Source: Bacteroidetes bacterium RIFCSPLOWO2_12_FULL_37_12
GTDB lineage: Bacteria > Bacteroidota > Bacteroidia > 2-12-FULL-37-12
Assembly (NCBI GenBank): GCA_001769655.1
Contig: MEPC01000003.1
Location: forward strand, 23,961-78,799
Direction of reading: 5' to 3'
Length of the DNA: 54,839 nucleotides
The first letter of the stretch is position 1. Every line of letters begins with the position of its first letter. A program made the translations under genes and the position numbers. Under the pieces are notes generated by a model that did no database searches, was not told the origin of the DNA, and saw only the letters and a program-made list of their open reading frames with translations. This document shows, piece by piece, positions 1 through 54,839 of this stretch.

Positions 1-86
1 CCTTATACCCTTATACCCTTATACCCTTATACCCTTATACCCTTATACCCTTATACCCTTATACCCTTATACCCTTATATCCTTAT
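1..86. repeat. 8-bp tandem repeat (CCCTTATA)n upstream of lpd
   Basis: A partial unit is followed by nine perfect copies of CCCTTATA (8-79) and a decayed copy. The array ends about 9 bp before the lpd start codon and runs off the window edge. The plus strand contains no G. A relaxed version of the same motif lies directly before meaB (35085-35126). There are no spacers, so it is not CRISPR. Confidence 0.9.
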
Positions 87-95
87 CATACCAAC

Positions 96-1505
96 ATGGA
101 AACCTTTGATGTCACTGTCATCGGCGCCGGACCCGGCGGCTACGTTGCCGCTATTCGTTGCGCGCAACTCGGCTTGAAAACCGCTCTGGTAGAGAAATAT
201 CCTTCCTTGGGTGGCACTTGCCTGAACGTCGGTTGCATTCCCTCCAAAGCATTGCTTGATGCCACTGAAAATTATTTTAACATCAACCATAAATTAGTGG
301 CACAGGGAATAACTGTCGGGGAGGTAAAAGTGGATTTTTCAAAAATGGTTAAACGGAAAAATGATGTCATTACTCAATCAGTAGCCGGTATTAACTATCT
401 GATGAAGAAAAATAAAATCAACGTGTTATACGGAACGGCATCTTTCTCTAATGAAAAATCGCTTGAAATTAAATCTGCCGATGGCACAATTCAAAATATT
501 AATTCTGCAAATATCATAATTGCCACCGGTTCCAAACCCTCTGCTTTACACGGGATTGTTATTGATAAATCAAGAATTATTACTTCAACGGAAGCATTAT
601 CACTGAAAGAGATTCCTTCTTCCATGATAATTATAGGCGGGGGTGTTATCGGGTTGGAACTGGGTTCCGTTTATGCAAGATTAGGCACAAAAATAAAGGT
701 CATCGAATATTTTGAAGAAATACTTCCGAATATGGATCGTTCCTTAGGAAAAGAATTAAGAAAAATTCTCAGTAAACAATTAAAAATTGAATTTTATCTT
801 GAGCACAAAGCGCTCGGGTGCGTGTATGAAAATCAGGAATCGGTGACACTTTCTACCGAAGACAAACAAAAAAATAAAAATAAGTTTACTGCCCAGTACT
901 GTCTGGTTGCTACCGGAAGAAGTCCCTATACCGGTAATCTGAAATTGGAAAATACAAGCATTTCTGTTGATAAAGCCGGACGTATAAATGTGAATGAAAA
1001 TCTGGAAACTAACGTAAAGGGAGTTTATGCAATCGGAGATGTTATCAAAGGTCCCATGCTTGCGCACAAAGCCGAAGAGGAAGGGGTATTTGTAGCCGAA
1101 ACCATTGCAGGACAAAAACCGCATATTAATTATCACACCATACCGGGGGTAGTTTACACCTGGCCCGAAGTTGCAAGCGTAGGATTTAGCGAGGAGGACT
1201 TGAAAAAATCAAACAGGGAATATACCTTCGGAACCTTTCCTTTTATGGCAAGCGGCAGAGCAAGAGCCAGCATGGACACCGATGGATTTATTAAAGTTCT
1301 ATGCGATAAAAAAACAGATGAAATTCTTGGCGTTCATTTATTAGGACCGAGAGCCGCAGATATGGTTGGAGAGGCAGTTCTCGCAATCGAATTCAGAGCA
1401 ACCGCAGAAGACATAGCCAGAACCTGTCATGCACATCCTACCTATTCGGAAGCATTTAAAGAGGCATGTTTGGCGGCTACAGGAAACAGAGCGATTCATA
1501 TCTGA
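96..1505 (+). CDS. lpdA: Dihydrolipoyl dehydrogenase (E3)
   Basis: FAD-dependent enzyme that reoxidises the lipoyl groups of 2-oxoacid dehydrogenase complexes and the glycine cleavage system, passing electrons to NAD. The N-terminus has the FAD-binding GAGPGG motif at residues 10-15. The redox-active disulfide is C42/C47 in GTCLNVGC. A second dinucleotide fold (GGGVIGLELG) binds NAD near residue 180. The C-terminal dimer domain carries the catalytic pair H447/E452 in HAHPTYSE. The length of 469 residues is normal for the family. The start is the ATG at 96, just after the octanucleotide array, so any promoter is outside the window or within the repeat. No E1 or E2 gene is adjacent, so the complex served cannot be told from context. 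Confidence 0.97.
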   Translation: METFDVTVIGAGPGGYVAAIRCAQLGLKTALVEKYPSLGGTCLNVGCIPSKALLDATENYFNINHKLVAQGITVGEVKVDFSKMVKRKNDVITQSVAGINYLMKKNKINVLYGTASFSNEKSLEIKSADGTIQNINSANIIIATGSKPSALHGIVIDKSRIITSTEALSLKEIPSSMIIIGGGVIGLELGSVYARLGTKIKVIEYFEEILPNMDRSLGKELRKILSKQLKIEFYLEHKALGCVYENQESVTLSTEDKQKNKNKFTAQYCLVATGRSPYTGNLKLENTSISVDKAGRINVNENLETNVKGVYAIGDVIKGPMLAHKAEEEGVFVAETIAGQKPHINYHTIPGVVYTWPEVASVGFSEEDLKKSNREYTFGTFPFMASGRARASMDTDGFIKVLCDKKTDEILGVHLLGPRAADMVGEAVLAIEFRATAEDIARTCHAHPTYSEAFKEACLAATGNRAIHI

Positions 1506-1574
1506 TTATTATCAAATATCCAACATCAAAAAACGGACATTTTAATTTATGAGTAAGTCATGATTTCTGAATTG

Positions 1575-1592
1575 TATATTTGTGTAAATTTG
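1575..1592 (+). promoter_or_regulatory. Tandem Bacteroidota -7 boxes for the DUF5916 gene
   Basis: TATATTTG (1575-1582) and TAAATTTG (1585-1592) both fit TAnnTTTG and lie 42-52 bp before the ATG at 1634. Confidence 0.5.
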
Positions 1593-1633
1593 CAATTAAA
1601 ATTAACGCCCCAGATTTATAATATTTTATTTTA

Positions 1634-4144
1634 ATGCGCCGCCTTGTTCTTTCCATTCCTTTATTTGTTTTATGTATCGTATCATTGGCACAGGAGTTTT
1701 CTGAAAACGAAAAACATAGGATATTGAATGCGTACCCCCTTAAACCGGATGAAAAAGTAAAAATAGATGGTATTCTTGACGAACCCTGCTGGAATGAACT
1801 TTCCGCTCCGGTAAATTTCTGGCAAATGGAACCCTATACAGGTCAGCCGTCATTAACAAAGACATCGTTGAAAATTACCTACGATAATACGGGGTTATAT
1901 ATTGCTATAAAAATGTTTGACCCGCATCCGGACAGCATTCTGAGGGAATTGGGTACGAGGGATGTCGGAGAGAATAATGCGGATGTAGCCGCAATTTTCT
2001 TTGATACTTATCACGACGGGCAGAACGCTTTTGGTTTCATGGTTTCTTCTTCAGGAATTCAAACCGATGCAAAATATTCCTCTTCCATAGGACAGGACAT
2101 TGGATGGAATGCCGTTTGGTTCAGTGACACTAAAATAACAGAAGATGGTTGGAACGCAGAAATAAAAATTCCTTATTCAGCTATCCGTTTCCCGGATAAA
2201 AACGAACAGGAATGGGGATTGAATTTTATCCGTATTGACCGCCGTCACAGGGAAAAATCCACATGGAATTTTTTTGATAAAAAAATTCCCGGATTCGTAA
2301 ATCAATTTGGATCCATAGCCGGGTTATCAAGAATCAAAGCTCCTTTGCGTTTATCAGTCACACCCTATCTGTCAGCGTATTTACAGCATTTTCCAGCAGA
2401 CGTGGAGGGAAAATCTAACTTTTCAAATTCCATTAACGGGGGTATGGATTTAAAATTAGGGTTAACTGAAAGTTACACACTCGACATGACACTCATTCCC
2501 GACTTCGGACAAGTTCAATCGGATAATCTTGTGCTTAACTTATCACCTTTTGAAGTAAAATACGAAGAAAAGCGGCAATTTTTTACCGAAGGAACAGAAT
2601 TGTTCAACAGAGGAGGCATATTTTATTCAAGAAGAATTGCGGGCACTCCTTCCGGTTATTATGATGCAATTTATAAATATAATAACTCGCTTATTAAAAA
2701 TCCTGACAGGGTTCAACTTATCAATGCTACCAAAATCTCAGGACGTTCAAAAAAAGGAAATGGCTTAGGATTTTTTAATGCTATTACTTCTAACATGGAA
2801 GCAGTTTATAAAGATTCGCTTGGAAATGAAAAAATTTTTAACACAGAGCCAGCCGCTAATTATAACATTCTGGTTGCTGAGAAAAATTTACCTAATAATT
2901 CATATATTAGTTTTATAAATACAAATGTACTCCGGGGTAATGAATTCAGAAACGCAAATGTAAGTGGCACAGATTTTAAATTTATCAACAAAACGCAAAA
3001 ATTTTCAGCAGATGGAAATTTTTTAGTAAGCCATATTTGGAATAAAACATTTATTTCAATTAACAAAGATGAATTTAATAAAACCGGAGTTAGCTATGAA
3101 TTTACTGCAGGGAAAACTGGCGGTAGTTTTCATTATACATTCAGTCATCGCCGGATGGACGACAAATATGACCCAAACGATCTCGGTTATCTCGATCATA
3201 ATAATTCACAGAGTTATTCCATTAATCTGAATTATGATGCATACAAGCCATTCTGGAAATTTCTTGAATTCGAGGTCTTTGGAGGATCATCCATCAACCG
3301 GCTTGTAAAACCCGATGTTTTTACATTTAATGATATAACAGCAGGGATGCACATACGATGGGTTGGCTTTATTGATATGGGGTGGCATTCTTCCTTGGTT
3401 CCCGGAGGAGGAAATGATTATTTTGAACCACGAGTTCCGGGAAGGTTTTATAGGTATCCACCATTTTTCTGGGAGTTTTTTTGGGTTTCAACCGATTACA
3501 GAAAACCATTTGCCATGGATATTAATGTAAATCATAAAAATTTTTTTGGGACAAACCAAAATCACTATGGGTTTGAAATTTCACCAAGATTCAGGGTCAC
3601 CGATAAATTATTTTTTGATTATTCATTTACAAGAGATTTTAGAAATAATGACATTGGCTTTTCCGGCAAACTGAACGATAGCATTTTTTTTGGAGAAAGA
3701 AATGTTAATACATGGACACAGCTTTTAGGCAGTCAATATATTTTTTCAAGCAAGATGTCGGTACTTTTAAAGTTCCGTCATTATTTATCGGAGGCAGTGT
3801 ATGATAAATTTTTATTTTTAAAATCAGATGGAAACACTGAAAACAGTTTTACAATCGAAACAGTTCCAGCCGGTTATAATTTTGCAGAGAAAAGACAGAA
3901 TTACAATGTTTTTACTATTGATGTAGGATATGTTTGGGAATTTTCACCGGGTTCTGAATTAAGAATTGTCTGGAAAAACCTGATAGAAGCCGACCGTTCT
4001 TCCATCAGCCAGGGTAACTATTTAGAAAATTTCAGCGGCACCTTGGATGAAAATCCGTTCAATACATTTTCTGTGAAGTTCCTTTATTATATTGACTATC
4101 TGGATTTGAAAAAAAGTCGTGGGGAAAAAAATACCGGTTCCTGA
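1634..4144 (+). CDS. Outer-membrane protein with CBM9-like domain and DUF5916
   Basis: An 836-residue exported protein. Residues 1-19 form a signal peptide (MRRLVLSIPLFVLCIVSLAQ). Residues 40-220 resemble the carbohydrate-binding family 9-like fold, with the typical IDGILDEPCWNEL opening and the NAVWFSDTKITEDGWNAEIKIPYSAIRF stretch. The rest resembles DUF5916, which is rich in alternating aromatic strands (for example residues 240-400 and 500-836) and probably forms an outer-membrane beta-barrel. Such proteins are common in Bacteroidota; their substrate is not established. The gene stands alone, convergent with the ATPase gene 2 bp downstream, with no terminator space between them. The family call is firm; no function is claimed. 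Confidence 0.85.
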   Translation: MRRLVLSIPLFVLCIVSLAQEFSENEKHRILNAYPLKPDEKVKIDGILDEPCWNELSAPVNFWQMEPYTGQPSLTKTSLKITYDNTGLYIAIKMFDPHPDSILRELGTRDVGENNADVAAIFFDTYHDGQNAFGFMVSSSGIQTDAKYSSSIGQDIGWNAVWFSDTKITEDGWNAEIKIPYSAIRFPDKNEQEWGLNFIRIDRRHREKSTWNFFDKKIPGFVNQFGSIAGLSRIKAPLRLSVTPYLSAYLQHFPADVEGKSNFSNSINGGMDLKLGLTESYTLDMTLIPDFGQVQSDNLVLNLSPFEVKYEEKRQFFTEGTELFNRGGIFYSRRIAGTPSGYYDAIYKYNNSLIKNPDRVQLINATKISGRSKKGNGLGFFNAITSNMEAVYKDSLGNEKIFNTEPAANYNILVAEKNLPNNSYISFINTNVLRGNEFRNANVSGTDFKFINKTQKFSADGNFLVSHIWNKTFISINKDEFNKTGVSYEFTAGKTGGSFHYTFSHRRMDDKYDPNDLGYLDHNNSQSYSINLNYDAYKPFWKFLEFEVFGGSSINRLVKPDVFTFNDITAGMHIRWVGFIDMGWHSSLVPGGGNDYFEPRVPGRFYRYPPFFWEFFWVSTDYRKPFAMDINVNHKNFFGTNQNHYGFEISPRFRVTDKLFFDYSFTRDFRNNDIGFSGKLNDSIFFGERNVNTWTQLLGSQYIFSSKMSVLLKFRHYLSEAVYDKFLFLKSDGNTENSFTIETVPAGYNFAEKRQNYNVFTIDVGYVWEFSPGSELRIVWKNLIEADRSSISQGNYLENFSGTLDENPFNTFSVKFLYYIDYLDLKKSRGEKNTGS

Positions 4145-4146
4145 CT

Positions 4147-5565
4147 TTATACATCAACAAACAAATCGTCTAAGGTAAGTTCATTTTGGACATATTGCTT
4201 TTTATACTGATTGGTAAGCAATCCGTATGTTGTAATGAAAGTTACCAAAATACTTTTTTTGGTCTTAGTGGAAGAAATAAACGTCTGAACTTTCTTGGCT
4301 ATTTCGCCGGCATATTTTTTATTAATCGTAAACTCCGTATTGCTGAATTTAATTTCACAGATGTTAATGACATGGTCATCCCTGTCTATCAATAAATCAA
4401 TCTGGGCGTTACCGGATGCACCTTTTTCAATCCAGCTTCCATATACTGTTCTTATACCAGATATACCGAGTTCTTTTTTTATTTGCTCAATGTGTTTTAT
4501 ACAGATGGATTCAAAACTGTAGCCGGACCATATTTTATAGGTTTGCAAGCCATGCATCTTTACCCAAAAGTGATTGGCGGGTTTGTTTTTTTCTATATAC
4601 TGTATGTAAAACAATGAATATTCATCAACGAGCCGGTAAAGGGCATTTTTTATTCCTTTCATTGGAAGATATTTCTCTATAAATCCGGATTCCTCCAACT
4701 CTACGAGCACTTTACTTAAAGTTCCCCCTGGTTTCAACTTGCATTTTTTTATTATCGCTGTTCTGGTTAAACCCCTGCGAACCGAAGCTAAAGCCCTGAC
4801 AATGGTTTCGTGCGTATCGTGTTGTTCAAATAAAGATGCAAAAACGTTCTTGAACTCCGTTCTAAGAAATCCATTCTTGCTGAAACACAACGTATCAATA
4901 AATTGAGCAGAACTATTACCCGCTTCTATTTTTTCAAGATAGTGAGGGATACCCCCCATGGTCATATAAATCTGCAATATGTCATAGCGCGTTAGCTTTG
5001 CTCCTTTTTGTTTTAACAATAACTCCGTTTCATATAAATTAAAAGGTGTCAACTGAATTTTATGAGTCATCCTGTTGTGTAACCCCCCTTTGTTTTTAAT
5101 AATGTTATTTATCATGTATGATGCGGCAGAACCACAAATAACCACCATTAAATCATCTTTTTGAGAGGCATAACTGTTCCAGAAATTTTCAAAAGCCATA
5201 AGGAATTTTGATTTGTTGGTAGCGAGCCATGGAAATTCATCTATAAATATTACTTTTTTCTCTTTGGAACGTAGTCCATCAATAAAAGTACGTAGTTGAT
5301 TAAATGCTTCCAACCAACTGGAAGGTTTTTTAAACTTTTTACCATACTCATTAATAACCTGACGAAAATTTTTCAGCTGATCTGTCAACGAACCATTATG
5401 CAAACCGGTAAACTCAAATTGGATATAACTTTTAAGACATTGTCTGATAAGAAATGTCTTGCCAACTCTTCTCCTTCCATATACAACAATCAGTTCAGGG
5501 CGGTCACTCTTTATGGCATTCAGGAGAGTGGTAATTTCAGATTTTCTACCAATTATTTTTCGCAT
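4147..5565 (-). CDS. DUF234-type ATPase with C-terminal nuclease-like fold
   Basis: A 472-residue P-loop ATPase of the archaeal-ATPase/DUF234 type, which is widespread and multi-copy in archaea and Bacteroidota. Walker A is GRRRVGKT (residues 30-37) and Walker B is VIFIDE (D109/E110). A winged-helix region follows around residues 260-325. The C-terminal part carries a PD-(D/E)xK-like signature, D390 then E404-x-K406 (sequence QIDLLID then CEIKF), typical of the DUF234 end of this family. Its biological role is unknown; nucleic-acid transactions are the usual guess. The start is the ATG at 5565, placed 20 bp downstream of a palindrome that contains a -7 box. The promoter region is duplicated upstream, suggesting a lost tandem copy or a mobile history. 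Confidence 0.88.
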   Translation of the reverse strand: MRKIIGRKSEITTLLNAIKSDRPELIVVYGRRRVGKTFLIRQCLKSYIQFEFTGLHNGSLTDQLKNFRQVINEYGKKFKKPSSWLEAFNQLRTFIDGLRSKEKKVIFIDEFPWLATNKSKFLMAFENFWNSYASQKDDLMVVICGSAASYMINNIIKNKGGLHNRMTHKIQLTPFNLYETELLLKQKGAKLTRYDILQIYMTMGGIPHYLEKIEAGNSSAQFIDTLCFSKNGFLRTEFKNVFASLFEQHDTHETIVRALASVRRGLTRTAIIKKCKLKPGGTLSKVLVELEESGFIEKYLPMKGIKNALYRLVDEYSLFYIQYIEKNKPANHFWVKMHGLQTYKIWSGYSFESICIKHIEQIKKELGISGIRTVYGSWIEKGASGNAQIDLLIDRDDHVINICEIKFSNTEFTINKKYAGEIAKKVQTFISSTKTKKSILVTFITTYGLLTNQYKKQYVQNELTLDDLFVDV

Positions 5566-5580
5566 GAGTTATTCTATAAC

Positions 5581-5616
5581 CAGCCAAAAGTACTATATTT
5601 ATACCACTTTTGGCTG
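5581..5616 (-). promoter_or_regulatory. Palindromic promoter of the ATPase gene
   Basis: Perfect 11-bp inverted repeat CAGCCAAAAGT / ACTTTTGGCTG (5581-5591 and 5606-5616) with a 14-bp AT-rich centre. On the minus strand the arm contains TACTTTTG (5592-5585), a match to TAnnTTTG, 20 bp before the ATPase ATG. An operator overlapping the -7 box would suit autoregulation; that is inference. Confidence 0.55.
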
Positions 5617-5640
5617 GATATACCTATTTTTGTTACAACT

Positions 5641-5778
5641 CAGGTTAGGGTGAGTTCTTCTAATTTCTATTTTCCAACATCCATTACTATTTTCCATTTT
5701 CTACTTTCATGTAATTTGAAATTTGAAAACAGTAATGGAAAATAGAAATTAGAAACTTGAGTGGATTGCCCTTACCTG
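5641..5778. repeat. Fold-back (MITE-like) element, copy 1
   Basis: The outer ends are CAGGTTAGGG (5641-5650) and CCCTTACCTG (5769-5778). The inner perfect 17-bp arms are CTAATTTCTATTTTCCA (5660-5676) and its complement (5736-5752). Copy 2 spans 5881-6011. Confidence 0.65.
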
Positions 5779-5880
5779 AACACTAATTTATTTTTCACAA
5801 ACACCATGTATGGTTATAATCAGCCAAAAGTACTAAATTTATATCACATTTGGCTGGATATACCTACTTTCGTTACTACT

Positions 5881-6011
5881 CAGATCAGGGTGAATTCTTC
5901 CAATTTCTATTTTCCAATATCCATTACTATTTTCCATTTTCTACTTTCATGAAATTTGAATATAGTAATGGAAAAAAGAAATTAGAAACTTGAGTGGCTT
6001 GCCCCTACCTG
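5881..6011. repeat. Fold-back (MITE-like) element, copy 2
   Basis: Diverged copy of the element at 5641-5778. The ends are CAGATCAGGG and CCCCTACCTG, and the inner arms share the TTTCTATTTTCCA core with one or two changes. Confidence 0.6.
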
Positions 6012-6108
6012 AGCACTAATCTATTTTTTAACAAACAATCGAATGATTATAAGCAATCGGTGAATGTTGACAACATGTTGGTAAGTTTGTTTTTCTAAGT
6101 CCTAAAAC

Positions 6109-6139
6109 ATGACTTTTATCATATTATTTAGTATCTTTG
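6109..6139 (+). promoter_or_regulatory. FNR/CRP-like palindrome plus -7 box for the glutamate-synthase-like gene
   Basis: ATGACTTTTATCAT (6109-6122) has TGA-N6-TCA symmetry as in Crp/Fnr-family sites. Nine bp later comes TATCTTTG (6132-6139), a TAnnTTTG box. The same 14-mer with the same 9-bp gap occurs at 7928-7958. Confidence 0.6.
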
Positions 6140-6178
6140 CAAATCATTCTAATTATCCACTTTAAAAAAAAATTCAAA

Positions 6179-7882
6179 ATGGCATACCAAATCTCACCCC
6201 GTGGAAAAGGATTTCTTTCCAAAATCCATAAAAATGGAAAAGAAAAAGAATTAGTCCCTCCTTCCTACAACCCCCCCTTACAGACCCCCTTTGATATCCT
6301 ATCTATTCTATGCGCCATTGCCACAGTGGGATTGATTGTTACAGGGTTTTTTATGTATGGCTTTATAGCGGCAGGTATAGCCATCCTTCTTTTTTCAATT
6401 CGCGAACTTTTTATCCAGGACGACCATTCCATTGTCAGAATTTATGGTCCCTTCGGTCGTCTAAGATATCTAATTGAGGATGCATTGAGAGATAAAATCA
6501 TGCAGTATTTTACCGAAACCAATACCGAAGGCAGACCCATTCCCAAAATTGTCAGAAATTATATTTATGCAAGAGCACATAATGCCAAATCATTAACTAG
6601 CTTTGGAACAGAGGTGGACATCACCGATACTGAAAACACTGCATCTGCGCGTATTCTTCATAGAAACTTTCCGGGAGAAATTCAAAAAGCAAGTTATTCT
6701 TTAATTATAGGTGAACAAAGACCTGATATAAAGACATTTAAAGTAAAAAGTTGCATCAATGTTTCGGCGATGAGTTTTGGTTCATTAAATTATAAAGCAT
6801 GTGAATCTATCAGTTTCGGTACAAAAGATATTGCCTATTGTAACACCGGAGAAGGTGGCTATGGTCCTCATGGCGTTGCCGGAAATGATGTGGTTTTTCA
6901 AATCGGTACCGGAAAATTTGGTGTGGGAAAAGATTGTGTGTTGAATGATGGAACCCCTTCACGCATATTGGATGATGAACTTCTCAAAAATTTAGTAAAT
7001 GATAATCCCAATATTAAAATGCTCCAGATAAAAATTTCGCAAGGAGCAAAACCGGGATTAGGTGGTGTATTGCCTGGCGCAAAAGTAACTCCCGAAATTG
7101 CGGCTGTTCGAAAAGTAAAACCCTGGCAAACAGTTGTCAGCCCACCTCAACACACAGAAATTATTGGCAGTACTCCCAAAGAAACCATAGTTAAACTCAT
7201 CGAGTTTATCCAGAAACTTAGAAAACTAAGTAATCTTCCGGTGGGCATTAAATTTTGCATTGGTCGCCTCGAAGAAATTGACTTATTGGTATCGGTTATG
7301 TTGACGATGAAGGATGGTCCTGATGCTATTCAGGTGGACGGTGCAGATGGTGGAACCGGTGCTGGTCCCAGCGAATTTGTTAATTACGTAGGATACGGGA
7401 GCGTGATTGAATCCATGGCATACCTTCATAAAAAACTACAAGTTGCCGGTTTACGTGATAAAGTGGTGCTTTCTGCTTCCGGAAAATTATTTACCCCATC
7501 TCACGCCGCAGTGGCATTTGCTTATGGCGCTGATATTATTGATACAGCACGGGGAGCTATGCTTGCCTTAGGATGTATTCAGGCATTGCGTTGCCACACC
7601 GGAGAATGTCCAACCGGAATAACCACACACAATTCATGGAGAATGCATGGCATTGATATCCCCGAAAAATCAACGCGTGTCCATTTTTACCTGAAAGGAT
7701 TTCATGATGATATGCTCCAATTGACTCATGTATTAGGAAGAACAGACCCCAGAGATATTAAACCGCAGGATGTAAGAATCATGTCGAAACATAAAAATGA
7801 ATTTCAAAAGTATTTTGAAGAGGACCCCTTTGGATTGTTTATGCCAACCCCCGAAAAAATGATAGCTGACGCTTTACAATAA
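6179..7882 (+). CDS. FMN-binding glutamate synthase family protein
   Basis: A 567-residue membrane-anchored protein with the FMN and Fe-S core of the glutamate synthase large subunit but no glutaminase domain. Two hydrophobic segments lie near residues 32-75. The synthase core contains KPGLGGVLPGAKVTPEIA and the FMN-site sequence DGADGGTGAGP. The cysteines C466, C472 and C477 show the C-x5-C-x4-C spacing of the 3Fe-4S cluster. The substrate of these stand-alone proteins is not settled. I chose the ATG at 6179, because the longer reading frame starts at a TTG inside the -7 box (6132-6139) and so would be upstream of the transcript. The FNR-like site suggests redox control. Confidence 0.9.
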   Translation: MAYQISPRGKGFLSKIHKNGKEKELVPPSYNPPLQTPFDILSILCAIATVGLIVTGFFMYGFIAAGIAILLFSIRELFIQDDHSIVRIYGPFGRLRYLIEDALRDKIMQYFTETNTEGRPIPKIVRNYIYARAHNAKSLTSFGTEVDITDTENTASARILHRNFPGEIQKASYSLIIGEQRPDIKTFKVKSCINVSAMSFGSLNYKACESISFGTKDIAYCNTGEGGYGPHGVAGNDVVFQIGTGKFGVGKDCVLNDGTPSRILDDELLKNLVNDNPNIKMLQIKISQGAKPGLGGVLPGAKVTPEIAAVRKVKPWQTVVSPPQHTEIIGSTPKETIVKLIEFIQKLRKLSNLPVGIKFCIGRLEEIDLLVSVMLTMKDGPDAIQVDGADGGTGAGPSEFVNYVGYGSVIESMAYLHKKLQVAGLRDKVVLSASGKLFTPSHAAVAFAYGADIIDTARGAMLALGCIQALRCHTGECPTGITTHNSWRMHGIDIPEKSTRVHFYLKGFHDDMLQLTHVLGRTDPRDIKPQDVRIMSKHKNEFQKYFEEDPFGLFMPTPEKMIADALQ

Positions 7883-7927
7883 TTTAATGTTTTTCGACTT
7901 CGGACTTCGGTCTCCCGACTCCCAATT

Positions 7928-7958
7928 ATGACTTTTATCATAAATTTTATTAACTTTG
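7928..7958 (+). promoter_or_regulatory. Second FNR/CRP-like palindrome plus -7 box
   Basis: ATGACTTTTATCAT (7928-7941), then 9 bp, then TAACTTTG (7951-7958). It is identical in sequence and spacing to the site at 6109 and drives the haem-c motif and cupredoxin genes. Confidence 0.6.
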
Positions 7959-7997
7959 CATCGTTTTTGGAATTATTTAACCCTTAACCAAAAAGAT

Positions 7998-8816
7998 ATG
8001 AAAAAGTTAACCCTTGTTCTGATAGTTTCGATATCCATTATCGCAATTTCTAAAACTACGTTATTTACATATTCCTCCGGTGCACCTTCCGCAAGAACCA
8101 GCGCTCCAGGCGAAAAAAATTGTACTGAATGTCATTCTGGAACTGCCTCAACTTCGGGGGTGACCATTTTAGCAACAACAACATCCGGGCAGGTTACTTC
8201 TTATCAACCAAACCAAAATATTTTTATTTCAGTTTCCGTGAATAAACCGGGGAAAATGAAATTCGGATTTGAACTGACTGCCTTAGCAGGAACTCAGCAT
8301 GTCGGTACTTTTTCAATCGTTGATCCTAATTCAACAGCTTTTTGTTCAGGAACTCAAGATTATATAACTCATGCAGACGGTGGCACAGTAGATTCTTCAG
8401 GCAATCCTACCTGGATGGTCGCATGGAAGGCACCCGCAACAGACAAAGGAACCGTAAAATTTTATACTGCTGTAAATCAAACGAATGATGATGGAAATAC
8501 TACAGGAGATGAAATTGCTACCGGAAATTTTTCACTTCCTTTTGGGGGAGCCGGAATAACTGAAACTGCAACACCTAACCGTTTAATAAAAATATTTCCA
8601 AATCCTGCTACAGAGAAAATTAATATTCTTTCTGCTTCAAATTTTGAACATGGTATAGTTTCAATCTTTAACATACAAGGTGAATTAATATCAAAATCAA
8701 ACGTAACAGACAATAATTTGAATACAATAAATATTCAGAGTTTACCTGTTGGAAATTATATTATTGAGCTTAAAAACGATAAATATTTGGGAGTAAATTA
8801 TTTTAATAAACAATAA
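7998..8816 (+). CDS. Secreted haem-c motif protein (choice-of-anchor V type) with T9SS tail
   Basis: A 272-residue exported protein. The signal peptide is residues 1 to about 24. A single covalent haem motif CTECH lies at 42-46 within the APGEKNCTECHSG context typical of the Reelin-like/choice-of-anchor V domain that fills residues 40-185. A type A T9SS sorting domain occupies about 205-272 (begins IFPNPATEKINI, ends LPVGNYIIEL plus a short tail). It is probably a cell-surface or secreted electron carrier, by inference from the haem motif. The start is the ATG at 7998; the upstream in-frame TTG at 7956 lies inside the -7 box. It forms an operon with the cupredoxin gene 27 bp downstream. Confidence 0.85.
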   Translation: MKKLTLVLIVSISIIAISKTTLFTYSSGAPSARTSAPGEKNCTECHSGTASTSGVTILATTTSGQVTSYQPNQNIFISVSVNKPGKMKFGFELTALAGTQHVGTFSIVDPNSTAFCSGTQDYITHADGGTVDSSGNPTWMVAWKAPATDKGTVKFYTAVNQTNDDGNTTGDEIATGNFSLPFGGAGITETATPNRLIKIFPNPATEKINILSASNFEHGIVSIFNIQGELISKSNVTDNNLNTINIQSLPVGNYIIELKNDKYLGVNYFNKQ

Positions 8817-8843
8817 AATTCAAATTTTAAACACAGACAAAAA

Positions 8844-9434
8844 ATGAAAACAAAAATCACAACATTACTTTTTATTTTCGGTATGATAATAAAAAGTCAG
8901 GCAACGACTGTAACTGTAAAGATTCTTTCCAGTTCGTTTTCGCCTAATTCAATAACAGTTAATGTGGGAGACACAGTTTTATGGATGTGGGAAACTAATT
9001 TCCATTCTTCCACTTCTACTTCTGTACCCGTCAGCGCAAACGCATGGGATTCAGGAACTTTGAATTCAGGTGCAACTTTTAAGTACGTTGTAAGCGTAGC
9101 GGGTGAGTATAAATACAAATGCACCCCCCACGGATTTACCGGATCAATTACTGCTACAACTCCTACCGGTTTGAAAGAAGATGATTTGAAACAAAATCAA
9201 ATTGTCTTTTATCCAAACCCAGCCACAAATTTTATATATGTTTCTTCAAACGAAAATTTCAAAGTTTTTCAGTGTGCTATTTATGACCTCACAGGAAAAA
9301 TAGTAAATCGTGTAATTTCGACTTCCAGCTCGCATGAACTAATTGACCTGGCAGATCTTTCATTGGGTATGTATTGGATAGAATTAAGAAATGAAAGCGG
9401 CAGAAGGAACGTATTTCCCTTTGTCAAAAAATAA
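8844..9434 (+). CDS. Secreted cupredoxin (plastocyanin-like) with T9SS tail
   Basis: A 196-residue exported protein: signal peptide 1-20, plastocyanin-like domain about 21-106, type A T9SS sorting domain about 123-196 (FYPNPATNFIYV to LSLGMYWIELR). Type 1 copper ligands visible are H54, C93 and H96 (KCTPHG). The usual axial Met eight residues after the Cys is Ser (S101), so the copper site is probably altered. The gene directly follows the haem-c motif gene and shares its FNR-like promoter, which suggests an extracytoplasmic electron-transfer pair. The partner oxidase or reductase is not in the window. Confidence 0.85.
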   Translation: MKTKITTLLFIFGMIIKSQATTVTVKILSSSFSPNSITVNVGDTVLWMWETNFHSSTSTSVPVSANAWDSGTLNSGATFKYVVSVAGEYKYKCTPHGFTGSITATTPTGLKEDDLKQNQIVFYPNPATNFIYVSSNENFKVFQCAIYDLTGKIVNRVISTSSSHELIDLADLSLGMYWIELRNESGRRNVFPFVKK

Positions 9435-9436
9435 GG

Positions 9437-9505
9437 GTTACTACTCAGGTTAGGGCGAATCCTTCTATTTTCTATTTTCTAATATCCATTACTATTTTCT
9501 ATTTC
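9437..9505. repeat. Partial third copy of the fold-back element
   Basis: Begins CTACTCAGGTTAGGGCGAAT and continues with the ATCCATTACTATTTTCTA segment seen at 5680-5700. Only the left half is present. It lies between convergent genes. Confidence 0.65.
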
Positions 9506-9510
9506 CCCCC

Positions 9511-10869
9511 TTAATCTTTTCTCGACAAATTATACCTCTCCATCTTGTTGTAAAGGTGTGAACGTTGTATATCAATGCTATCTGCCGCTTTGGTGACATT
9601 CCAGTTAAATTTATTAAGTTTTGTTTTGATGAATTCTTTTTCGGCATACTCCTTAAATTCCTGAAATTTTTCAAAACGGTCATAAATGTTTAATTCTGAT
9701 GCAGTAGCAGGTTTTTTCATAGCATAAAGTTCAATTTCTTCTTCGTTTATTTTGTCACTCGATAAGATAACTAAACGTTCAATCACGTTGTGTAATTCAC
9801 GTATATTTCCTGGCCATTCCATTTCTTTCAATAACTTAATAGCTTTGGGAGTGAATTGCTTTTTAGTCACAGCGTACTCTTCACATATTTCAGTTAAAAA
9901 TCTTTCTGCTAGCAAAGGGATATCATCTTTTCTTTCGTCTAATGAAGGAATATGAATTAATATCACACTAAGCCGATGATAAAGGTCCATGCGGAAACGA
10001 TTTTCATCAATTTCTTTCAACAGGTCTTTATTGGTTGCCGCAATTACTCTTACATCTACTGGAATTTCTTTATCTCCTCCTACCCGCATGATTTTATTTT
10101 CCTGTAACGCTCTTAAAACTTTTGATTGAGCCGATTGACTCATGTCACCGATTTCATCCAAAAATAACGTACCGCCATTTGCCTGTTCAAACTTTCCGAT
10201 GCGTTGTTTAATGGCAGAAGTGAAAGCGCCTTTTTCATGACCAAATAATTCGCTTTCTATTAGTTCTGAGGGAATAGCGGCACAATTTACTTCTATTACA
10301 GGTCCTTCCTTCCGCGCACTTTTTTCATGTAGCCATTTTGCAACTAATTCCTTACCCGTTCCATTATTTCCTGTTATCAGTACCCTGGCATCGGTGGGTG
10401 CAACCCGGTCAATAGTTTCTTTTATCTTTTGAATGACAGGTGTTTCTCCGATTATTTCGTTTGTCTTGGATACGCGTCTTCTTAATATTTTTGTTTCCGT
10501 CACCAGGTTTGTTTTTTCTAAGGCATTCCTGACAGTTATTAATACCCTGTTCAAATCAGGTGGCTTCTGAATAAAATCGTACGCACCTTTTTTAACGGCT
10601 TCAACGGCTGTTTCAATGGAGCCATGAGCAGAAATCATAATTATGGGTGTTTCTAACTCTGATAAGATTGCTTTTTCCAATAATTCCATCCCATCCATTT
10701 TGGGCATTTTAATATCGCACAGGCAGGCATCAAAACTGATATTTTTTAATTTTTCGAATCCAGAAATCCCATCTTCAGCTAAGTGTATTTCATACCCTTC
10801 ATATTCAAGAATATCTTTCAGTGTATTCCTGATTGTTTTTTCATCGTCAATGATTAGAATTTTAGACAT
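9511..10869 (-). CDS. Sigma-54-dependent response regulator (NtrC family)
   Basis: A 452-residue transcriptional activator. The receiver domain is residues 1-120 with phospho-acceptor D52 ([10 protein letters not shown]). The AAA+ domain, about 140-375, has a Walker A (GNNGTGKE) and the sigma-54 contact motif GAFTSA in [14 protein letters not shown] Fis-type helix-turn-helix is at about 415-450 ([20 protein letters not shown]). It should activate RNA polymerase-sigma-54 upon phosphorylation. No histidine kinase is adjacent, so the input is unknown. A TACTTTTG box lies 26 bp upstream of the ATG. Confidence 0.95.
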
Positions 10870-10894
10870 CGGAATTAATATTTAGTACAAAATA

Positions 10895-10902
10895 CAAAAG
10901 TA
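10895..10902 (-). promoter_or_regulatory. -7 box of the NtrC-type regulator
   Basis: TACTTTTG on the minus strand matches TAnnTTTG and lies 26 bp upstream of the ATG at 10869. Confidence 0.5.
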
Positions 10903-10947
10903 GTGTATATTATTGTGAATTGCAAATATATCGGAAAATATACGAAC

Positions 10948-11373
10948 TTAATCCTCCCAATCCGGAATAGTTTGATGAGGAACAATTTTTTTTGTTGTAG
11001 AATTTATTTCAGCGCATATAAATTTTTCACCGTTGGTTATGACTATAAATTTTGCCGCTAATTTCATATTATATTTACCGGCTTGCGTCAATACTTTTTG
11101 TGAAATGGTAACCTCTGGCTTTTTACATTCAATTAGCATCCAAGAAACAAACTTTTTATTATAAACGATGATGTCAGTTCTTAAAGACATTCCAGAAATT
11201 TTTATTAAGGTTTCAACTTTTATTAAACCTCGGGGATATTTCTTTTCATGTATCAGGTAGGATATGAAATTTTGCCGTACCCATTCTTCAGGGGTGTTTG
11301 AAACCCATTTTTTTCTGATGATACAAAAAATTTTTTGTTTACCAGATAATTCTTTTGTTTTAGGAAGTGTCAT
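10948..11373 (-). CDS. HSDR_N-type (type I restriction R N-terminal-like) small protein
   Basis: A 141-residue protein resembling the free-standing N-terminal nuclease-fold domain of type I restriction R subunits. It contains R-T-D67 and the IECKKP segment (E82, K84), giving the PD-(D/E)xK core, followed by the family-typical Q-x2-KYN and ITNG elements. Such short proteins are common in Bacteroidota and are usually not part of a restriction system. No HsdM, HsdS or helicase portion is nearby, so I do not call it restriction. The start is the ATG at 11373. Confidence 0.82.
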   Translation of the reverse strand: MTLPKTKELSGKQKIFCIIRKKWVSNTPEEWVRQNFISYLIHEKKYPRGLIKVETLIKISGMSLRTDIIVYNKKFVSWMLIECKKPEVTISQKVLTQAGKYNMKLAAKFIVITNGEKFICAEINSTTKKIVPHQTIPDWED

Positions 11374-11419
11374 TCGAGTAATCGAGAATCGTAAATCGTA
11401 ATTCGTAAATCGTAAATCC
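11374..11419. repeat. Degenerate tandem repeat (AATCGTA-like)
   Basis: About five imperfect copies of a 7-8-bp unit (AATCGTA/AATCGAG) fill the gap between two minus-strand genes. Confidence 0.7.
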
Positions 11420-11420
11420 C

Positions 11421-14400
11421 TTACCTAAGTACCGTCACCGAACCATATTTTAGTATTGCCTTCCCGTTATAGCCAGTCGCCTGAATCAACCACATATAAG
11501 CATCAAGAATCACCGGCTTCCCTTTGTAAGTGCCATCCCAGAAATCGTAACGTTCGTTTGTTTCCCAGATTTTTATCCCCCAACGGTTAAATATCTTCAG
11601 ATTGTATTTGTCAATATGAGAAGTGCTGATTTCAAATCGGTCATTCAAATTATCGCCATTCAATGTAAATGCATTGGGAACAAATATTAAGGGTGGTAAA
11701 ATGATTTTGGTTTCATTTGAATAACTCAGCAAGGTTTGTACTGTGTCATTATTTATGGCATACACTCTGAAAATATATTCCGGAAGGTCTTCGTATTGGT
11801 ATTCATAAATAAATGAATTTAAATTACCGTTCACTTCACCAACCTGACTGAATACTTCATTTTTTTTAAGTTCGATAATGTATTTACTAACCCCGTTTTT
11901 CCATTCTTTGTAAGGCGTCCAGACAAGCGTGATGTCATAATTTAATCTTCCTTTTTTTTCATCTCTTGTGGCTAATAATAGAATAGATTTTCCCATATTT
12001 GAGTACGTACTGATATATCCGCAGGTATCTACAATAGCCACTTCATAAATATAGGAAAGGGAATCAACAATCGTGCTTCTGTCATCAAAAACGGTTTCAT
12101 CTTTAGTTGGGCGAGAATAATTTTCTGTAAAAATAATTTCACCATCTGCCTTTCGGTGAAAAATAAAATAATCTCCGTTATGGATGCTGTCGTTAATTTG
12201 AAAAGTAGTTTGTATAAATTCATTGTCAACTACGGTGGTGTTGATAATAGAAGTTGATAAATATTGATAGTCGGGTCTTCCGGTATCAATATTACTGGTG
12301 GAAGTAAATTCATTATTTAGTTTTATTGCTTCAATCTGGTAATTATAATCATCGTCACACAATGGACGGTCTGTATAATTAGTATCGGTAGCAGGAACAT
12401 TATCGAGCAAAGTCAGATTTCCGGAAGTGTCACGGTAAATATTATAGGATTGCAAGGAAGCATCCCACCCAACGTATGGGGTCCAGTTCAGATTTAATCC
12501 GTTTCGTTGCTGGCTGACACTCACATCAAGTTTTACTGTGCAATGAATCATAATATCCTTGGAATAATGCTGACAGGTATCTTTCGCAAGAACATAATAG
12601 CAATAAGGTCTTAAACCAGGGGTTATGGTGTCGTGAATATATGTTGTATTTTTTGTGCTGTCTAAAAGGGAAAAATTATTTGAACCGTAAGGTTCTTCTA
12701 CAAAAATGTGATAATTATCGAGGTCTGTGCTGGTAGAAAATTTCCAGAACAGTTTAACGGAAGACGGAGAAATGACACTTGCATAGTTTAATCCTGCAAA
12801 CTCTGCCGGTGTGGCATCGGCAATGATAACCGCTTTGCCACTGGTATAAGTGCTGAAACATCCTCGATTGTTTATAACTGAAAGTGAAACATCAAATTTC
12901 CCAACAACACCATAAAAATGTTTTGGGTTTCTTACAGTATCTGTAGTGCCATCCCCAAAATTCCAGAGCCAAGTTACTATAGGTAAACTGTCAGTAGTTG
13001 AAATATCCTCAAAGAAAACAGTGATAGTGTCGCAGGAAGTGTATTTATCAGGGAAGAATTTTGCAACAGGAGCAGGATATACAATAATGTAATCGGTACG
13101 GGTTAAGGAATCCTTGCAACCAAACTCAGTTTCAACGTTTTGCTTTACTGTATATTTCCCAGGTAAGAACCCATGAGTAGGGTTTTGCAAGTTACTGGTG
13201 TCACCATCCCCGAAATCATAGTGCCACTTAGTTACAAACTGGCTACTGCTATCAGTAAATGGTGCATTCAGCAAATTGCAATTAGTTAATTGGGATGTTC
13301 CAAATCCTGCGACCGGCACCGGATTGGCGTAAAACTTAACAGGACCGAAGGTAGCCAGACAGGACTGCCCCTGAACAAGCGCTTCCACTTCTAAAACTGT
13401 TGGATTAATTCCCGGATTAGTATAAGTGTAAACAGGGTTTTTTAGAGAAGAACTGCCGCCATCACCGAAATCCCAGCGGTAAATATCAGCTCTCTCGGAT
13501 GAATCTGTAAATACAACAGTGAACGGTACACAACCGCTTGTGTCACTCACAGAGAATTTGGCAACGGGACCAAAAATTTTTATGTATTCGTCTTTAATGA
13601 TTGTGTCAGTACAATTCATCGTGTTGGTGACCACTAATTTTACATCGAAAAACCCATTAACAAGATACGTTGTGTTTGCCGAATCAATATTTAAACTGGA
13701 TGTCACTCCATTGCCGAAGTTCCATTCCCGCCGCACAATGGTACTAATTGTATCAATAGAAAGATCTTTAATCATAACCGACTGAGGAGCACAAAACAAC
13801 AATGTGTCATTAGATACAAAGTCGGCAACGGGCTTTACAACTGTAATAAAGTCATTTTTTAAAATGATAGTCGGACAACCCGATGCGTAATTGATGACAA
13901 GTTTTACGGTATATAAACCGGCTTTATCGAAAATATGAAAAGGGTTTTTAACCGTACTGGTTTGCCCATCTCCAAAATCCCAGTTATAGGCAATAACTGT
14001 TGAGGTTGGAAACGAAGTAAAAGAAACCTGTCCGCCAACACCTGCCCCGGCACAAACCATGGTTTTATCAGAAGAAAAATTTCCACCAGGAGTACCAACA
14101 GTGACATAATTATATCTGATTTTCTGTGACACACATCCGCCAATGTCAGTTACGGTTAAAGAAATAGTATAAAATCCATCTGAATTATACGTGTGAACGG
14201 GGTTTTGAACAGTATCTGTTACATCATCACCAAAATCCCAAAACCATTTAACTATATTTTGTGCAATGTAAGAAGAATCAGTGAACTGAACGGTTAAAGG
14301 AGCACATCCTTGTAACGTATCTGCAAAATAGTTTGCAGTAGTGCCACCGATGATTATGGTTTTAATCATTGAATCCTGACAGTTGTTTGGAAGCCAGTTT

Positions 14401-16715
14401 TTAAGTTTTACTACGTAAGCTCCCGGCTCGTTAAATGTAAACGAATGTGTAGAAGTAAAAGAAGAATCCACTTCCGTAGAATCCCCAAAATTCCAGATTG
14501 ACAATCCCCAGGTAGGAGTGGAGAGGTTTTCAAAATTAATGGTTACGGGTGCACAATAAACCTGATTGGTATCGTAATTAAAAATTGCAACCGGACTTGC
14601 AATCCGGATAATATCACCGAGTTCCAAAGTGTCACTACATCCATTGGTAAAGTTCCAGACAATTAATTTGGTTGAATAGGAACCTTCTGTTAAATATATG
14701 TGTGGAGGTGGGTCTTCATCTTTGCCAATATAGGTTGTACCGTCTCCAAAATCCCAGAAAGCTGAATCAACTCCAATAGATAAATTTTCAAATTGAACGG
14801 TATGAGGGAGCGTGCATGAGATAGTGTCACTTAATGGTTTAGGTAAAAAAATGGCATCGGGGGGTTCTACGTGTATTAGCGTATCATAAAAAATAGAATC
14901 CGGACAGCCCCGGTACATTACTACAAGCAATACATCAAAGTCACCTACTGCGTCGTATGTATGCTCAGGTGAATACTCATCTGAAGTTGCACCATCTCCG
15001 AATGACCAGAAATAAATAGTACTATCCGGATTGCTTGTAGTCAGGTTATTAAACTGAACTTTATGAGGAATGCATCCTATTTTTGGATCTGCTGTAAAAT
15101 CAGGATTTACTTTCTGACCTACTATGACAGCGTTAAATTTTCTTTCAGGGTCACTGCACCCTTTGTCATCGGTTATAGTAAGTGTAATTGTATAACTGCC
15201 TTTTTTGGAAAAAGCATGCTTTGCGTCTTTAAGTGTGGATGTGTTATTTACACCGGAACCCGGGTCACCAAAATCCCATTTCCATCCTACCACTCCTGAG
15301 CCGGTAATGTCATTGAACTGAACTGAATCTCCAATACAAGAGGTAGCCGGTGAAATACTGAAATTAGCTACTATATCGGTAAATGTAATTTTAACACTAT
15401 CACTGCGGGTAGTGACACAACTGTTGGCATAAGTTACAGTGTGAGTAACCAGATACGTTCCAATGGTATCATAAAAATTCTTTGGATTCTGCGAAGTACT
15501 TGTCTGACCATCTCCAAAATCCCATGTCCAGTTAACACTATTCTGAGATGTGTCAGTAAAAGATACGGGAATAGGTGAGGTACAGGTTGTATCTTTTAAC
15601 CATGCGTACTGTGGAATAGGCGCAGAAAGAACAGTGATGGGTGTTGGAAATGTATCGCGAAATGAACATCCAAATGTATTCGTGGAAGTTAATACAACCT
15701 TGTAACTTCCAGCGGTAGTATAACTGGTGGATACATTCTGTGAATTACCGAAATTTCCTCCACCGAAATCCCAACTCATGCTGTATAAATTATTCTCGGC
15801 AGAAAATGATAATGTATCGTTTTCACAGACGGAGGTTTTAGTGGCACTCTTGATTTTATTTGATACATTGCTAATTGTTACAATAAGTTCTTTTGAAACA
15901 GTGTCAACACAACCATCCTGATTTTTTACAATCAGTTTCACAATATAGGTATCGGATACTGCATACACATGAGACGGACTTTTAGTGCTGGCATTTCCGG
16001 CATCCCCGAAATCCCAAATCCATGAATTTACCGGAAAACCGGTTGACGTAGATAAATCATCGAAATCAACTTTGCCTGCCTGATTGCAAATATTTGTTGA
16101 CGAATTACTGATAATGCCTGTGATATCCTGCGTGATATTCAGATTATATTCCTTTGAGGTCTTACAACCTCCATTATTAGTAACTACGAGTGACACTTTA
16201 TAATTTCCTGAATTATAAAAATGAGTGGGGTTAGGCAACGATGACTTGCTACCGTCGGCAAAATCCCAGAGATAAGTTGTTACATCAGGCGAAGCGTTAC
16301 TTAAAAAGTTTACCGTTATGGGACCTGAGCATAAAGTAGCGGCAGTAGAAGTGATATTAGAGGTAGGTTCTGCAAAAATCTGAACAGTTTTTGAAATCGG
16401 AGCGTTGCTATCAACCGTCAGGGTAACGGTGAAAGTACCTGACTGCGTATAGTTATGAGAGGCAGAGTCCTTTATAGAACTTGTACCTCCGTCTCCAAAA
16501 TCCCATTTGAATGTATTTCCGGCGGGACCTGAATAAGTAAAACGAATAATGGCAAAACCGCCCGATAAACATTTTTGTGAAGTATCTGCTTTAAAATCCT
16601 GGCAAAACGATTTCCCAGATAAAACAAAAATAAAAAACGTTATGTGGAGTAAAAATCCTTTCAAGGTGCTTTTTTTTAATAAAGCGAAAGGTAGTGAAAA
16701 AAAAGAAAAAATCAA
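11421..16715 (-). CDS. Giant PKD-repeat surface protein with gliding-associated T9SS type B tail
   Basis: A 1764-residue secreted adhesin-like protein. An N-terminal signal segment (about residues 10-38) is followed by 15 PKD-type beta-sandwich repeats recognisable by WDFGDG or close variants (WNFGDG, WSFGDG, WDFADG). Fibronectin III-like modules follow (about residues 1290-1670). The C-terminal gliding-motility-associated domain starts at VFVPNAFTLNGDNLNDRF and contains IFNRWG, the hallmark of T9SS type B substrates. The protein is expected on the cell surface or secreted; adhesion or matrix binding is inferred from the repeats. It starts 20 bp after rpiB ends on the same strand, so the two may be co-transcribed. 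No enzymatic domain was seen. Confidence 0.93.
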   Translation of the reverse strand: MIFSFFSLPFALLKKSTLKGFLLHITFFIFVLSGKSFCQDFKADTSQKCLSGGFAIIRFTYSGPAGNTFKWDFGDGGTSSIKDSASHNYTQSGTFTVTLTVDSNAPISKTVQIFAEPTSNITSTAATLCSGPITVNFLSNASPDVTTYLWDFADGSKSSLPNPTHFYNSGNYKVSLVVTNNGGCKTSKEYNLNITQDITGIISNSSTNICNQAGKVDFDDLSTSTGFPVNSWIWDFGDAGNASTKSPSHVYAVSDTYIVKLIVKNQDGCVDTVSKELIVTISNVSNKIKSATKTSVCENDTLSFSAENNLYSMSWDFGGGNFGNSQNVSTSYTTAGSYKVVLTSTNTFGCSFRDTFPTPITVLSAPIPQYAWLKDTTCTSPIPVSFTDTSQNSVNWTWDFGDGQTSTSQNPKNFYDTIGTYLVTHTVTYANSCVTTRSDSVKITFTDIVANFSISPATSCIGDSVQFNDITGSGVVGWKWDFGDPGSGVNNTSTLKDAKHAFSKKGSYTITLTITDDKGCSDPERKFNAVIVGQKVNPDFTADPKIGCIPHKVQFNNLTTSNPDSTIYFWSFGDGATSDEYSPEHTYDAVGDFDVLLVVMYRGCPDSIFYDTLIHVEPPDAIFLPKPLSDTISCTLPHTVQFENLSIGVDSAFWDFGDGTTYIGKDEDPPPHIYLTEGSYSTKLIVWNFTNGCSDTLELGDIIRIASPVAIFNYDTNQVYCAPVTINFENLSTPTWGLSIWNFGDSTEVDSSFTSTHSFTFNEPGAYVVKLKNWLPNNCQDSMIKTIIIGGTTANYFADTLQGCAPLTVQFTDSSYIAQNIVKWFWDFGDDVTDTVQNPVHTYNSDGFYTISLTVTDIGGCVSQKIRYNYVTVGTPGGNFSSDKTMVCAGAGVGGQVSFTSFPTSTVIAYNWDFGDGQTSTVKNPFHIFDKAGLYTVKLVINYASGCPTIILKNDFITVVKPVADFVSNDTLLFCAPQSVMIKDLSIDTISTIVRREWNFGNGVTSSLNIDSANTTYLVNGFFDVKLVVTNTMNCTDTIIKDEYIKIFGPVAKFSVSDTSGCVPFTVVFTDSSERADIYRWDFGDGGSSSLKNPVYTYTNPGINPTVLEVEALVQGQSCLATFGPVKFYANPVPVAGFGTSQLTNCNLLNAPFTDSSSQFVTKWHYDFGDGDTSNLQNPTHGFLPGKYTVKQNVETEFGCKDSLTRTDYIIVYPAPVAKFFPDKYTSCDTITVFFEDISTTDSLPIVTWLWNFGDGTTDTVRNPKHFYGVVGKFDVSLSVINNRGCFSTYTSGKAVIIADATPAEFAGLNYASVISPSSVKLFWKFSTSTDLDNYHIFVEEPYGSNNFSLLDSTKNTTYIHDTITPGLRPYCYYVLAKDTCQHYSKDIMIHCTVKLDVSVSQQRNGLNLNWTPYVGWDASLQSYNIYRDTSGNLTLLDNVPATDTNYTDRPLCDDDYNYQIEAIKLNNEFTSTSNIDTGRPDYQYLSTSIINTTVVDNEFIQTTFQINDSIHNGDYFIFHRKADGEIIFTENYSRPTKDETVFDDRSTIVDSLSYIYEVAIVDTCGYISTYSNMGKSILLLATRDEKKGRLNYDITLVWTPYKEWKNGVSKYIIELKKNEVFSQVGEVNGNLNSFIYEYQYEDLPEYIFRVYAINNDTVQTLLSYSNETKIILPPLIFVPNAFTLNGDNLNDRFEISTSHIDKYNLKIFNRWGIKIWETNERYDFWDGTYKGKPVILDAYMWLIQATGYNGKAILKYGSVTVLR

Positions 16716-16735
16716 ATTTTAATGAAAAGGTGCGA

Positions 16736-17185
16736 CTAAAAACCACCATTTTGTTTCTCCTCAATCTTTCCAACTCTCTTTTCATGCCTTCCTCCTTCAA
16801 ATTGGGAATTTAAGAAGGAAGTCATAATGTTAAGTGCTGATTCTTGTGAAATAAACCTGGCTGGCAAGCATAATATGTTTGCGTTATTGTGCTGGCGTGC
16901 CAGTTCAGCCAACGCAGGTTCCCAGCAAAGAGCGGCACGAACGCCCTTATGTTTATTTGCAGTCATACAAACACCATTACCACTTCCGCAAATAAGAATA
17001 CCAAGCATTTCATTGTCTAATGAAACTTCGTTTGCCAAAGGATGAACATAGTCAGGATAATCAACCGAATCAATAGAGCGAGTACCAAAATCTTTAATTG
17101 CAAAATTCAATTTTTTTGCTTCATTGATAAGAAATGATTTTAGTTCAAATCCGGCATGGTCTGAGGCGAAGGCGAGGGTTATCAT
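16736..17185 (-). CDS. rpiB: Ribose 5-phosphate isomerase B
   Basis: A 149-residue cytosolic enzyme interconverting ribose 5-phosphate and ribulose 5-phosphate in the pentose phosphate pathway. The N-terminal SDHAG motif (D9/H10), catalytic C66 in ICGSGNGV, and the ARFIS segment fit the RpiB/LacAB family. The length is typical, with a polar extension of about 15 residues at the C-terminus (KRVGKIEEKQNGGF). It is followed by the PKD protein gene after 20 bp. The gap upstream is filled by a TGTATTAC-rich repeat with no recognisable -7 box. Confidence 0.96.
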   Translation of the reverse strand: MITLAFASDHAGFELKSFLINEAKKLNFAIKDFGTRSIDSVDYPDYVHPLANEVSLDNEMLGILICGSGNGVCMTANKHKGVRAALCWEPALAELARQHNNANILCLPARFISQESALNIMTSFLNSQFEGGRHEKRVGKIEEKQNGGF

Positions 17186-17276
17186 ACGATTGTAATACGA
17201 TTGTAATAGGATGGTATTACCACTGTATTACAATTGTATTACCACTGTATTACCATGTATTACAATCGTATTACTA
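17186..17276. repeat. Degenerate tandem repeat built on TGTATTAC
   Basis: About eight imperfect units (TGTATTAC, CGTATTAC, CGATTGTAATA) of 10-13 bp fill the gap between rpiB and the next gene. The same motif family recurs at 25545-25637. Confidence 0.75.
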
Positions 17277-17283
17277 CGTTCCC

Positions 17284-20200
17284 TTAAAATCTTGCACCTA
17301 CCACCACCGTTTTCTTAAATGATTTTGTCTTTCCTTCAAGATTATAAACTTCAAAATATACAATATAATATCCTACCCTGGCTTTAGTATTATCATCAGT
17401 AGTGCCATCCCAGGGCCATGTGCCGGATTTTCCAAGCAGTTCATTATTTGCTATGGATTTTATTTTTCTTCCCGTCACATCGTAAATGGTAAGAATCCCC
17501 ATAGCGTTAGGTGTATTAAAATTAAAACCGATGGTTGTAAAATCATTTTTCCCGTCATTATCGGGAGTGAAAACACCCGGGATTATATAAAATTCTTCAC
17601 CTGAAACCGGAGTTTCTTCTCCTTGTGAATTGGCAAAACCCGGAGTGGCATATTTAGCAGTAGTTGCGGCTGAGTGCCAGTTTGCCGCTTCGTTTGTTGG
17701 TCTGAATGCGCTTACACGTTCAAGAGAAACACCTTTCTTTTTATCCAAAAGGGCAAAATGCATTTTGTAACTATAATTAAACCAATCCGAAACCGAATCT
17801 TTCTCATTCAGAACAACTACACTGCCTGAAGAAGAACTATAACTTGGCATAGACGCCAAACCGATAATTGTGCTGTCAACCGCTTGTTTGTAAAATTTCT
17901 GTAATACATTTTTTCCTAATGTTATCACACAATATGATTTAGGAAATAAAATATAAGAATCAAAAGTAAAAGTTGTTTTTGTAGAAATTTCTCCATCGCT
18001 GTTGGTATTTGCTAGTTGCCATCCTTTTAAATCAATAAATTTTTCTGAGCGGTTAAATAATTCTACAAAATCATAGCCACCTGTTAAGGGATCAAATAAA
18101 ACTTCATTTATGATAATATCCATAGAGTCAGATTTTTCACCCATGGCAAAAAATTTTCTAGTTTGGGAAGTCATAGTATTCCCTGAACAATCTTTAATTC
18201 CTGTAATGGAAACATAATATAATTTTTTAAGCACAAGATTTTTATTAAGTCCAATAATTATTTTTGAATTATCAGGTTGTTCTAAAGATTTTGAAATTAT
18301 TTTATAACTGGTGTCACTAAAAATATAATTTAATGTAATTAAAGAAGAAGAATCAACCGACTCGTCAAAATAAAAAATTAAAGAGTCGTTGCCTGGAACA
18401 CCAACTCGCTCTAATTGCGGAGTAGTAAGGTCAGGGTTGTTTGCAAATAGAGAGTTTTCCCTTCCCGGAGTTCCATGTTGTTCATCGGTAGAAGCACTCC
18501 AGTTCGCCTCCCGGCTACAGGGATTATAAGGGTCAATTTGTTCCAAGGACCAACCTCCTTCGTCTTTACTACCGTCAACATACCAATCAACAGTATAACT
18601 GATTGTTGAAATTATTTTTCCGGAATCGTTTGCAAGCGTAAGCCGCTCACCGGTATTATTCAATGAAATAGATATTCCAACCACATTAATTTCAGGAGGA
18701 AACAGTGACACATTTGAAGTCGGGCAAAGAATCAGAAAACCCTCCGGCTCTATATAAGCGCCTTCAGGAATAGTGACACTTGAAGTGGCATCACTGAATT
18801 TGAAATCCTTTAGGTTAATGGCATTTTGGGTTGTATTATACAACTCAACATACTCAGAATAGGGGAGAGGGCTTAGTTCATCCGGGTCGGCATAAATTTC
18901 ATTAATTACTACAGACCCCGCAGACGCAGGAAAAAATTCATAGTAAATATATGATTTAGAAACCGGGGTTGTGATGGCATTTCCCCAGCAATCTTTTACT
19001 CCAGAGACAGAAATTGAGTTTGTAACTTTTGGAGTAAAACTATTTCCGAAAGTCAGATAAATAGCGTTAAGTTCATTAACACTTAGAGAATCTTTTATTA
19101 TTCCGGTTGATGGTGAATAGACCACATTAGCTAAGGAATTTTTCTCCAGTGTTTCTGAAAAAACAAGTTTAATTTTTGTCGAGGAAAGCACAAGAACTTT
19201 TATCAATTCCGGTGGAGTGAGATCACCGGTTGTGGAATAAACGGAATTTTGAATGCCTGGCGTACCACCGGTAGAGGAAGTAGATGCTGTCCAGTTATCG
19301 GAAGAAGAACAAGGGTTATCAGGGTTTTTAATTTCAAGTGTCCACCCACCTTCTTCTTTACTGCTGTTGCCCATCCATGAAGGATAGTAAGATACCTTGT
19401 CAATTTCAGTTCCTTTATTATCAGAAAGTACAATATTGTCCCCTGAATTATTTAAAGAAGGAAATAGAGTAAGTCCCATTGCAGAACCAAATGATGTAAA
19501 TGAAGAAACCGCCGTAGCTGGACATAAGATTAAATAGTTGCCGGGTTCCAAAACAAAAGAACTCAACGTACCGGTAGTTGTGCCATCGGTAAATTCCCAA
19601 CCGGATACATTAATTTTTTTCTGACTCCGGTTATAAATTTCAATAAATTCAGAATTGGGTAAACTAACCTGTGGGTCAGGATCAAACATGATTTCAGAAA
19701 TAATAATATCTTTTGGTGCAGGTAAAGAATATGTGAATTTAATTGTGCTACTTACTTGTATTGTATTGCCGTTTTTGTCTTTAACTCCTGAAATGGTTAG
19801 TGTATATTCGAGATCAGGGGTAAAAGAAGAAGTAAAATTTAAATGCACTAATGAATCGTTACCGGGATCAATGATTGCAGTTACAGGATTGCCAATTACG
19901 CTTACACTATAATTTATAATATTTTGAGATGTTGTTGCATCCATTGATTCTGAAAAAAACACATCGAGATCATTATTGTCTGCCAGAATTGCTGAAACAA
20001 TAGTCGGGGGAGTTAAATCAAGTTCAATAACGTTTACAGTTCGTATAACTTCAGTGGCAGGGTTTCCTGCAAGGTCACTTACATTATAATGTAATAGATA
20101 AGTACCAGGTAGTAATGTATTGACAGAACCGGTTATGGAGATTTTGTTGGTTATGTCACCATCTTTATCATCCTGTGCTGTGGCGCCGGGGTCTGTAAAA

Positions 20201-20760
20201 ACGGAATCTTTGTTTACTGTCATGGGATTGCTTCCCAGCAACGTTATCACAGGCGCTACGAAGTCACCGGATTTGCTGGTGGTTATTGAGAAATCATCAA
20301 ATGCAAGGTTTCCTGTTGATTTGATATAGGTAAGTTTTAACTGAGTCGTGGTTGAATCCAATTTGAATTTAAACAGGGTTCCGGTAGTGGGTAATGAATC
20401 TATTTCTTTCAATGTATCCCATTGGGAAATTAGGGAAATATAACTTTCTATGACTAATTTGCTTGCAGGATTTCCTGATACTAATTTCATCCAGAATTTA
20501 ACAGTATCAGCCATTGAAGAAAAAGAAGGAGAGGTGATCTGGGCATTTGTGACAGAAAATTTATAAGAATTGACTCCGCTCGGACCTGCATAAGAAGAAG
20601 AAGTATATGCTGAATGTGTTGTAATAGTCCATCCTGCAGGAGTAGTTGAAGATGTCCCATCATAACTTGTAAAATCTTCTTTTAGCAGAATAGTTTGAGA
20701 GAGGGTTTGGTAAACCAACATGGTAGTAAACCAAAAAACAGGGATTATTGCTTTTTTCAT
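17284..20760 (-). CDS. Multidomain lamin-tail surface protein with T9SS type B-like tail
   Basis: A 1158-residue exported protein: signal peptide 1 to about 22; a beta-sandwich domain to about 165; a DUF5011/HYR-like Ig module near 170-245 (DPGATAQDDKDGDIT); three units pairing an SbsA-like Ig domain (FSESMD, FSETLE, FDESVD) with a lamin tail domain (II[SN]EIMFDP, INEIYADP, INEVLFDP); and a C-terminal sorting domain starting IPGVFTPDNDGKNDF. Lamin tail domains in bacteria are extracellular modules of unknown ligand, often beside nucleases, but no nuclease domain is present here. It is likely anchored at the cell surface by T9SS. It is monocistronic as far as can be seen. Confidence 0.9.
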   Translation of the reverse strand: MKKAIIPVFWFTTMLVYQTLSQTILLKEDFTSYDGTSSTTPAGWTITTHSAYTSSSYAGPSGVNSYKFSVTNAQITSPSFSSMADTVKFWMKLVSGNPASKLVIESYISLISQWDTLKEIDSLPTTGTLFKFKLDSTTTQLKLTYIKSTGNLAFDDFSITTSKSGDFVAPVITLLGSNPMTVNKDSVFTDPGATAQDDKDGDITNKISITGSVNTLLPGTYLLHYNVSDLAGNPATEVIRTVNVIELDLTPPTIVSAILADNNDLDVFFSESMDATTSQNIINYSVSVIGNPVTAIIDPGNDSLVHLNFTSSFTPDLEYTLTISGVKDKNGNTIQVSSTIKFTYSLPAPKDIIISEIMFDPDPQVSLPNSEFIEIYNRSQKKINVSGWEFTDGTTTGTLSSFVLEPGNYLILCPATAVSSFTSFGSAMGLTLFPSLNNSGDNIVLSDNKGTEIDKVSYYPSWMGNSSKEEGGWTLEIKNPDNPCSSSDNWTASTSSTGGTPGIQNSVYSTTGDLTPPELIKVLVLSSTKIKLVFSETLEKNSLANVVYSPSTGIIKDSLSVNELNAIYLTFGNSFTPKVTNSISVSGVKDCWGNAITTPVSKSYIYYEFFPASAGSVVINEIYADPDELSPLPYSEYVELYNTTQNAINLKDFKFSDATSSVTIPEGAYIEPEGFLILCPTSNVSLFPPEINVVGISISLNNTGERLTLANDSGKIISTISYTVDWYVDGSKDEGGWSLEQIDPYNPCSREANWSASTDEQHGTPGRENSLFANNPDLTTPQLERVGVPGNDSLIFYFDESVDSSSLITLNYIFSDTSYKIISKSLEQPDNSKIIIGLNKNLVLKKLYYVSITGIKDCSGNTMTSQTRKFFAMGEKSDSMDIIINEVLFDPLTGGYDFVELFNRSEKFIDLKGWQLANTNSDGEISTKTTFTFDSYILFPKSYCVITLGKNVLQKFYKQAVDSTIIGLASMPSYSSSSGSVVVLNEKDSVSDWFNYSYKMHFALLDKKKGVSLERVSAFRPTNEAANWHSAATTAKYATPGFANSQGEETPVSGEEFYIIPGVFTPDNDGKNDFTTIGFNFNTPNAMGILTIYDVTGRKIKSIANNELLGKSGTWPWDGTTDDNTKARVGYYIVYFEVYNLEGKTKSFKKTVVVGARF

Positions 20761-20870
20761 CGGTGTAAAGATAATAAATTTCTGATAATTTTGGGCGATT
20801 CTAAAAATTCGGGAAAATTCTTATATTAATATCCTACAAGTAATGTTAAAAAGGATATATTTTTGCATTT

Positions 20871-20962
20871 GAGTTCCGTAGGAACGAACCATGTTGTAAC
20901 AACGGACTTCAGTCCGTTGTTACAACGTCTGGCTTCAGACATACGAGTTCCGTAGGAACGAA
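20871..20962. repeat. Cluster of palindromic repeats (GTTCCGTAGGAAC family)
   Basis: Two copies of GAGTTCCGTAGGAACGAA (20871-20888, 20945-20962) bracket a perfect palindrome with 16-bp arms (20893-20926, centre ACGGACTTCAGTCCGT) and a small hairpin GTCTGGCTTCAGAC (20927-20940). The 18-bp element recurs at 44372-44389. It looks like REP-type DNA. Confidence 0.85.
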
Positions 20963-20979
20963 ATAATTAAAATTTCAGG

Positions 20980-20987
20980 TATATTTG
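20980..20987 (+). promoter_or_regulatory. -7 box of asd
   Basis: TATATTTG, 21 bp before the ATG at 21009. Confidence 0.55.
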
Positions 20988-21008
20988 CAAATCAAAAAAT
21001 TATTTTTC

Positions 21009-22004
21009 ATGAAAATTGCTGTCGTAGGAGCAACCGGACTCGTTGGCGAGAACATGCTCCGGGTGCTGGAAGAGAGAAAATTTCCTGTATCCACCTTAAT
21101 TCCCGTTGCCTCCGAAAAATCAATCGGAAAACTTGTTAACTATTCCGGCAAGGATTATCCGGTTATATCGGTTGAAAATGCTATACGTGAACAGCCACAG
21201 TTTGCGTTATTTTCTGCCGGAAAAGAAACCTCATTGAAATGGGCGCCGGAATTTGCCAGAGCAGGAACAAGGGTAATTGATAATTCATCTGCGTGGAGAA
21301 TGCATCCCGATTATAAACTGATAGTTCCGGAAGTGAACGGGGACATTCTGGATGAGAATGACATGATTATAGCTAATCCCAATTGTTCTACTATACAAAT
21401 GGTGGTGGCATTAAATCCCTTGCATTTAAAATATAAAATAAAAAGAATTATTGTCTCCACCTATCAATCGGTAACAGGTACAGGCAGGAAAGCAGTGACA
21501 CAACTTGAGAATGAAAGAAATGGGATTAAAGGAACTATGGCGTATCCTTATACAATAGATAAAAATTGTCTGCCTCATATTGACGTTTTTGAAGATAACG
21601 GATATACCAAAGAAGAAATGAAGATGGTCAGGGAGACAAAAAAAATAATGCGGGATGATACTATACAGGTTACAGCTACTGCAGTAAGAGTACCGGTTGT
21701 GGGGGGACATTCGGAATCGGTAAATGTCACTTTTGAAAAGGATTTTAATTTAAAGGATGTCTTTGAAATATTAAAGGATGCTCCGGGAGTCATTTTGTAT
21801 GATGATGTTGCCAACTTGAAGTACCCGATGCCAATTATGTCACATAACAGGGATGAAGTATTTGTAGGTAGAATCCGCAGGGATGAATCGGCCGAAAAAA
21901 GTTTAAATCTATGGGTAGTGGCTGACAATTTAAGAAAGGGAGCGGCAACCAACGCCGTGCAGATTGCTGAGCGGTTGATGAAGTTCGTAGAAGCAAATGT
22001 ATAA
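21009..22004 (+). CDS. asd: Aspartate-semialdehyde dehydrogenase
   Basis: A 331-residue NADP-dependent enzyme reducing aspartyl phosphate to aspartate semialdehyde, the branch point to lysine/diaminopimelate, threonine and methionine. The N-terminal nucleotide motif is GATGLVG (7-13), the catalytic cysteine is C126 in NPNCSTIQ, and the substrate-binding histidine is in VVGGHSES. I start at the ATG 21009; an in-frame TTG at 20985 lies inside the -7 box and cannot be translated from that promoter. An intrinsic terminator follows immediately. It is monocistronic; no other lysine genes are nearby. Confidence 0.96.
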   Translation: MKIAVVGATGLVGENMLRVLEERKFPVSTLIPVASEKSIGKLVNYSGKDYPVISVENAIREQPQFALFSAGKETSLKWAPEFARAGTRVIDNSSAWRMHPDYKLIVPEVNGDILDENDMIIANPNCSTIQMVVALNPLHLKYKIKRIIVSTYQSVTGTGRKAVTQLENERNGIKGTMAYPYTIDKNCLPHIDVFEDNGYTKEEMKMVRETKKIMRDDTIQVTATAVRVPVVGGHSESVNVTFEKDFNLKDVFEILKDAPGVILYDDVANLKYPMPIMSHNRDEVFVGRIRRDESAEKSLNLWVVADNLRKGAATNAVQIAERLMKFVEANV

Positions 22005-22038
22005 GGGCGAAAAATTTTCGCCCTTACTCTATTTTTTT
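22003..22038 (+). terminator. Intrinsic terminator after asd
   Basis: Perfect inverted repeat AAGGGCGAAAA / TTTTCGCCCTT (22003-22025) overlapping the stop codon, followed by a T-rich run. Confidence 0.75.
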
Positions 22039-22055
22039 ATATGTAAAAGATTTTA

Positions 22056-22063
22056 TACCTTTG
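22056..22063 (+). promoter_or_regulatory. -7 box of the lipoprotein gene
   Basis: TACCTTTG matches TAnnTTTG, 54 bp before the ATG at 22118. Confidence 0.5.
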
Positions 22064-22117
22064 CCTGTCCAAAAAAAATAAACCAAACATTTTAACCAAT
22101 CAAAATTAAAAAAAATC

Positions 22118-22771
22118 ATGAAAATCCAATTTATTAAATATACGGTTATAGCCGGGTTGTGCTTAACTGTCATCTTCAATGGATGTAAAAAAGAAGAAAC
22201 AACTACCGATAATCCACCGGTGACCGACACTACACCTGCGTTCGTATTCCTGAAAGTCGGGAATAATTATAAATATAATTTAAAAGGTATAAATACTCCT
22301 CCAGACACAGGGTACACAACGATTGACACTGCCATGGTTATGAAAGTTGAATCTGAAAACGCGGGCTTATTTAAAATCAAAATCACAACTAAAGTTGGAC
22401 CATATACTTCTCTTGACTCCATGTACGTGAAAAAAGATAAAGATGGCTTGTGGGAAAAGGATTCAGCCACAGCAACAACGTTTCATCAGGTAATAAAATC
22501 ATCCCCAGCCGTTGGAGATGAATTTAAACATTATACTCTCAAAGGGGGAGTGAAGGATACTTCTTTTAGTAAAATACTTGCAATCGGGCAATCAGTAACT
22601 GTAGGTGCAGGAACTTTCATGTGCGCTAAGATGAAAGAATGGGAAGGAGCCGCCAATAAAGATAAAAACTATGATTTCACTTTTATTGATTTGAATGTGG
22701 GGCTGATTAAAATTGAAAGTTATGAAAATGGTATCATGGTAAATGAGATTTCTCTTAAATCAAAAAATTAG
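22118..22771 (+). CDS. Putative lipoprotein of unknown function
   Basis: A 217-residue protein with a type II signal peptide whose lipobox is FNGC (Cys 23), followed by KKEE and an acidic Thr/Pro-rich linker. The mature part has alternating short strands (KVGNNYKYNLKG, FKIKITTKVGPY, LNVGLIKIESYENG), suggesting a small beta-rich outer-membrane-anchored domain. It is flanked by its own -7 box and a strong intrinsic terminator, so it is transcribed alone. I do not recognise a characterised family. Confidence 0.75.
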   Translation: MKIQFIKYTVIAGLCLTVIFNGCKKEETTTDNPPVTDTTPAFVFLKVGNNYKYNLKGINTPPDTGYTTIDTAMVMKVESENAGLFKIKITTKVGPYTSLDSMYVKKDKDGLWEKDSATATTFHQVIKSSPAVGDEFKHYTLKGGVKDTSFSKILAIGQSVTVGAGTFMCAKMKEWEGAANKDKNYDFTFIDLNVGLIKIESYENGIMVNEISLKSKN

Positions 22772-22782
22772 ATTTAATTATC

Positions 22783-22820
22783 AAAAAAAAACCCGTCATA
22801 CGACGGGTTTTTTTGTTTTT
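22783..22820 (+). terminator. Intrinsic terminator after the lipoprotein gene
   Basis: Stem ACCCGTC / GACGGGT (22791-22797, 22802-22808) with loop ATAC, an A run before it and a T run after it. Confidence 0.92.
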
Positions 22821-22869
22821 ATGATATGAAACTACGTAAACTTTATTTATAGATTATGTAAAATTTTTG

Positions 22870-22877
22870 TATCTTTG
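22870..22877 (+). promoter_or_regulatory. -7 box of the SiaC-like gene
   Basis: TATCTTTG, 61 bp upstream of the ATG at 22939. Confidence 0.5.
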
Positions 22878-22938
22878 TGTGATTGATGATGTTTAACACC
22901 CTATCCCCTTTACCTTTATACCTGTCTTTATCGTTTTT

Positions 22939-23322
22939 ATGGACAAACTTCAACTAAAAGAAACCGAAAATACACCGGAAGTTTCATTTGATCATACCAT
23001 TGGAACCATGAGGTTAAAGGGTAGATCCTGGCCCGAAAATACTTACGAATTTTATCAGCCACTTATTAAATGGATAGAAGAATATAAAAAAACACCCAGA
23101 CCTAATACAATCTTTAATTTTGAGTTGGAATATTTCAATACTTCTTCTTCCAAAAATTTACTTGATGTATTAAACTTACTTGGTGAATTGCCCAATGCCG
23201 GTTCTAAATTAATCATCAACTGGCATCATGAAATTAATGATAATGATATACTCTCATCAGGTAAAATTTTTTCTGAATTAGTAGAAATTCCATTTAATTA
23301 TATTCCGTATAAAAAACAATAG
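22939..23322 (+). CDS. SiaC-family regulatory phosphoprotein (DUF1987)
   Basis: A 127-residue cytosolic protein resembling SiaC/DUF1987. The family features seen are the F-D-x-x-x-G-x-x-x-x-G-R-S-x-P-E-N stretch (residues 18-35) and the FELEYFNTSSSKNLLDVL segment, which corresponds to the phosphorylated Thr/Ser region. In Pseudomonas, SiaC is a phospho-switch partner of a diguanylate cyclase controlled by a kinase (SiaB) and a PP2C phosphatase (SiaA). None of those partners is adjacent here, so partners and output are unknown. The gene has its own promoter and stands alone before a convergent sugar-nucleotide cluster. Confidence 0.82.
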   Translation: MDKLQLKETENTPEVSFDHTIGTMRLKGRSWPENTYEFYQPLIKWIEEYKKTPRPNTIFNFELEYFNTSSSKNLLDVLNLLGELPNAGSKLIINWHHEINDNDILSSGKIFSELVEIPFNYIPYKKQ

Positions 23323-23395
23323 ATGTATTTACTTTTGTCGTAACATCTCTAAACTTGAATGTATAAGGGCAAAAATTTAAATTTAAAAAATGCCT

Positions 23396-23490
23396 TCCTT
23401 TTAAATTACCCTTTAATCTTTTACCTTTATCCTTTTTATATAAAGTACCTGCCTTTTTACCTTTATTCTTTAATCTTTTACCTTTATCCT
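23396..23490. repeat. Degenerate pyrimidine-rich repeat (TTTAATCTTTTACCTTTATCCTT)
   Basis: The segment TTTAATCTTTTACCTTTATC occurs twice (starting near 23411 and 23469), separated by related CTTTTTACCTTTATT text. The plus strand is nearly G-free. It lies between convergent genes; a related stretch, CCTATCCCCTTTACCTTTAT, precedes the SiaC-like gene. Confidence 0.7.
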
Positions 23491-23496
23491 TATTAT

Positions 23497-24468
23497 TCAA
23501 CGCCCCAGCATCATTTCCAATCCTTTCCTCAACCTAACCCTCGGATTATACTCGAGATATTGAATAATTTTAGAAATATCTGCAAGTGAATCTTTTATGT
23601 CACCGGCTCTCGGTGGAACATAGCTTGGCTCAACATTTTTTCCTAAAATTTCACAAAGCGTTTTATATAAAACATTCACCGAAGTTCGTTCTCCTACTCC
23701 AACATTAAATATTTCATTGATGGCTTCTTTATTATCGCTGAAAAGTGCCAACATATTTGCCTGCACTACGTTCTCAACATAAGTAAAATCCCGGGTTTGA
23801 TTTCCATCTCCATAAATAACCGGCTTCTGGTTGTTCTTAATACAATTAATAAAAATAGGTATTGCCGCGGCGTAAGGTCCGTTAGGATCCTGACGTGGAC
23901 CGAAAACATTAAAATATCTCAATCCGATAATTTCAAAATTGTAAAGTTTGCTGAAAACCTTTGCATACAATTCGCCGGCTTGCTTTGTAACTGCATAAGG
24001 AGACAATGGGTTGCCTAACTCCGACTCTGACTTTGAAAAATTTTTATTATCTCCATAAACGGAGGAAGAAGACGAATATACCAGACGTTTTATACCTGCT
24101 TCTTTAGCGGCAATTAATAAATTGAGGAATCCATTGATGTTTACATTATTAGTTGTCACCGGATCATTTACGCTTCTTGGTATAGAACCTACTGCGGCAA
24201 GATGACAAATATAATGTATATCCCTGCATGCCTGCTTACATGTTTCCAAATCCCTTATGTCACCTTCTACAAATTCTAAAGACGATAATCCTTCAAAATC
24301 TTTCAGATTCTCAAGTTTACCGTTTGATAAATTATCAAGAACTCTGATTTTTCCTGCTTTATGAGAAATTAAGTAATCAACAATATGAGAACCAATAAAC
24401 CCAGCCCCTCCGGTTATCAGAAAATTATAGTTTGATAAATCTTTGATATGGAATTTTACTTTATACAT
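23497..24468 (-). CDS. NAD-dependent epimerase, UDP-GlcNAc 4-epimerase (WbpP)-like
   Basis: A 323-residue extended SDR. The Rossmann motif GGAGFIGSH is at about residues 20-28, and the YxxxK active site is in PYAVTKQAG, preceded by the Ser-rich SSSSSVYG. Segments SIPRSVNDPVTTNNVN and RYFNVFGPRQDPNGPYAAAIP closely match the WbpP/Gne type, which interconverts UDP-GlcNAc and UDP-GalNAc (or the uronic acids) for surface polysaccharides. It is the last gene of a minus-strand run of four SDR genes, 9 bp after rfbB, so almost certainly co-transcribed with it. Substrate assignment is by sequence resemblance only. Confidence 0.85.
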   Translation of the reverse strand: MYKVKFHIKDLSNYNFLITGGAGFIGSHIVDYLISHKAGKIRVLDNLSNGKLENLKDFEGLSSLEFVEGDIRDLETCKQACRDIHYICHLAAVGSIPRSVNDPVTTNNVNINGFLNLLIAAKEAGIKRLVYSSSSSVYGDNKNFSKSESELGNPLSPYAVTKQAGELYAKVFSKLYNFEIIGLRYFNVFGPRQDPNGPYAAAIPIFINCIKNNQKPVIYGDGNQTRDFTYVENVVQANMLALFSDNKEAINEIFNVGVGERTSVNVLYKTLCEILGKNVEPSYVPPRAGDIKDSLADISKIIQYLEYNPRVRLRKGLEMMLGR

Positions 24469-24477
24469 GGGAATAAT

Positions 24478-25527
24478 TTAATATTCGTATTGTTTTTTAT
24501 AATATTGTTGATAATTGCCACTAGTCACATTGTTCAACCAGTCGGAATTTGCAAGGTACCATTCAACTGTCATTTCAAGCCCTTTATCGAACGAAACAGT
24601 AGGTTCCCAACCTAAGTCATTTTTTATTTTTGTGCAATCAATGGCATATCGCATGTCATGTCCAGGGCGGTCAGTGACATAAGTTATCAGTTTTTCAGAA
24701 TAGCCGGGTACGCGGTTAAGTTTTTTGTCCATCATTATACATAATGTCTTAATAAGTTCAATGTTCTTCCATTCATTTAATCCGCCTATATTATAAGTTT
24801 CTCCAATTCTCCCTTTATGAAAAACCAAATCTAAAGCGGCAGAGTGGTCTTCCACATAAAGCCAATCTCTTATATTTTCTCCTTTGCCATATACCGGAAT
24901 TGGTTTTGAGTTTTTTATATTATTAATTACAAGTGGAATAAGTTTTTCAGGAAATTGATTAGGACCATAATTATTTGAACAATTTGTAATTACAACCTGA
25001 ATATGATACGTATGGTGATAGGCAGAAACTAAATGGTCAGAACTTGCCTTTGAAGCGGAATAAGGAGAACGGGGGTCATAAGGAGTGGTTTCCAGAAATT
25101 TTCCTTCATCACCCAATGAGCCATACACTTCATCTGTTGAAACGTGATGAAAAATTCTCCGTTTGTCAATATCAGAGGACATTGATTTTCTGAAAGCATC
25201 CAACAAATTCATCGTTCCAAAAATATTTGTGGTGAGAAAATCCATGGGATGCTCTATAGAGCGATCCACATGTGACTCAGCCGCAAGATGAATTACACCA
25301 TCAAATTTATTCACTTCAAATAAGTTAAAAATAAATTCCCGGTCGCAGATGTCTCCTTTGATAAATTTATAATTAATGGCATCTTCTACCTCTTTTAAAT
25401 TTTCGAGATTTCCGGCGTATGTTAATTTATCCAGATTGAATATCATGTAATCATAATATTTTTTTACAAACCTTCTTACAACATGCGAACCGATAAATCC
25501 GGCACCTCCGGTGATTAGTATTTTCAT
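24478..25527 (-). CDS. rfbB: dTDP-glucose 4,6-dehydratase
   Basis: A 349-residue extended SDR converting dTDP-glucose to dTDP-4-keto-6-deoxyglucose, a precursor of rhamnose and other deoxysugars. It has GGAGFIGSHVVRRF at the N-terminus, the diagnostic HVSTDEVYG (catalytic Thr-Asp-Glu), and the YxxxK pair in YSASKASSDH. Further family matches are HLAAESHVDRSI, NCSNNYGPNQFPEKLIPL and RDWLYVEDH. RfbA, RfbC and RfbD are not in the window. It is followed 9 bp later by the WbpP-like gene. Confidence 0.95.
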   Translation of the reverse strand: MKILITGGAGFIGSHVVRRFVKKYYDYMIFNLDKLTYAGNLENLKEVEDAINYKFIKGDICDREFIFNLFEVNKFDGVIHLAAESHVDRSIEHPMDFLTTNIFGTMNLLDAFRKSMSSDIDKRRIFHHVSTDEVYGSLGDEGKFLETTPYDPRSPYSASKASSDHLVSAYHHTYHIQVVITNCSNNYGPNQFPEKLIPLVINNIKNSKPIPVYGKGENIRDWLYVEDHSAALDLVFHKGRIGETYNIGGLNEWKNIELIKTLCIMMDKKLNRVPGYSEKLITYVTDRPGHDMRYAIDCTKIKNDLGWEPTVSFDKGLEMTVEWYLANSDWLNNVTSGNYQQYYKKQYEY

Positions 25528-25544
25528 GATTTATATTTATTTAA

Positions 25545-25637
25545 TTGTATTAAAGCTGAATTACAACTGCATTACAACTGTATTACAAATGTATTACAAC
25601 TGTATTATATCTGTATTACAACTGCATTACTAACGTA
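25545..25637. repeat. Degenerate tandem repeat (AACTGTATTAC, about 11 bp)
   Basis: About seven imperfect units of TTACAACTGTA/TTACAACTGCA fill the rfbB-galE gap. It belongs to the same motif family as 17186-17276. Confidence 0.75.
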
Positions 25638-25641
25638 TTTT

Positions 25642-26706
25642 TTATTCATAATAATTTCTAAACGAAAACTCTCTTTTACAATTTCTAAGTTCCCACTTCC
25701 ACGCTGAAACTAACATTTCTTTCAACGCTAATTCTGTTTTCCAATTTAATAGTTTATTGGCTTTTGCAGGGTTTGCATACATTACCGGCAAATCTCCTTT
25801 TCTTCGGGGACCAAATTTATAGTTTATTTTTACACCCGTGCATCGTTCAAATTCTCTGATTACTTCCAGTACGCTAACCCCTTTTCCTGTCCCAAGATTA
25901 AAAACGTCAATCGTAAATTTTTCTTGTTTATTTAATAAATAATCTAGTGATTTTACATGTGCTTTTGCTAAATCCACTACGTGAATATAATCTCTTATGC
26001 AGGTACCGTCCGGAGTTTTGTAATCGTTTCCGAACACTGTAAGCTCTTTATATATTTTATGGGCTGTTCGTGTAATAAAAGGGGCAAGATTGTCGGGTAT
26101 CCCTATAGGATTTTCACCAATCAATGCAGATGAATGAGCGCCAATTGGATTGAAGTATCTTAATATAACAGCTTTAAAATCATTATAGTTACACATATCC
26201 TGTATAAGTTTTTCACAAATCTGCTTTGAATGTGCGTAAGGGTTCTGTGCCTGGTTTAAAGAACATTTTTCGTCCACTGGAAAATTATTTTGTTTGCCAT
26301 ACACTGTGCATGAAGAGGAAAAAATTATATTTTTCACCCCCGAATATTCCATCGCCCCTAAAAGATTTATCATGCCGCTTACATTGTTTGAGAAATAATG
26401 ATATGGTTTTCTTACGGACTCAATTACTGACTTAAGTGCGGCAAAATGTATTACAGCTTCGGGTTTATATTTTTTTAATATTGATTTTGTATCTGCAAGA
26501 TCCCTCAGGTCACATTGAATATAATTTATACGGGTCTTAGAAATTTTTTTAATATTCTTAATTACACTTGTTGAGGAATTAGAAAAATTATCCAATATCA
26601 AAACATCATAGCCGGTATTTAACAGTTCTATGCATGTATGAGAACCTATATAACCCGCCCCACCGGTTACAAGAATTTTCTTTTTATTTTTATATGATTT
26701 TAGCAT
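25642..26706 (-). CDS. galE: UDP-glucose 4-epimerase
   Basis: A 354-residue extended SDR interconverting UDP-glucose and UDP-galactose. It shows GGAGYIGSH near the N-terminus, LDNFSNS, HFAALKSVIESV, the SSSCTVYG motif with the PYAHSKQICE YxxxK pair, and the family-typical RYFNPIGAH and CIRDYIHVVDLA. It is full length. It sits third in transcription order from the WbpP-like end and is separated from its neighbours by two different simple repeats, so co-transcription is plausible but not proven. Confidence 0.95.
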   Translation of the reverse strand: MLKSYKNKKKILVTGGAGYIGSHTCIELLNTGYDVLILDNFSNSSTSVIKNIKKISKTRINYIQCDLRDLADTKSILKKYKPEAVIHFAALKSVIESVRKPYHYFSNNVSGMINLLGAMEYSGVKNIIFSSSCTVYGKQNNFPVDEKCSLNQAQNPYAHSKQICEKLIQDMCNYNDFKAVILRYFNPIGAHSSALIGENPIGIPDNLAPFITRTAHKIYKELTVFGNDYKTPDGTCIRDYIHVVDLAKAHVKSLDYLLNKQEKFTIDVFNLGTGKGVSVLEVIREFERCTGVKINYKFGPRRKGDLPVMYANPAKANKLLNWKTELALKEMLVSAWKWELRNCKREFSFRNYYE

Positions 26707-26711
26707 TATTT

Positions 26712-26778
26712 ACTAACCATCTAACCATCTAACCATTTAACATCAAACATCTAACATCCAACACCTAACCACCGAACT
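26712..26778. repeat. Degenerate tandem repeat (CATCTAAC, about 8 bp)
   Basis: About eight imperfect copies of CATCTAAC/CATCCAAC/CACCTAAC. The plus strand is almost G-free. It fills the gap between galE and the decarboxylase gene. Confidence 0.75.
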
Positions 26779-26787
26779 TCAAAATTA

Positions 26788-27729
26788 TCATTTTACCAAA
26801 CAACTCAAAAAATAGTCATAAGTCCTTTTCAACCCATCTTCTCTTAAAACCAATGGCTCCCAATTGAGCAATGCTTTTGCCTTTGAAATATCAGGTTGTC
26901 GTTGTTTGGGATCATCTATAGGCAATTCCTTATAGACAATCTTTTGACGATTTCCGGTCAATTTAATTATCTCTTTAGCAAATTCATTAAGTGATATTTC
27001 CTGAGGATTCCCAAGATTTATAGGTAAAAAATAATCAGAAAATAAAAGCTGGGAAATTCCTTCAATTAGATCACTAACATAACAAAATGACCTGGTTTGA
27101 TCTCCATCCCCGAAAACGGTAAGATCCTCTCCTAAAATAGCTTGTTTAAGAAAAGTAGGTAAAGCCCTTCCATCATCGAGTCGCATTCTGGGACCATACG
27201 TGTTAAAAATTCGTGCAATCCTTGTTTCCAATCCATGAAAATTGTGATAAGCCATCGTTATTGCCTCCTGAAATCTCTTAGCTTCGTCATAGACACCTCT
27301 TGGACCAATCGGATTTACATTTCCCCAATATTCTTCACTTTGTGGATGAATCAGAGGGTCTCCATAAACCTCAGAAGTGGAGGCAATTAATATACGCGAA
27401 TTTTTAACCTTGGCTAAACCTAATAAATTGTGGGTGCCTAAGGAACCAACCTTTAAGGTCTGTATTGGAATTCGCAAGTAATCAATCGGACTGGCAGGAG
27501 AGGCAAAATGTAAAATATAATCTAACCGATCTGGGACGAACACATATTTTGAAACATCATGATGATAGAATTCAAAATTCTTTAATGGGAAAAGGTGTTC
27601 TATGTTTTTAAGAGTGCCTGTGCAAAGATTGTCCATTCCTATCACATAAAAATCTTTTTTTACAAAATATTCACACAAATGGGAACCGAGAAATCCAGCC
27701 GCACCTGTTATCAGTATTCGTTTTTGCAT
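26788..27729 (-). CDS. UDP-glucuronate decarboxylase (UDP-xylose synthase)
   Basis: A 313-residue extended SDR that oxidises and decarboxylates UDP-glucuronate to UDP-xylose. Diagnostic segments are [49 protein letters not shown] (YxxxK) and [17 protein letters not shown] start at the ATG 27729; an in-frame TTG at 27759 would add a phenylalanine-rich stub unlike the family. It is the first of the four SDR genes in transcription order, and is divergent from the 27790 gene by 60 bp, so the two promoters must be packed together. Confidence 0.93.
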
Positions 27730-27789
27730 ATTTTTTCGAAAAGTAGGAAAAAAAAACAACTTAATTATCCAACTTACGTAGTGGTCGCC

Positions 27790-28806
27790 ATGCTGAGGAT
27801 AATCTTTTTTTTAATTTTTTATACCTGTTTCCAAGCTGTCTCACAACAACAATTCACCCTATTTGTAAATGATAATCAGGATACTCCCGTTCACCATCTT
27901 TACCTCAATGCTTGGATTCCAGCCGGAAAAACACAAATCAGCTCTACAGACGAGAAATTTCTGCTTAAATTATGTGGTAATGGAAGTTCTATACCGGTAA
28001 AACCCGTATTTAATGAAAAAGTAAGATATTTAGCAAAAGATGGTAAAATTTATCTTGTAAAACCTGTCAAAGAAAATAGTAATACAAACTTTTCTGAAGA
28101 GAAAACTTTGCGTTTTTCCAACGATGAGTACCGGGTAGTCAAGTTTGTTGATTTTATGGCTGAACCATCCGGCACCGAAATAAAGCAAAGTTTTTCAGAT
28201 GGAAATCGCCATGTAAAATTTTCAATCCTTGAGTTTCAAAAGCAACATCCCAACTATGAAAACTCTTATCTTTTATTTTTTCAAAAAAACAAGCATTACT
28301 CCCTTTCTCTTGATTTTGGAGTAGGTAAGGGAACCATTGCTCTTTCCGATTTAGGGGTTAAAAATCTTTACATTCATACATCAAATACCGATGTAGATGT
28401 AATTTACAGCAATCGTCCCAATTTACTTGAAATGGATACGATGAATATTTCGGTTGGATTAGCCGATTTGACTATTCACAACGCAGAGCAGGCACGAGCC
28501 AGAAATATTCTCGTGGATGCCGGTTTTGGGAATGTAATTTTGATTTTCAGAGGCAGAACCTATTCGAAATGTAATGTAAACGCGGAATTGGGAGCCGGTA
28601 CTATGAAAGTTCAGTTATCTAAAGAAAAAAACCCCGTTTTGATACGATTGAAAGGAACATTTTTTTCATCATACAGATTACCCGATAATTTCAAAGAAGT
28701 AAAACCCGGTATTTTTGTGAACGAATATTATGCTATTAATGCTCCCAATACACTTATTTTTGATATTGATATTTCTATGGGAAGCATTGTCTTTGTTTGT
28801 AAATAA
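27790..28806 (+). CDS. Exported beta-rich envelope protein, unknown function
   Basis: A 338-residue protein with a signal peptide ([19 protein letters not shown]). I chose the ATG 27790 because upstream in-frame sequence overlaps the divergent decarboxylase gene and lacks signal character. The C-terminal half (about 170-338) is a run of short strands ending at Gly/Asp-rich turns ([49 protein letters not shown]), like the toast-rack/DUF4097 beta-solenoids. It sits 74 bp upstream of the ECF sigma gene, and the gene at 30379 has similar architecture, suggesting both belong to one envelope-stress module. No specific function can be assigned. Confidence 0.7.
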
Positions 28807-28880
28807 TTTTACCTCCATACAACCTTTTTATATTTTCTACCCTCTTTACTATTGAAATCAAATTTTGGAAAAAACCTGTT

Positions 28881-29429
28881 ATGAATCTGATTTACGGCAC
28901 TCCTGACACTGAGAGGCAACTCATTCAGGGTTGTTTGAGAAATGACAGGAAATTTCAACGTTCCTTATACGATAAATACAAAAAAGCCATGTTTACTTTA
29001 GCGTCTAGAATAGTAAAAAATAAACACACTGCAGAAGATGTTTTGCAGGATACATTTTTGACTGTCTTTAATAAATTAAATGATTTTAAATTCCAATCTA
29101 CGTTGGGGGCTTGGATAAGAACTATATTAGTAAGAACGTCATTAGTATACTTAAAAAAGCCAAATTTTGAAGAATCATTAGAAATTGAAACTCATGACAC
29201 ACCCGTTTATTGGGACGAATCATTAAATGGAAATACATTACACCAGGCAATACAAGAACTTCCTGACGGATATCGCATGGTCTTCGTTCTTAGTGAAATT
29301 GAGGGATATTCCCATAAAGAAATAGGGGAGGAGTTGACCATTTCAGAGGGAACTTCAAAGTCACAATTATTTCATGCAAAGAAAATGTTGCAGAAAAAAC
29401 TTAAAGAATTAAATCCTAATTTGAATTAG
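28881..29429 (+). CDS. ECF-type RNA polymerase sigma factor
   Basis: A 182-residue sigma-70 family protein with region 2 (DVLQDTFLTVFNKLNDFK around residue 54) and region 4 (LPDGYRMVFVLSEIEGYSHKEIGEELTISEGTSKSQL around residue 120) and nothing between but a linker, as in ECF factors. It redirects RNA polymerase to envelope-related promoters; the target promoters are unknown. The next gene encodes a one-pass membrane protein that could be its anti-sigma factor. A palindromic repeat lies in the gap. Confidence 0.93.
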   Translation: MNLIYGTPDTERQLIQGCLRNDRKFQRSLYDKYKKAMFTLASRIVKNKHTAEDVLQDTFLTVFNKLNDFKFQSTLGAWIRTILVRTSLVYLKKPNFEESLEIETHDTPVYWDESLNGNTLHQAIQELPDGYRMVFVLSEIEGYSHKEIGEELTISEGTSKSQLFHAKKMLQKKLKELNPNLN

Positions 29430-29525
29430 TATGATTGGTTACGTAAGTATATATGGTGAAGCTAAAATCAAACTTACATGAAAATTTTGATTTCCATATA
29501 AACAGTATAAAATTTCAACAAATTT

Positions 29526-29603
29526 CTCACCCCTACCGCACTTTCTCGCTCAATCCGCCACTGGCGGATTGCCGTATTTTTTTGGAGAGGGGCTGGGGTG
29601 AGG
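29526..29603. repeat. REP-like element (CTCACCCCT ... GGAGAGGGGCTGGGGTGAGG) with nested palindrome
   Basis: Inverted CTCACCCC / GGGGTGAGG ends surround the perfect palindrome CAATCCGCC-ACT-GGCGGATTG (29551-29571). A simpler copy lies at 30300-30340. The rest of 29430-29667 shows no gene. Confidence 0.75.
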
Positions 29604-29667
29604 TAGGATTAATAGAAGAAATAGTATAAATACGTTTAAAAAAACAATTTAATACTCACTAAATAAC

Positions 29668-30234
29668 ATGATTGAAAGATTTATTCATGAATTGCCTGAG
29701 TTCGAACCGGACTCAAAAGTTTGGGAAAAAATTTCAGCGAAATTGGGCGCTTTAGAAAGTCCTGATAAGAAAAAGCATGCGATAATAAGAAAACTTTATG
29801 CTATCCCGGCTTTTTGGAGAATAGCGGCAGTCATAGTTTTGTGTTTATCTGCAATTATATTTCTAAAAGATAAATTGTCTAATCCAAAGGAAAAAATATC
29901 TTTTAGCTACCATGAAGAAAAAAACACATCCGGAATTGATACTGTGTTTGTTTCAAACTTTAATGCTGAATCAGGCAATCATTGTATTCCTGAAAAAGTA
30001 AATAATGCCCTTGAACAAATTAATAAAGTTTGTCAAAAGCAACCCGAGATTTGCAAGGATACAATTTTTGTTGCCATGAAAACTCAAATAGATACCATAG
30101 ATTTTGCAATAAATAATACGGATGAAAAAATCCGTTTATATCCTGAAGAGGAAGGATTACTCAAAATAAAAACACGTTTGGAACAGGAAAAGAATAAGTC
30201 AATAAAAAAACTAATGCAATATGTGGTATCTTAA
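29668..30234 (+). CDS. Probable anti-sigma factor (single-pass membrane protein)
   Basis: A 188-residue protein: an N-terminal cytoplasmic part of about 47 residues (ELPEFEPDSKVWEKISAKL), one transmembrane segment (FWRIAAVIVLCLSAIIFLK, about 50-68), and a periplasmic part with a Lys/Glu-rich predicted helical end (EEEGLLKIKTRLEQEKNKSIKKL). Position after an ECF sigma gene and this topology fit an anti-sigma factor, but no zinc-binding ZAS motif is present, so the call rests on context. It is followed by a DUF4097-like gene. Confidence 0.6.
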   Translation: MIERFIHELPEFEPDSKVWEKISAKLGALESPDKKKHAIIRKLYAIPAFWRIAAVIVLCLSAIIFLKDKLSNPKEKISFSYHEEKNTSGIDTVFVSNFNAESGNHCIPEKVNNALEQINKVCQKQPEICKDTIFVAMKTQIDTIDFAINNTDEKIRLYPEEEGLLKIKTRLEQEKNKSIKKLMQYVVS

Positions 30235-30299
30235 AATTAATTAAATCAAACTAAAACAAATTTTCATTTGTATATAAACATGGTAATTATAACTGCTTT

Positions 30300-30340
30300 C
30301 TCACCCCTCTCCATTTTTTTGGAGAGGGGCTGGGATGAGG
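30300..30340. repeat. REP-like element, short copy
   Basis: CCCCTCTCC / GGAGAGGGG hairpin (30304-30312, 30321-30329) with a T-rich loop, flanked by CTCA and TGAGG. About 30 bp of its left flank resembles that of the copy at 29526. Confidence 0.75.
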
Positions 30341-30378
30341 TTATTTTTTAATAAAAAATTCAAACAAATAAAAAAAAC

Positions 30379-31260
30379 ATGAAAACTAAAAAATTATTTA
30401 TCGGAATTATTATTGCTTTCATCATTCAAAACGGATTGATGGCGCAGAAACTTCAGGTGGTTAAAAAGATTGTTGAAAAAACAATTCCTTTTCAGAAAGG
30501 GATGTCCCTGAACGTAAATGCAGAAAAAGCTGAAATTAAAATATCCGGATGGGAGAAGAACGAGATTTATATAAAATTGAGTATGGTTTCAAAACATCCA
30601 TTGAAAGAAAAAGCGGAGGATGGTTTAAATGATATGAATTATACTATTGAAGTATCAGAAGGTAAAGTAGTCAATATAACATCACGTATCCATTCCCATG
30701 GACAACGAATCCGTAAGAAAGTTCATATTGAAATTAATGTACCTCCTTCCTGTTTGTCTGAAGTTGAAAATAATTTTGGAGATATTACCATTCAGAACCT
30801 CGATAATAAATTGAATGTTGAAAGTAATTATGGTGATATTTCGCTAAACAATATTCGTGGGGTCATGGAAATTTCAGCAAATTTTGGTGATATAACAGGG
30901 GAAAAAATAGCTGGAAATATTACTGTAAATTCTAATTATGGGGACATAAAATTTTATGAAACAGAAGGTAAATTTGATATTGATCTTGATTTTGGTAACA
31001 TACAGATTGATAGGTTAAAAAACCTACATGGCTTGATTATTAATTCTTCTAAAGGGGATGTTGATATACGGCTTGAATCACCCGCTCAATATGGGTACAA
31101 TCTTGAAACATCTTTTGGAAAAATCCGGTTACCTCAGAGCGTGGATGAGGGTAGTAATTCTAACAAGACAGGTTTTCAAAGTAAAGTTATCAATCGTAAA
31201 GGGAATGAGGTACCGGTATTGAAAATAAACTCTTCTTTCGGCGATATAATAATTCAGTAA
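30379..31260 (+). CDS. DUF4097-family beta-repeat envelope protein
   Basis: A 293-residue exported protein with a signal peptide to about residue 23 (ending GLMAQ). From about residue 130 it contains regularly spaced FGDI/YGDI turns about 20 residues apart (NNFGDITI, SNYGDISL, ANFGDITG, SNYGDIKF, LDFGNIQI, and FGKIRL and FGDIII near the end), typical of the DUF4097 beta-solenoid. Related proteins are often encoded beside ECF sigma and anti-sigma pairs and are induced by envelope stress, but their biochemical activity is unknown. The order here (sigma, membrane protein, DUF4097, small protein) supports one regulon. Confidence 0.85.
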   Translation: MKTKKLFIGIIIAFIIQNGLMAQKLQVVKKIVEKTIPFQKGMSLNVNAEKAEIKISGWEKNEIYIKLSMVSKHPLKEKAEDGLNDMNYTIEVSEGKVVNITSRIHSHGQRIRKKVHIEINVPPSCLSEVENNFGDITIQNLDNKLNVESNYGDISLNNIRGVMEISANFGDITGEKIAGNITVNSNYGDIKFYETEGKFDIDLDFGNIQIDRLKNLHGLIINSSKGDVDIRLESPAQYGYNLETSFGKIRLPQSVDEGSNSNKTGFQSKVINRKGNEVPVLKINSSFGDIIIQ

Positions 31261-31284
31261 TTAAAATTTTAAATTAAATTAATT

Positions 31285-31668
31285 ATGAAAACATTTATAA
31301 TTACGTTATGTTTGCTCCCGGCTTGGATGCAACTAACACAAGCGCAAAAAAAAGATACTGTCAAGATTGAATATTCCGAGGAGGATTATTCCGAAAGTAA
31401 AAGAAACAAAAATTCTGATTCATGGGTTTGGTCAGACAGATTTCCAGGAAATTTAAACTTCTCCTGGCACTCTGATACATATTGTTTTGAATTCCCCGAG
31501 AAAGATATTCATATCACTATTCCCGATTTTGATATGGAAATACCCGATATGGATTTTTATTTTGATTGGAATTGTCAAAAGGATTTTCATGATTTTAAAA
31601 AGAAATTTCATAAACAACGAAAACATTTCAGAAAGAAATTTAAGAGGGATTCTACTAAAACAGATTGA
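31285..31668 (+). CDS. Small exported protein with acidic/aromatic core and basic tail
   Basis: A 127-residue protein, signal peptide about 1-20 (MKTFIITLCLLPAWMQLTQA). The mature part is strongly segmented: an acidic, Trp/Phe/Asp-rich middle (FPEKDIHITIPDFDMEI, PDMDFYFDW) and a highly basic tail of KKKFHK, RKHFRKKFKR type. It lies 24 bp after the DUF4097 gene and so is in the same operon. I recognise no family. The charge split suggests binding to a polyanion or membrane phosphates, which is speculation. Confidence 0.65.
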   Translation: MKTFIITLCLLPAWMQLTQAQKKDTVKIEYSEEDYSESKRNKNSDSWVWSDRFPGNLNFSWHSDTYCFEFPEKDIHITIPDFDMEIPDMDFYFDWNCQKDFHDFKKKFHKQRKHFRKKFKRDSTKTD

Positions 31669-31723
31669 GGTAAATGTAACAATGAAACAAAGAAATAGTC
31701 GAATCTAGCATTAATTCTTTTTC

Positions 31724-33853
31724 TTATCTGAAATCTTTTTTAAAAGTCGCCCTATTCCCCATTTTGTCTGTCACTTCCAATATAAATTCACCTTTATCAG
31801 GAATATTTTTATCATCAGGATTAGTGAAAATTACATCGTTCTTTCCATCCCAATCCATCAATATCCATTTCCCATCCACCGTTGGCCTGTACGAAGTGAT
31901 GCCTGAAAGTCCATCATCTATTCGAATACGCAAATAATGCAGTGATGCTGTTGAAATCGGGTCAATTACCGGTTTGTTATCATCCTCCAATAATTTATAA
32001 GTCCCCGGATATTTGGTCTTAAACGTCAGAATATTTTTATCCCAGGTACTTGCTTCATAACGGTACCCGCCGTATCTGCCTGAAGAATAACCACCCGTTT
32101 TAGAAATGTTAAATTTTTGAGTATCCACTTTTATTTTTACAATGAATTCCTTGTAGCAAGATATGAAACGGTCATTGATTCTGAATTCAGTGACATAACC
32201 GGAATCCTTCATTGTAATTGGCTCATATTCCATGTATAAAGTATCATTGAAAGTACCGGCAGGAAACATAATCATTATATTATCACTTTTAAAAATACTT
32301 TTTTCTCTGGGATAAATTACTTTTTTAATTAGCAACGGTAAATTTCTGAAACCATTGTCGATGGAATCAGGAACCCCTTTTCGTAAATCATAAAAAAATA
32401 CTTTCCTGTTTCCTCTGATATAGGTTGGTTTCTCTAATAAAATATATTTTATCATCATGGAACGTTCTTGAAAAAAAGTATCTTTTTGTAAAAACGGGTC
32501 AATGAATTCTTCATTTTTTTCAATCACTTCAAAAGTTGTGCTGTCCTCATTAACATTTTTTTGAGAGATTAATATAGAAGATTTTTTTTTGTCAACTTTT
32601 TTTTCCTGTTTGGGTTTGATCTTTTTGGGAGGAGGTGGAAAATAAAGTATTACGCCGATATTATTTTTAATAGTCCGGGCATCGATCTTAAGAAGATTTT
32701 CATGTATTTCATAATCAAATAACTTTCCTTTTTTTGTGTCATCAAGTTGAAAAGTATCCTTTTCGGGAGTATTTCCTTCAATAAGAAATGAAGAAACAGA
32801 TTCATTGTAATAGACATCTTTGATCTTTAATAACACCTTGAAATCTCTATTTTCATTTATAAGGAATTTACCTTTATACGAACTGTCAATCCAAGTATAA
32901 GTAGTTAGCCGGTTGCCTTCTTCAACGTAACATTTCTGAAAGAATTCGTTTTTTAAAAGATACGTTTTAAAGTCGGTATGTGCATTTATCTGCCTAGAAT
33001 TTTCAACACTTACTTTTTCTATAGAATGAGTAAAAATTCTTACACTGTCAATAAATAATTCTATACTGAATATGCCTGTATGATTTGAAGAAGCACTTAG
33101 TAAATCATACGTATTTACTTCAAGTCCAACCAATCCGGTTGCTTTAATTTTACGAAATGGAATATTGTTGTCATTCAATGCAAATTCAAAACGTCCGAAT
33201 TCGCCGTTTATCCTGGAATTCGCATCAAAAGTTTTTAAGGCAATTTTATCAATGATCGGCTTTACTTTATCTTTCAGTTCAGTAAATCTGTAAAGCATGG
33301 GGTTTATTCCATACCCTTTTTTATCCCGTATTTCCCAATGAAGATGCGGACCCTGTGAAGACCCCGTATTTCCTGAATATGCAATCACCTGCCCTGTTTT
33401 ATATTTGAATTTTTTTGGAGGGAAATAAAAATCACCGCTTGCCCTTTCTTCTTCATATTGCTTTTGTCTCACAAAATCCTGAATGGGTTTATCAAAACCC
33501 TTCAGATGAGCATAAAGTGTCTGAAACCCTTCGGGATGTGTCAAATACAGAAGATTCCCGTAACTGTCTTTTGAAATATTAACCTTGGAAACCCATGCAT
33601 TTCTTGGCGCATAAACTTCCAACCCTTCCTGCTGTTTAGTGCGAATATCGAGACCCCCATGGAAATGATGACGGCGGAGCTCAGCAAATGTTCCGGTGAG
33701 AAAATTCTGTTCACCGGGCATAATTGGAAAATGAAAAAAATCTTTTGGATAGAGTAATGTATCGGGAGTGACACTATTTTGCCCCTTCAAAATATTAAAA
33801 AATGAAAATAAATAGAATAAAATTAAAATCAAACATGAGTTTTGAAAAATCAT
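31724..33853 (-). CDS. M23 family (LytM-type) metallopeptidase
   Basis: A 709-residue envelope protein. A hydrophobic export signal covers residues 4-22. The LytM domain (about 40-190) has the zinc ligands H65 and D69 (HFHGGLD) and H172, with H116 (YAHL) and H170 (GPHLHWEIRD) as catalytic residues, i.e. a complete active site. The long C-terminal part (about 200-709) is beta-rich with Ig-like character and a basic patch (KKIKPKQEKKVDKKK). It probably cleaves peptidoglycan cross-links or peptide stems. It is encoded 26 bp after the FAH-family gene on the same strand, so co-transcribed. Confidence 0.9.
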   Translation of the reverse strand: MIFQNSCLILILFYLFSFFNILKGQNSVTPDTLLYPKDFFHFPIMPGEQNFLTGTFAELRRHHFHGGLDIRTKQQEGLEVYAPRNAWVSKVNISKDSYGNLLYLTHPEGFQTLYAHLKGFDKPIQDFVRQKQYEEERASGDFYFPPKKFKYKTGQVIAYSGNTGSSQGPHLHWEIRDKKGYGINPMLYRFTELKDKVKPIIDKIALKTFDANSRINGEFGRFEFALNDNNIPFRKIKATGLVGLEVNTYDLLSASSNHTGIFSIELFIDSVRIFTHSIEKVSVENSRQINAHTDFKTYLLKNEFFQKCYVEEGNRLTTYTWIDSSYKGKFLINENRDFKVLLKIKDVYYNESVSSFLIEGNTPEKDTFQLDDTKKGKLFDYEIHENLLKIDARTIKNNIGVILYFPPPPKKIKPKQEKKVDKKKSSILISQKNVNEDSTTFEVIEKNEEFIDPFLQKDTFFQERSMMIKYILLEKPTYIRGNRKVFFYDLRKGVPDSIDNGFRNLPLLIKKVIYPREKSIFKSDNIMIMFPAGTFNDTLYMEYEPITMKDSGYVTEFRINDRFISCYKEFIVKIKVDTQKFNISKTGGYSSGRYGGYRYEASTWDKNILTFKTKYPGTYKLLEDDNKPVIDPISTASLHYLRIRIDDGLSGITSYRPTVDGKWILMDWDGKNDVIFTNPDDKNIPDKGEFILEVTDKMGNRATFKKDFR

Positions 33854-33879
33854 TCCATTAAGTACCGGTTATTTCTGAT

Positions 33880-34491
33880 TTAAGAAATTAAAAAATCAAG
33901 CAACTTTTTCTCCCCAATAAACCCCTCAAGACGATCACCTTTAAAAACAGGTCCTACTCCCTGTGGGGTTCCCGTAAAAATAATATCGCCGGGTCTAAGC
34001 GTAATATATTCAGAGATATATGAGATGATTTTTTCAAAAGAGAAAATCATAGTTGAAGAATTCCCTTTTTGCCTGCATGAATTATTTATATTTAAATGAA
34101 AATTAATGTTTTGAAAATCAATTTCAGGGGATAATGGTAAAAAATCTGAAATAGGAGCTGAATGGTCAAACCCCTTGGCAAGTGTCCACGGATTGCCTTC
34201 CACTTTTGCCTTTTGTTGTTGATCCCGTGCAGTAAAATCTATACCTAGTCCGATGCCATCAAAATAGCGGAATGCATCCTCAGGTTTTACAATTGCTGCT
34301 TTTGAAGAAATTCTGAGTACTAATTCAATTTCATAATGAATTTGATTTGAAAATGAAGGGTATGGGAAGGGGGAATTATTTAAAAGCAAGGAGGTTTCAG
34401 GTTTAATGAAAAATACAGGGGAAGAATCAGGTTTTCCACCCATTTCCCTGATGTGTTCCGAATAATTTTTACCAATACAAAAAATAGTCAT
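33880..34491 (-). CDS. Fumarylacetoacetate hydrolase family protein
   Basis: A 203-residue compact FAH-fold enzyme. It opens FCIGKNYSEH and contains the metal-binding YEIELVLRI (first E-x-E ligands), GIDFTARDQQ, AKGFDHSAPI, and the closing GDIIFTGTPQGVGP. The family includes acylpyruvate hydrolases and oxaloacetate decarboxylase/tautomerases acting in the cytosol; the exact substrate cannot be read from sequence. It has a TACTTTTG box at 34509-34502 and leads the operon with the M23 peptidase gene. Confidence 0.93.
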   Translation of the reverse strand: MTIFCIGKNYSEHIREMGGKPDSSPVFFIKPETSLLLNNSPFPYPSFSNQIHYEIELVLRISSKAAIVKPEDAFRYFDGIGLGIDFTARDQQQKAKVEGNPWTLAKGFDHSAPISDFLPLSPEIDFQNINFHLNINNSCRQKGNSSTMIFSFEKIISYISEYITLRPGDIIFTGTPQGVGPVFKGDRLEGFIGEKKLLDFLIS

Positions 34492-34501
34492 ATTTTAAAA
34501 G

Positions 34502-34509
34502 CAAAAGTA
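34502..34509 (-). promoter_or_regulatory. -7 box of the FAH-M23 operon
   Basis: TACTTTTG on the minus strand, 11 bp before the ATG at 34491, implying a very short leader. Confidence 0.5.
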
Positions 34510-34574
34510 TGAATAGAAATCCAATATCTAACCAAAAACGTAAGATTAATATTCACAATTAAAAGTTAATTATA

Positions 34575-34582
34575 TATATTTG
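34575..34582 (+). promoter_or_regulatory. -7 box of the flavin reductase operon
   Basis: TATATTTG, 24 bp before the ATG at 34606. Confidence 0.5.
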
Positions 34583-34605
34583 TTTACAAAATCGGATAAA
34601 ATGAC

Positions 34606-35082
34606 ATGCTTAAACCTAATTTTGAAAAACCGCTGGGGAAAATTGTATCTGGCTTATACGTACTTACAGCACAACATGAAGGGAAACTGACCGGTACCCT
34701 GACATCCTTTGTTATTCAAACAGGATTTGATCCTCCCACCGTAGGCATATCTTTAAACAAGGACAGATATATTTATGAACTGGTAAAGAAATCAGGCAGG
34801 TCTGTGTTGAATATTGTGGGAGAAAATCAAGTTAATTTGTTAAAACATTTTTCCAAACGATTTCAACCCGATGAAGAAGTATTTTCAGATGTAAAACTTA
34901 AAAAAATAAGTGAATATGGACCTGTGTTGGATTCATCGGTTGGATACCTTGAATTAGAATTAATGGGTGAATTTCAATTAAATGACCATATATTTGTTTT
35001 TTCAAAAATAACAGGAGGAGAAGAGCTTAACGACGAGATGAAGCCCTGGGTGCATATTAGAAAAAATGGGATGCATTATTAA
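34606..35082 (+). CDS. Flavin reductase family protein
   Basis: A 158-residue FMN-binding split-barrel protein of the flavin reductase-like family. The conserved start is followed by G-x-L-T-G-T-L-T-S-F-V-I-Q-T-G-F-D-P-P (FMN phosphate region) and VGISLNKDRYIYEL. The C-terminus is typical. These proteins reduce free flavin with NAD(P)H or act as components of larger redox enzymes. The gene is first of a plus-strand run with meaB and an M3 peptidase; no monooxygenase partner is visible. Confidence 0.88.
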   Translation: MLKPNFEKPLGKIVSGLYVLTAQHEGKLTGTLTSFVIQTGFDPPTVGISLNKDRYIYELVKKSGRSVLNIVGENQVNLLKHFSKRFQPDEEVFSDVKLKKISEYGPVLDSSVGYLELELMGEFQLNDHIFVFSKITGGEELNDEMKPWVHIRKNGMHY

Positions 35083-35084
35083 TT

Positions 35085-35126
35085 TTATACCCCTATACCC
35101 CTATACCCTTATACCCCTATACCCAC
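35085..35126. repeat. Degenerate octanucleotide repeat (ATACCCCT/ATACCCTT)
   Basis: Five units of (T)ATACCCCT with one ATACCCTT, ending 6 bp before the GTG of meaB. It is similar in unit and placement to the array at 1-86. Confidence 0.8.
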
Positions 35127-35132
35127 TAATTC

Positions 35133-36143
35133 GTGAACACAACAATTTCATCCTCCGGCTATATTGATAAGATCAAAAGTGGTGACCGACAGTCATTATC
35201 AAGAGCAATTTCGTTGATAGAAAATGATTTGGAACAGGGGGCTGAAATTTTGCTCAAACTTAAAAATATACCGGATGTTCCTGTTCTGGGTATAACAGGT
35301 CCACCGGGAGCGGGAAAAAGTTCATTAATAAATTGCCTTTTAAACCATTATGATTCTAAAAATAAAGCAATAGCCGTATTGGCTATAGACCCGTCATCAC
35401 CCTTTACCGGTGGCTCATTTCTTGGCGACAGAATCAGATTCACTCAGCCGGATGTGCATAATAAATTTTTTATTCGCTCGCTTGCTACGCGGGGTGTTTT
35501 AGGTGGAATTTCGAGCAATACAACAGAAATTATTGAACTTTTGAAAGTAGCAGGATTTGATCTAATTATTATTGAAACAGCAGGTATTGGACAAAATGAA
35601 ATGGATATTTCTTATATTTCTGACATTACTGTTTTAGTGTTGGTGCCAGAATCGGGAGACGAAATTCAAATCATGAAATCCGGAATTACGGAAGCCGCCG
35701 ATATAGTAGTTGTAAATAAATCGGATAGGGAAGGGGCTGAAAATTTTTTTCAACTGTTAATGAACTTTCTGAAAAAGAATGAAATTTCCCAAAAAATTAT
35801 TCCGGTTATTAAAACAATTACTAATCAAAATACAGATGAATCCAATGGTACTATTAATGGCATTACAACTCTTTCAGATGAAATAGAAAAAAGAATTTAT
35901 AACAATGATGAATCTGAAAAAAAAGCTAAATGGCTCAGGAAAGGTCTATTCATGCTGAAAAAAATATTAATAAACCGAATTAATCTTGAGGATTTTGAGA
36001 ACTCTTTAAAAGTGGAATTTACGAATGGAAAAAGAAATCTGGTAACAATGGTAAACGATTATATTCAAAAAAACTATGACTTTAGCTCCCCCAGTAAAAC
36101 AAAATTATCAAAGAACATTTCTGCCGGAAGAATTAAAAGTTAA
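35133..36143 (+). CDS. meaB: Methylmalonyl-CoA mutase-associated GTPase MeaB
   Basis: A 336-residue G3E-type GTPase that protects and reactivates B12-dependent methylmalonyl-CoA mutase. Visible are the P-loop GPPGAGKSS (56-64), the MeaB-typical AIDPSSPFTGGSFLGDRIR, the ETAGIGQNE Walker B/switch region, and the base-specificity motif NKSD. It starts at GTG 35133. The mutase genes are not in the window. The last 68 bp overlap the M3 peptidase gene in another frame, giving a Ser/Lys-rich C-terminal tail of about 20 residues that may be dispensable. Confidence 0.95.
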   Translation: MNTTISSSGYIDKIKSGDRQSLSRAISLIENDLEQGAEILLKLKNIPDVPVLGITGPPGAGKSSLINCLLNHYDSKNKAIAVLAIDPSSPFTGGSFLGDRIRFTQPDVHNKFFIRSLATRGVLGGISSNTTEIIELLKVAGFDLIIIETAGIGQNEMDISYISDITVLVLVPESGDEIQIMKSGITEAADIVVVNKSDREGAENFFQLLMNFLKKNEISQKIIPVIKTITNQNTDESNGTINGITTLSDEIEKRIYNNDESEKKAKWLRKGLFMLKKILINRINLEDFENSLKVEFTNGKRNLVTMVNDYIQKNYDFSSPSKTKLSKNISAGRIKS

Positions 36144-37809
36144 TTCTTTTCAGGATGTTGAGTTGTATTTTAAAAACCTTCAGGAAAGAGAAATAAATTC
36201 TCTTGATTCCTTAATGCGTTGGCTAAAAGATAAAAGTGAATTGCTCTCAGCAGTAAATGAAGAAGGTTCCTGGAGATATATCCGGTTTACATGCCATACG
36301 GATAATAATGGCTACATAACTGCCTTTAATAATTTTATCACTGAAATTGAACCGGAATGTGAACGGTTTATTAATAGATTAAATAACAAATTTCTGAAAA
36401 ACCAATACCTCACGGAATTAAAAAAGAATCATAGATATATTAATCTGATTCGCAAAGCTGAAATGGAAGCAAAACTTTTCAGAGAAGAAAATGTCTTGCT
36501 ATTTACAGAAATTCAGAAACTTGAAAAGGAATATAACCGGATTTGCGGTGACATGACCATTATGGACGGTGAGAAAGAATTAACCCTCCAGCAGGCAACT
36601 AATTTTTTAAAAAAAAATGATCGGGCGTTACGCCAAAACTTTTACGAACGAATTTCAAAAAGACGTTTGCAGGATAAAGACCAGTTGGATGAATTATTTT
36701 CCAAACTTATCAGGATGCGGCATCAAATGGCACTGAATGCAGGATACTCAAATTTCAGAAATTTTTCATTTGATTTATTGGAAAGATTTGATTATACCAT
36801 TGCCGACTGTCATCAATTTCACAATTCGATACAACGTGTGATGTGTCCCTTAAATGCCTGGTTTGCTGAGAAACGAAAACAAGGACTAAAATTAACTATT
36901 TTGAAACCGTGGGATTTGCTGGTTGATGCAAGAGGAATGGAACCGGTTATACCTTTTAATAACACCAATGAACTAATTGAAAAATCAATTAATTGCTTTG
37001 ATGCTGTAAATCCATACTTTGCTGTATGTCTTAACATTATGAATGAATCTAAACACCTGGATCTCGAATCACGTAAAGCAAAAGCGCCGGGTGGTTATAA
37101 TTGTCCATTGGATGAAACAGGCATTCCATTCATTTTTATGAATTCAGCATCCTCTTTCAGAGATATGATTACCATGCTACATGAAGGCGGTCATGCGGTT
37201 CATTCATTTGCTATGAACGAACTTGAATTAAGAGAATTCAGACACGTCCCTTCCGAAATCGCGGAATTAGCTTCCATGGGAATGGAATTATTATCTATGA
37301 ATCAATGGAACGCTTTTATTCAAAATAGCGAGCAATTAAGACAAGCAAAACTTCAACACCTCGAACAAATTATTTCACTTTTTCCATGGATATCCTTAGT
37401 TGACAAATTCCAACATTGGGTGTATGAGAACCCATTTCATTCTCCGAAAGAAAGGGGAGAAACCTGGAAGAAAATGTTTGAAATATTTCATCCTGATATA
37501 GCAGATTGGTCCGGCTATGAGGATGATTTGACATTTATGTGGCAAAAACAAAATCATATTTTTACTTCTCCATTTTATTATATTGAGTACGCATTCGCTC
37601 AATTAGGAGCACTGGCTCTCTGGAAAAATAATTGTATTAATCCCAATAAGACATTACAAAATTATTTAGATGCATTAAAATTGGGATTTACAAAATCCAT
37701 ACCGGAAGTATATGATACAGCAGGAATCAAATTTGATTTTACAGAAAAATATCTTTTAGATGTGTGTGATTTTGTTAAAAAAGAATTTAACGAACTACTT
37801 AAATCCTAA
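36076..37809 (+). CDS. M3 family oligoendopeptidase
   Basis: A 577-residue cytosolic zinc peptidase of the oligoendopeptidase F-like M3 family. Zinc ligands are H369 and H373 with catalytic E370 (HEGGHAVH), and the third ligand is E397 in FRHVPSEIAELAS. The N-terminal half is helical, as is normal for M3. No signal peptide is present. The start at 36076 overlaps meaB by 68 bp, implying translational coupling; the next in-frame ATG is too far downstream to be likely. Confidence 0.94.
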   Translation: MTLAPPVKQNYQRTFLPEELKVNSFQDVELYFKNLQEREINSLDSLMRWLKDKSELLSAVNEEGSWRYIRFTCHTDNNGYITAFNNFITEIEPECERFINRLNNKFLKNQYLTELKKNHRYINLIRKAEMEAKLFREENVLLFTEIQKLEKEYNRICGDMTIMDGEKELTLQQATNFLKKNDRALRQNFYERISKRRLQDKDQLDELFSKLIRMRHQMALNAGYSNFRNFSFDLLERFDYTIADCHQFHNSIQRVMCPLNAWFAEKRKQGLKLTILKPWDLLVDARGMEPVIPFNNTNELIEKSINCFDAVNPYFAVCLNIMNESKHLDLESRKAKAPGGYNCPLDETGIPFIFMNSASSFRDMITMLHEGGHAVHSFAMNELELREFRHVPSEIAELASMGMELLSMNQWNAFIQNSEQLRQAKLQHLEQIISLFPWISLVDKFQHWVYENPFHSPKERGETWKKMFEIFHPDIADWSGYEDDLTFMWQKQNHIFTSPFYYIEYAFAQLGALALWKNNCINPNKTLQNYLDALKLGFTKSIPEVYDTAGIKFDFTEKYLLDVCDFVKKEFNELLKS

Positions 37810-37813
37810 ATAC

Positions 37814-40294
37814 CTAATTCCTTTTCACATTCCATTCGAAAGGAAAAATCAACTTTACACTGAAATTTCTACCCATGTTATAGAGTCCTATTCTCCCTGT
37901 GGCAGGATTGTAACCAATATACTTCAAACGATTCAAGTGATTTTGGTATGAAACATCCAAAAGGTTGTTGACGGAAAAAGTGAATTGGCAAATTCGCAGA
38001 CCTTTTTTGGTTGTAAAATCGAACCCAGTGCCAGTGTTCCAAAGATTATAGCCGGAAGTAAAAGTTTCCGTGTTATAAAGCGAATAGAATCTTTTTTGAG
38101 GAAGGTGTATCTCCCATTCTACTTTTATAAAACAATTTATAAAACGATTTCTTATATTTTTAAAAAAAGCATGCAATTCGGAAATATACCTTGGTTCAGG
38201 AATAAAAGGAAGATATTGTGTGACACCACTCAAATCAGATAACTCGCCCATAACCAATGAAAAATTGTTCTCAAAATGCAACCAATCATAAGGATGTGGA
38301 TGTAGGTCCATCGAAATTTCCCCACCGAATAATAGTGCATTGTTTTGAACATAGTTGAAAACATTAAGGATTTCTCCGCCTTCGTCATCAATTAGCACGG
38401 AATCACCGCCTTGTCTGGAAGTAAGTTTATGACTGAAGATATAATTTTTCACAAAATTTCTGAAAGCAGAAATTTCAAAAGTAAAATGTTCAGAATTTAA
38501 AACGTATCCAGCATCGTATTGCAGATTTGTTTCAGATTTTAACAAAGTATCACCGGTTTCGTACCTGTCTGTGCCGTGATGATGACCGTTTGCGCTCAAT
38601 TCTGAGATATTTGGCGAACGAAAACCCCTTGCCATATTCAATTTAATGACATGATTCTTGTTTATTTTATAGCTTACTCCAAAAGTATAACTCCCATTGG
38701 AATAGCGTGATAAAAACGGATAAAATTTGTATTCAGAATTCAAAAGATCATTTTGAGAAACTATATGACCTGTTGAATCCAAATTTATACCATCCGTTTG
38801 TATCGAAAATATATCCCAGCGTATGCCTCCTGAAAAATGAAAATTCATAATTGATTTTTTAAAGAAAGAAAAAATTCCAACCCCTTTTTCCTGGAATGAA
38901 GGTATAATGAATTCTCTCCCCCCAATAGAATTTTTGTGATAGTCAAAATTAAATCCGAGAGTGGGTTCTATCTCATAAATTTCAGGGATAAAAATTTTCT
39001 CTTGTAGATAGAAATTTAATTTATTCAAAATAATTGCCGCGGAATCAGGAGCATTCAATGGATTAAATGGATTGATAGAATACTGTGGAATATAGGTTTC
39101 AAATTCCATGCGCTTATTTATTTCAGCAACTATATCAAAGTTAAATCTGAACTTTCCCAATAAATGGCTGACTTCACCTTGGGCGCGATAATGTTCAATT
39201 TTTTGCTTTGGGTCAAAAAGGTAGGAGCTATTTATTTCTTTTTCTGTCACCGGATTTTTGGAAATTATTGAATCATTTAAAACAACCTCTCTTAAAAATT
39301 GACCGGAAGCATTTCGTTCTCCGGAAGGCAAACCAATGATTTGATTAAATGAACTGGTATGTAAATTGGCAAATCCCCATTTCTTTATTAATCCGATAGT
39401 GCCATTAAAATTTTTTTCATTGAATCCGGAATTAAATACTGTACCGTCATAGCTGTTGGAATAATTACCTGACATTTTTTGACCTCCACGGATTAACCAA
39501 TGAAAACCGTTTAGATTCCCTGAGTTAACTAAGGAATAACCGTATAAAGAATTATTGGTTTGAAAAGTAGTAAATAGTTCACTTTTGATTTTTCCAATTT
39601 CTGGAATATAAGAAGGTTGTAAATTAATAACACCACCCATTGCATCTGACCCATACAAGATACTACCAGGTCCTTTAATGATTTCAACGTGGTCAATGGC
39701 ATATTCATCAGCTTCAATTCCATGCTCTTCTCCCCACGTTTGACCCTCCTGCCGTATGTTATTCTGAAGTACTATTATGCGGTTACCGGATAATCCCCGG
39801 ATAACCGGTTTTGAAATTCCGGTACCGGTTGTGATCTGTGAGACACCGGGGATCTTTGCAGTGGCATCAATGATGTTGGTTGAAATAGTTTGGTTCAGAT
39901 TTTCTTTACTGATTGCCACCACCGGAATTGGATTTTCTTTACGTTCAGTAGCGGCTGAAGTTCCTGTGACGATAATATCATCGTATTCCGTAACGGTTGG
40001 CACTAATTGAAATTCCATAATAGTATCTCGTATAATTGCTATTTTCTCTACAATAGAAGCGTAACCAATATGTTTTAATATCATCAGATATTTTCCATCC
40101 GGTAAGTGTTCTATTTTGAAACGACCATTTTCATCGCTTGCCGCTCCTCTTTTCAGGTCAGGAATATAAATATTCACCAATGGAATCGCTGTGTGTGTAA
40201 GAATATCTGTGATTCTCCCTGAGATGGTATGTTGAGCAATACTATTTGAAATAATAAATAGATAAAGAAAAATGGAATATAAATACTTTCTCAT
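37814..40294 (-). CDS. TonB-dependent receptor, probable metal importer
   Basis: An 826-residue outer-membrane receptor: signal peptide 1-20, carboxypeptidase D regulatory-like domain about 22-95 (TISGRITD to GYASIVEK), plug domain about 115-230 (PVIRGLSGNRIIVLQNN, EHGIEADEYAIDHVEIIKGP, YGSDAMGGVINL), then a beta-barrel ending in an aromatic Phe-containing strand. A His cluster (ANGHHHGTDRYETGD) lies in the barrel. The EHG and HHHGTDRYE elements recall zinc-type (ZnuD-like) receptors. The gene lies 127 bp after a small Cys/His protein gene on the same strand, which supports metal transport. No siderophore genes are near. Confidence 0.88.
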   Translation of the reverse strand: MRKYLYSIFLYLFIISNSIAQHTISGRITDILTHTAIPLVNIYIPDLKRGAASDENGRFKIEHLPDGKYLMILKHIGYASIVEKIAIIRDTIMEFQLVPTVTEYDDIIVTGTSAATERKENPIPVVAISKENLNQTISTNIIDATAKIPGVSQITTGTGISKPVIRGLSGNRIIVLQNNIRQEGQTWGEEHGIEADEYAIDHVEIIKGPGSILYGSDAMGGVINLQPSYIPEIGKIKSELFTTFQTNNSLYGYSLVNSGNLNGFHWLIRGGQKMSGNYSNSYDGTVFNSGFNEKNFNGTIGLIKKWGFANLHTSSFNQIIGLPSGERNASGQFLREVVLNDSIISKNPVTEKEINSSYLFDPKQKIEHYRAQGEVSHLLGKFRFNFDIVAEINKRMEFETYIPQYSINPFNPLNAPDSAAIILNKLNFYLQEKIFIPEIYEIEPTLGFNFDYHKNSIGGREFIIPSFQEKGVGIFSFFKKSIMNFHFSGGIRWDIFSIQTDGINLDSTGHIVSQNDLLNSEYKFYPFLSRYSNGSYTFGVSYKINKNHVIKLNMARGFRSPNISELSANGHHHGTDRYETGDTLLKSETNLQYDAGYVLNSEHFTFEISAFRNFVKNYIFSHKLTSRQGGDSVLIDDEGGEILNVFNYVQNNALLFGGEISMDLHPHPYDWLHFENNFSLVMGELSDLSGVTQYLPFIPEPRYISELHAFFKNIRNRFINCFIKVEWEIHLPQKRFYSLYNTETFTSGYNLWNTGTGFDFTTKKGLRICQFTFSVNNLLDVSYQNHLNRLKYIGYNPATGRIGLYNMGRNFSVKLIFPFEWNVKRN

Positions 40295-40421
40295 AATTTT
40301 TTACGAAAAAATTAAGTTGACATTTGAAGTTTGATAGTTTGTTTCCGGTTAATTGAAACAACAAAATCATACACAAAATAGGGTGTACAAATCTCTATTC
40401 TAAAAATAGGGGAGGAGCAAT

Positions 40422-40739
40422 TTACGCAAAAGGAGGGGCGCGTAATTGAATGTTATGTTTTGAACCGGGGATGAGTTCAGCAACACAATAACAGAAAATA
40501 ACCCGTTGAAATTTCTGATTTGTATGAAATCCAATCAGGGTTTGAAATGGCAGGTGAGTAGGAATAATAAAGTTACATAAACCACAAAAATGACGTAATT
40601 CATGATAATGAGATTCAAAATTATTGACACAATGAAAATCATCTTTGTGTTGGTAGTTATGTAATTCTTTACCGATACCAGGAAGAATCAACAGACATAC
40701 GGTAAAAATTAAACTTATTTTAAGCAGGAAGGACTTCAT
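40422..40739 (-). CDS. Small exported Cys/His-rich protein next to the TonB receptor
   Basis: A 105-residue protein with a signal segment at residues 1-23. The mature part has clustered potential metal ligands: H-x-H spacings in ELHNYQHKDDFHC, ESHYHELRHFCGLC, then CYC, and the terminus RAPPFA. Small proteins of this make-up (Cys-x2-Cys centre, RAPP end) are found next to TonB receptors in Bacteroidota. I infer a periplasmic metal-binding or sensing role for zinc or copper. It has a strong -7 box just upstream with almost no leader. Confidence 0.7.
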   Translation of the reverse strand: MKSFLLKISLIFTVCLLILPGIGKELHNYQHKDDFHCVNNFESHYHELRHFCGLCNFIIPTHLPFQTLIGFHTNQKFQRVIFCYCVAELIPGSKHNIQLRAPPFA

Positions 40740-40748
40740 TTAAAAAGC

Positions 40749-40756
40749 CAAATATA
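40749..40756 (-). promoter_or_regulatory. -7 box of the metal-receptor operon
   Basis: TATATTTG on the minus strand, ending 9 bp before the ATG at 40739, implying a very short or absent leader. Confidence 0.5.
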
Positions 40757-40801
40757 CTGAAAATTTTTTGTAACTGTTCAGCCCAAGAAAAAAAAATACA
40801 A

Positions 40802-40878
40802 TTTAGCCACTGATTACACGGATTAATGTTATAAAAAGATCTTAATACCATTTTTAATCCGTGTAATCAGTGGCTAAT
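40802..40878. repeat. Long perfect inverted repeat (AGCCACTGATTACACGGATT)
   Basis: Arms of 24 bp (40803-40826 and 40854-40877) pair perfectly around a 27-bp AT-rich loop. It lies between divergent genes, with A-rich sequence on the left and T-rich on the right. It resembles a REP or transposition-derived hairpin. Confidence 0.85.
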
Positions 40879-40961
40879 ATTTTTTTTATTCAATTTAAGT
40901 TTAATTGCGTTGGTACTGAACAGTAACAAAAATTCTTGGATATTTGCATCTTTTATAAAAA

Positions 40962-42413
40962 ATGAAAACGGACAAAATCAAAAAATTAGAAAAAATTTCA
41001 TCTGCATTAGAACCGAATCAACAACGGTTTAATCGCATGAATAAAGATATTAGTCAATGGGCAGAAAAATTCCTTATTGATTTAAAAACTTTACCTGCAC
41101 ATTATACTATTCAAAGACGCAAAAAACTTCCCGGATGGAAAAAACTACTTAATAAAAATCCAGGGTCTTCAAAAAATTTACTCAAAATCTTTAATCAGAA
41201 AATAGTAAATTCAGGAGTAAACCCGGCTTCAAGTGGTTATGTGGCTTATATACCCGGAGGAGGAGTACCCTGGGCCGCTTTAGGGGACTATATGGCTGAT
41301 ATTTCAAACCTCTATTCCGGTGCCTATTTTGCCTGCCCCGGTGCGGTGGAACTTGAAAATCGCATGATTTCATGGATGTGTCACTTGCTTAAATTTCCCA
41401 ACACTGCCGCCGGGAATATTACTTCGGGCGGTTCCATGGCTAACCTTATTGCGCTGGTAACTGCAAGAGATAAATTTATTAAGAAATTCAAGAACCAAAC
41501 TAACTGGGTTATTTATCTTAGTAGCCAAACGCATCATTCCGTAGAAAAATCATTACGGGTAATTGGTTTAGGTGATATAAAGGTTCGTAAAATTCCCATG
41601 GATAAACATTTCAGGATGAACACAACTATTTTGAGTGACACTATTTCATCTGATAAGAATTCAGGATTGCATCCGTGGCTCGTTTTGGGAAATGCCGGTA
41701 CTACCGATACCGGTGCTTGTGATAATCTGATCGTTCTTTCGAAAATTTGCAGGAAATTCAATTTATGGTTTCATGTAGATGCCGCTTACGGTGGATTCTT
41801 TTTACTCTCACCTCAAGGGAAAAAAATAATGAAAGGAATCAACTATGCCGACTCTGTAGTGATGGACCCTCATAAAGGATTATTTCTTCCTTATGGAATA
41901 GGAGCAGTTCTTATACGCGATAAAAAATATTTAATGGAATCCTTTAAATATCAGGCAAATTACATGCACGATATTTATCGCGAAGAGGAAGAATTATATC
42001 CATCACTTCTCTCTCCTGAACTAACCAGACCTTTCCGGGCAATGCGTATGTGGCTTACAATTCATTTTGCAGGAATGAAAGCGCTAAAAGCATCCATAGA
42101 AGAAAAAATTTTATTGGCAAGATATTTTTATGAAAGAATAAAAAAAATTCCTTTCATCGAAGCACCTCTTCCTCCTGATTTTTCTGTGGTTTTATTCCGG
42201 TATAACGATGGGATGAATGATCCGGATACAATGACTCAGAGATTTCTAAAATTAATAAGAAAGGAGAAAAGTTTTTATATTTCTTCTACATTAATAGAAG
42301 GACATGTTTATCTACGGCTGGCAGTGCTTTGTTTTCGCACACATCTTATACATGTGGATAAAGTACTAGATACGATGCTAAAATGTCGTTTACCATTCCG
42401 GGGGATAGTTTGA
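40962..42413 (+). CDS. PLP-dependent amino acid decarboxylase (group II)
   Basis: A 483-residue cytosolic enzyme of the group II decarboxylase family (aromatic amino acid, glutamate and related substrates). The PLP-binding lysine is K305 in MDPHKGLFLP, and the aspartate and histidine that contact PLP are in WFHVDAAYGG. The N-terminal YIPGGGVPWAALGDYMAD and GNITSGGSMANLIAL segments match the family. Substrate is not predictable. The last 24 bp overlap the convergent lipoprotein gene. Confidence 0.92.
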   Translation: MKTDKIKKLEKISSALEPNQQRFNRMNKDISQWAEKFLIDLKTLPAHYTIQRRKKLPGWKKLLNKNPGSSKNLLKIFNQKIVNSGVNPASSGYVAYIPGGGVPWAALGDYMADISNLYSGAYFACPGAVELENRMISWMCHLLKFPNTAAGNITSGGSMANLIALVTARDKFIKKFKNQTNWVIYLSSQTHHSVEKSLRVIGLGDIKVRKIPMDKHFRMNTTILSDTISSDKNSGLHPWLVLGNAGTTDTGACDNLIVLSKICRKFNLWFHVDAAYGGFFLLSPQGKKIMKGINYADSVVMDPHKGLFLPYGIGAVLIRDKKYLMESFKYQANYMHDIYREEEELYPSLLSPELTRPFRAMRMWLTIHFAGMKALKASIEEKILLARYFYERIKKIPFIEAPLPPDFSVVLFRYNDGMNDPDTMTQRFLKLIRKEKSFYISSTLIEGHVYLRLAVLCFRTHLIHVDKVLDTMLKCRLPFRGIV

Positions 42414-43931
42414 TAATTTTTCAACCATAATTTCCCAATCTTTACCTTTAAGTGAATCGGGATTAAATCCTTTGGTATCACACACATTATTAATGCATAT
42501 TGTTACATCGAGGGAGCCATGTGTTGGATTTGAAAAAGATTGAGCCACAAGTCGCAAACTATCATTCATCCATTTAAAATATTTCAGTTGAATTTTCATA
42601 GGATCTTTTTTAGAATAATTTTGGGTTAATAGTATCTTTTCTTCAGTAAGAAGCTTGACTGAATGTAAACCGATGCCGCCTGGAATTAGTTTATAACTCT
42701 CGTTTTTTGAAATCATAAAAAAAGTAAGCGTTTTATTTACAGAATCAATGTTTTCGGTAAAAGCCAGATCATCCCAACCATCAAAATTTATGTCCATTCC
42801 TTCCAGTTTATCAAAAAGTGTATCTGAACCGGTGAATCTTACTAATCCGTTTAATTGTGGTTTACCAGCCATGGATTGAAATAAATAATATTTTGTGCGA
42901 TCGGTTGAACCAAATATCCAACCATAATTTTTTAATACAGCAAATGGGAAATATAAGCTGGATATTTCTTTTAATATTCCCGAAGAATCGAGCATCCCCT
43001 CTGAATCCGTAAATGCGGTTTCTGTTTCAAGATATTTAATTATTTCGGTAGCCCTGTCGCTAAGCCAGTTGTCAACCCAAATCATCGGATATCGTTTTAT
43101 TTCGAGCGATTTATCATCGGACCCCCATTTAAAAAAATCAGTATAATTGATTTGTAGAAATTTTGAACTTTTCAGTGTTTGCTCAGTCATATCTTGGCTG
43201 ATTAATTCTCGTGTTTTATGAATAAGTTGGCGGGAAGTAATGTATCCTTTTAAAATTTTTTCTTCTAGGGTATCTTTTTCAAAATCTTCGTTTCCCGTTC
43301 CATTTATTGTAACAGAAACTGAAAACTCTCCTTCGGCTTTTTCAGGATTATAATTTTTGAATGGTTTTTCATAGTTTACAACTGATTTTTTCTGAACGGG
43401 TGAAAGTTCCCGGTTTGCAAAATCATTTTCTAAAATGATTAAATGGTCTTTGTAAATAAAAACGAAATCAAGAAATAAAAAAATAATTCTGTTAAATGTT
43501 TCAGACGATTTTCCAGTATAAAGTTTTTCCCATACATATTCTGCATTAAACTCGTTGTCTAAGGCAAAAACTCGGGCACCGGCTGAAGGATATATCCGTA
43601 CTTCTTCCACTTTTTCAAATAATGAATGATAATTTACATTGATATAATTCATTAATTCCGGAGTAAGAAGTTTCTTCATAGCAGGAGAAGGTAGAAAACC
43701 TTTTCCGAGAAATTTATGGTATCTGTAAACAGAATTAGTGAGTAATTTCTGCTCGCTCTTTTTTGAATGAATTTCTTCTTGTATTGTGCTAAAAGTATTT
43801 TCTAATTTTTTTATTGCTTGCCTGTCAGAGATAGTGCATGAGGTTGCCAGTAAAACTACGGCAAAAGCAAAGAAATTGATTTTAAATGATATAGATGGCA
43901 AAAATGTAATAGTATGCATTAATATATGCAA
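42390..43931 (-). CDS. Large lipoprotein of unknown function
   Basis: A 513-residue protein with a type II signal peptide (FAFAVVLLATSC; lipid Cys about residue 32). The N-terminal region after the Cys is a probable helix or coiled coil (IKKLENTFSTIQEEIHSKKSEQKLL). The C-terminal part has one FG-GAP-like calcium turn (MDINFDGWDDLAFTEN). No known family is recognised. It follows the A-type Fe-S carrier gene by 12 bp on the same strand and so is probably co-transcribed. Either the ATG at 43931 or the one at 43919 could be used. Confidence 0.75.
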   Translation of the reverse strand: MHILMHTITFLPSISFKINFFAFAVVLLATSCTISDRQAIKKLENTFSTIQEEIHSKKSEQKLLTNSVYRYHKFLGKGFLPSPAMKKLLTPELMNYINVNYHSLFEKVEEVRIYPSAGARVFALDNEFNAEYVWEKLYTGKSSETFNRIIFLFLDFVFIYKDHLIILENDFANRELSPVQKKSVVNYEKPFKNYNPEKAEGEFSVSVTINGTGNEDFEKDTLEEKILKGYITSRQLIHKTRELISQDMTEQTLKSSKFLQINYTDFFKWGSDDKSLEIKRYPMIWVDNWLSDRATEIIKYLETETAFTDSEGMLDSSGILKEISSLYFPFAVLKNYGWIFGSTDRTKYYLFQSMAGKPQLNGLVRFTGSDTLFDKLEGMDINFDGWDDLAFTENIDSVNKTLTFFMISKNESYKLIPGGIGLHSVKLLTEEKILLTQNYSKKDPMKIQLKYFKWMNDSLRLVAQSFSNPTHGSLDVTICINNVCDTKGFNPDSLKGKDWEIMVEKLSNYPPEW

Positions 43932-43943
43932 AAAAATACTTTT

Positions 43944-44270
43944 TCAAACGGCAAAACTTTCCCCGCAACTGCAGGTTCTTGTTGCATTTGGATTTTTAAA
44001 TTGAAATCCTTTCCCATTCAATCCATCCGAAAAATCCAATTCAGTACCGGCAACATAAAGAAGTGATTTTTTATCAACAGCTATTTTAACCCCTTTATCT
44101 TCAAATACCAAATCCCCTTCATTATTTTTGTTGTCAAAATCAAGATTGTAAGACAATCCTGAACATCCGCCTGATGTAACAGCAACCCGTAAATGATAAT
44201 CTTCACCCATTCTACCATCTGACATTAAACGGGTAATTTGATTCTTGGCTTTTTCTGTAACTGTGACCAT
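43944..44270 (-). CDS. A-type iron-sulfur carrier (HesB/IscA/ErpA family)
   Basis: A 108-residue protein that delivers Fe-S clusters to target enzymes. It has the three conserved cysteines C36 (GGCSGL), C100 and C102 (TCSCG). I start at the ATG 44270, because the TATCTTTG box (44285-44278) lies just upstream of it. A longer in-frame opening to 44393 would start before the promoter and lacks homologous character. The mRNA is probably nearly leaderless. It is co-transcribed with the downstream lipoprotein gene. Confidence 0.95.
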   Translation of the reverse strand: MVTVTEKAKNQITRLMSDGRMGEDYHLRVAVTSGGCSGLSYNLDFDNKNNEGDLVFEDKGVKIAVDKKSLLYVAGTELDFSDGLNGKGFQFKNPNATRTCSCGESFAV

Positions 44271-44277
44271 AATGAGA

Positions 44278-44285
44278 CAAAGATA
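44278..44285 (-). promoter_or_regulatory. -7 box of the Fe-S carrier gene
   Basis: TATCTTTG on the minus strand, 7 bp before the ATG at 44270. Confidence 0.55.
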
Positions 44286-44371
44286 CGTAAAATTTTCTGA
44301 ATCACATAAAATGGCTAATTCTTTATTTGATGTGTTACAAGTGATGTTAGAAAGGACAAATCTTTGAAATT

Positions 44372-44510
44372 GAGTTCCGTAGGAACGAATCATTTTTAAA
44401 TATTTGATATGAACCGTGCCTACGGCACTTATGGACTATAATGGTTGAGCTTGAAGGACGGACTAAAGTCCATCCTTACAAAATAAAATCGTGCCTACGG
44501 CACTTTAGAC
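44372..44510. repeat. Cluster of palindromic repeats, second site
   Basis: GAGTTCCGTAGGAACGAA (44372-44389), two copies of GTGCCTACGGCAC (44416-44428, 44491-44503), and GGACTAAAGTCC (44460-44471). The first is identical to the 20871 element. The gap 44271-44699 otherwise holds a short CCAACCCT repeat near 44600 and no gene. Confidence 0.85.
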
Positions 44511-44699
44511 CAAAATTAACACATTACGTTTTTATTAGCAAAAATTGTTTAGCACCTTATAATAAGAATTACTCGTAGCACATCAAAAAAAAGAATTAGC
44601 CAACCCTCCAACCCTCCAACTATTTAAACATAAATTTGCTTTATATTATTTTTATTTTTACCTTTAACGTGGTTTTTTATGTACAATCCTTAAAACTTC

Positions 44700-46823
44700 A
44701 TGAGGAAAATTCTACATTTCTTTTTTTTTATTTTAATTTTTTTAAATCGCTCTGTTTCTCAAACGATTTTCATAAACGAGATTCACTACGACAATGCCGG
44801 TGCCGATGTGGATGAGGGCATTGAGATATCAGGTCCTGCCGGTACAAATCTCGCCTGTTACCGTTTAGTTGCCTACAATGGTGGCGATAGTAAATTCTAC
44901 ATGAATCTCAATCTTAGCGGTACTATTCCTGATCAATGTGATGGATATGGCACTGTTTGGTTTTCATGGACAGGTCTTCAGAATGGTGCGCCTGATGGTG
45001 TGGCGCTATACAATACTTGCACATCTACCGTAATTCAATTTCTTAGTTATGAAGGAGTCATAACCGCCGCTGATGGTCCTGCTATCGGAATGACTTCCGT
45101 GAATATTGGAGTGGATGAAGATCCTGAACCTGCCGTTGGAAATACCTTACAACTTACAGGAACCGGTACAACCTATACCGATTTTTCATGGACCGGACCG
45201 TCGGCTAATTCCAGAGGAAGTGTAAACACAGGACAGGATTTTGGATGTGCCGCTATTACACCTGAAAAATTTGTGTTTACTTTTACTCCTCCCTATTGCA
45301 CTAATAAAAACACAAATTTTTCTACTACGGTTTGTGCCACTGATAATAGTGGAAATCTGGCATCTACTTTTATGGGAAGTGCCACTTTATCTAAAAATTC
45401 CGGTCCAGGAACATTATCTGGAACTACCTCTTTAACATTTGTTAACGGGTGTGCCACTGTTTCAAATCTTCAATTTAACCTGGCAGGTAATTACACTTTA
45501 AAAGCTTCCAATGGCACACTCACCGATGGAATTTCACCAACTATTGTAATAGCAGATTCGTGCGAAAAATGTATTGAAATCAAAAGTATTATGGTAGATG
45601 CATGTGGAGGATTGACAGAAGGATTGCAGGAAATGGTACAATTTGAAACCGGAGAAACTCCTGTGAATACTTCTGATTTGACCGTTGAATGGCCCTTTAA
45701 TTCCTATTTGGGCATTTGTCAGGATGCAAATACAGCCGCATTTGTCGCCAATACCAATGCAACAATAACCGGTGGAGGTTCTTTAGTACAACCTCCAGGT
45801 GGGATAATCCCAGCAAACGCAAAGGTTTTATTAGTTACAAGTTCTGCTCTCGTAAGTTCAGCGATGAGTTTTGTTGATTTGAATTATACATTATATGTAA
45901 TTTTTCAATGTGCCGGGAATACAAACGGACATTTTAAAAATTATTGCACTCCTGCTTGCGGTGACCGAACTCTTGTTATGAATTTTGGTTCAGGTTGTAG
46001 TGACACCGTAAAATATGAACCCAATGAATTATTAAACCAGGCAGGAAATCCGGGGGAGCAAGATGGCGCTACCGTTACATACACAAACAGTGGAGAACCC
46101 ACTTATGGGAATAACGGATGTGTTGCCCCTTTTGCACCACCGTTGGAAGCAACTATTACCTCTACCGACCCATCCTGTAATGGCGGAAGTAACGGTTCAG
46201 CAACTGCTACTCCTGTCGGTGGAACTGCGCCATATATTTATTTATGGTCAACCGGAGCCACTTCTCAAACTATCTCATCTCTCACCGCTGGTACTTATTC
46301 TGTCATTATTGAAGATGACTATTTTTTTCAGGATACTGCCTATGTAACTATTGGACAGCCGACCGTAATCACAAGTTCAGCCAGTACGGTTCAGCCAACC
46401 TGCCCTTGCGATGCAACCGGTTCACTTAATTTATCAGCGAGCGGTGGAACTCCTCCCTATACCTATTTATGGTCAAACTCAAACACCACCGAAGATTTAT
46501 CAAGCATTACTGCAGGAACATATACTGTTACAATTACGGACAGTAAGAGTTGCACAGCTTCTTTCTCGTACATTTTAGGGGAACCACCTGGAATTGCAAT
46601 CAGTTTAGTTTCACAAATAAACGTTTCATGTTTTGGAATGAATAACGGTCAATTTCAGGTTCAGGTGAACGGTGGAACAGCACCTTATGATTTTTCAATA
46701 GATGGAGGAGCATCTTACGTTTATAATAATATTGCGGCAAATACGCCTGTTTTATTCAGTTCTCTTTTATCCGGAAATTATGTGATAAAAGTAAGGGATG
46801 GGAATGGGTGTATGACGCATTAA
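44700..46823 (+). CDS. SprB-repeat surface protein, C-terminally short
   Basis: A 707-residue exported protein: signal peptide 1-20, a lamin-tail-like N-terminal domain (FINEIHYDNAGADVDEGIEI, about 22-180), a Cys-containing middle (CEKCIEIKSIMVDACGGL), then SprB-type repeats in the last 230 residues (GGTAPYIYLWSTGATSQTI, GGTPPYTYLWSNSNTTEDL, GGTAPYDFSIDGGASYVY). SprB-type adhesins normally continue with more repeats and a T9SS tail; this one stops right after the third repeat (VRDGNGCMTH). It either lost its sorting tail or is released or retained another way. The stop is followed by an A run, not by repeat remnants. Confidence 0.85.
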   Translation: MRKILHFFFFILIFLNRSVSQTIFINEIHYDNAGADVDEGIEISGPAGTNLACYRLVAYNGGDSKFYMNLNLSGTIPDQCDGYGTVWFSWTGLQNGAPDGVALYNTCTSTVIQFLSYEGVITAADGPAIGMTSVNIGVDEDPEPAVGNTLQLTGTGTTYTDFSWTGPSANSRGSVNTGQDFGCAAITPEKFVFTFTPPYCTNKNTNFSTTVCATDNSGNLASTFMGSATLSKNSGPGTLSGTTSLTFVNGCATVSNLQFNLAGNYTLKASNGTLTDGISPTIVIADSCEKCIEIKSIMVDACGGLTEGLQEMVQFETGETPVNTSDLTVEWPFNSYLGICQDANTAAFVANTNATITGGGSLVQPPGGIIPANAKVLLVTSSALVSSAMSFVDLNYTLYVIFQCAGNTNGHFKNYCTPACGDRTLVMNFGSGCSDTVKYEPNELLNQAGNPGEQDGATVTYTNSGEPTYGNNGCVAPFAPPLEATITSTDPSCNGGSNGSATATPVGGTAPYIYLWSTGATSQTISSLTAGTYSVIIEDDYFFQDTAYVTIGQPTVITSSASTVQPTCPCDATGSLNLSASGGTPPYTYLWSNSNTTEDLSSITAGTYTVTITDSKSCTASFSYILGEPPGIAISLVSQINVSCFGMNNGQFQVQVNGGTAPYDFSIDGGASYVYNNIAANTPVLFSSLLSGNYVIKVRDGNGCMTH

Positions 46824-46935
46824 GAAAAAAAAAGCCCCATCTTGTTTTATTTATGTTTGTAGCGATAGAAAGTGCGGACAGGAACTTTTGCCCACTAACA
46901 AGTTTTTGTAAATTTTTTTTACGGTAAAAAATCAA

Positions 46936-46955
46936 TGTGGATAACTTTTTCCACA
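46936..46955. other. Inverted pair of DnaA-box-like sites
   Basis: TGTGGATAA (46936-46944, perfect complement of TTATCCACA) and TTTTCCACA (46947-46955, one mismatch) face each other about 30 bp before the fibre gene's -7 box. The gap 46824-47049 has no gene. Confidence 0.45.
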
Positions 46956-46983
46956 AAATGTTGCATTTTAAAAAAATTTGTTG

Positions 46984-46991
46984 TATATTTG
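46984..46991 (+). promoter_or_regulatory. -7 box of the fibre locus
   Basis: TATATTTG, 58 bp before the ATG at 47050. It supports transcription of the out-of-frame start region. Confidence 0.55.
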
Positions 46992-47049
46992 CTTTTTTAT
47001 CCTTACTTCCTTTTTATAAAGTTTAACCCTTCTTTTACTCAATAATACT

Positions 47050-47178
47050 ATGAAATCCATTACTAACGCTTCAATCTTCTGCTTGAAAAACTACGCAAAT
47101 TTTCAACCTTCAATTGAACACCGTAAATCCAAAATCGTAAATATTAAATCAATCGCCCCCCCCCCCGCGAAAAATTAA
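47050..47178 (+). CDS. Out-of-frame N-terminal ORF ending just after the C11 tract
   Basis: ATG 47050 opens a 42-codon frame (MKSITNASIFCLKNYANF...) that enters the poly-C run as Pro codons and stops at TAA 47176-47178. The promoter at 46984 suits this start. With one more C (or two fewer) the frame would continue without a stop into the 47361 gene, adding the signal-like segment HALFCGFSILISTILF and NSYSQ. I regard it as the true 5' end of the fibre gene in an OFF state, or the product of a miscounted homopolymer. A free 42-residue peptide is the less likely alternative. Confidence 0.5.
   Translation: MKSITNASIFCLKNYANFQPSIEHRKSKIVNIKSIAPPPAKN
47156..47166. repeat. Homopolymeric C11 tract inside the fibre gene's 5' end
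   Basis: Eleven consecutive C residues between codons of the 47050 frame. The next-longest C run in the window is far shorter. Such tracts slip during replication. Confidence 0.9.
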
Positions 47179-47190
47179 TTCCGATACTAC

Positions 47191-47216
47191 ATATAACAGC
47201 CATATATAACAGCCAT
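47191..47216. repeat. Perfect 13-bp tandem duplication
   Basis: ATATAACAGCCAT occurs twice in direct succession (47191-47203, 47204-47216). Thirteen is not a multiple of three, so gain or loss also shifts the frame. Confidence 0.9.
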
Positions 47217-47360
47217 GCTTTATTTTGTGGCTTTTCTATTCTAATATCTACCATTTTATTCCCTCTGCAAAATTCTTATTCTCAAAATGACGGTAGTAAT
47301 TGCGCCCAAAGAATCACTAAACCTCCTGCTGCTGAACTCTGCCCTAAAGATGTATATAAA

Positions 47361-49625
47361 ATGGAAAAAGCAGAGATGTGGTTTGAGTTTACAGCCAATG
47401 CACCGGAGCATGAAGTAATTGTATCGCCATCGGAAACACAACCCCAGGCAGAAATCACAAAGCTAACGCTCTTTGAAAATACATGCCCTGATTTACATTT
47501 GCGTAAAGAAGTTTCTACCCAACCGCCCGAACTTCCCCGGATGCGTATGGAACAATTAATTGTAGGTCAAAAATATATTGTGAAGGCGGAGAGGGAACAA
47601 ATTACCACAGCCGCAAATTTTGAAATGTGTATCATTCGTGATAAGGTTGGTGGGGGAGGTGACGGAGATGGTGGAGATAATGGAAATGGAGGAACTCAAA
47701 CGGGCGGGGTGGAATGTAAAGGTGACAACGCCGCTAAAAACGCATGGATGGAAAATAAAACTTATCCCGACAAACTGTTTATCTGTAATAGATACAAATT
47801 TGTAGGAATTGGTACAGATGACCCTCAGTTCAAATTAGATGTAAATGGGAATATAAGAGGGCGTTTTAAGATGATGGCAGATGGGAATATTGAAACCAAG
47901 GGAAATCTTAATGCATCGGGAAATATAAGCACAGGAGGAAGTGTCACTGCAACGGGAAATGTCACTTCGTCTGGAAGTGTCACTGCATCAGGAAATATAA
48001 GCTCTTCTGTTGACTTAGTTTCAGCAAGAGATGTAATAGCATCGCGGTTCTTTAAAAGCGGGAGTTCATTTTATTTCTCCGGTGGTTCGGATGCCAATAC
48101 AATTAATACTATTTACACAAACGGAAAATTGATGATTGCCAACGGAGCGCCTGGGGGAAGCACCTCCGGTTATTCACAAATAAGAGTAGGGATTGGAACA
48201 ATGGACCCTCAAAAAGCGCTACATATAAAAACAATACATAATACAGGTGGGGGTAGTCATTACGGAATTCGATTAGAGGATAATAACGAAACAGCCAACA
48301 AAAATTCTGTATGGGATATTGAACCGATTTCAGGAGATAAAAAACCACTTTTTTTCAAAGCGCTTGATAATGATAATGTAACCAAGAAAGTGGTATTAAC
48401 TATGACTAATGAAGGGTTTGTAGGGGTGGGGACAGTTGACCCTAAACATAAATTGGATGTAAATGGGGATTTGTGGGTAAGTGGTAAAATTATTGCCAGT
48501 GGTAATATAGGAGCAGAATTTACAGGTAATGTAGTTGCAAGTGGTTATCTGAAGAGTGGGAATTCTATAATTATAGCTGGTGGCGTAACAGGAGGGAACA
48601 ATGATAATACAATTTATTCAACAACCGGAAATTTGATATTTGGAAAAGGTATGCCGACCAATGCACCGGATTTTTCAAATGTAAGAGTGGGGGTTGGTGT
48701 TATGACGGCTCCCATTGATGCATCATTAACAATTCAAGCCATGGACATTAGCGCTGGAATTGTTACGCCTTTGAAGATTTATAATTCTTTAAATGAACCT
48801 ATATTCTCTATTGAAGAACAATTATTGCCTGCGGGAATTGGTTATGGTGTGACGCGTATTACGTTGGGTAATATCACAAATAACCGTACTGCCGAAACTA
48901 TTATAAACGGAAATCTCGAAGTTAATGGTAGCATTATGCATGTGTGCTCGAATCAGAGCTGTAGTGTAAATCTCAATAACGTATTTATTAATGACCAGAA
49001 TTTTCATATAAAATCCAATATAGGTGAAGATGTAAATATCCTGCTTGAAACAAAAAAGGGAAATATATGGACTATGTTTTCTAAGGATGATATTATTACT
49101 ACACATGAATGGGAGATGTGGGGCTTTTTACCAGTTTTAGTTGAAGTTAATACCCCTGTAAATTACTTCGGTATTCATAATAGTCAAACTGGAGAAACTC
49201 CATTCCTAATTGATCCAAGGTATAATGTTGTTAAAATTAGTGATCATTTATCCGTTTGCGGCACAATAACAACTGGAATAGTTTTTGTTAAAAACTCATG
49301 GTGCGATTATGTATTTAACGAAGATTATAATTTAATGCAGTTAGATAAAGTAAAAGAGTTTATCGTATTAAACAAACACTTACCTGAAATTCCTTCTGCC
49401 AAAGAAGTAGAAAAAGGGGGGTTAAATCTTGGTAACATGATGGAAAAAATGATGAAAAAGATAGAAGAAATATTCCTTTACCTTTTTAAACATGAAGACA
49501 GATTGAACAATGTAGAAAAGGAGTTACAAATTGTAAAAGAAGAAAATAAGGTATTAACTATCCAATTAAACGAACAAAGGCAAAAGTTGGATAGTTTAAT
49601 ATTGGAAATTTCTGAAAGAGAATAA
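47361..49625 (+). CDS. Fibre-like surface protein with C-terminal tail-fibre/chaperone-type domain
   Basis: The first in-frame ATG is 47361 (754 residues), but the frame is open back to 47148 and encodes a clear signal-like segment (LFCGFSILISTILF, then LQNSYSQ) with no ATG, GTG or TTG; see the C11 tract. Downstream are a Gly/Asp linker (about 97-112), repeats of VGIGTxDPxxKLDVNG (about 150, 275, 353), a strand-rich stretch of S/TGNI/V repeats (about 180-210), and a C-terminal unit beginning WCDYVFNEDYNL with HLPEIPSAKEV and a coiled coil (about 700-754). This is the layout of Bacteroidota tail-fibre-like trimeric surface proteins. No T9SS tail is seen. Confidence 0.78.
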   Translation: MEKAEMWFEFTANAPEHEVIVSPSETQPQAEITKLTLFENTCPDLHLRKEVSTQPPELPRMRMEQLIVGQKYIVKAEREQITTAANFEMCIIRDKVGGGGDGDGGDNGNGGTQTGGVECKGDNAAKNAWMENKTYPDKLFICNRYKFVGIGTDDPQFKLDVNGNIRGRFKMMADGNIETKGNLNASGNISTGGSVTATGNVTSSGSVTASGNISSSVDLVSARDVIASRFFKSGSSFYFSGGSDANTINTIYTNGKLMIANGAPGGSTSGYSQIRVGIGTMDPQKALHIKTIHNTGGGSHYGIRLEDNNETANKNSVWDIEPISGDKKPLFFKALDNDNVTKKVVLTMTNEGFVGVGTVDPKHKLDVNGDLWVSGKIIASGNIGAEFTGNVVASGYLKSGNSIIIAGGVTGGNNDNTIYSTTGNLIFGKGMPTNAPDFSNVRVGVGVMTAPIDASLTIQAMDISAGIVTPLKIYNSLNEPIFSIEEQLLPAGIGYGVTRITLGNITNNRTAETIINGNLEVNGSIMHVCSNQSCSVNLNNVFINDQNFHIKSNIGEDVNILLETKKGNIWTMFSKDDIITTHEWEMWGFLPVLVEVNTPVNYFGIHNSQTGETPFLIDPRYNVVKISDHLSVCGTITTGIVFVKNSWCDYVFNEDYNLMQLDKVKEFIVLNKHLPEIPSAKEVEKGGLNLGNMMEKMMKKIEEIFLYLFKHEDRLNNVEKELQIVKEENKVLTIQLNEQRQKLDSLILEISERE

Positions 49626-49693
49626 TGGTGTGAATGTTATAAAGAGGTTAAATTTTTTCACAGAATGATAAAAAATGTTGCTGAAAAAAATTA

Positions 49694-50323
49694 ATGAATA
49701 TGAATTTTATTAAAACAAAATGGATAATTCAGATATGCTTAATTATATTCGTTACTGAATTTTTCCATCCTTTAATATTTCCAAATTCAATCTTAGGACA
49801 GGAATTGAAGTTAGAGGATTATACGATTGAAGTTCCAAAAATAGAGTGCCAATGCTCTGGATTTGGGCAACCAGGTTGGTACTATAGAATAATTAAATCA
49901 GACTCCGAATATTCTGAAAATACCGGATGGTTTTTTAATTCATGGGAATGTGATCCATCTATTAAAATCAAAAATGTTTTTAATTATTATACACTTCTGG
50001 TAGTGGACTGGAGTGTTGGGGGTGGACTTTTACCCGAAAGTAATTACGACATTTTGAAAAATGAATATAATAATAATTACCTCTTTCGACTTTGGATTAA
50101 AAGAGACGCAAGCCAATACTTTGCTAAAAGTGGAATGCCTTATAGAATTTGTTGTCTGGTTCCTAAAATAAAGGATAATAATGAAATACAATTTATATCA
50201 ATGACCGAAATTATACTATCCGGCAAAGGCGATAGTACAGTTTACAATAGAATTGTTAAAATGGAAAACTTCAAACAAAATGAAATTAAATTTATTAAAC
50301 CGGATCCGAGGTGGAAACACTAA
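49694..50323 (+). CDS. Exported protein of unknown function
   Basis: A 209-residue protein with an N-terminal signal segment (IIQICLIIFVTEFFHPLIF, ending near GQ at 36). The mature part begins ELKLEDYTIEVPKIECQCSG and has a C-x-C, a CC pair and many aromatics (PGWYYRI, NTGWFFNSWECDP). It is not similar to any family I recognise. It sits 68 bp after the fibre gene and overlaps the serine protease gene by 44 bp, so it is probably co-expressed with both. Confidence 0.65.
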   Translation: MNMNFIKTKWIIQICLIIFVTEFFHPLIFPNSILGQELKLEDYTIEVPKIECQCSGFGQPGWYYRIIKSDSEYSENTGWFFNSWECDPSIKIKNVFNYYTLLVVDWSVGGGLLPESNYDILKNEYNNNYLFRLWIKRDASQYFAKSGMPYRICCLVPKIKDNNEIQFISMTEIILSGKGDSTVYNRIVKMENFKQNEIKFIKPDPRWKH

Positions 50324-52871
50324 AGAAGAAAAATTTATAATTTATAGAATTGGAATTATATTTTTCTTGTTATTAATGTACAAATCTTTTTCTTATGGGC
50401 AACAGAGTTCCGGAGGAGTGCCTGTAAGCTTGAGAATCAATGAAAATTTTGCAATTCCAACTATACAGCTACCATACATAGATAATGCTATAGAAAAGTT
50501 AAAAACGGATACTATTAAAAATAAAAATTGCGAATCATGCAAAACAGGATATTATGGAAAAGTGTTAAACAGTAGTGTTGAACTTACCAATACAGGTTAT
50601 CTTCAAACACTCAGCGATGGAGGAAAATTATGGAGAGTAAGATTTGAATCATCCTCTGCTTATGCACTTCAGTTTTATTTTGATAAATTTCATCTCCCCT
50701 TTGGTGCAACTCTATTCATTTTTAATGAGGACAGTTCCATGATTCTGGGAGCTTTTACATCAAAAAATAATCCCAGTAACCCCAATCAAGCTATTCCATT
50801 TGGAACACAACTGATAGAGGGGAAAAAAATTGTTCTGGAATATTATGAACCCTCTCATGTGGAATTTAGCGGGGAATTAAGAGTTGCAAAAGCAGTTCAT
50901 GTGTTTGTTGATTTTTTTCATAAGGAACTTACCGGGGATCTTTCCGGACCATGCAACAAAGATGTTGCTTGCGCGGAAGGCGCAATTTGGGAAAAGGAAA
51001 TCAATTCGGTAGCGGCAATTGTTTATCGGGTTCCCACAGGGGAATATGGAGACTATATGGCATTTGGGAGCGGGGCGTTAATTAATAATACGGCTCAGGA
51101 TGGGAAACCTTATTTTCTTACTGCAAATCATGTTTATAATAATAACGTAAATATTTTTGATTTTGGCACCTGGATATTTTGGTTCAATTACCAAAATAAA
51201 GTTTGCGGCACTTATGATTCACCGGAAAACAAAAGTATTTACGGGGCAACAATGTTATCTCAAGACCCAAACTCTGCTATTGTGGATGCAAATTCAGATT
51301 ATTTACTTCTCCAGTTAAATACCGATAAAGAATATTTATCCTCAATTGGAGCATGCTTTTCAGGATGGACACTTAGCACTAATCCACAGAAACCCTTTAC
51401 GGGAATTCATCATCCACAAGGTGACCCAAAAAAAATTTCAATCTCCAACCAGAATCTTATATCCAGCACCTTCAAAGACAATCTTGATGACTCTAATGGC
51501 AATTTTTGGAGAGTTCCAAAATGGGATATCGGTGTTATGGAGGATTTTTCTTCCGGTTCCCCTTTGTTTGATGGCTCTCACCGCATTGTTGGGCAATTGG
51601 CAGGCGGGAATTCTGAATGCACTTCACCAACTACAAATAATGGAGAATCCGAATTGTACGGCAAATTCTATAAATCATGGGTAAATGGTGGGTTTGCTAC
51701 TTGGCTTGATCCGGGTAATACGGGTGCTACTTCAATAGATACTTATTGCCCTACATCTACCGTTACTTCTCCCACAGGAACAGTAACAACAGGAGGGAGT
51801 GGATCCGAGCAAGATTGCAGAAATGTATGGTATAAAGTACCTTTAACAATGGGAATGATTATAAATGGAAGTAATGTAGAAACCCCATGTATTGATGGTG
51901 AAATCACACTTTATCCATATCCTACTGAGGATTGTGGTGAGGCGAATTGGGAAATTGAAGTTACGAAAGAAGAATTACCTGAAAGTACTTGTGATAATCC
52001 CAACGCTTTTAATTGTGAAGACCCACTAAACCCTTTTTTGGGTTGTATTTGTTATTTTTATTATTTTTTTATAGAAATTGTTGAAGTAAATGACACATAT
52101 CAACCATATGCTCAAACATACCATTCAAAATGGTTGCGTAATTCTGCCGCTAGTGTTAATTTAAAAAATATTTCTATTCACTCCATTGTTATTGATAACA
52201 ATGATTTATCTGAATTAGGTGTTACTTTGAAACATGGAAGTTTATACAGAATCAAACTCGCTTTTAACAAACAAGGTTGGGTGGAAACAACTAAATATTT
52301 CAGAGTCAAACCAAAAGACATTGAATTACAGGGAAATTTTGACCTGTTAGAAGATATAACGGGTACTGACATTATTTTGAGTGGAATGACTATTGTAAAT
52401 AATATTACAGTTACCGCAACCAATAGTATTTCCATCTTACCCAATACAGTCCTTAAGGCAGGGACTTATAAAATTGCAAACAACCTCTGTCTTTCTCCAA
52501 TGCGGAAAATGAAGTCAATAGTTAATGAAACAATTCCTTATAACGGTTCTTTTTATGAAGAAAATTATCAAGAAAATTCCGTATCAAATACGAGTGATGA
52601 AAACGGAAACTTGATTAATGAAAAACAAAACAATGCACTTATTTTTCCAAACCCAACTAATAGCCATTTTACAATTTTAATTAAAGGAAACAATTTATCA
52701 GGTACAGAAACAATTTTAGAGCTTTCAACTTTTATGGGTGAAAAATTTTTTAAAAGAAAAACTTTTGAAACTAGTATAGATGTGAATTTGAATGATACTA
52801 AGCCAGGTATTTATTTTCTAAAGGTCATTACGTTAAATAAAAATTTTATTTATAAGATAATAAAAAATTAA
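50280..52871 (+). CDS. T9SS-exported trypsin-like serine protease
   Basis: An 863-residue secreted protease. The signal peptide is about residues 24-40 (IGIIFFLLLMYKSFSYGQ). The chymotrypsin/lysyl-endopeptidase-like domain (about 230-480) shows the triad H284 (LTANH), D340 (NSDYLLLQL) and S427 (SSGSPLFDG). A proline/glycine linker, a Cys-rich segment and a type A T9SS sorting domain (IFPNPTNSHFTILI to KPGIYFLKV, last about 75 residues) follow. I chose the ATG 50280; the in-frame TTG at 50253 adds nine residues only. The start lies inside the upstream gene (44-bp overlap). Confidence 0.88.
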   Translation: MKLNLLNRIRGGNTKEEKFIIYRIGIIFFLLLMYKSFSYGQQSSGGVPVSLRINENFAIPTIQLPYIDNAIEKLKTDTIKNKNCESCKTGYYGKVLNSSVELTNTGYLQTLSDGGKLWRVRFESSSAYALQFYFDKFHLPFGATLFIFNEDSSMILGAFTSKNNPSNPNQAIPFGTQLIEGKKIVLEYYEPSHVEFSGELRVAKAVHVFVDFFHKELTGDLSGPCNKDVACAEGAIWEKEINSVAAIVYRVPTGEYGDYMAFGSGALINNTAQDGKPYFLTANHVYNNNVNIFDFGTWIFWFNYQNKVCGTYDSPENKSIYGATMLSQDPNSAIVDANSDYLLLQLNTDKEYLSSIGACFSGWTLSTNPQKPFTGIHHPQGDPKKISISNQNLISSTFKDNLDDSNGNFWRVPKWDIGVMEDFSSGSPLFDGSHRIVGQLAGGNSECTSPTTNNGESELYGKFYKSWVNGGFATWLDPGNTGATSIDTYCPTSTVTSPTGTVTTGGSGSEQDCRNVWYKVPLTMGMIINGSNVETPCIDGEITLYPYPTEDCGEANWEIEVTKEELPESTCDNPNAFNCEDPLNPFLGCICYFYYFFIEIVEVNDTYQPYAQTYHSKWLRNSAASVNLKNISIHSIVIDNNDLSELGVTLKHGSLYRIKLAFNKQGWVETTKYFRVKPKDIELQGNFDLLEDITGTDIILSGMTIVNNITVTATNSISILPNTVLKAGTYKIANNLCLSPMRKMKSIVNETIPYNGSFYEENYQENSVSNTSDENGNLINEKQNNALIFPNPTNSHFTILIKGNNLSGTETILELSTFMGEKFFKRKTFETSIDVNLNDTKPGIYFLKVITLNKNFIYKIIKN

Positions 52872-52917
52872 ATAAAATCAATCACACACAAAAATAAAAG
52901 CTGATATCATATTCAAT

Positions 52918-53080
52918 TCAATTCAACGTATTCACATACTCCACTACCGCTTTTACATTTTCTTCCGGCATAAATGAATAATTCGGCATAACCCCTTTGC
53001 CCTCTGAAATTATTTTCATTTTTTCCATATCGGTCAGTTTGCGCTCACTTAATTTTTTAGCGCCAACTGTTAAAATAGGA
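52918..53080 (-). pseudogene. 3' fragment of a cytochrome c gene
   Basis: On the minus strand this reads KKLSERKLTDMEKMKIISEGKG, then VMPNYSFMPEENVKAVVEYVNTLN and a stop (52920-52918). That is the C-terminal part of a class I cytochrome c, including the axial Met in GKGVMPNY. The haem motif CxxCH and everything 5' are missing; the frame runs head-to-tail into an RHS gene on the opposite strand at about 53070-53098. Confidence 0.72.
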
Positions 53081-54754
53081 TACGATAGATTCGGCAGGGC
53101 AGTAAAAACAGAAACGGAAGGGTTTAATGAATCCGTTTTTTCAGTAAAAACCTACAATGAAAAAGGACTCATTACTTCAAGCACACCCTCCTTTGGCCAA
53201 AGTGGCACTACTGTCACTACAACCTATGTATATGATGACTTTGGACGAATTAATTCTGAAACTAATTCTATTGGATACACTACTTATGATTATACACCGG
53301 GAAGCACAGAAGTGACCGTAACTAATCAACCTTCCGGACATTTTTCAAAAAAGAAAACCGATGCCGGGGGAAAACTAATTACAGCAGAAGATGACGGCGG
53401 TACAATTACCTACACCTACTTTAGCGACGGCAATGTGAAAGACATTACTAATGGTATCACTGTTGCAACATTTGAATACGACGAATACGGAAGGCAAACC
53501 AAACTAATAGATGCCAATGCCGGAACTATTGAGTATCTTTACAACGCTTTCGGCGAACTAATAAGCCAAACCGATGCAAAAGGAACTACCGCTATGGAAT
53601 ACGATGTTCTTGGAAGAATAATAACACAAACGGGACCAGATGGCGTAACCGTGTATGAATACGTTACTTCCGGAAATGGATTAAATCAGGTAAAAAAAAT
53701 TACAACCCCTGAAGGAAACATCGTATCTTACCAATACGACGAACTCGGAAGAAATACAGCAGTGACAGAAACAATTGATGGCGCTGATTATACTACAACC
53801 TATAAATATGATAAATTCAGCAATCCAATAAAAACTACATACCCCTCCGGTTTCAGCGTTGATAGAAGTTTTAATGCCAAAGGATATTTTACACAAATAA
53901 ATAATTCTGCCGATGGCAAATTTATCTGGAAAGCAGATGCTATGAACAGTTTTAGCCAATACACGGAATTTACCCTCGGTAATAATGTAAAAACCTATAA
54001 AACATTTAACGAATATGGTCTCGTCACTGATATATATGCCGGTTCCATTCAGAGTTTGAGTTTAACATGGAATCTCACCACCGGTAACTTAGACGAACGA
54101 AAATATAATTTAAGTGACCTCAAAGAATCTTTCATTTACGATGATTTGAGCCGTCTTACCCAATCTACTGTGAATGGAAAACCTTCAGTGACACTCACCT
54201 ACTCCGACAACGGCAACATCGCCACCAAAACCGGTCTTGGCTCTTATATATACAAACGCGGAGCACCCAACGCAGTAGAGACAATCACTTTGACAGACGA
54301 AATAATTAACCAGGATGAGGAGGGCACTGCTACCCATAACATTATCAGCCATAACCATCAAGATATCACCTACACGCCTTTCAATAAAACAAAAACCATT
54401 ACAGAAAATAATTATGAACTTATTATTCAATACGGCGCTGGCAATGCAAGAAAAGTAACTGAATTAAAACAAAGTGGCGTTGTTATTAAAAAAATCATTT
54501 ATTCCGGCAGTTACGAAAAAATTATAATTGGTAGTGACACTTACGAAGTTCACTATATTGCCGGAGGCGATGGGCTAACGGCTATAAATGTGAGGCATAA
54601 TAATGTAGATAAAATGTATTATGTTTATACAGATCATTTGGGTTCTATTCTCAAACTTACGGACGAAAGTGGCGCTGTCATCTACGAGCAGAACTACGAT
54701 GCCTGGGGTAGAGAAAGAAATCCGGTTGATTGGACATACGCGCCTAACATATAA
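53081..54754 (+). pseudogene. RHS/YD-repeat protein gene, truncated at both ends
   Basis: Codes for tandem YD repeats (YDRFGRAVKTETEG, YDDFGRINSETN, YDEYGRQTKLID, YDVLGRIITQT, YDELGRNTAVTE) and the RHS core end DHLGSILKLTDESGAV...NYDAWGRERN. The 5' part is lost: upstream in-frame sequence (to the ATG 52997) is the antisense of a cytochrome c fragment. At the 3' end the core breaks off after NPVDWTYAPNI at a stop that coincides with a palindromic repeat. The usual continuation (GYTGHEHL-type core end and variable tip) is missing. Toxin or adhesin activity should not be assumed. Confidence 0.82.
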
Positions 54755-54799
54755 GGATTAAACGCAGCTTTGCTTTTCGCAAAGGTGCGATTTAATCCT
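54754..54799. repeat. Imperfect palindrome at the broken RHS 3' end
   Basis: AGGATTAAACGCAGCTTTGC pairs with GCAAAGGTGCGATTTAATCCT with one gap and one mismatch, around a TTTTC loop. The RHS stop codon abuts it. The remaining 40 bp of the window show no gene. Confidence 0.75.
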
Positions 54800-54839
54800 G
54801 TGTTGAACTGAAACTTCGGTAGCCCCCTCCATCGTATTT

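Follow-up and report, generated by a model that had tools for sequence, protein, structure and literature searches.

The locus described here lies in a 54,839-nt window (the whole stretch of DNA analysed) of contig MEPC01000003.1 from Bacteroidetes bacterium RIFCSPLOWO2_12_FULL_37_12, and positions without a contig label refer to this window. At its centre is a long open frame for a predicted fibre-like secreted protein, here called the fibre gene, preceded by a promoter, a short leader frame and an 11-base C homopolymer, the C11 tract (Table 1). Three further genes place it in a neighbourhood of surface proteins.

Table 1. Features of the fibre gene locus and its neighbours, in window positions
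Feature	Position	Strand	Remarks
SprB-repeat protein	44700-46823		neighbouring gene
Bacteroidota-type promoter	46961-46991	+	TTG (46961), 20 nt, then the TATATTTG -7 box (46984-46991)
Leader frame	47050-47178	+	starts at the first ATG 3' of the promoter; 42 codons; stop at 47176-47178 as assembled
Fibre-like secreted protein (predicted), gene frame	47148-49625	+	825 codons beyond the upstream stop, of which 781 residues from SQNDG onwards
C11 homopolymer, proposed slipping switch	47156-47166	+	counterpart at the homologous place in paralogs
Secretion signal, hydrophobic core (predicted)	about 47217-47267	+	in the gene frame, 3' of the tract; position conserved in paralogs
Conserved N-terminal domain of the mature protein	47280-47660	+	predicted all-beta; 74-95% identity among six family members, 31% for the distant seventh
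Variable beta-rich repeat region	47660-49290	+	GNV-SSGSVTASGNI type; phage tail-fibre profiles match weakly
C-terminal WCDYVF...HLPEIPSAKEVE segment and coiled coil	49290-49622	+	from sequence; helices in a low-confidence model
Trypsin-like protein with type IX sorting domain	50253-52871		neighbouring gene
RHS-repeat protein	52997-54754		neighbouring gene

The C11 tract begins 106 nt 3' of the first ATG, and in the assembled sequence the leader stop falls ten bases beyond it. In the gene frame, SQNDG follows the hydrophobic signal-like segment, and the earliest ATG, GTG or TTG is at 47361, downstream of the signal. The repeat unit is not a multiple of three, the length is slip-prone and the tract sits in the 5' part of the reading frame; by frame arithmetic, a change in unit number joins or splits the start frame and the gene frame. 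The original prediction had placed the promoter box, the first ATG, the tract and the leader stop where Table 1 has them, correct to the base, and our re-reading of the large frame agrees that it is open, signal-bearing and devoid of the usual start codons ahead of 47361. Its arithmetic is also right: the two frames are offset by +2, so 12 C (or 9) joins the leader to the gene.

The protein itself stands largely alone. Modelling of the N-terminal domain (AlphaFold, single sequence) gave an all-beta sandwich of moderate confidence (pLDDT 65), for which structure comparison returned no significant fold match; the model of the full-length protein was too poor to use. A sequence search of solved structures with the fibre protein was empty, Pfam and NCBIfam gave nothing convincing for it, and PHROGs profiles yielded weak tail-fibre matches only, to the repeat-rich middle in paralogs. 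We consider "fibre-like" a fair description of the predicted protein. Its signal sequence, together with the type IX sorting domain of a distant family member, suggests that the product would be secreted or surface-exposed. A phage origin, raised by the tail-fibre-like matches, was dropped, as the gene copies are dispersed, each has its own promoter, and they carry a signal sequence.

Relatives beyond this genome are few. Apart from two weak matches, no close protein relatives were found in 60 related genomes, and none in wider genome-contig and viral-contig collections. A class-wide profile search returned only remote matches to the N-terminal domain, in large proteins. Ten of these remote loci were fetched, of which eight have no G/C run of at least 7 bases and two have a 9-base run, placement aside.

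Paralogs and their repeats

The N-terminal domain is encoded at seven places in the genome, in the fibre gene and six relatives, the most divergent of which is the C24 copy. Wherever upstream DNA is present, the layout is the same: a promoter, a first ATG 40-77 bases on, a repeat, the signal core and then the mature protein. The promoter has the form TTG-N20-TANNTTTG, with a spacer of exactly 20, in all six members with upstream sequence (fibre gene included), and in every one of these the leader frame is open as far as the repeat. All five paralogs with upstream sequence have a repeat that follows the first ATG and precedes the signal core. The distance from the -7 box to the ATG separates two groups, being 58 bases in the fibre gene and the C5 and C28 copies and 40 in the C1 and C23 copies.

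Tract lengths across the family are 7, 9, 10, 11 and 12 C, with AATAC units in one copy. Both frame states are represented: the fibre gene and the C23 copy (seven C) are out of frame, and the C1 copy (nine C) and the C24 copy (five perfect AATAC units) are in frame. The state cannot be called in the C5 copy (12 C) or the C28 copy (ten C), where 28 and 29 N, respectively, adjoin the tract, and the contig with the C37 copy starts just 3' of the place where its tract would be expected. At three of the seven loci the assembly thus has N gaps or breaks off, which fits assembly trouble at tracts of mixed length but also the ordinary trouble of assembling homopolymers. Downstream of the conserved N-terminal domain the fibre parts vary among paralogs, and in the distant C24 copy Ig-like/PKD domains and a type IX sorting domain take the place of the fibre part.

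The unit of the repeat changes, from C to AATAC, while its place is kept, which points to being a repeat, rather than to the prolines it encodes, as the conserved feature. As the tract persists despite flanks that differ between subgroups, and as the distant copy has AATAC instead, the most economical explanation would be that an element able to slip is selected for at this position. The original prediction held that relatives without a C tract here would speak against it; among the paralogs of the same genome, every one with upstream sequence has either a C tract or AATAC. Repeats at the homologous place, and the presence of both in-frame and out-of-frame copies, thus lend support to its reading of the fibre gene as a contingency gene.

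Long tracts in this genome and in other Bacteroidia

Long tracts are in excess in this genome, which comprises 3.94 Mb in 43 contigs (37% G+C in a sampled 1.25 Mb). Counted on both strands, C/G runs number 92 of 7 bases, 26 of 8, 4 of 9, 2 of 10 and 7 of at least 11. The decay from 7s to 8s predicts about 0.8 runs of at least 11, against the seven observed; in the 1.25 Mb sample, four such runs were observed where an order-3 Markov model expects 0.05. Among 396 Bacteroidia genomes, 249 have no run of at least 11, and the seven found here place this genome in roughly the top 3% of those listed.

Two loci outside the family are in keeping with switching. On the minus strand of C2 (530-574; L058), nine perfect AATAC units lie between the ATG and the signal of another secreted-protein gene, which is in frame; the contig ends 529 bases beyond. 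On the minus strand of C24 (169641-169655; L016:2142-2156), a run of 15 G lies immediately 3' of the lipobox in a GH16-type lipoprotein gene, whose start is out of register with the 648-codon gene frame. From its sequence, we regard the latter as an independent, contingency-like locus.

Elsewhere in the genome, a run of 13 G (C39:20354-20366; L020) lies within a small lipoprotein gene whose frame is open through the tract, and a neighbouring small lipoprotein gene has eight C just after its lipobox, in frame (L020:3781-3788). Twelve C immediately precede the ATG of a TPR protein gene (C23:76527-76538), and ten C lie eight bases upstream of the ATG in an alanine-dehydrogenase-like gene (C20:231671-231680); tuning at the level of translation or of the promoter is possible at these two sites. 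Some long C tracts are intergenic or beside start codons, so not all tracts are translational switches. The octanucleotide GGAATATT, present three times between the ATG and the signal of a frame of 490+ codons (C38:99083-99106), in frame, is a possible further switch. Arrays of the octanucleotides GGGTATAG/CCTTATAC are dispersed, mostly outside genes, at window positions 1-72, at C38:125640-125832 and at many more places; one of them is broken by an assembly gap.

Tracts of at least 11 from other Bacteroidia, those near locus ends being left out, fall in the leader or signal region of a long frame in 13 of 84 cases, against 9 of 199 short C/G runs from the same loci (odds ratio 3.9, p 0.003); for random positions the figure is 83 of 1263. 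The enrichment across the class is modest, and it comes from a crude test. Single loci, in genes for surface proteins, are more telling. In frame are a leader with 12 C that is followed by a signal and a WYKFTA-type domain (L171), a fibre-like protein with 11 G within its signal (L124) and a leader with 12 G before a SprB-repeat protein (L121), the last outside the automatic criteria of the enrichment count. Out of frame are a SusC-like protein with 11 G in its signal (L179) and a gene with 11 C after the lipobox (L176). Further families contribute G14, C13 and C14 cases (L189, L161, L194, L199). Paired C/G tracts at contig edges, in genomes such as G018 and G078, look like assembly artefacts.

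It is tempting to speculate that Bacteroidia in general vary their phase by slippage of repeats within the signal peptide or 5' of it, a largely unrecorded mode that is spread over many families and parallel to DNA inversion; we would give this even chances. If true, the mode would serve surface fibres, SprB-type proteins, SusC-type receptors and lipoproteins, and this genome would hold an opa-like multigene family plus further switches of the same type.

Proposed slipped-strand switching and its alternatives

We conclude from sequence that the fibre gene is very probably an SSR-controlled (slipped-strand) contingency gene and thus phase-variable. We propose a model where transcription from the promoter is followed by translation that would initiate at the first ATG and run through the leader into the C tract. 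Slippage during replication would add or remove C residues. In the fraction of cells that stays in the gene frame, the secretion signal would be made and the fibre exported, presumably for display at the surface; other cells, with the frame as in the assembled sequence, would terminate shortly after the tract and make no secreted product. The family is dispersed and comprises at least seven genes, which have a signal and N-terminal domain in common but differ in their fibre parts; with a putative repeat switch for each, a population would display shifting combinations of surface fibres. The benefit might lie in evasion of phages or predators, or in altered adhesion. Among the points against the switch is that in the ON state the leader would be unusually long, with about 70 residues ahead of the mature part. 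The original prediction also called the gene OFF, which holds for the assembled sequence and not beyond it, since the frame shown describes the assembly only.

The simplest objection is that the homopolymer was miscounted, so that a coding run of fixed length belongs to an intact gene, always on, and the assembly is one C off. Sequencing and assembly are both prone to errors at G/C homopolymers, the gaps or contig end noted above fall at the tract, and in a study of Bifidobacterium breve pili the deposited G-tract lengths were unlike the measured ones (PMC9187656). A miscount nevertheless leaves unexplained the different lengths, and even units, at one place in all paralogs, as well as the excess of long tracts. 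The C23 copy, moreover, is out of frame with a tract short enough to be less miscount-prone, and a tract of 11-12 C is still expected to slip. We therefore consider this explanation unlikely, and a miscount in C11 alone would alter the displayed state, not the mechanism.

Alternatively, translation could in truth begin 3' of the tract, from a non-standard codon or from 47361, leaving the tract untranslated or regulatory. In the C1 and C23 copies an in-frame GTG 3' of the tract could start a normal-looking signal peptide, so in those two the tract might be bypassed, and the long C tracts just upstream of start codons on C23 and C20 are in keeping with such an arrangement. The fibre gene, however, has no such start, initiation at 47361 would lose the signal, and an open leader up to the repeat in all family members argues for translation through it. 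A downstream start is thus improbable.

If RNA polymerase slipped or ribosomes shifted frame at the tract, every cell would produce a steady in-frame fraction, with no heritable switch. Long homopolymers can make RNA polymerase slip, and a leak of this kind could soften the OFF state; bacterial RNA polymerase slippage is used mostly at A/T runs (PMC1088944). Programmed slippage or frameshifting is marked by a site of fixed length and a conserved offset, but in this family tract length, unit and frame offset all differ between copies. The C1 and C24 copies, the latter with a pentanucleotide, are in frame without recoding, and AATAC units are no slippage site for RNA polymerase. We hold this explanation to be very improbable.

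The family proteins are under purifying selection, out-of-frame copies included, with dN/dS of 0.10-0.17 for all family pairs (125 codons of the mature N-terminal domain) and 0.12 for the out-of-frame fibre gene against its nearest copy, C37. Although its assembled frame is broken, that value, the 781 codons without an additional stop or frameshift, the intact promoter and the position of the sole frame break at the repeat leave hardly any probability that the fibre gene is a decaying pseudogene, in which a run of proline codons happened to suffer a frameshift.

A slipped-strand switch would have practical consequences. Gene callers give such genes a wrong start or call them broken. It also predicts that the reads of one metagenome should differ in tract length at the family loci.

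Comparison with known phase-variable systems

In Neisseria opa genes, CTCTT/CTTCT repeats are located in the part that encodes the signal peptide. The opa genes are dispersed surface adhesin genes, up to 11 in gonococci, each with its own frame-setting repeat near the 5' end (PMC3960869, PMC5953494). The fibre family is likewise dispersed, with a frame-setting repeat near the 5' end of each gene. Its proteins are not homologous to the Opa proteins, which are small beta-barrels, and neither the fibre protein nor its paralogs have an opacity/porin Pfam match; most of the repeats here have C as their unit, two genes of this genome have AATAC, and the host belongs to Bacteroidota.

A C homopolymer in the reading frame of Neisseria pilC switches a surface-fibre gene on and off (PMC5953494), much as we propose from sequence for the C homopolymer within the fibre gene. 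The proteins are unrelated, there are seven copies here versus two of pilC, and pilC is an experimentally studied gene of a pathogen. In the sortase-dependent pili bbr_0113 and bbr_1889 of B. breve, a G tract splits the Sec-signal ORF from the remainder, and deep sequencing was used to measure its slippage during replication (PMC9187656). That tract lies between signal and anchor, whereas ours is upstream of the signal, and protein and phylum are unrelated. More broadly, 5'-located homopolymers occur in many prokaryotes (PMC2831843).

Within Bacteroidota, phase variation is usually framed as DNA inversion. Parts of a 2025 review describe phase variation by inversion of Bacteroides capsules and SusC/SusD, and those parts mention Bacteroides for inversion systems only (PMC11868660). 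Surface molecules are switched there too, and in the same phylum, but by invertases and inverted promoters rather than repeat slippage. Our partial coverage of the literature turned up no paper on repeat-mediated switching in Bacteroidota, which is weak evidence of absence. Most likely, by analogy, the fibre gene switch resembles those of Neisseria opa and pilC and is of a type hardly described in Bacteroidota. A seven-gene, repeat-switched family with two unit types at one place would mean that a Neisseria-like strategy has arisen in an uncultured member of Bacteroidota too.
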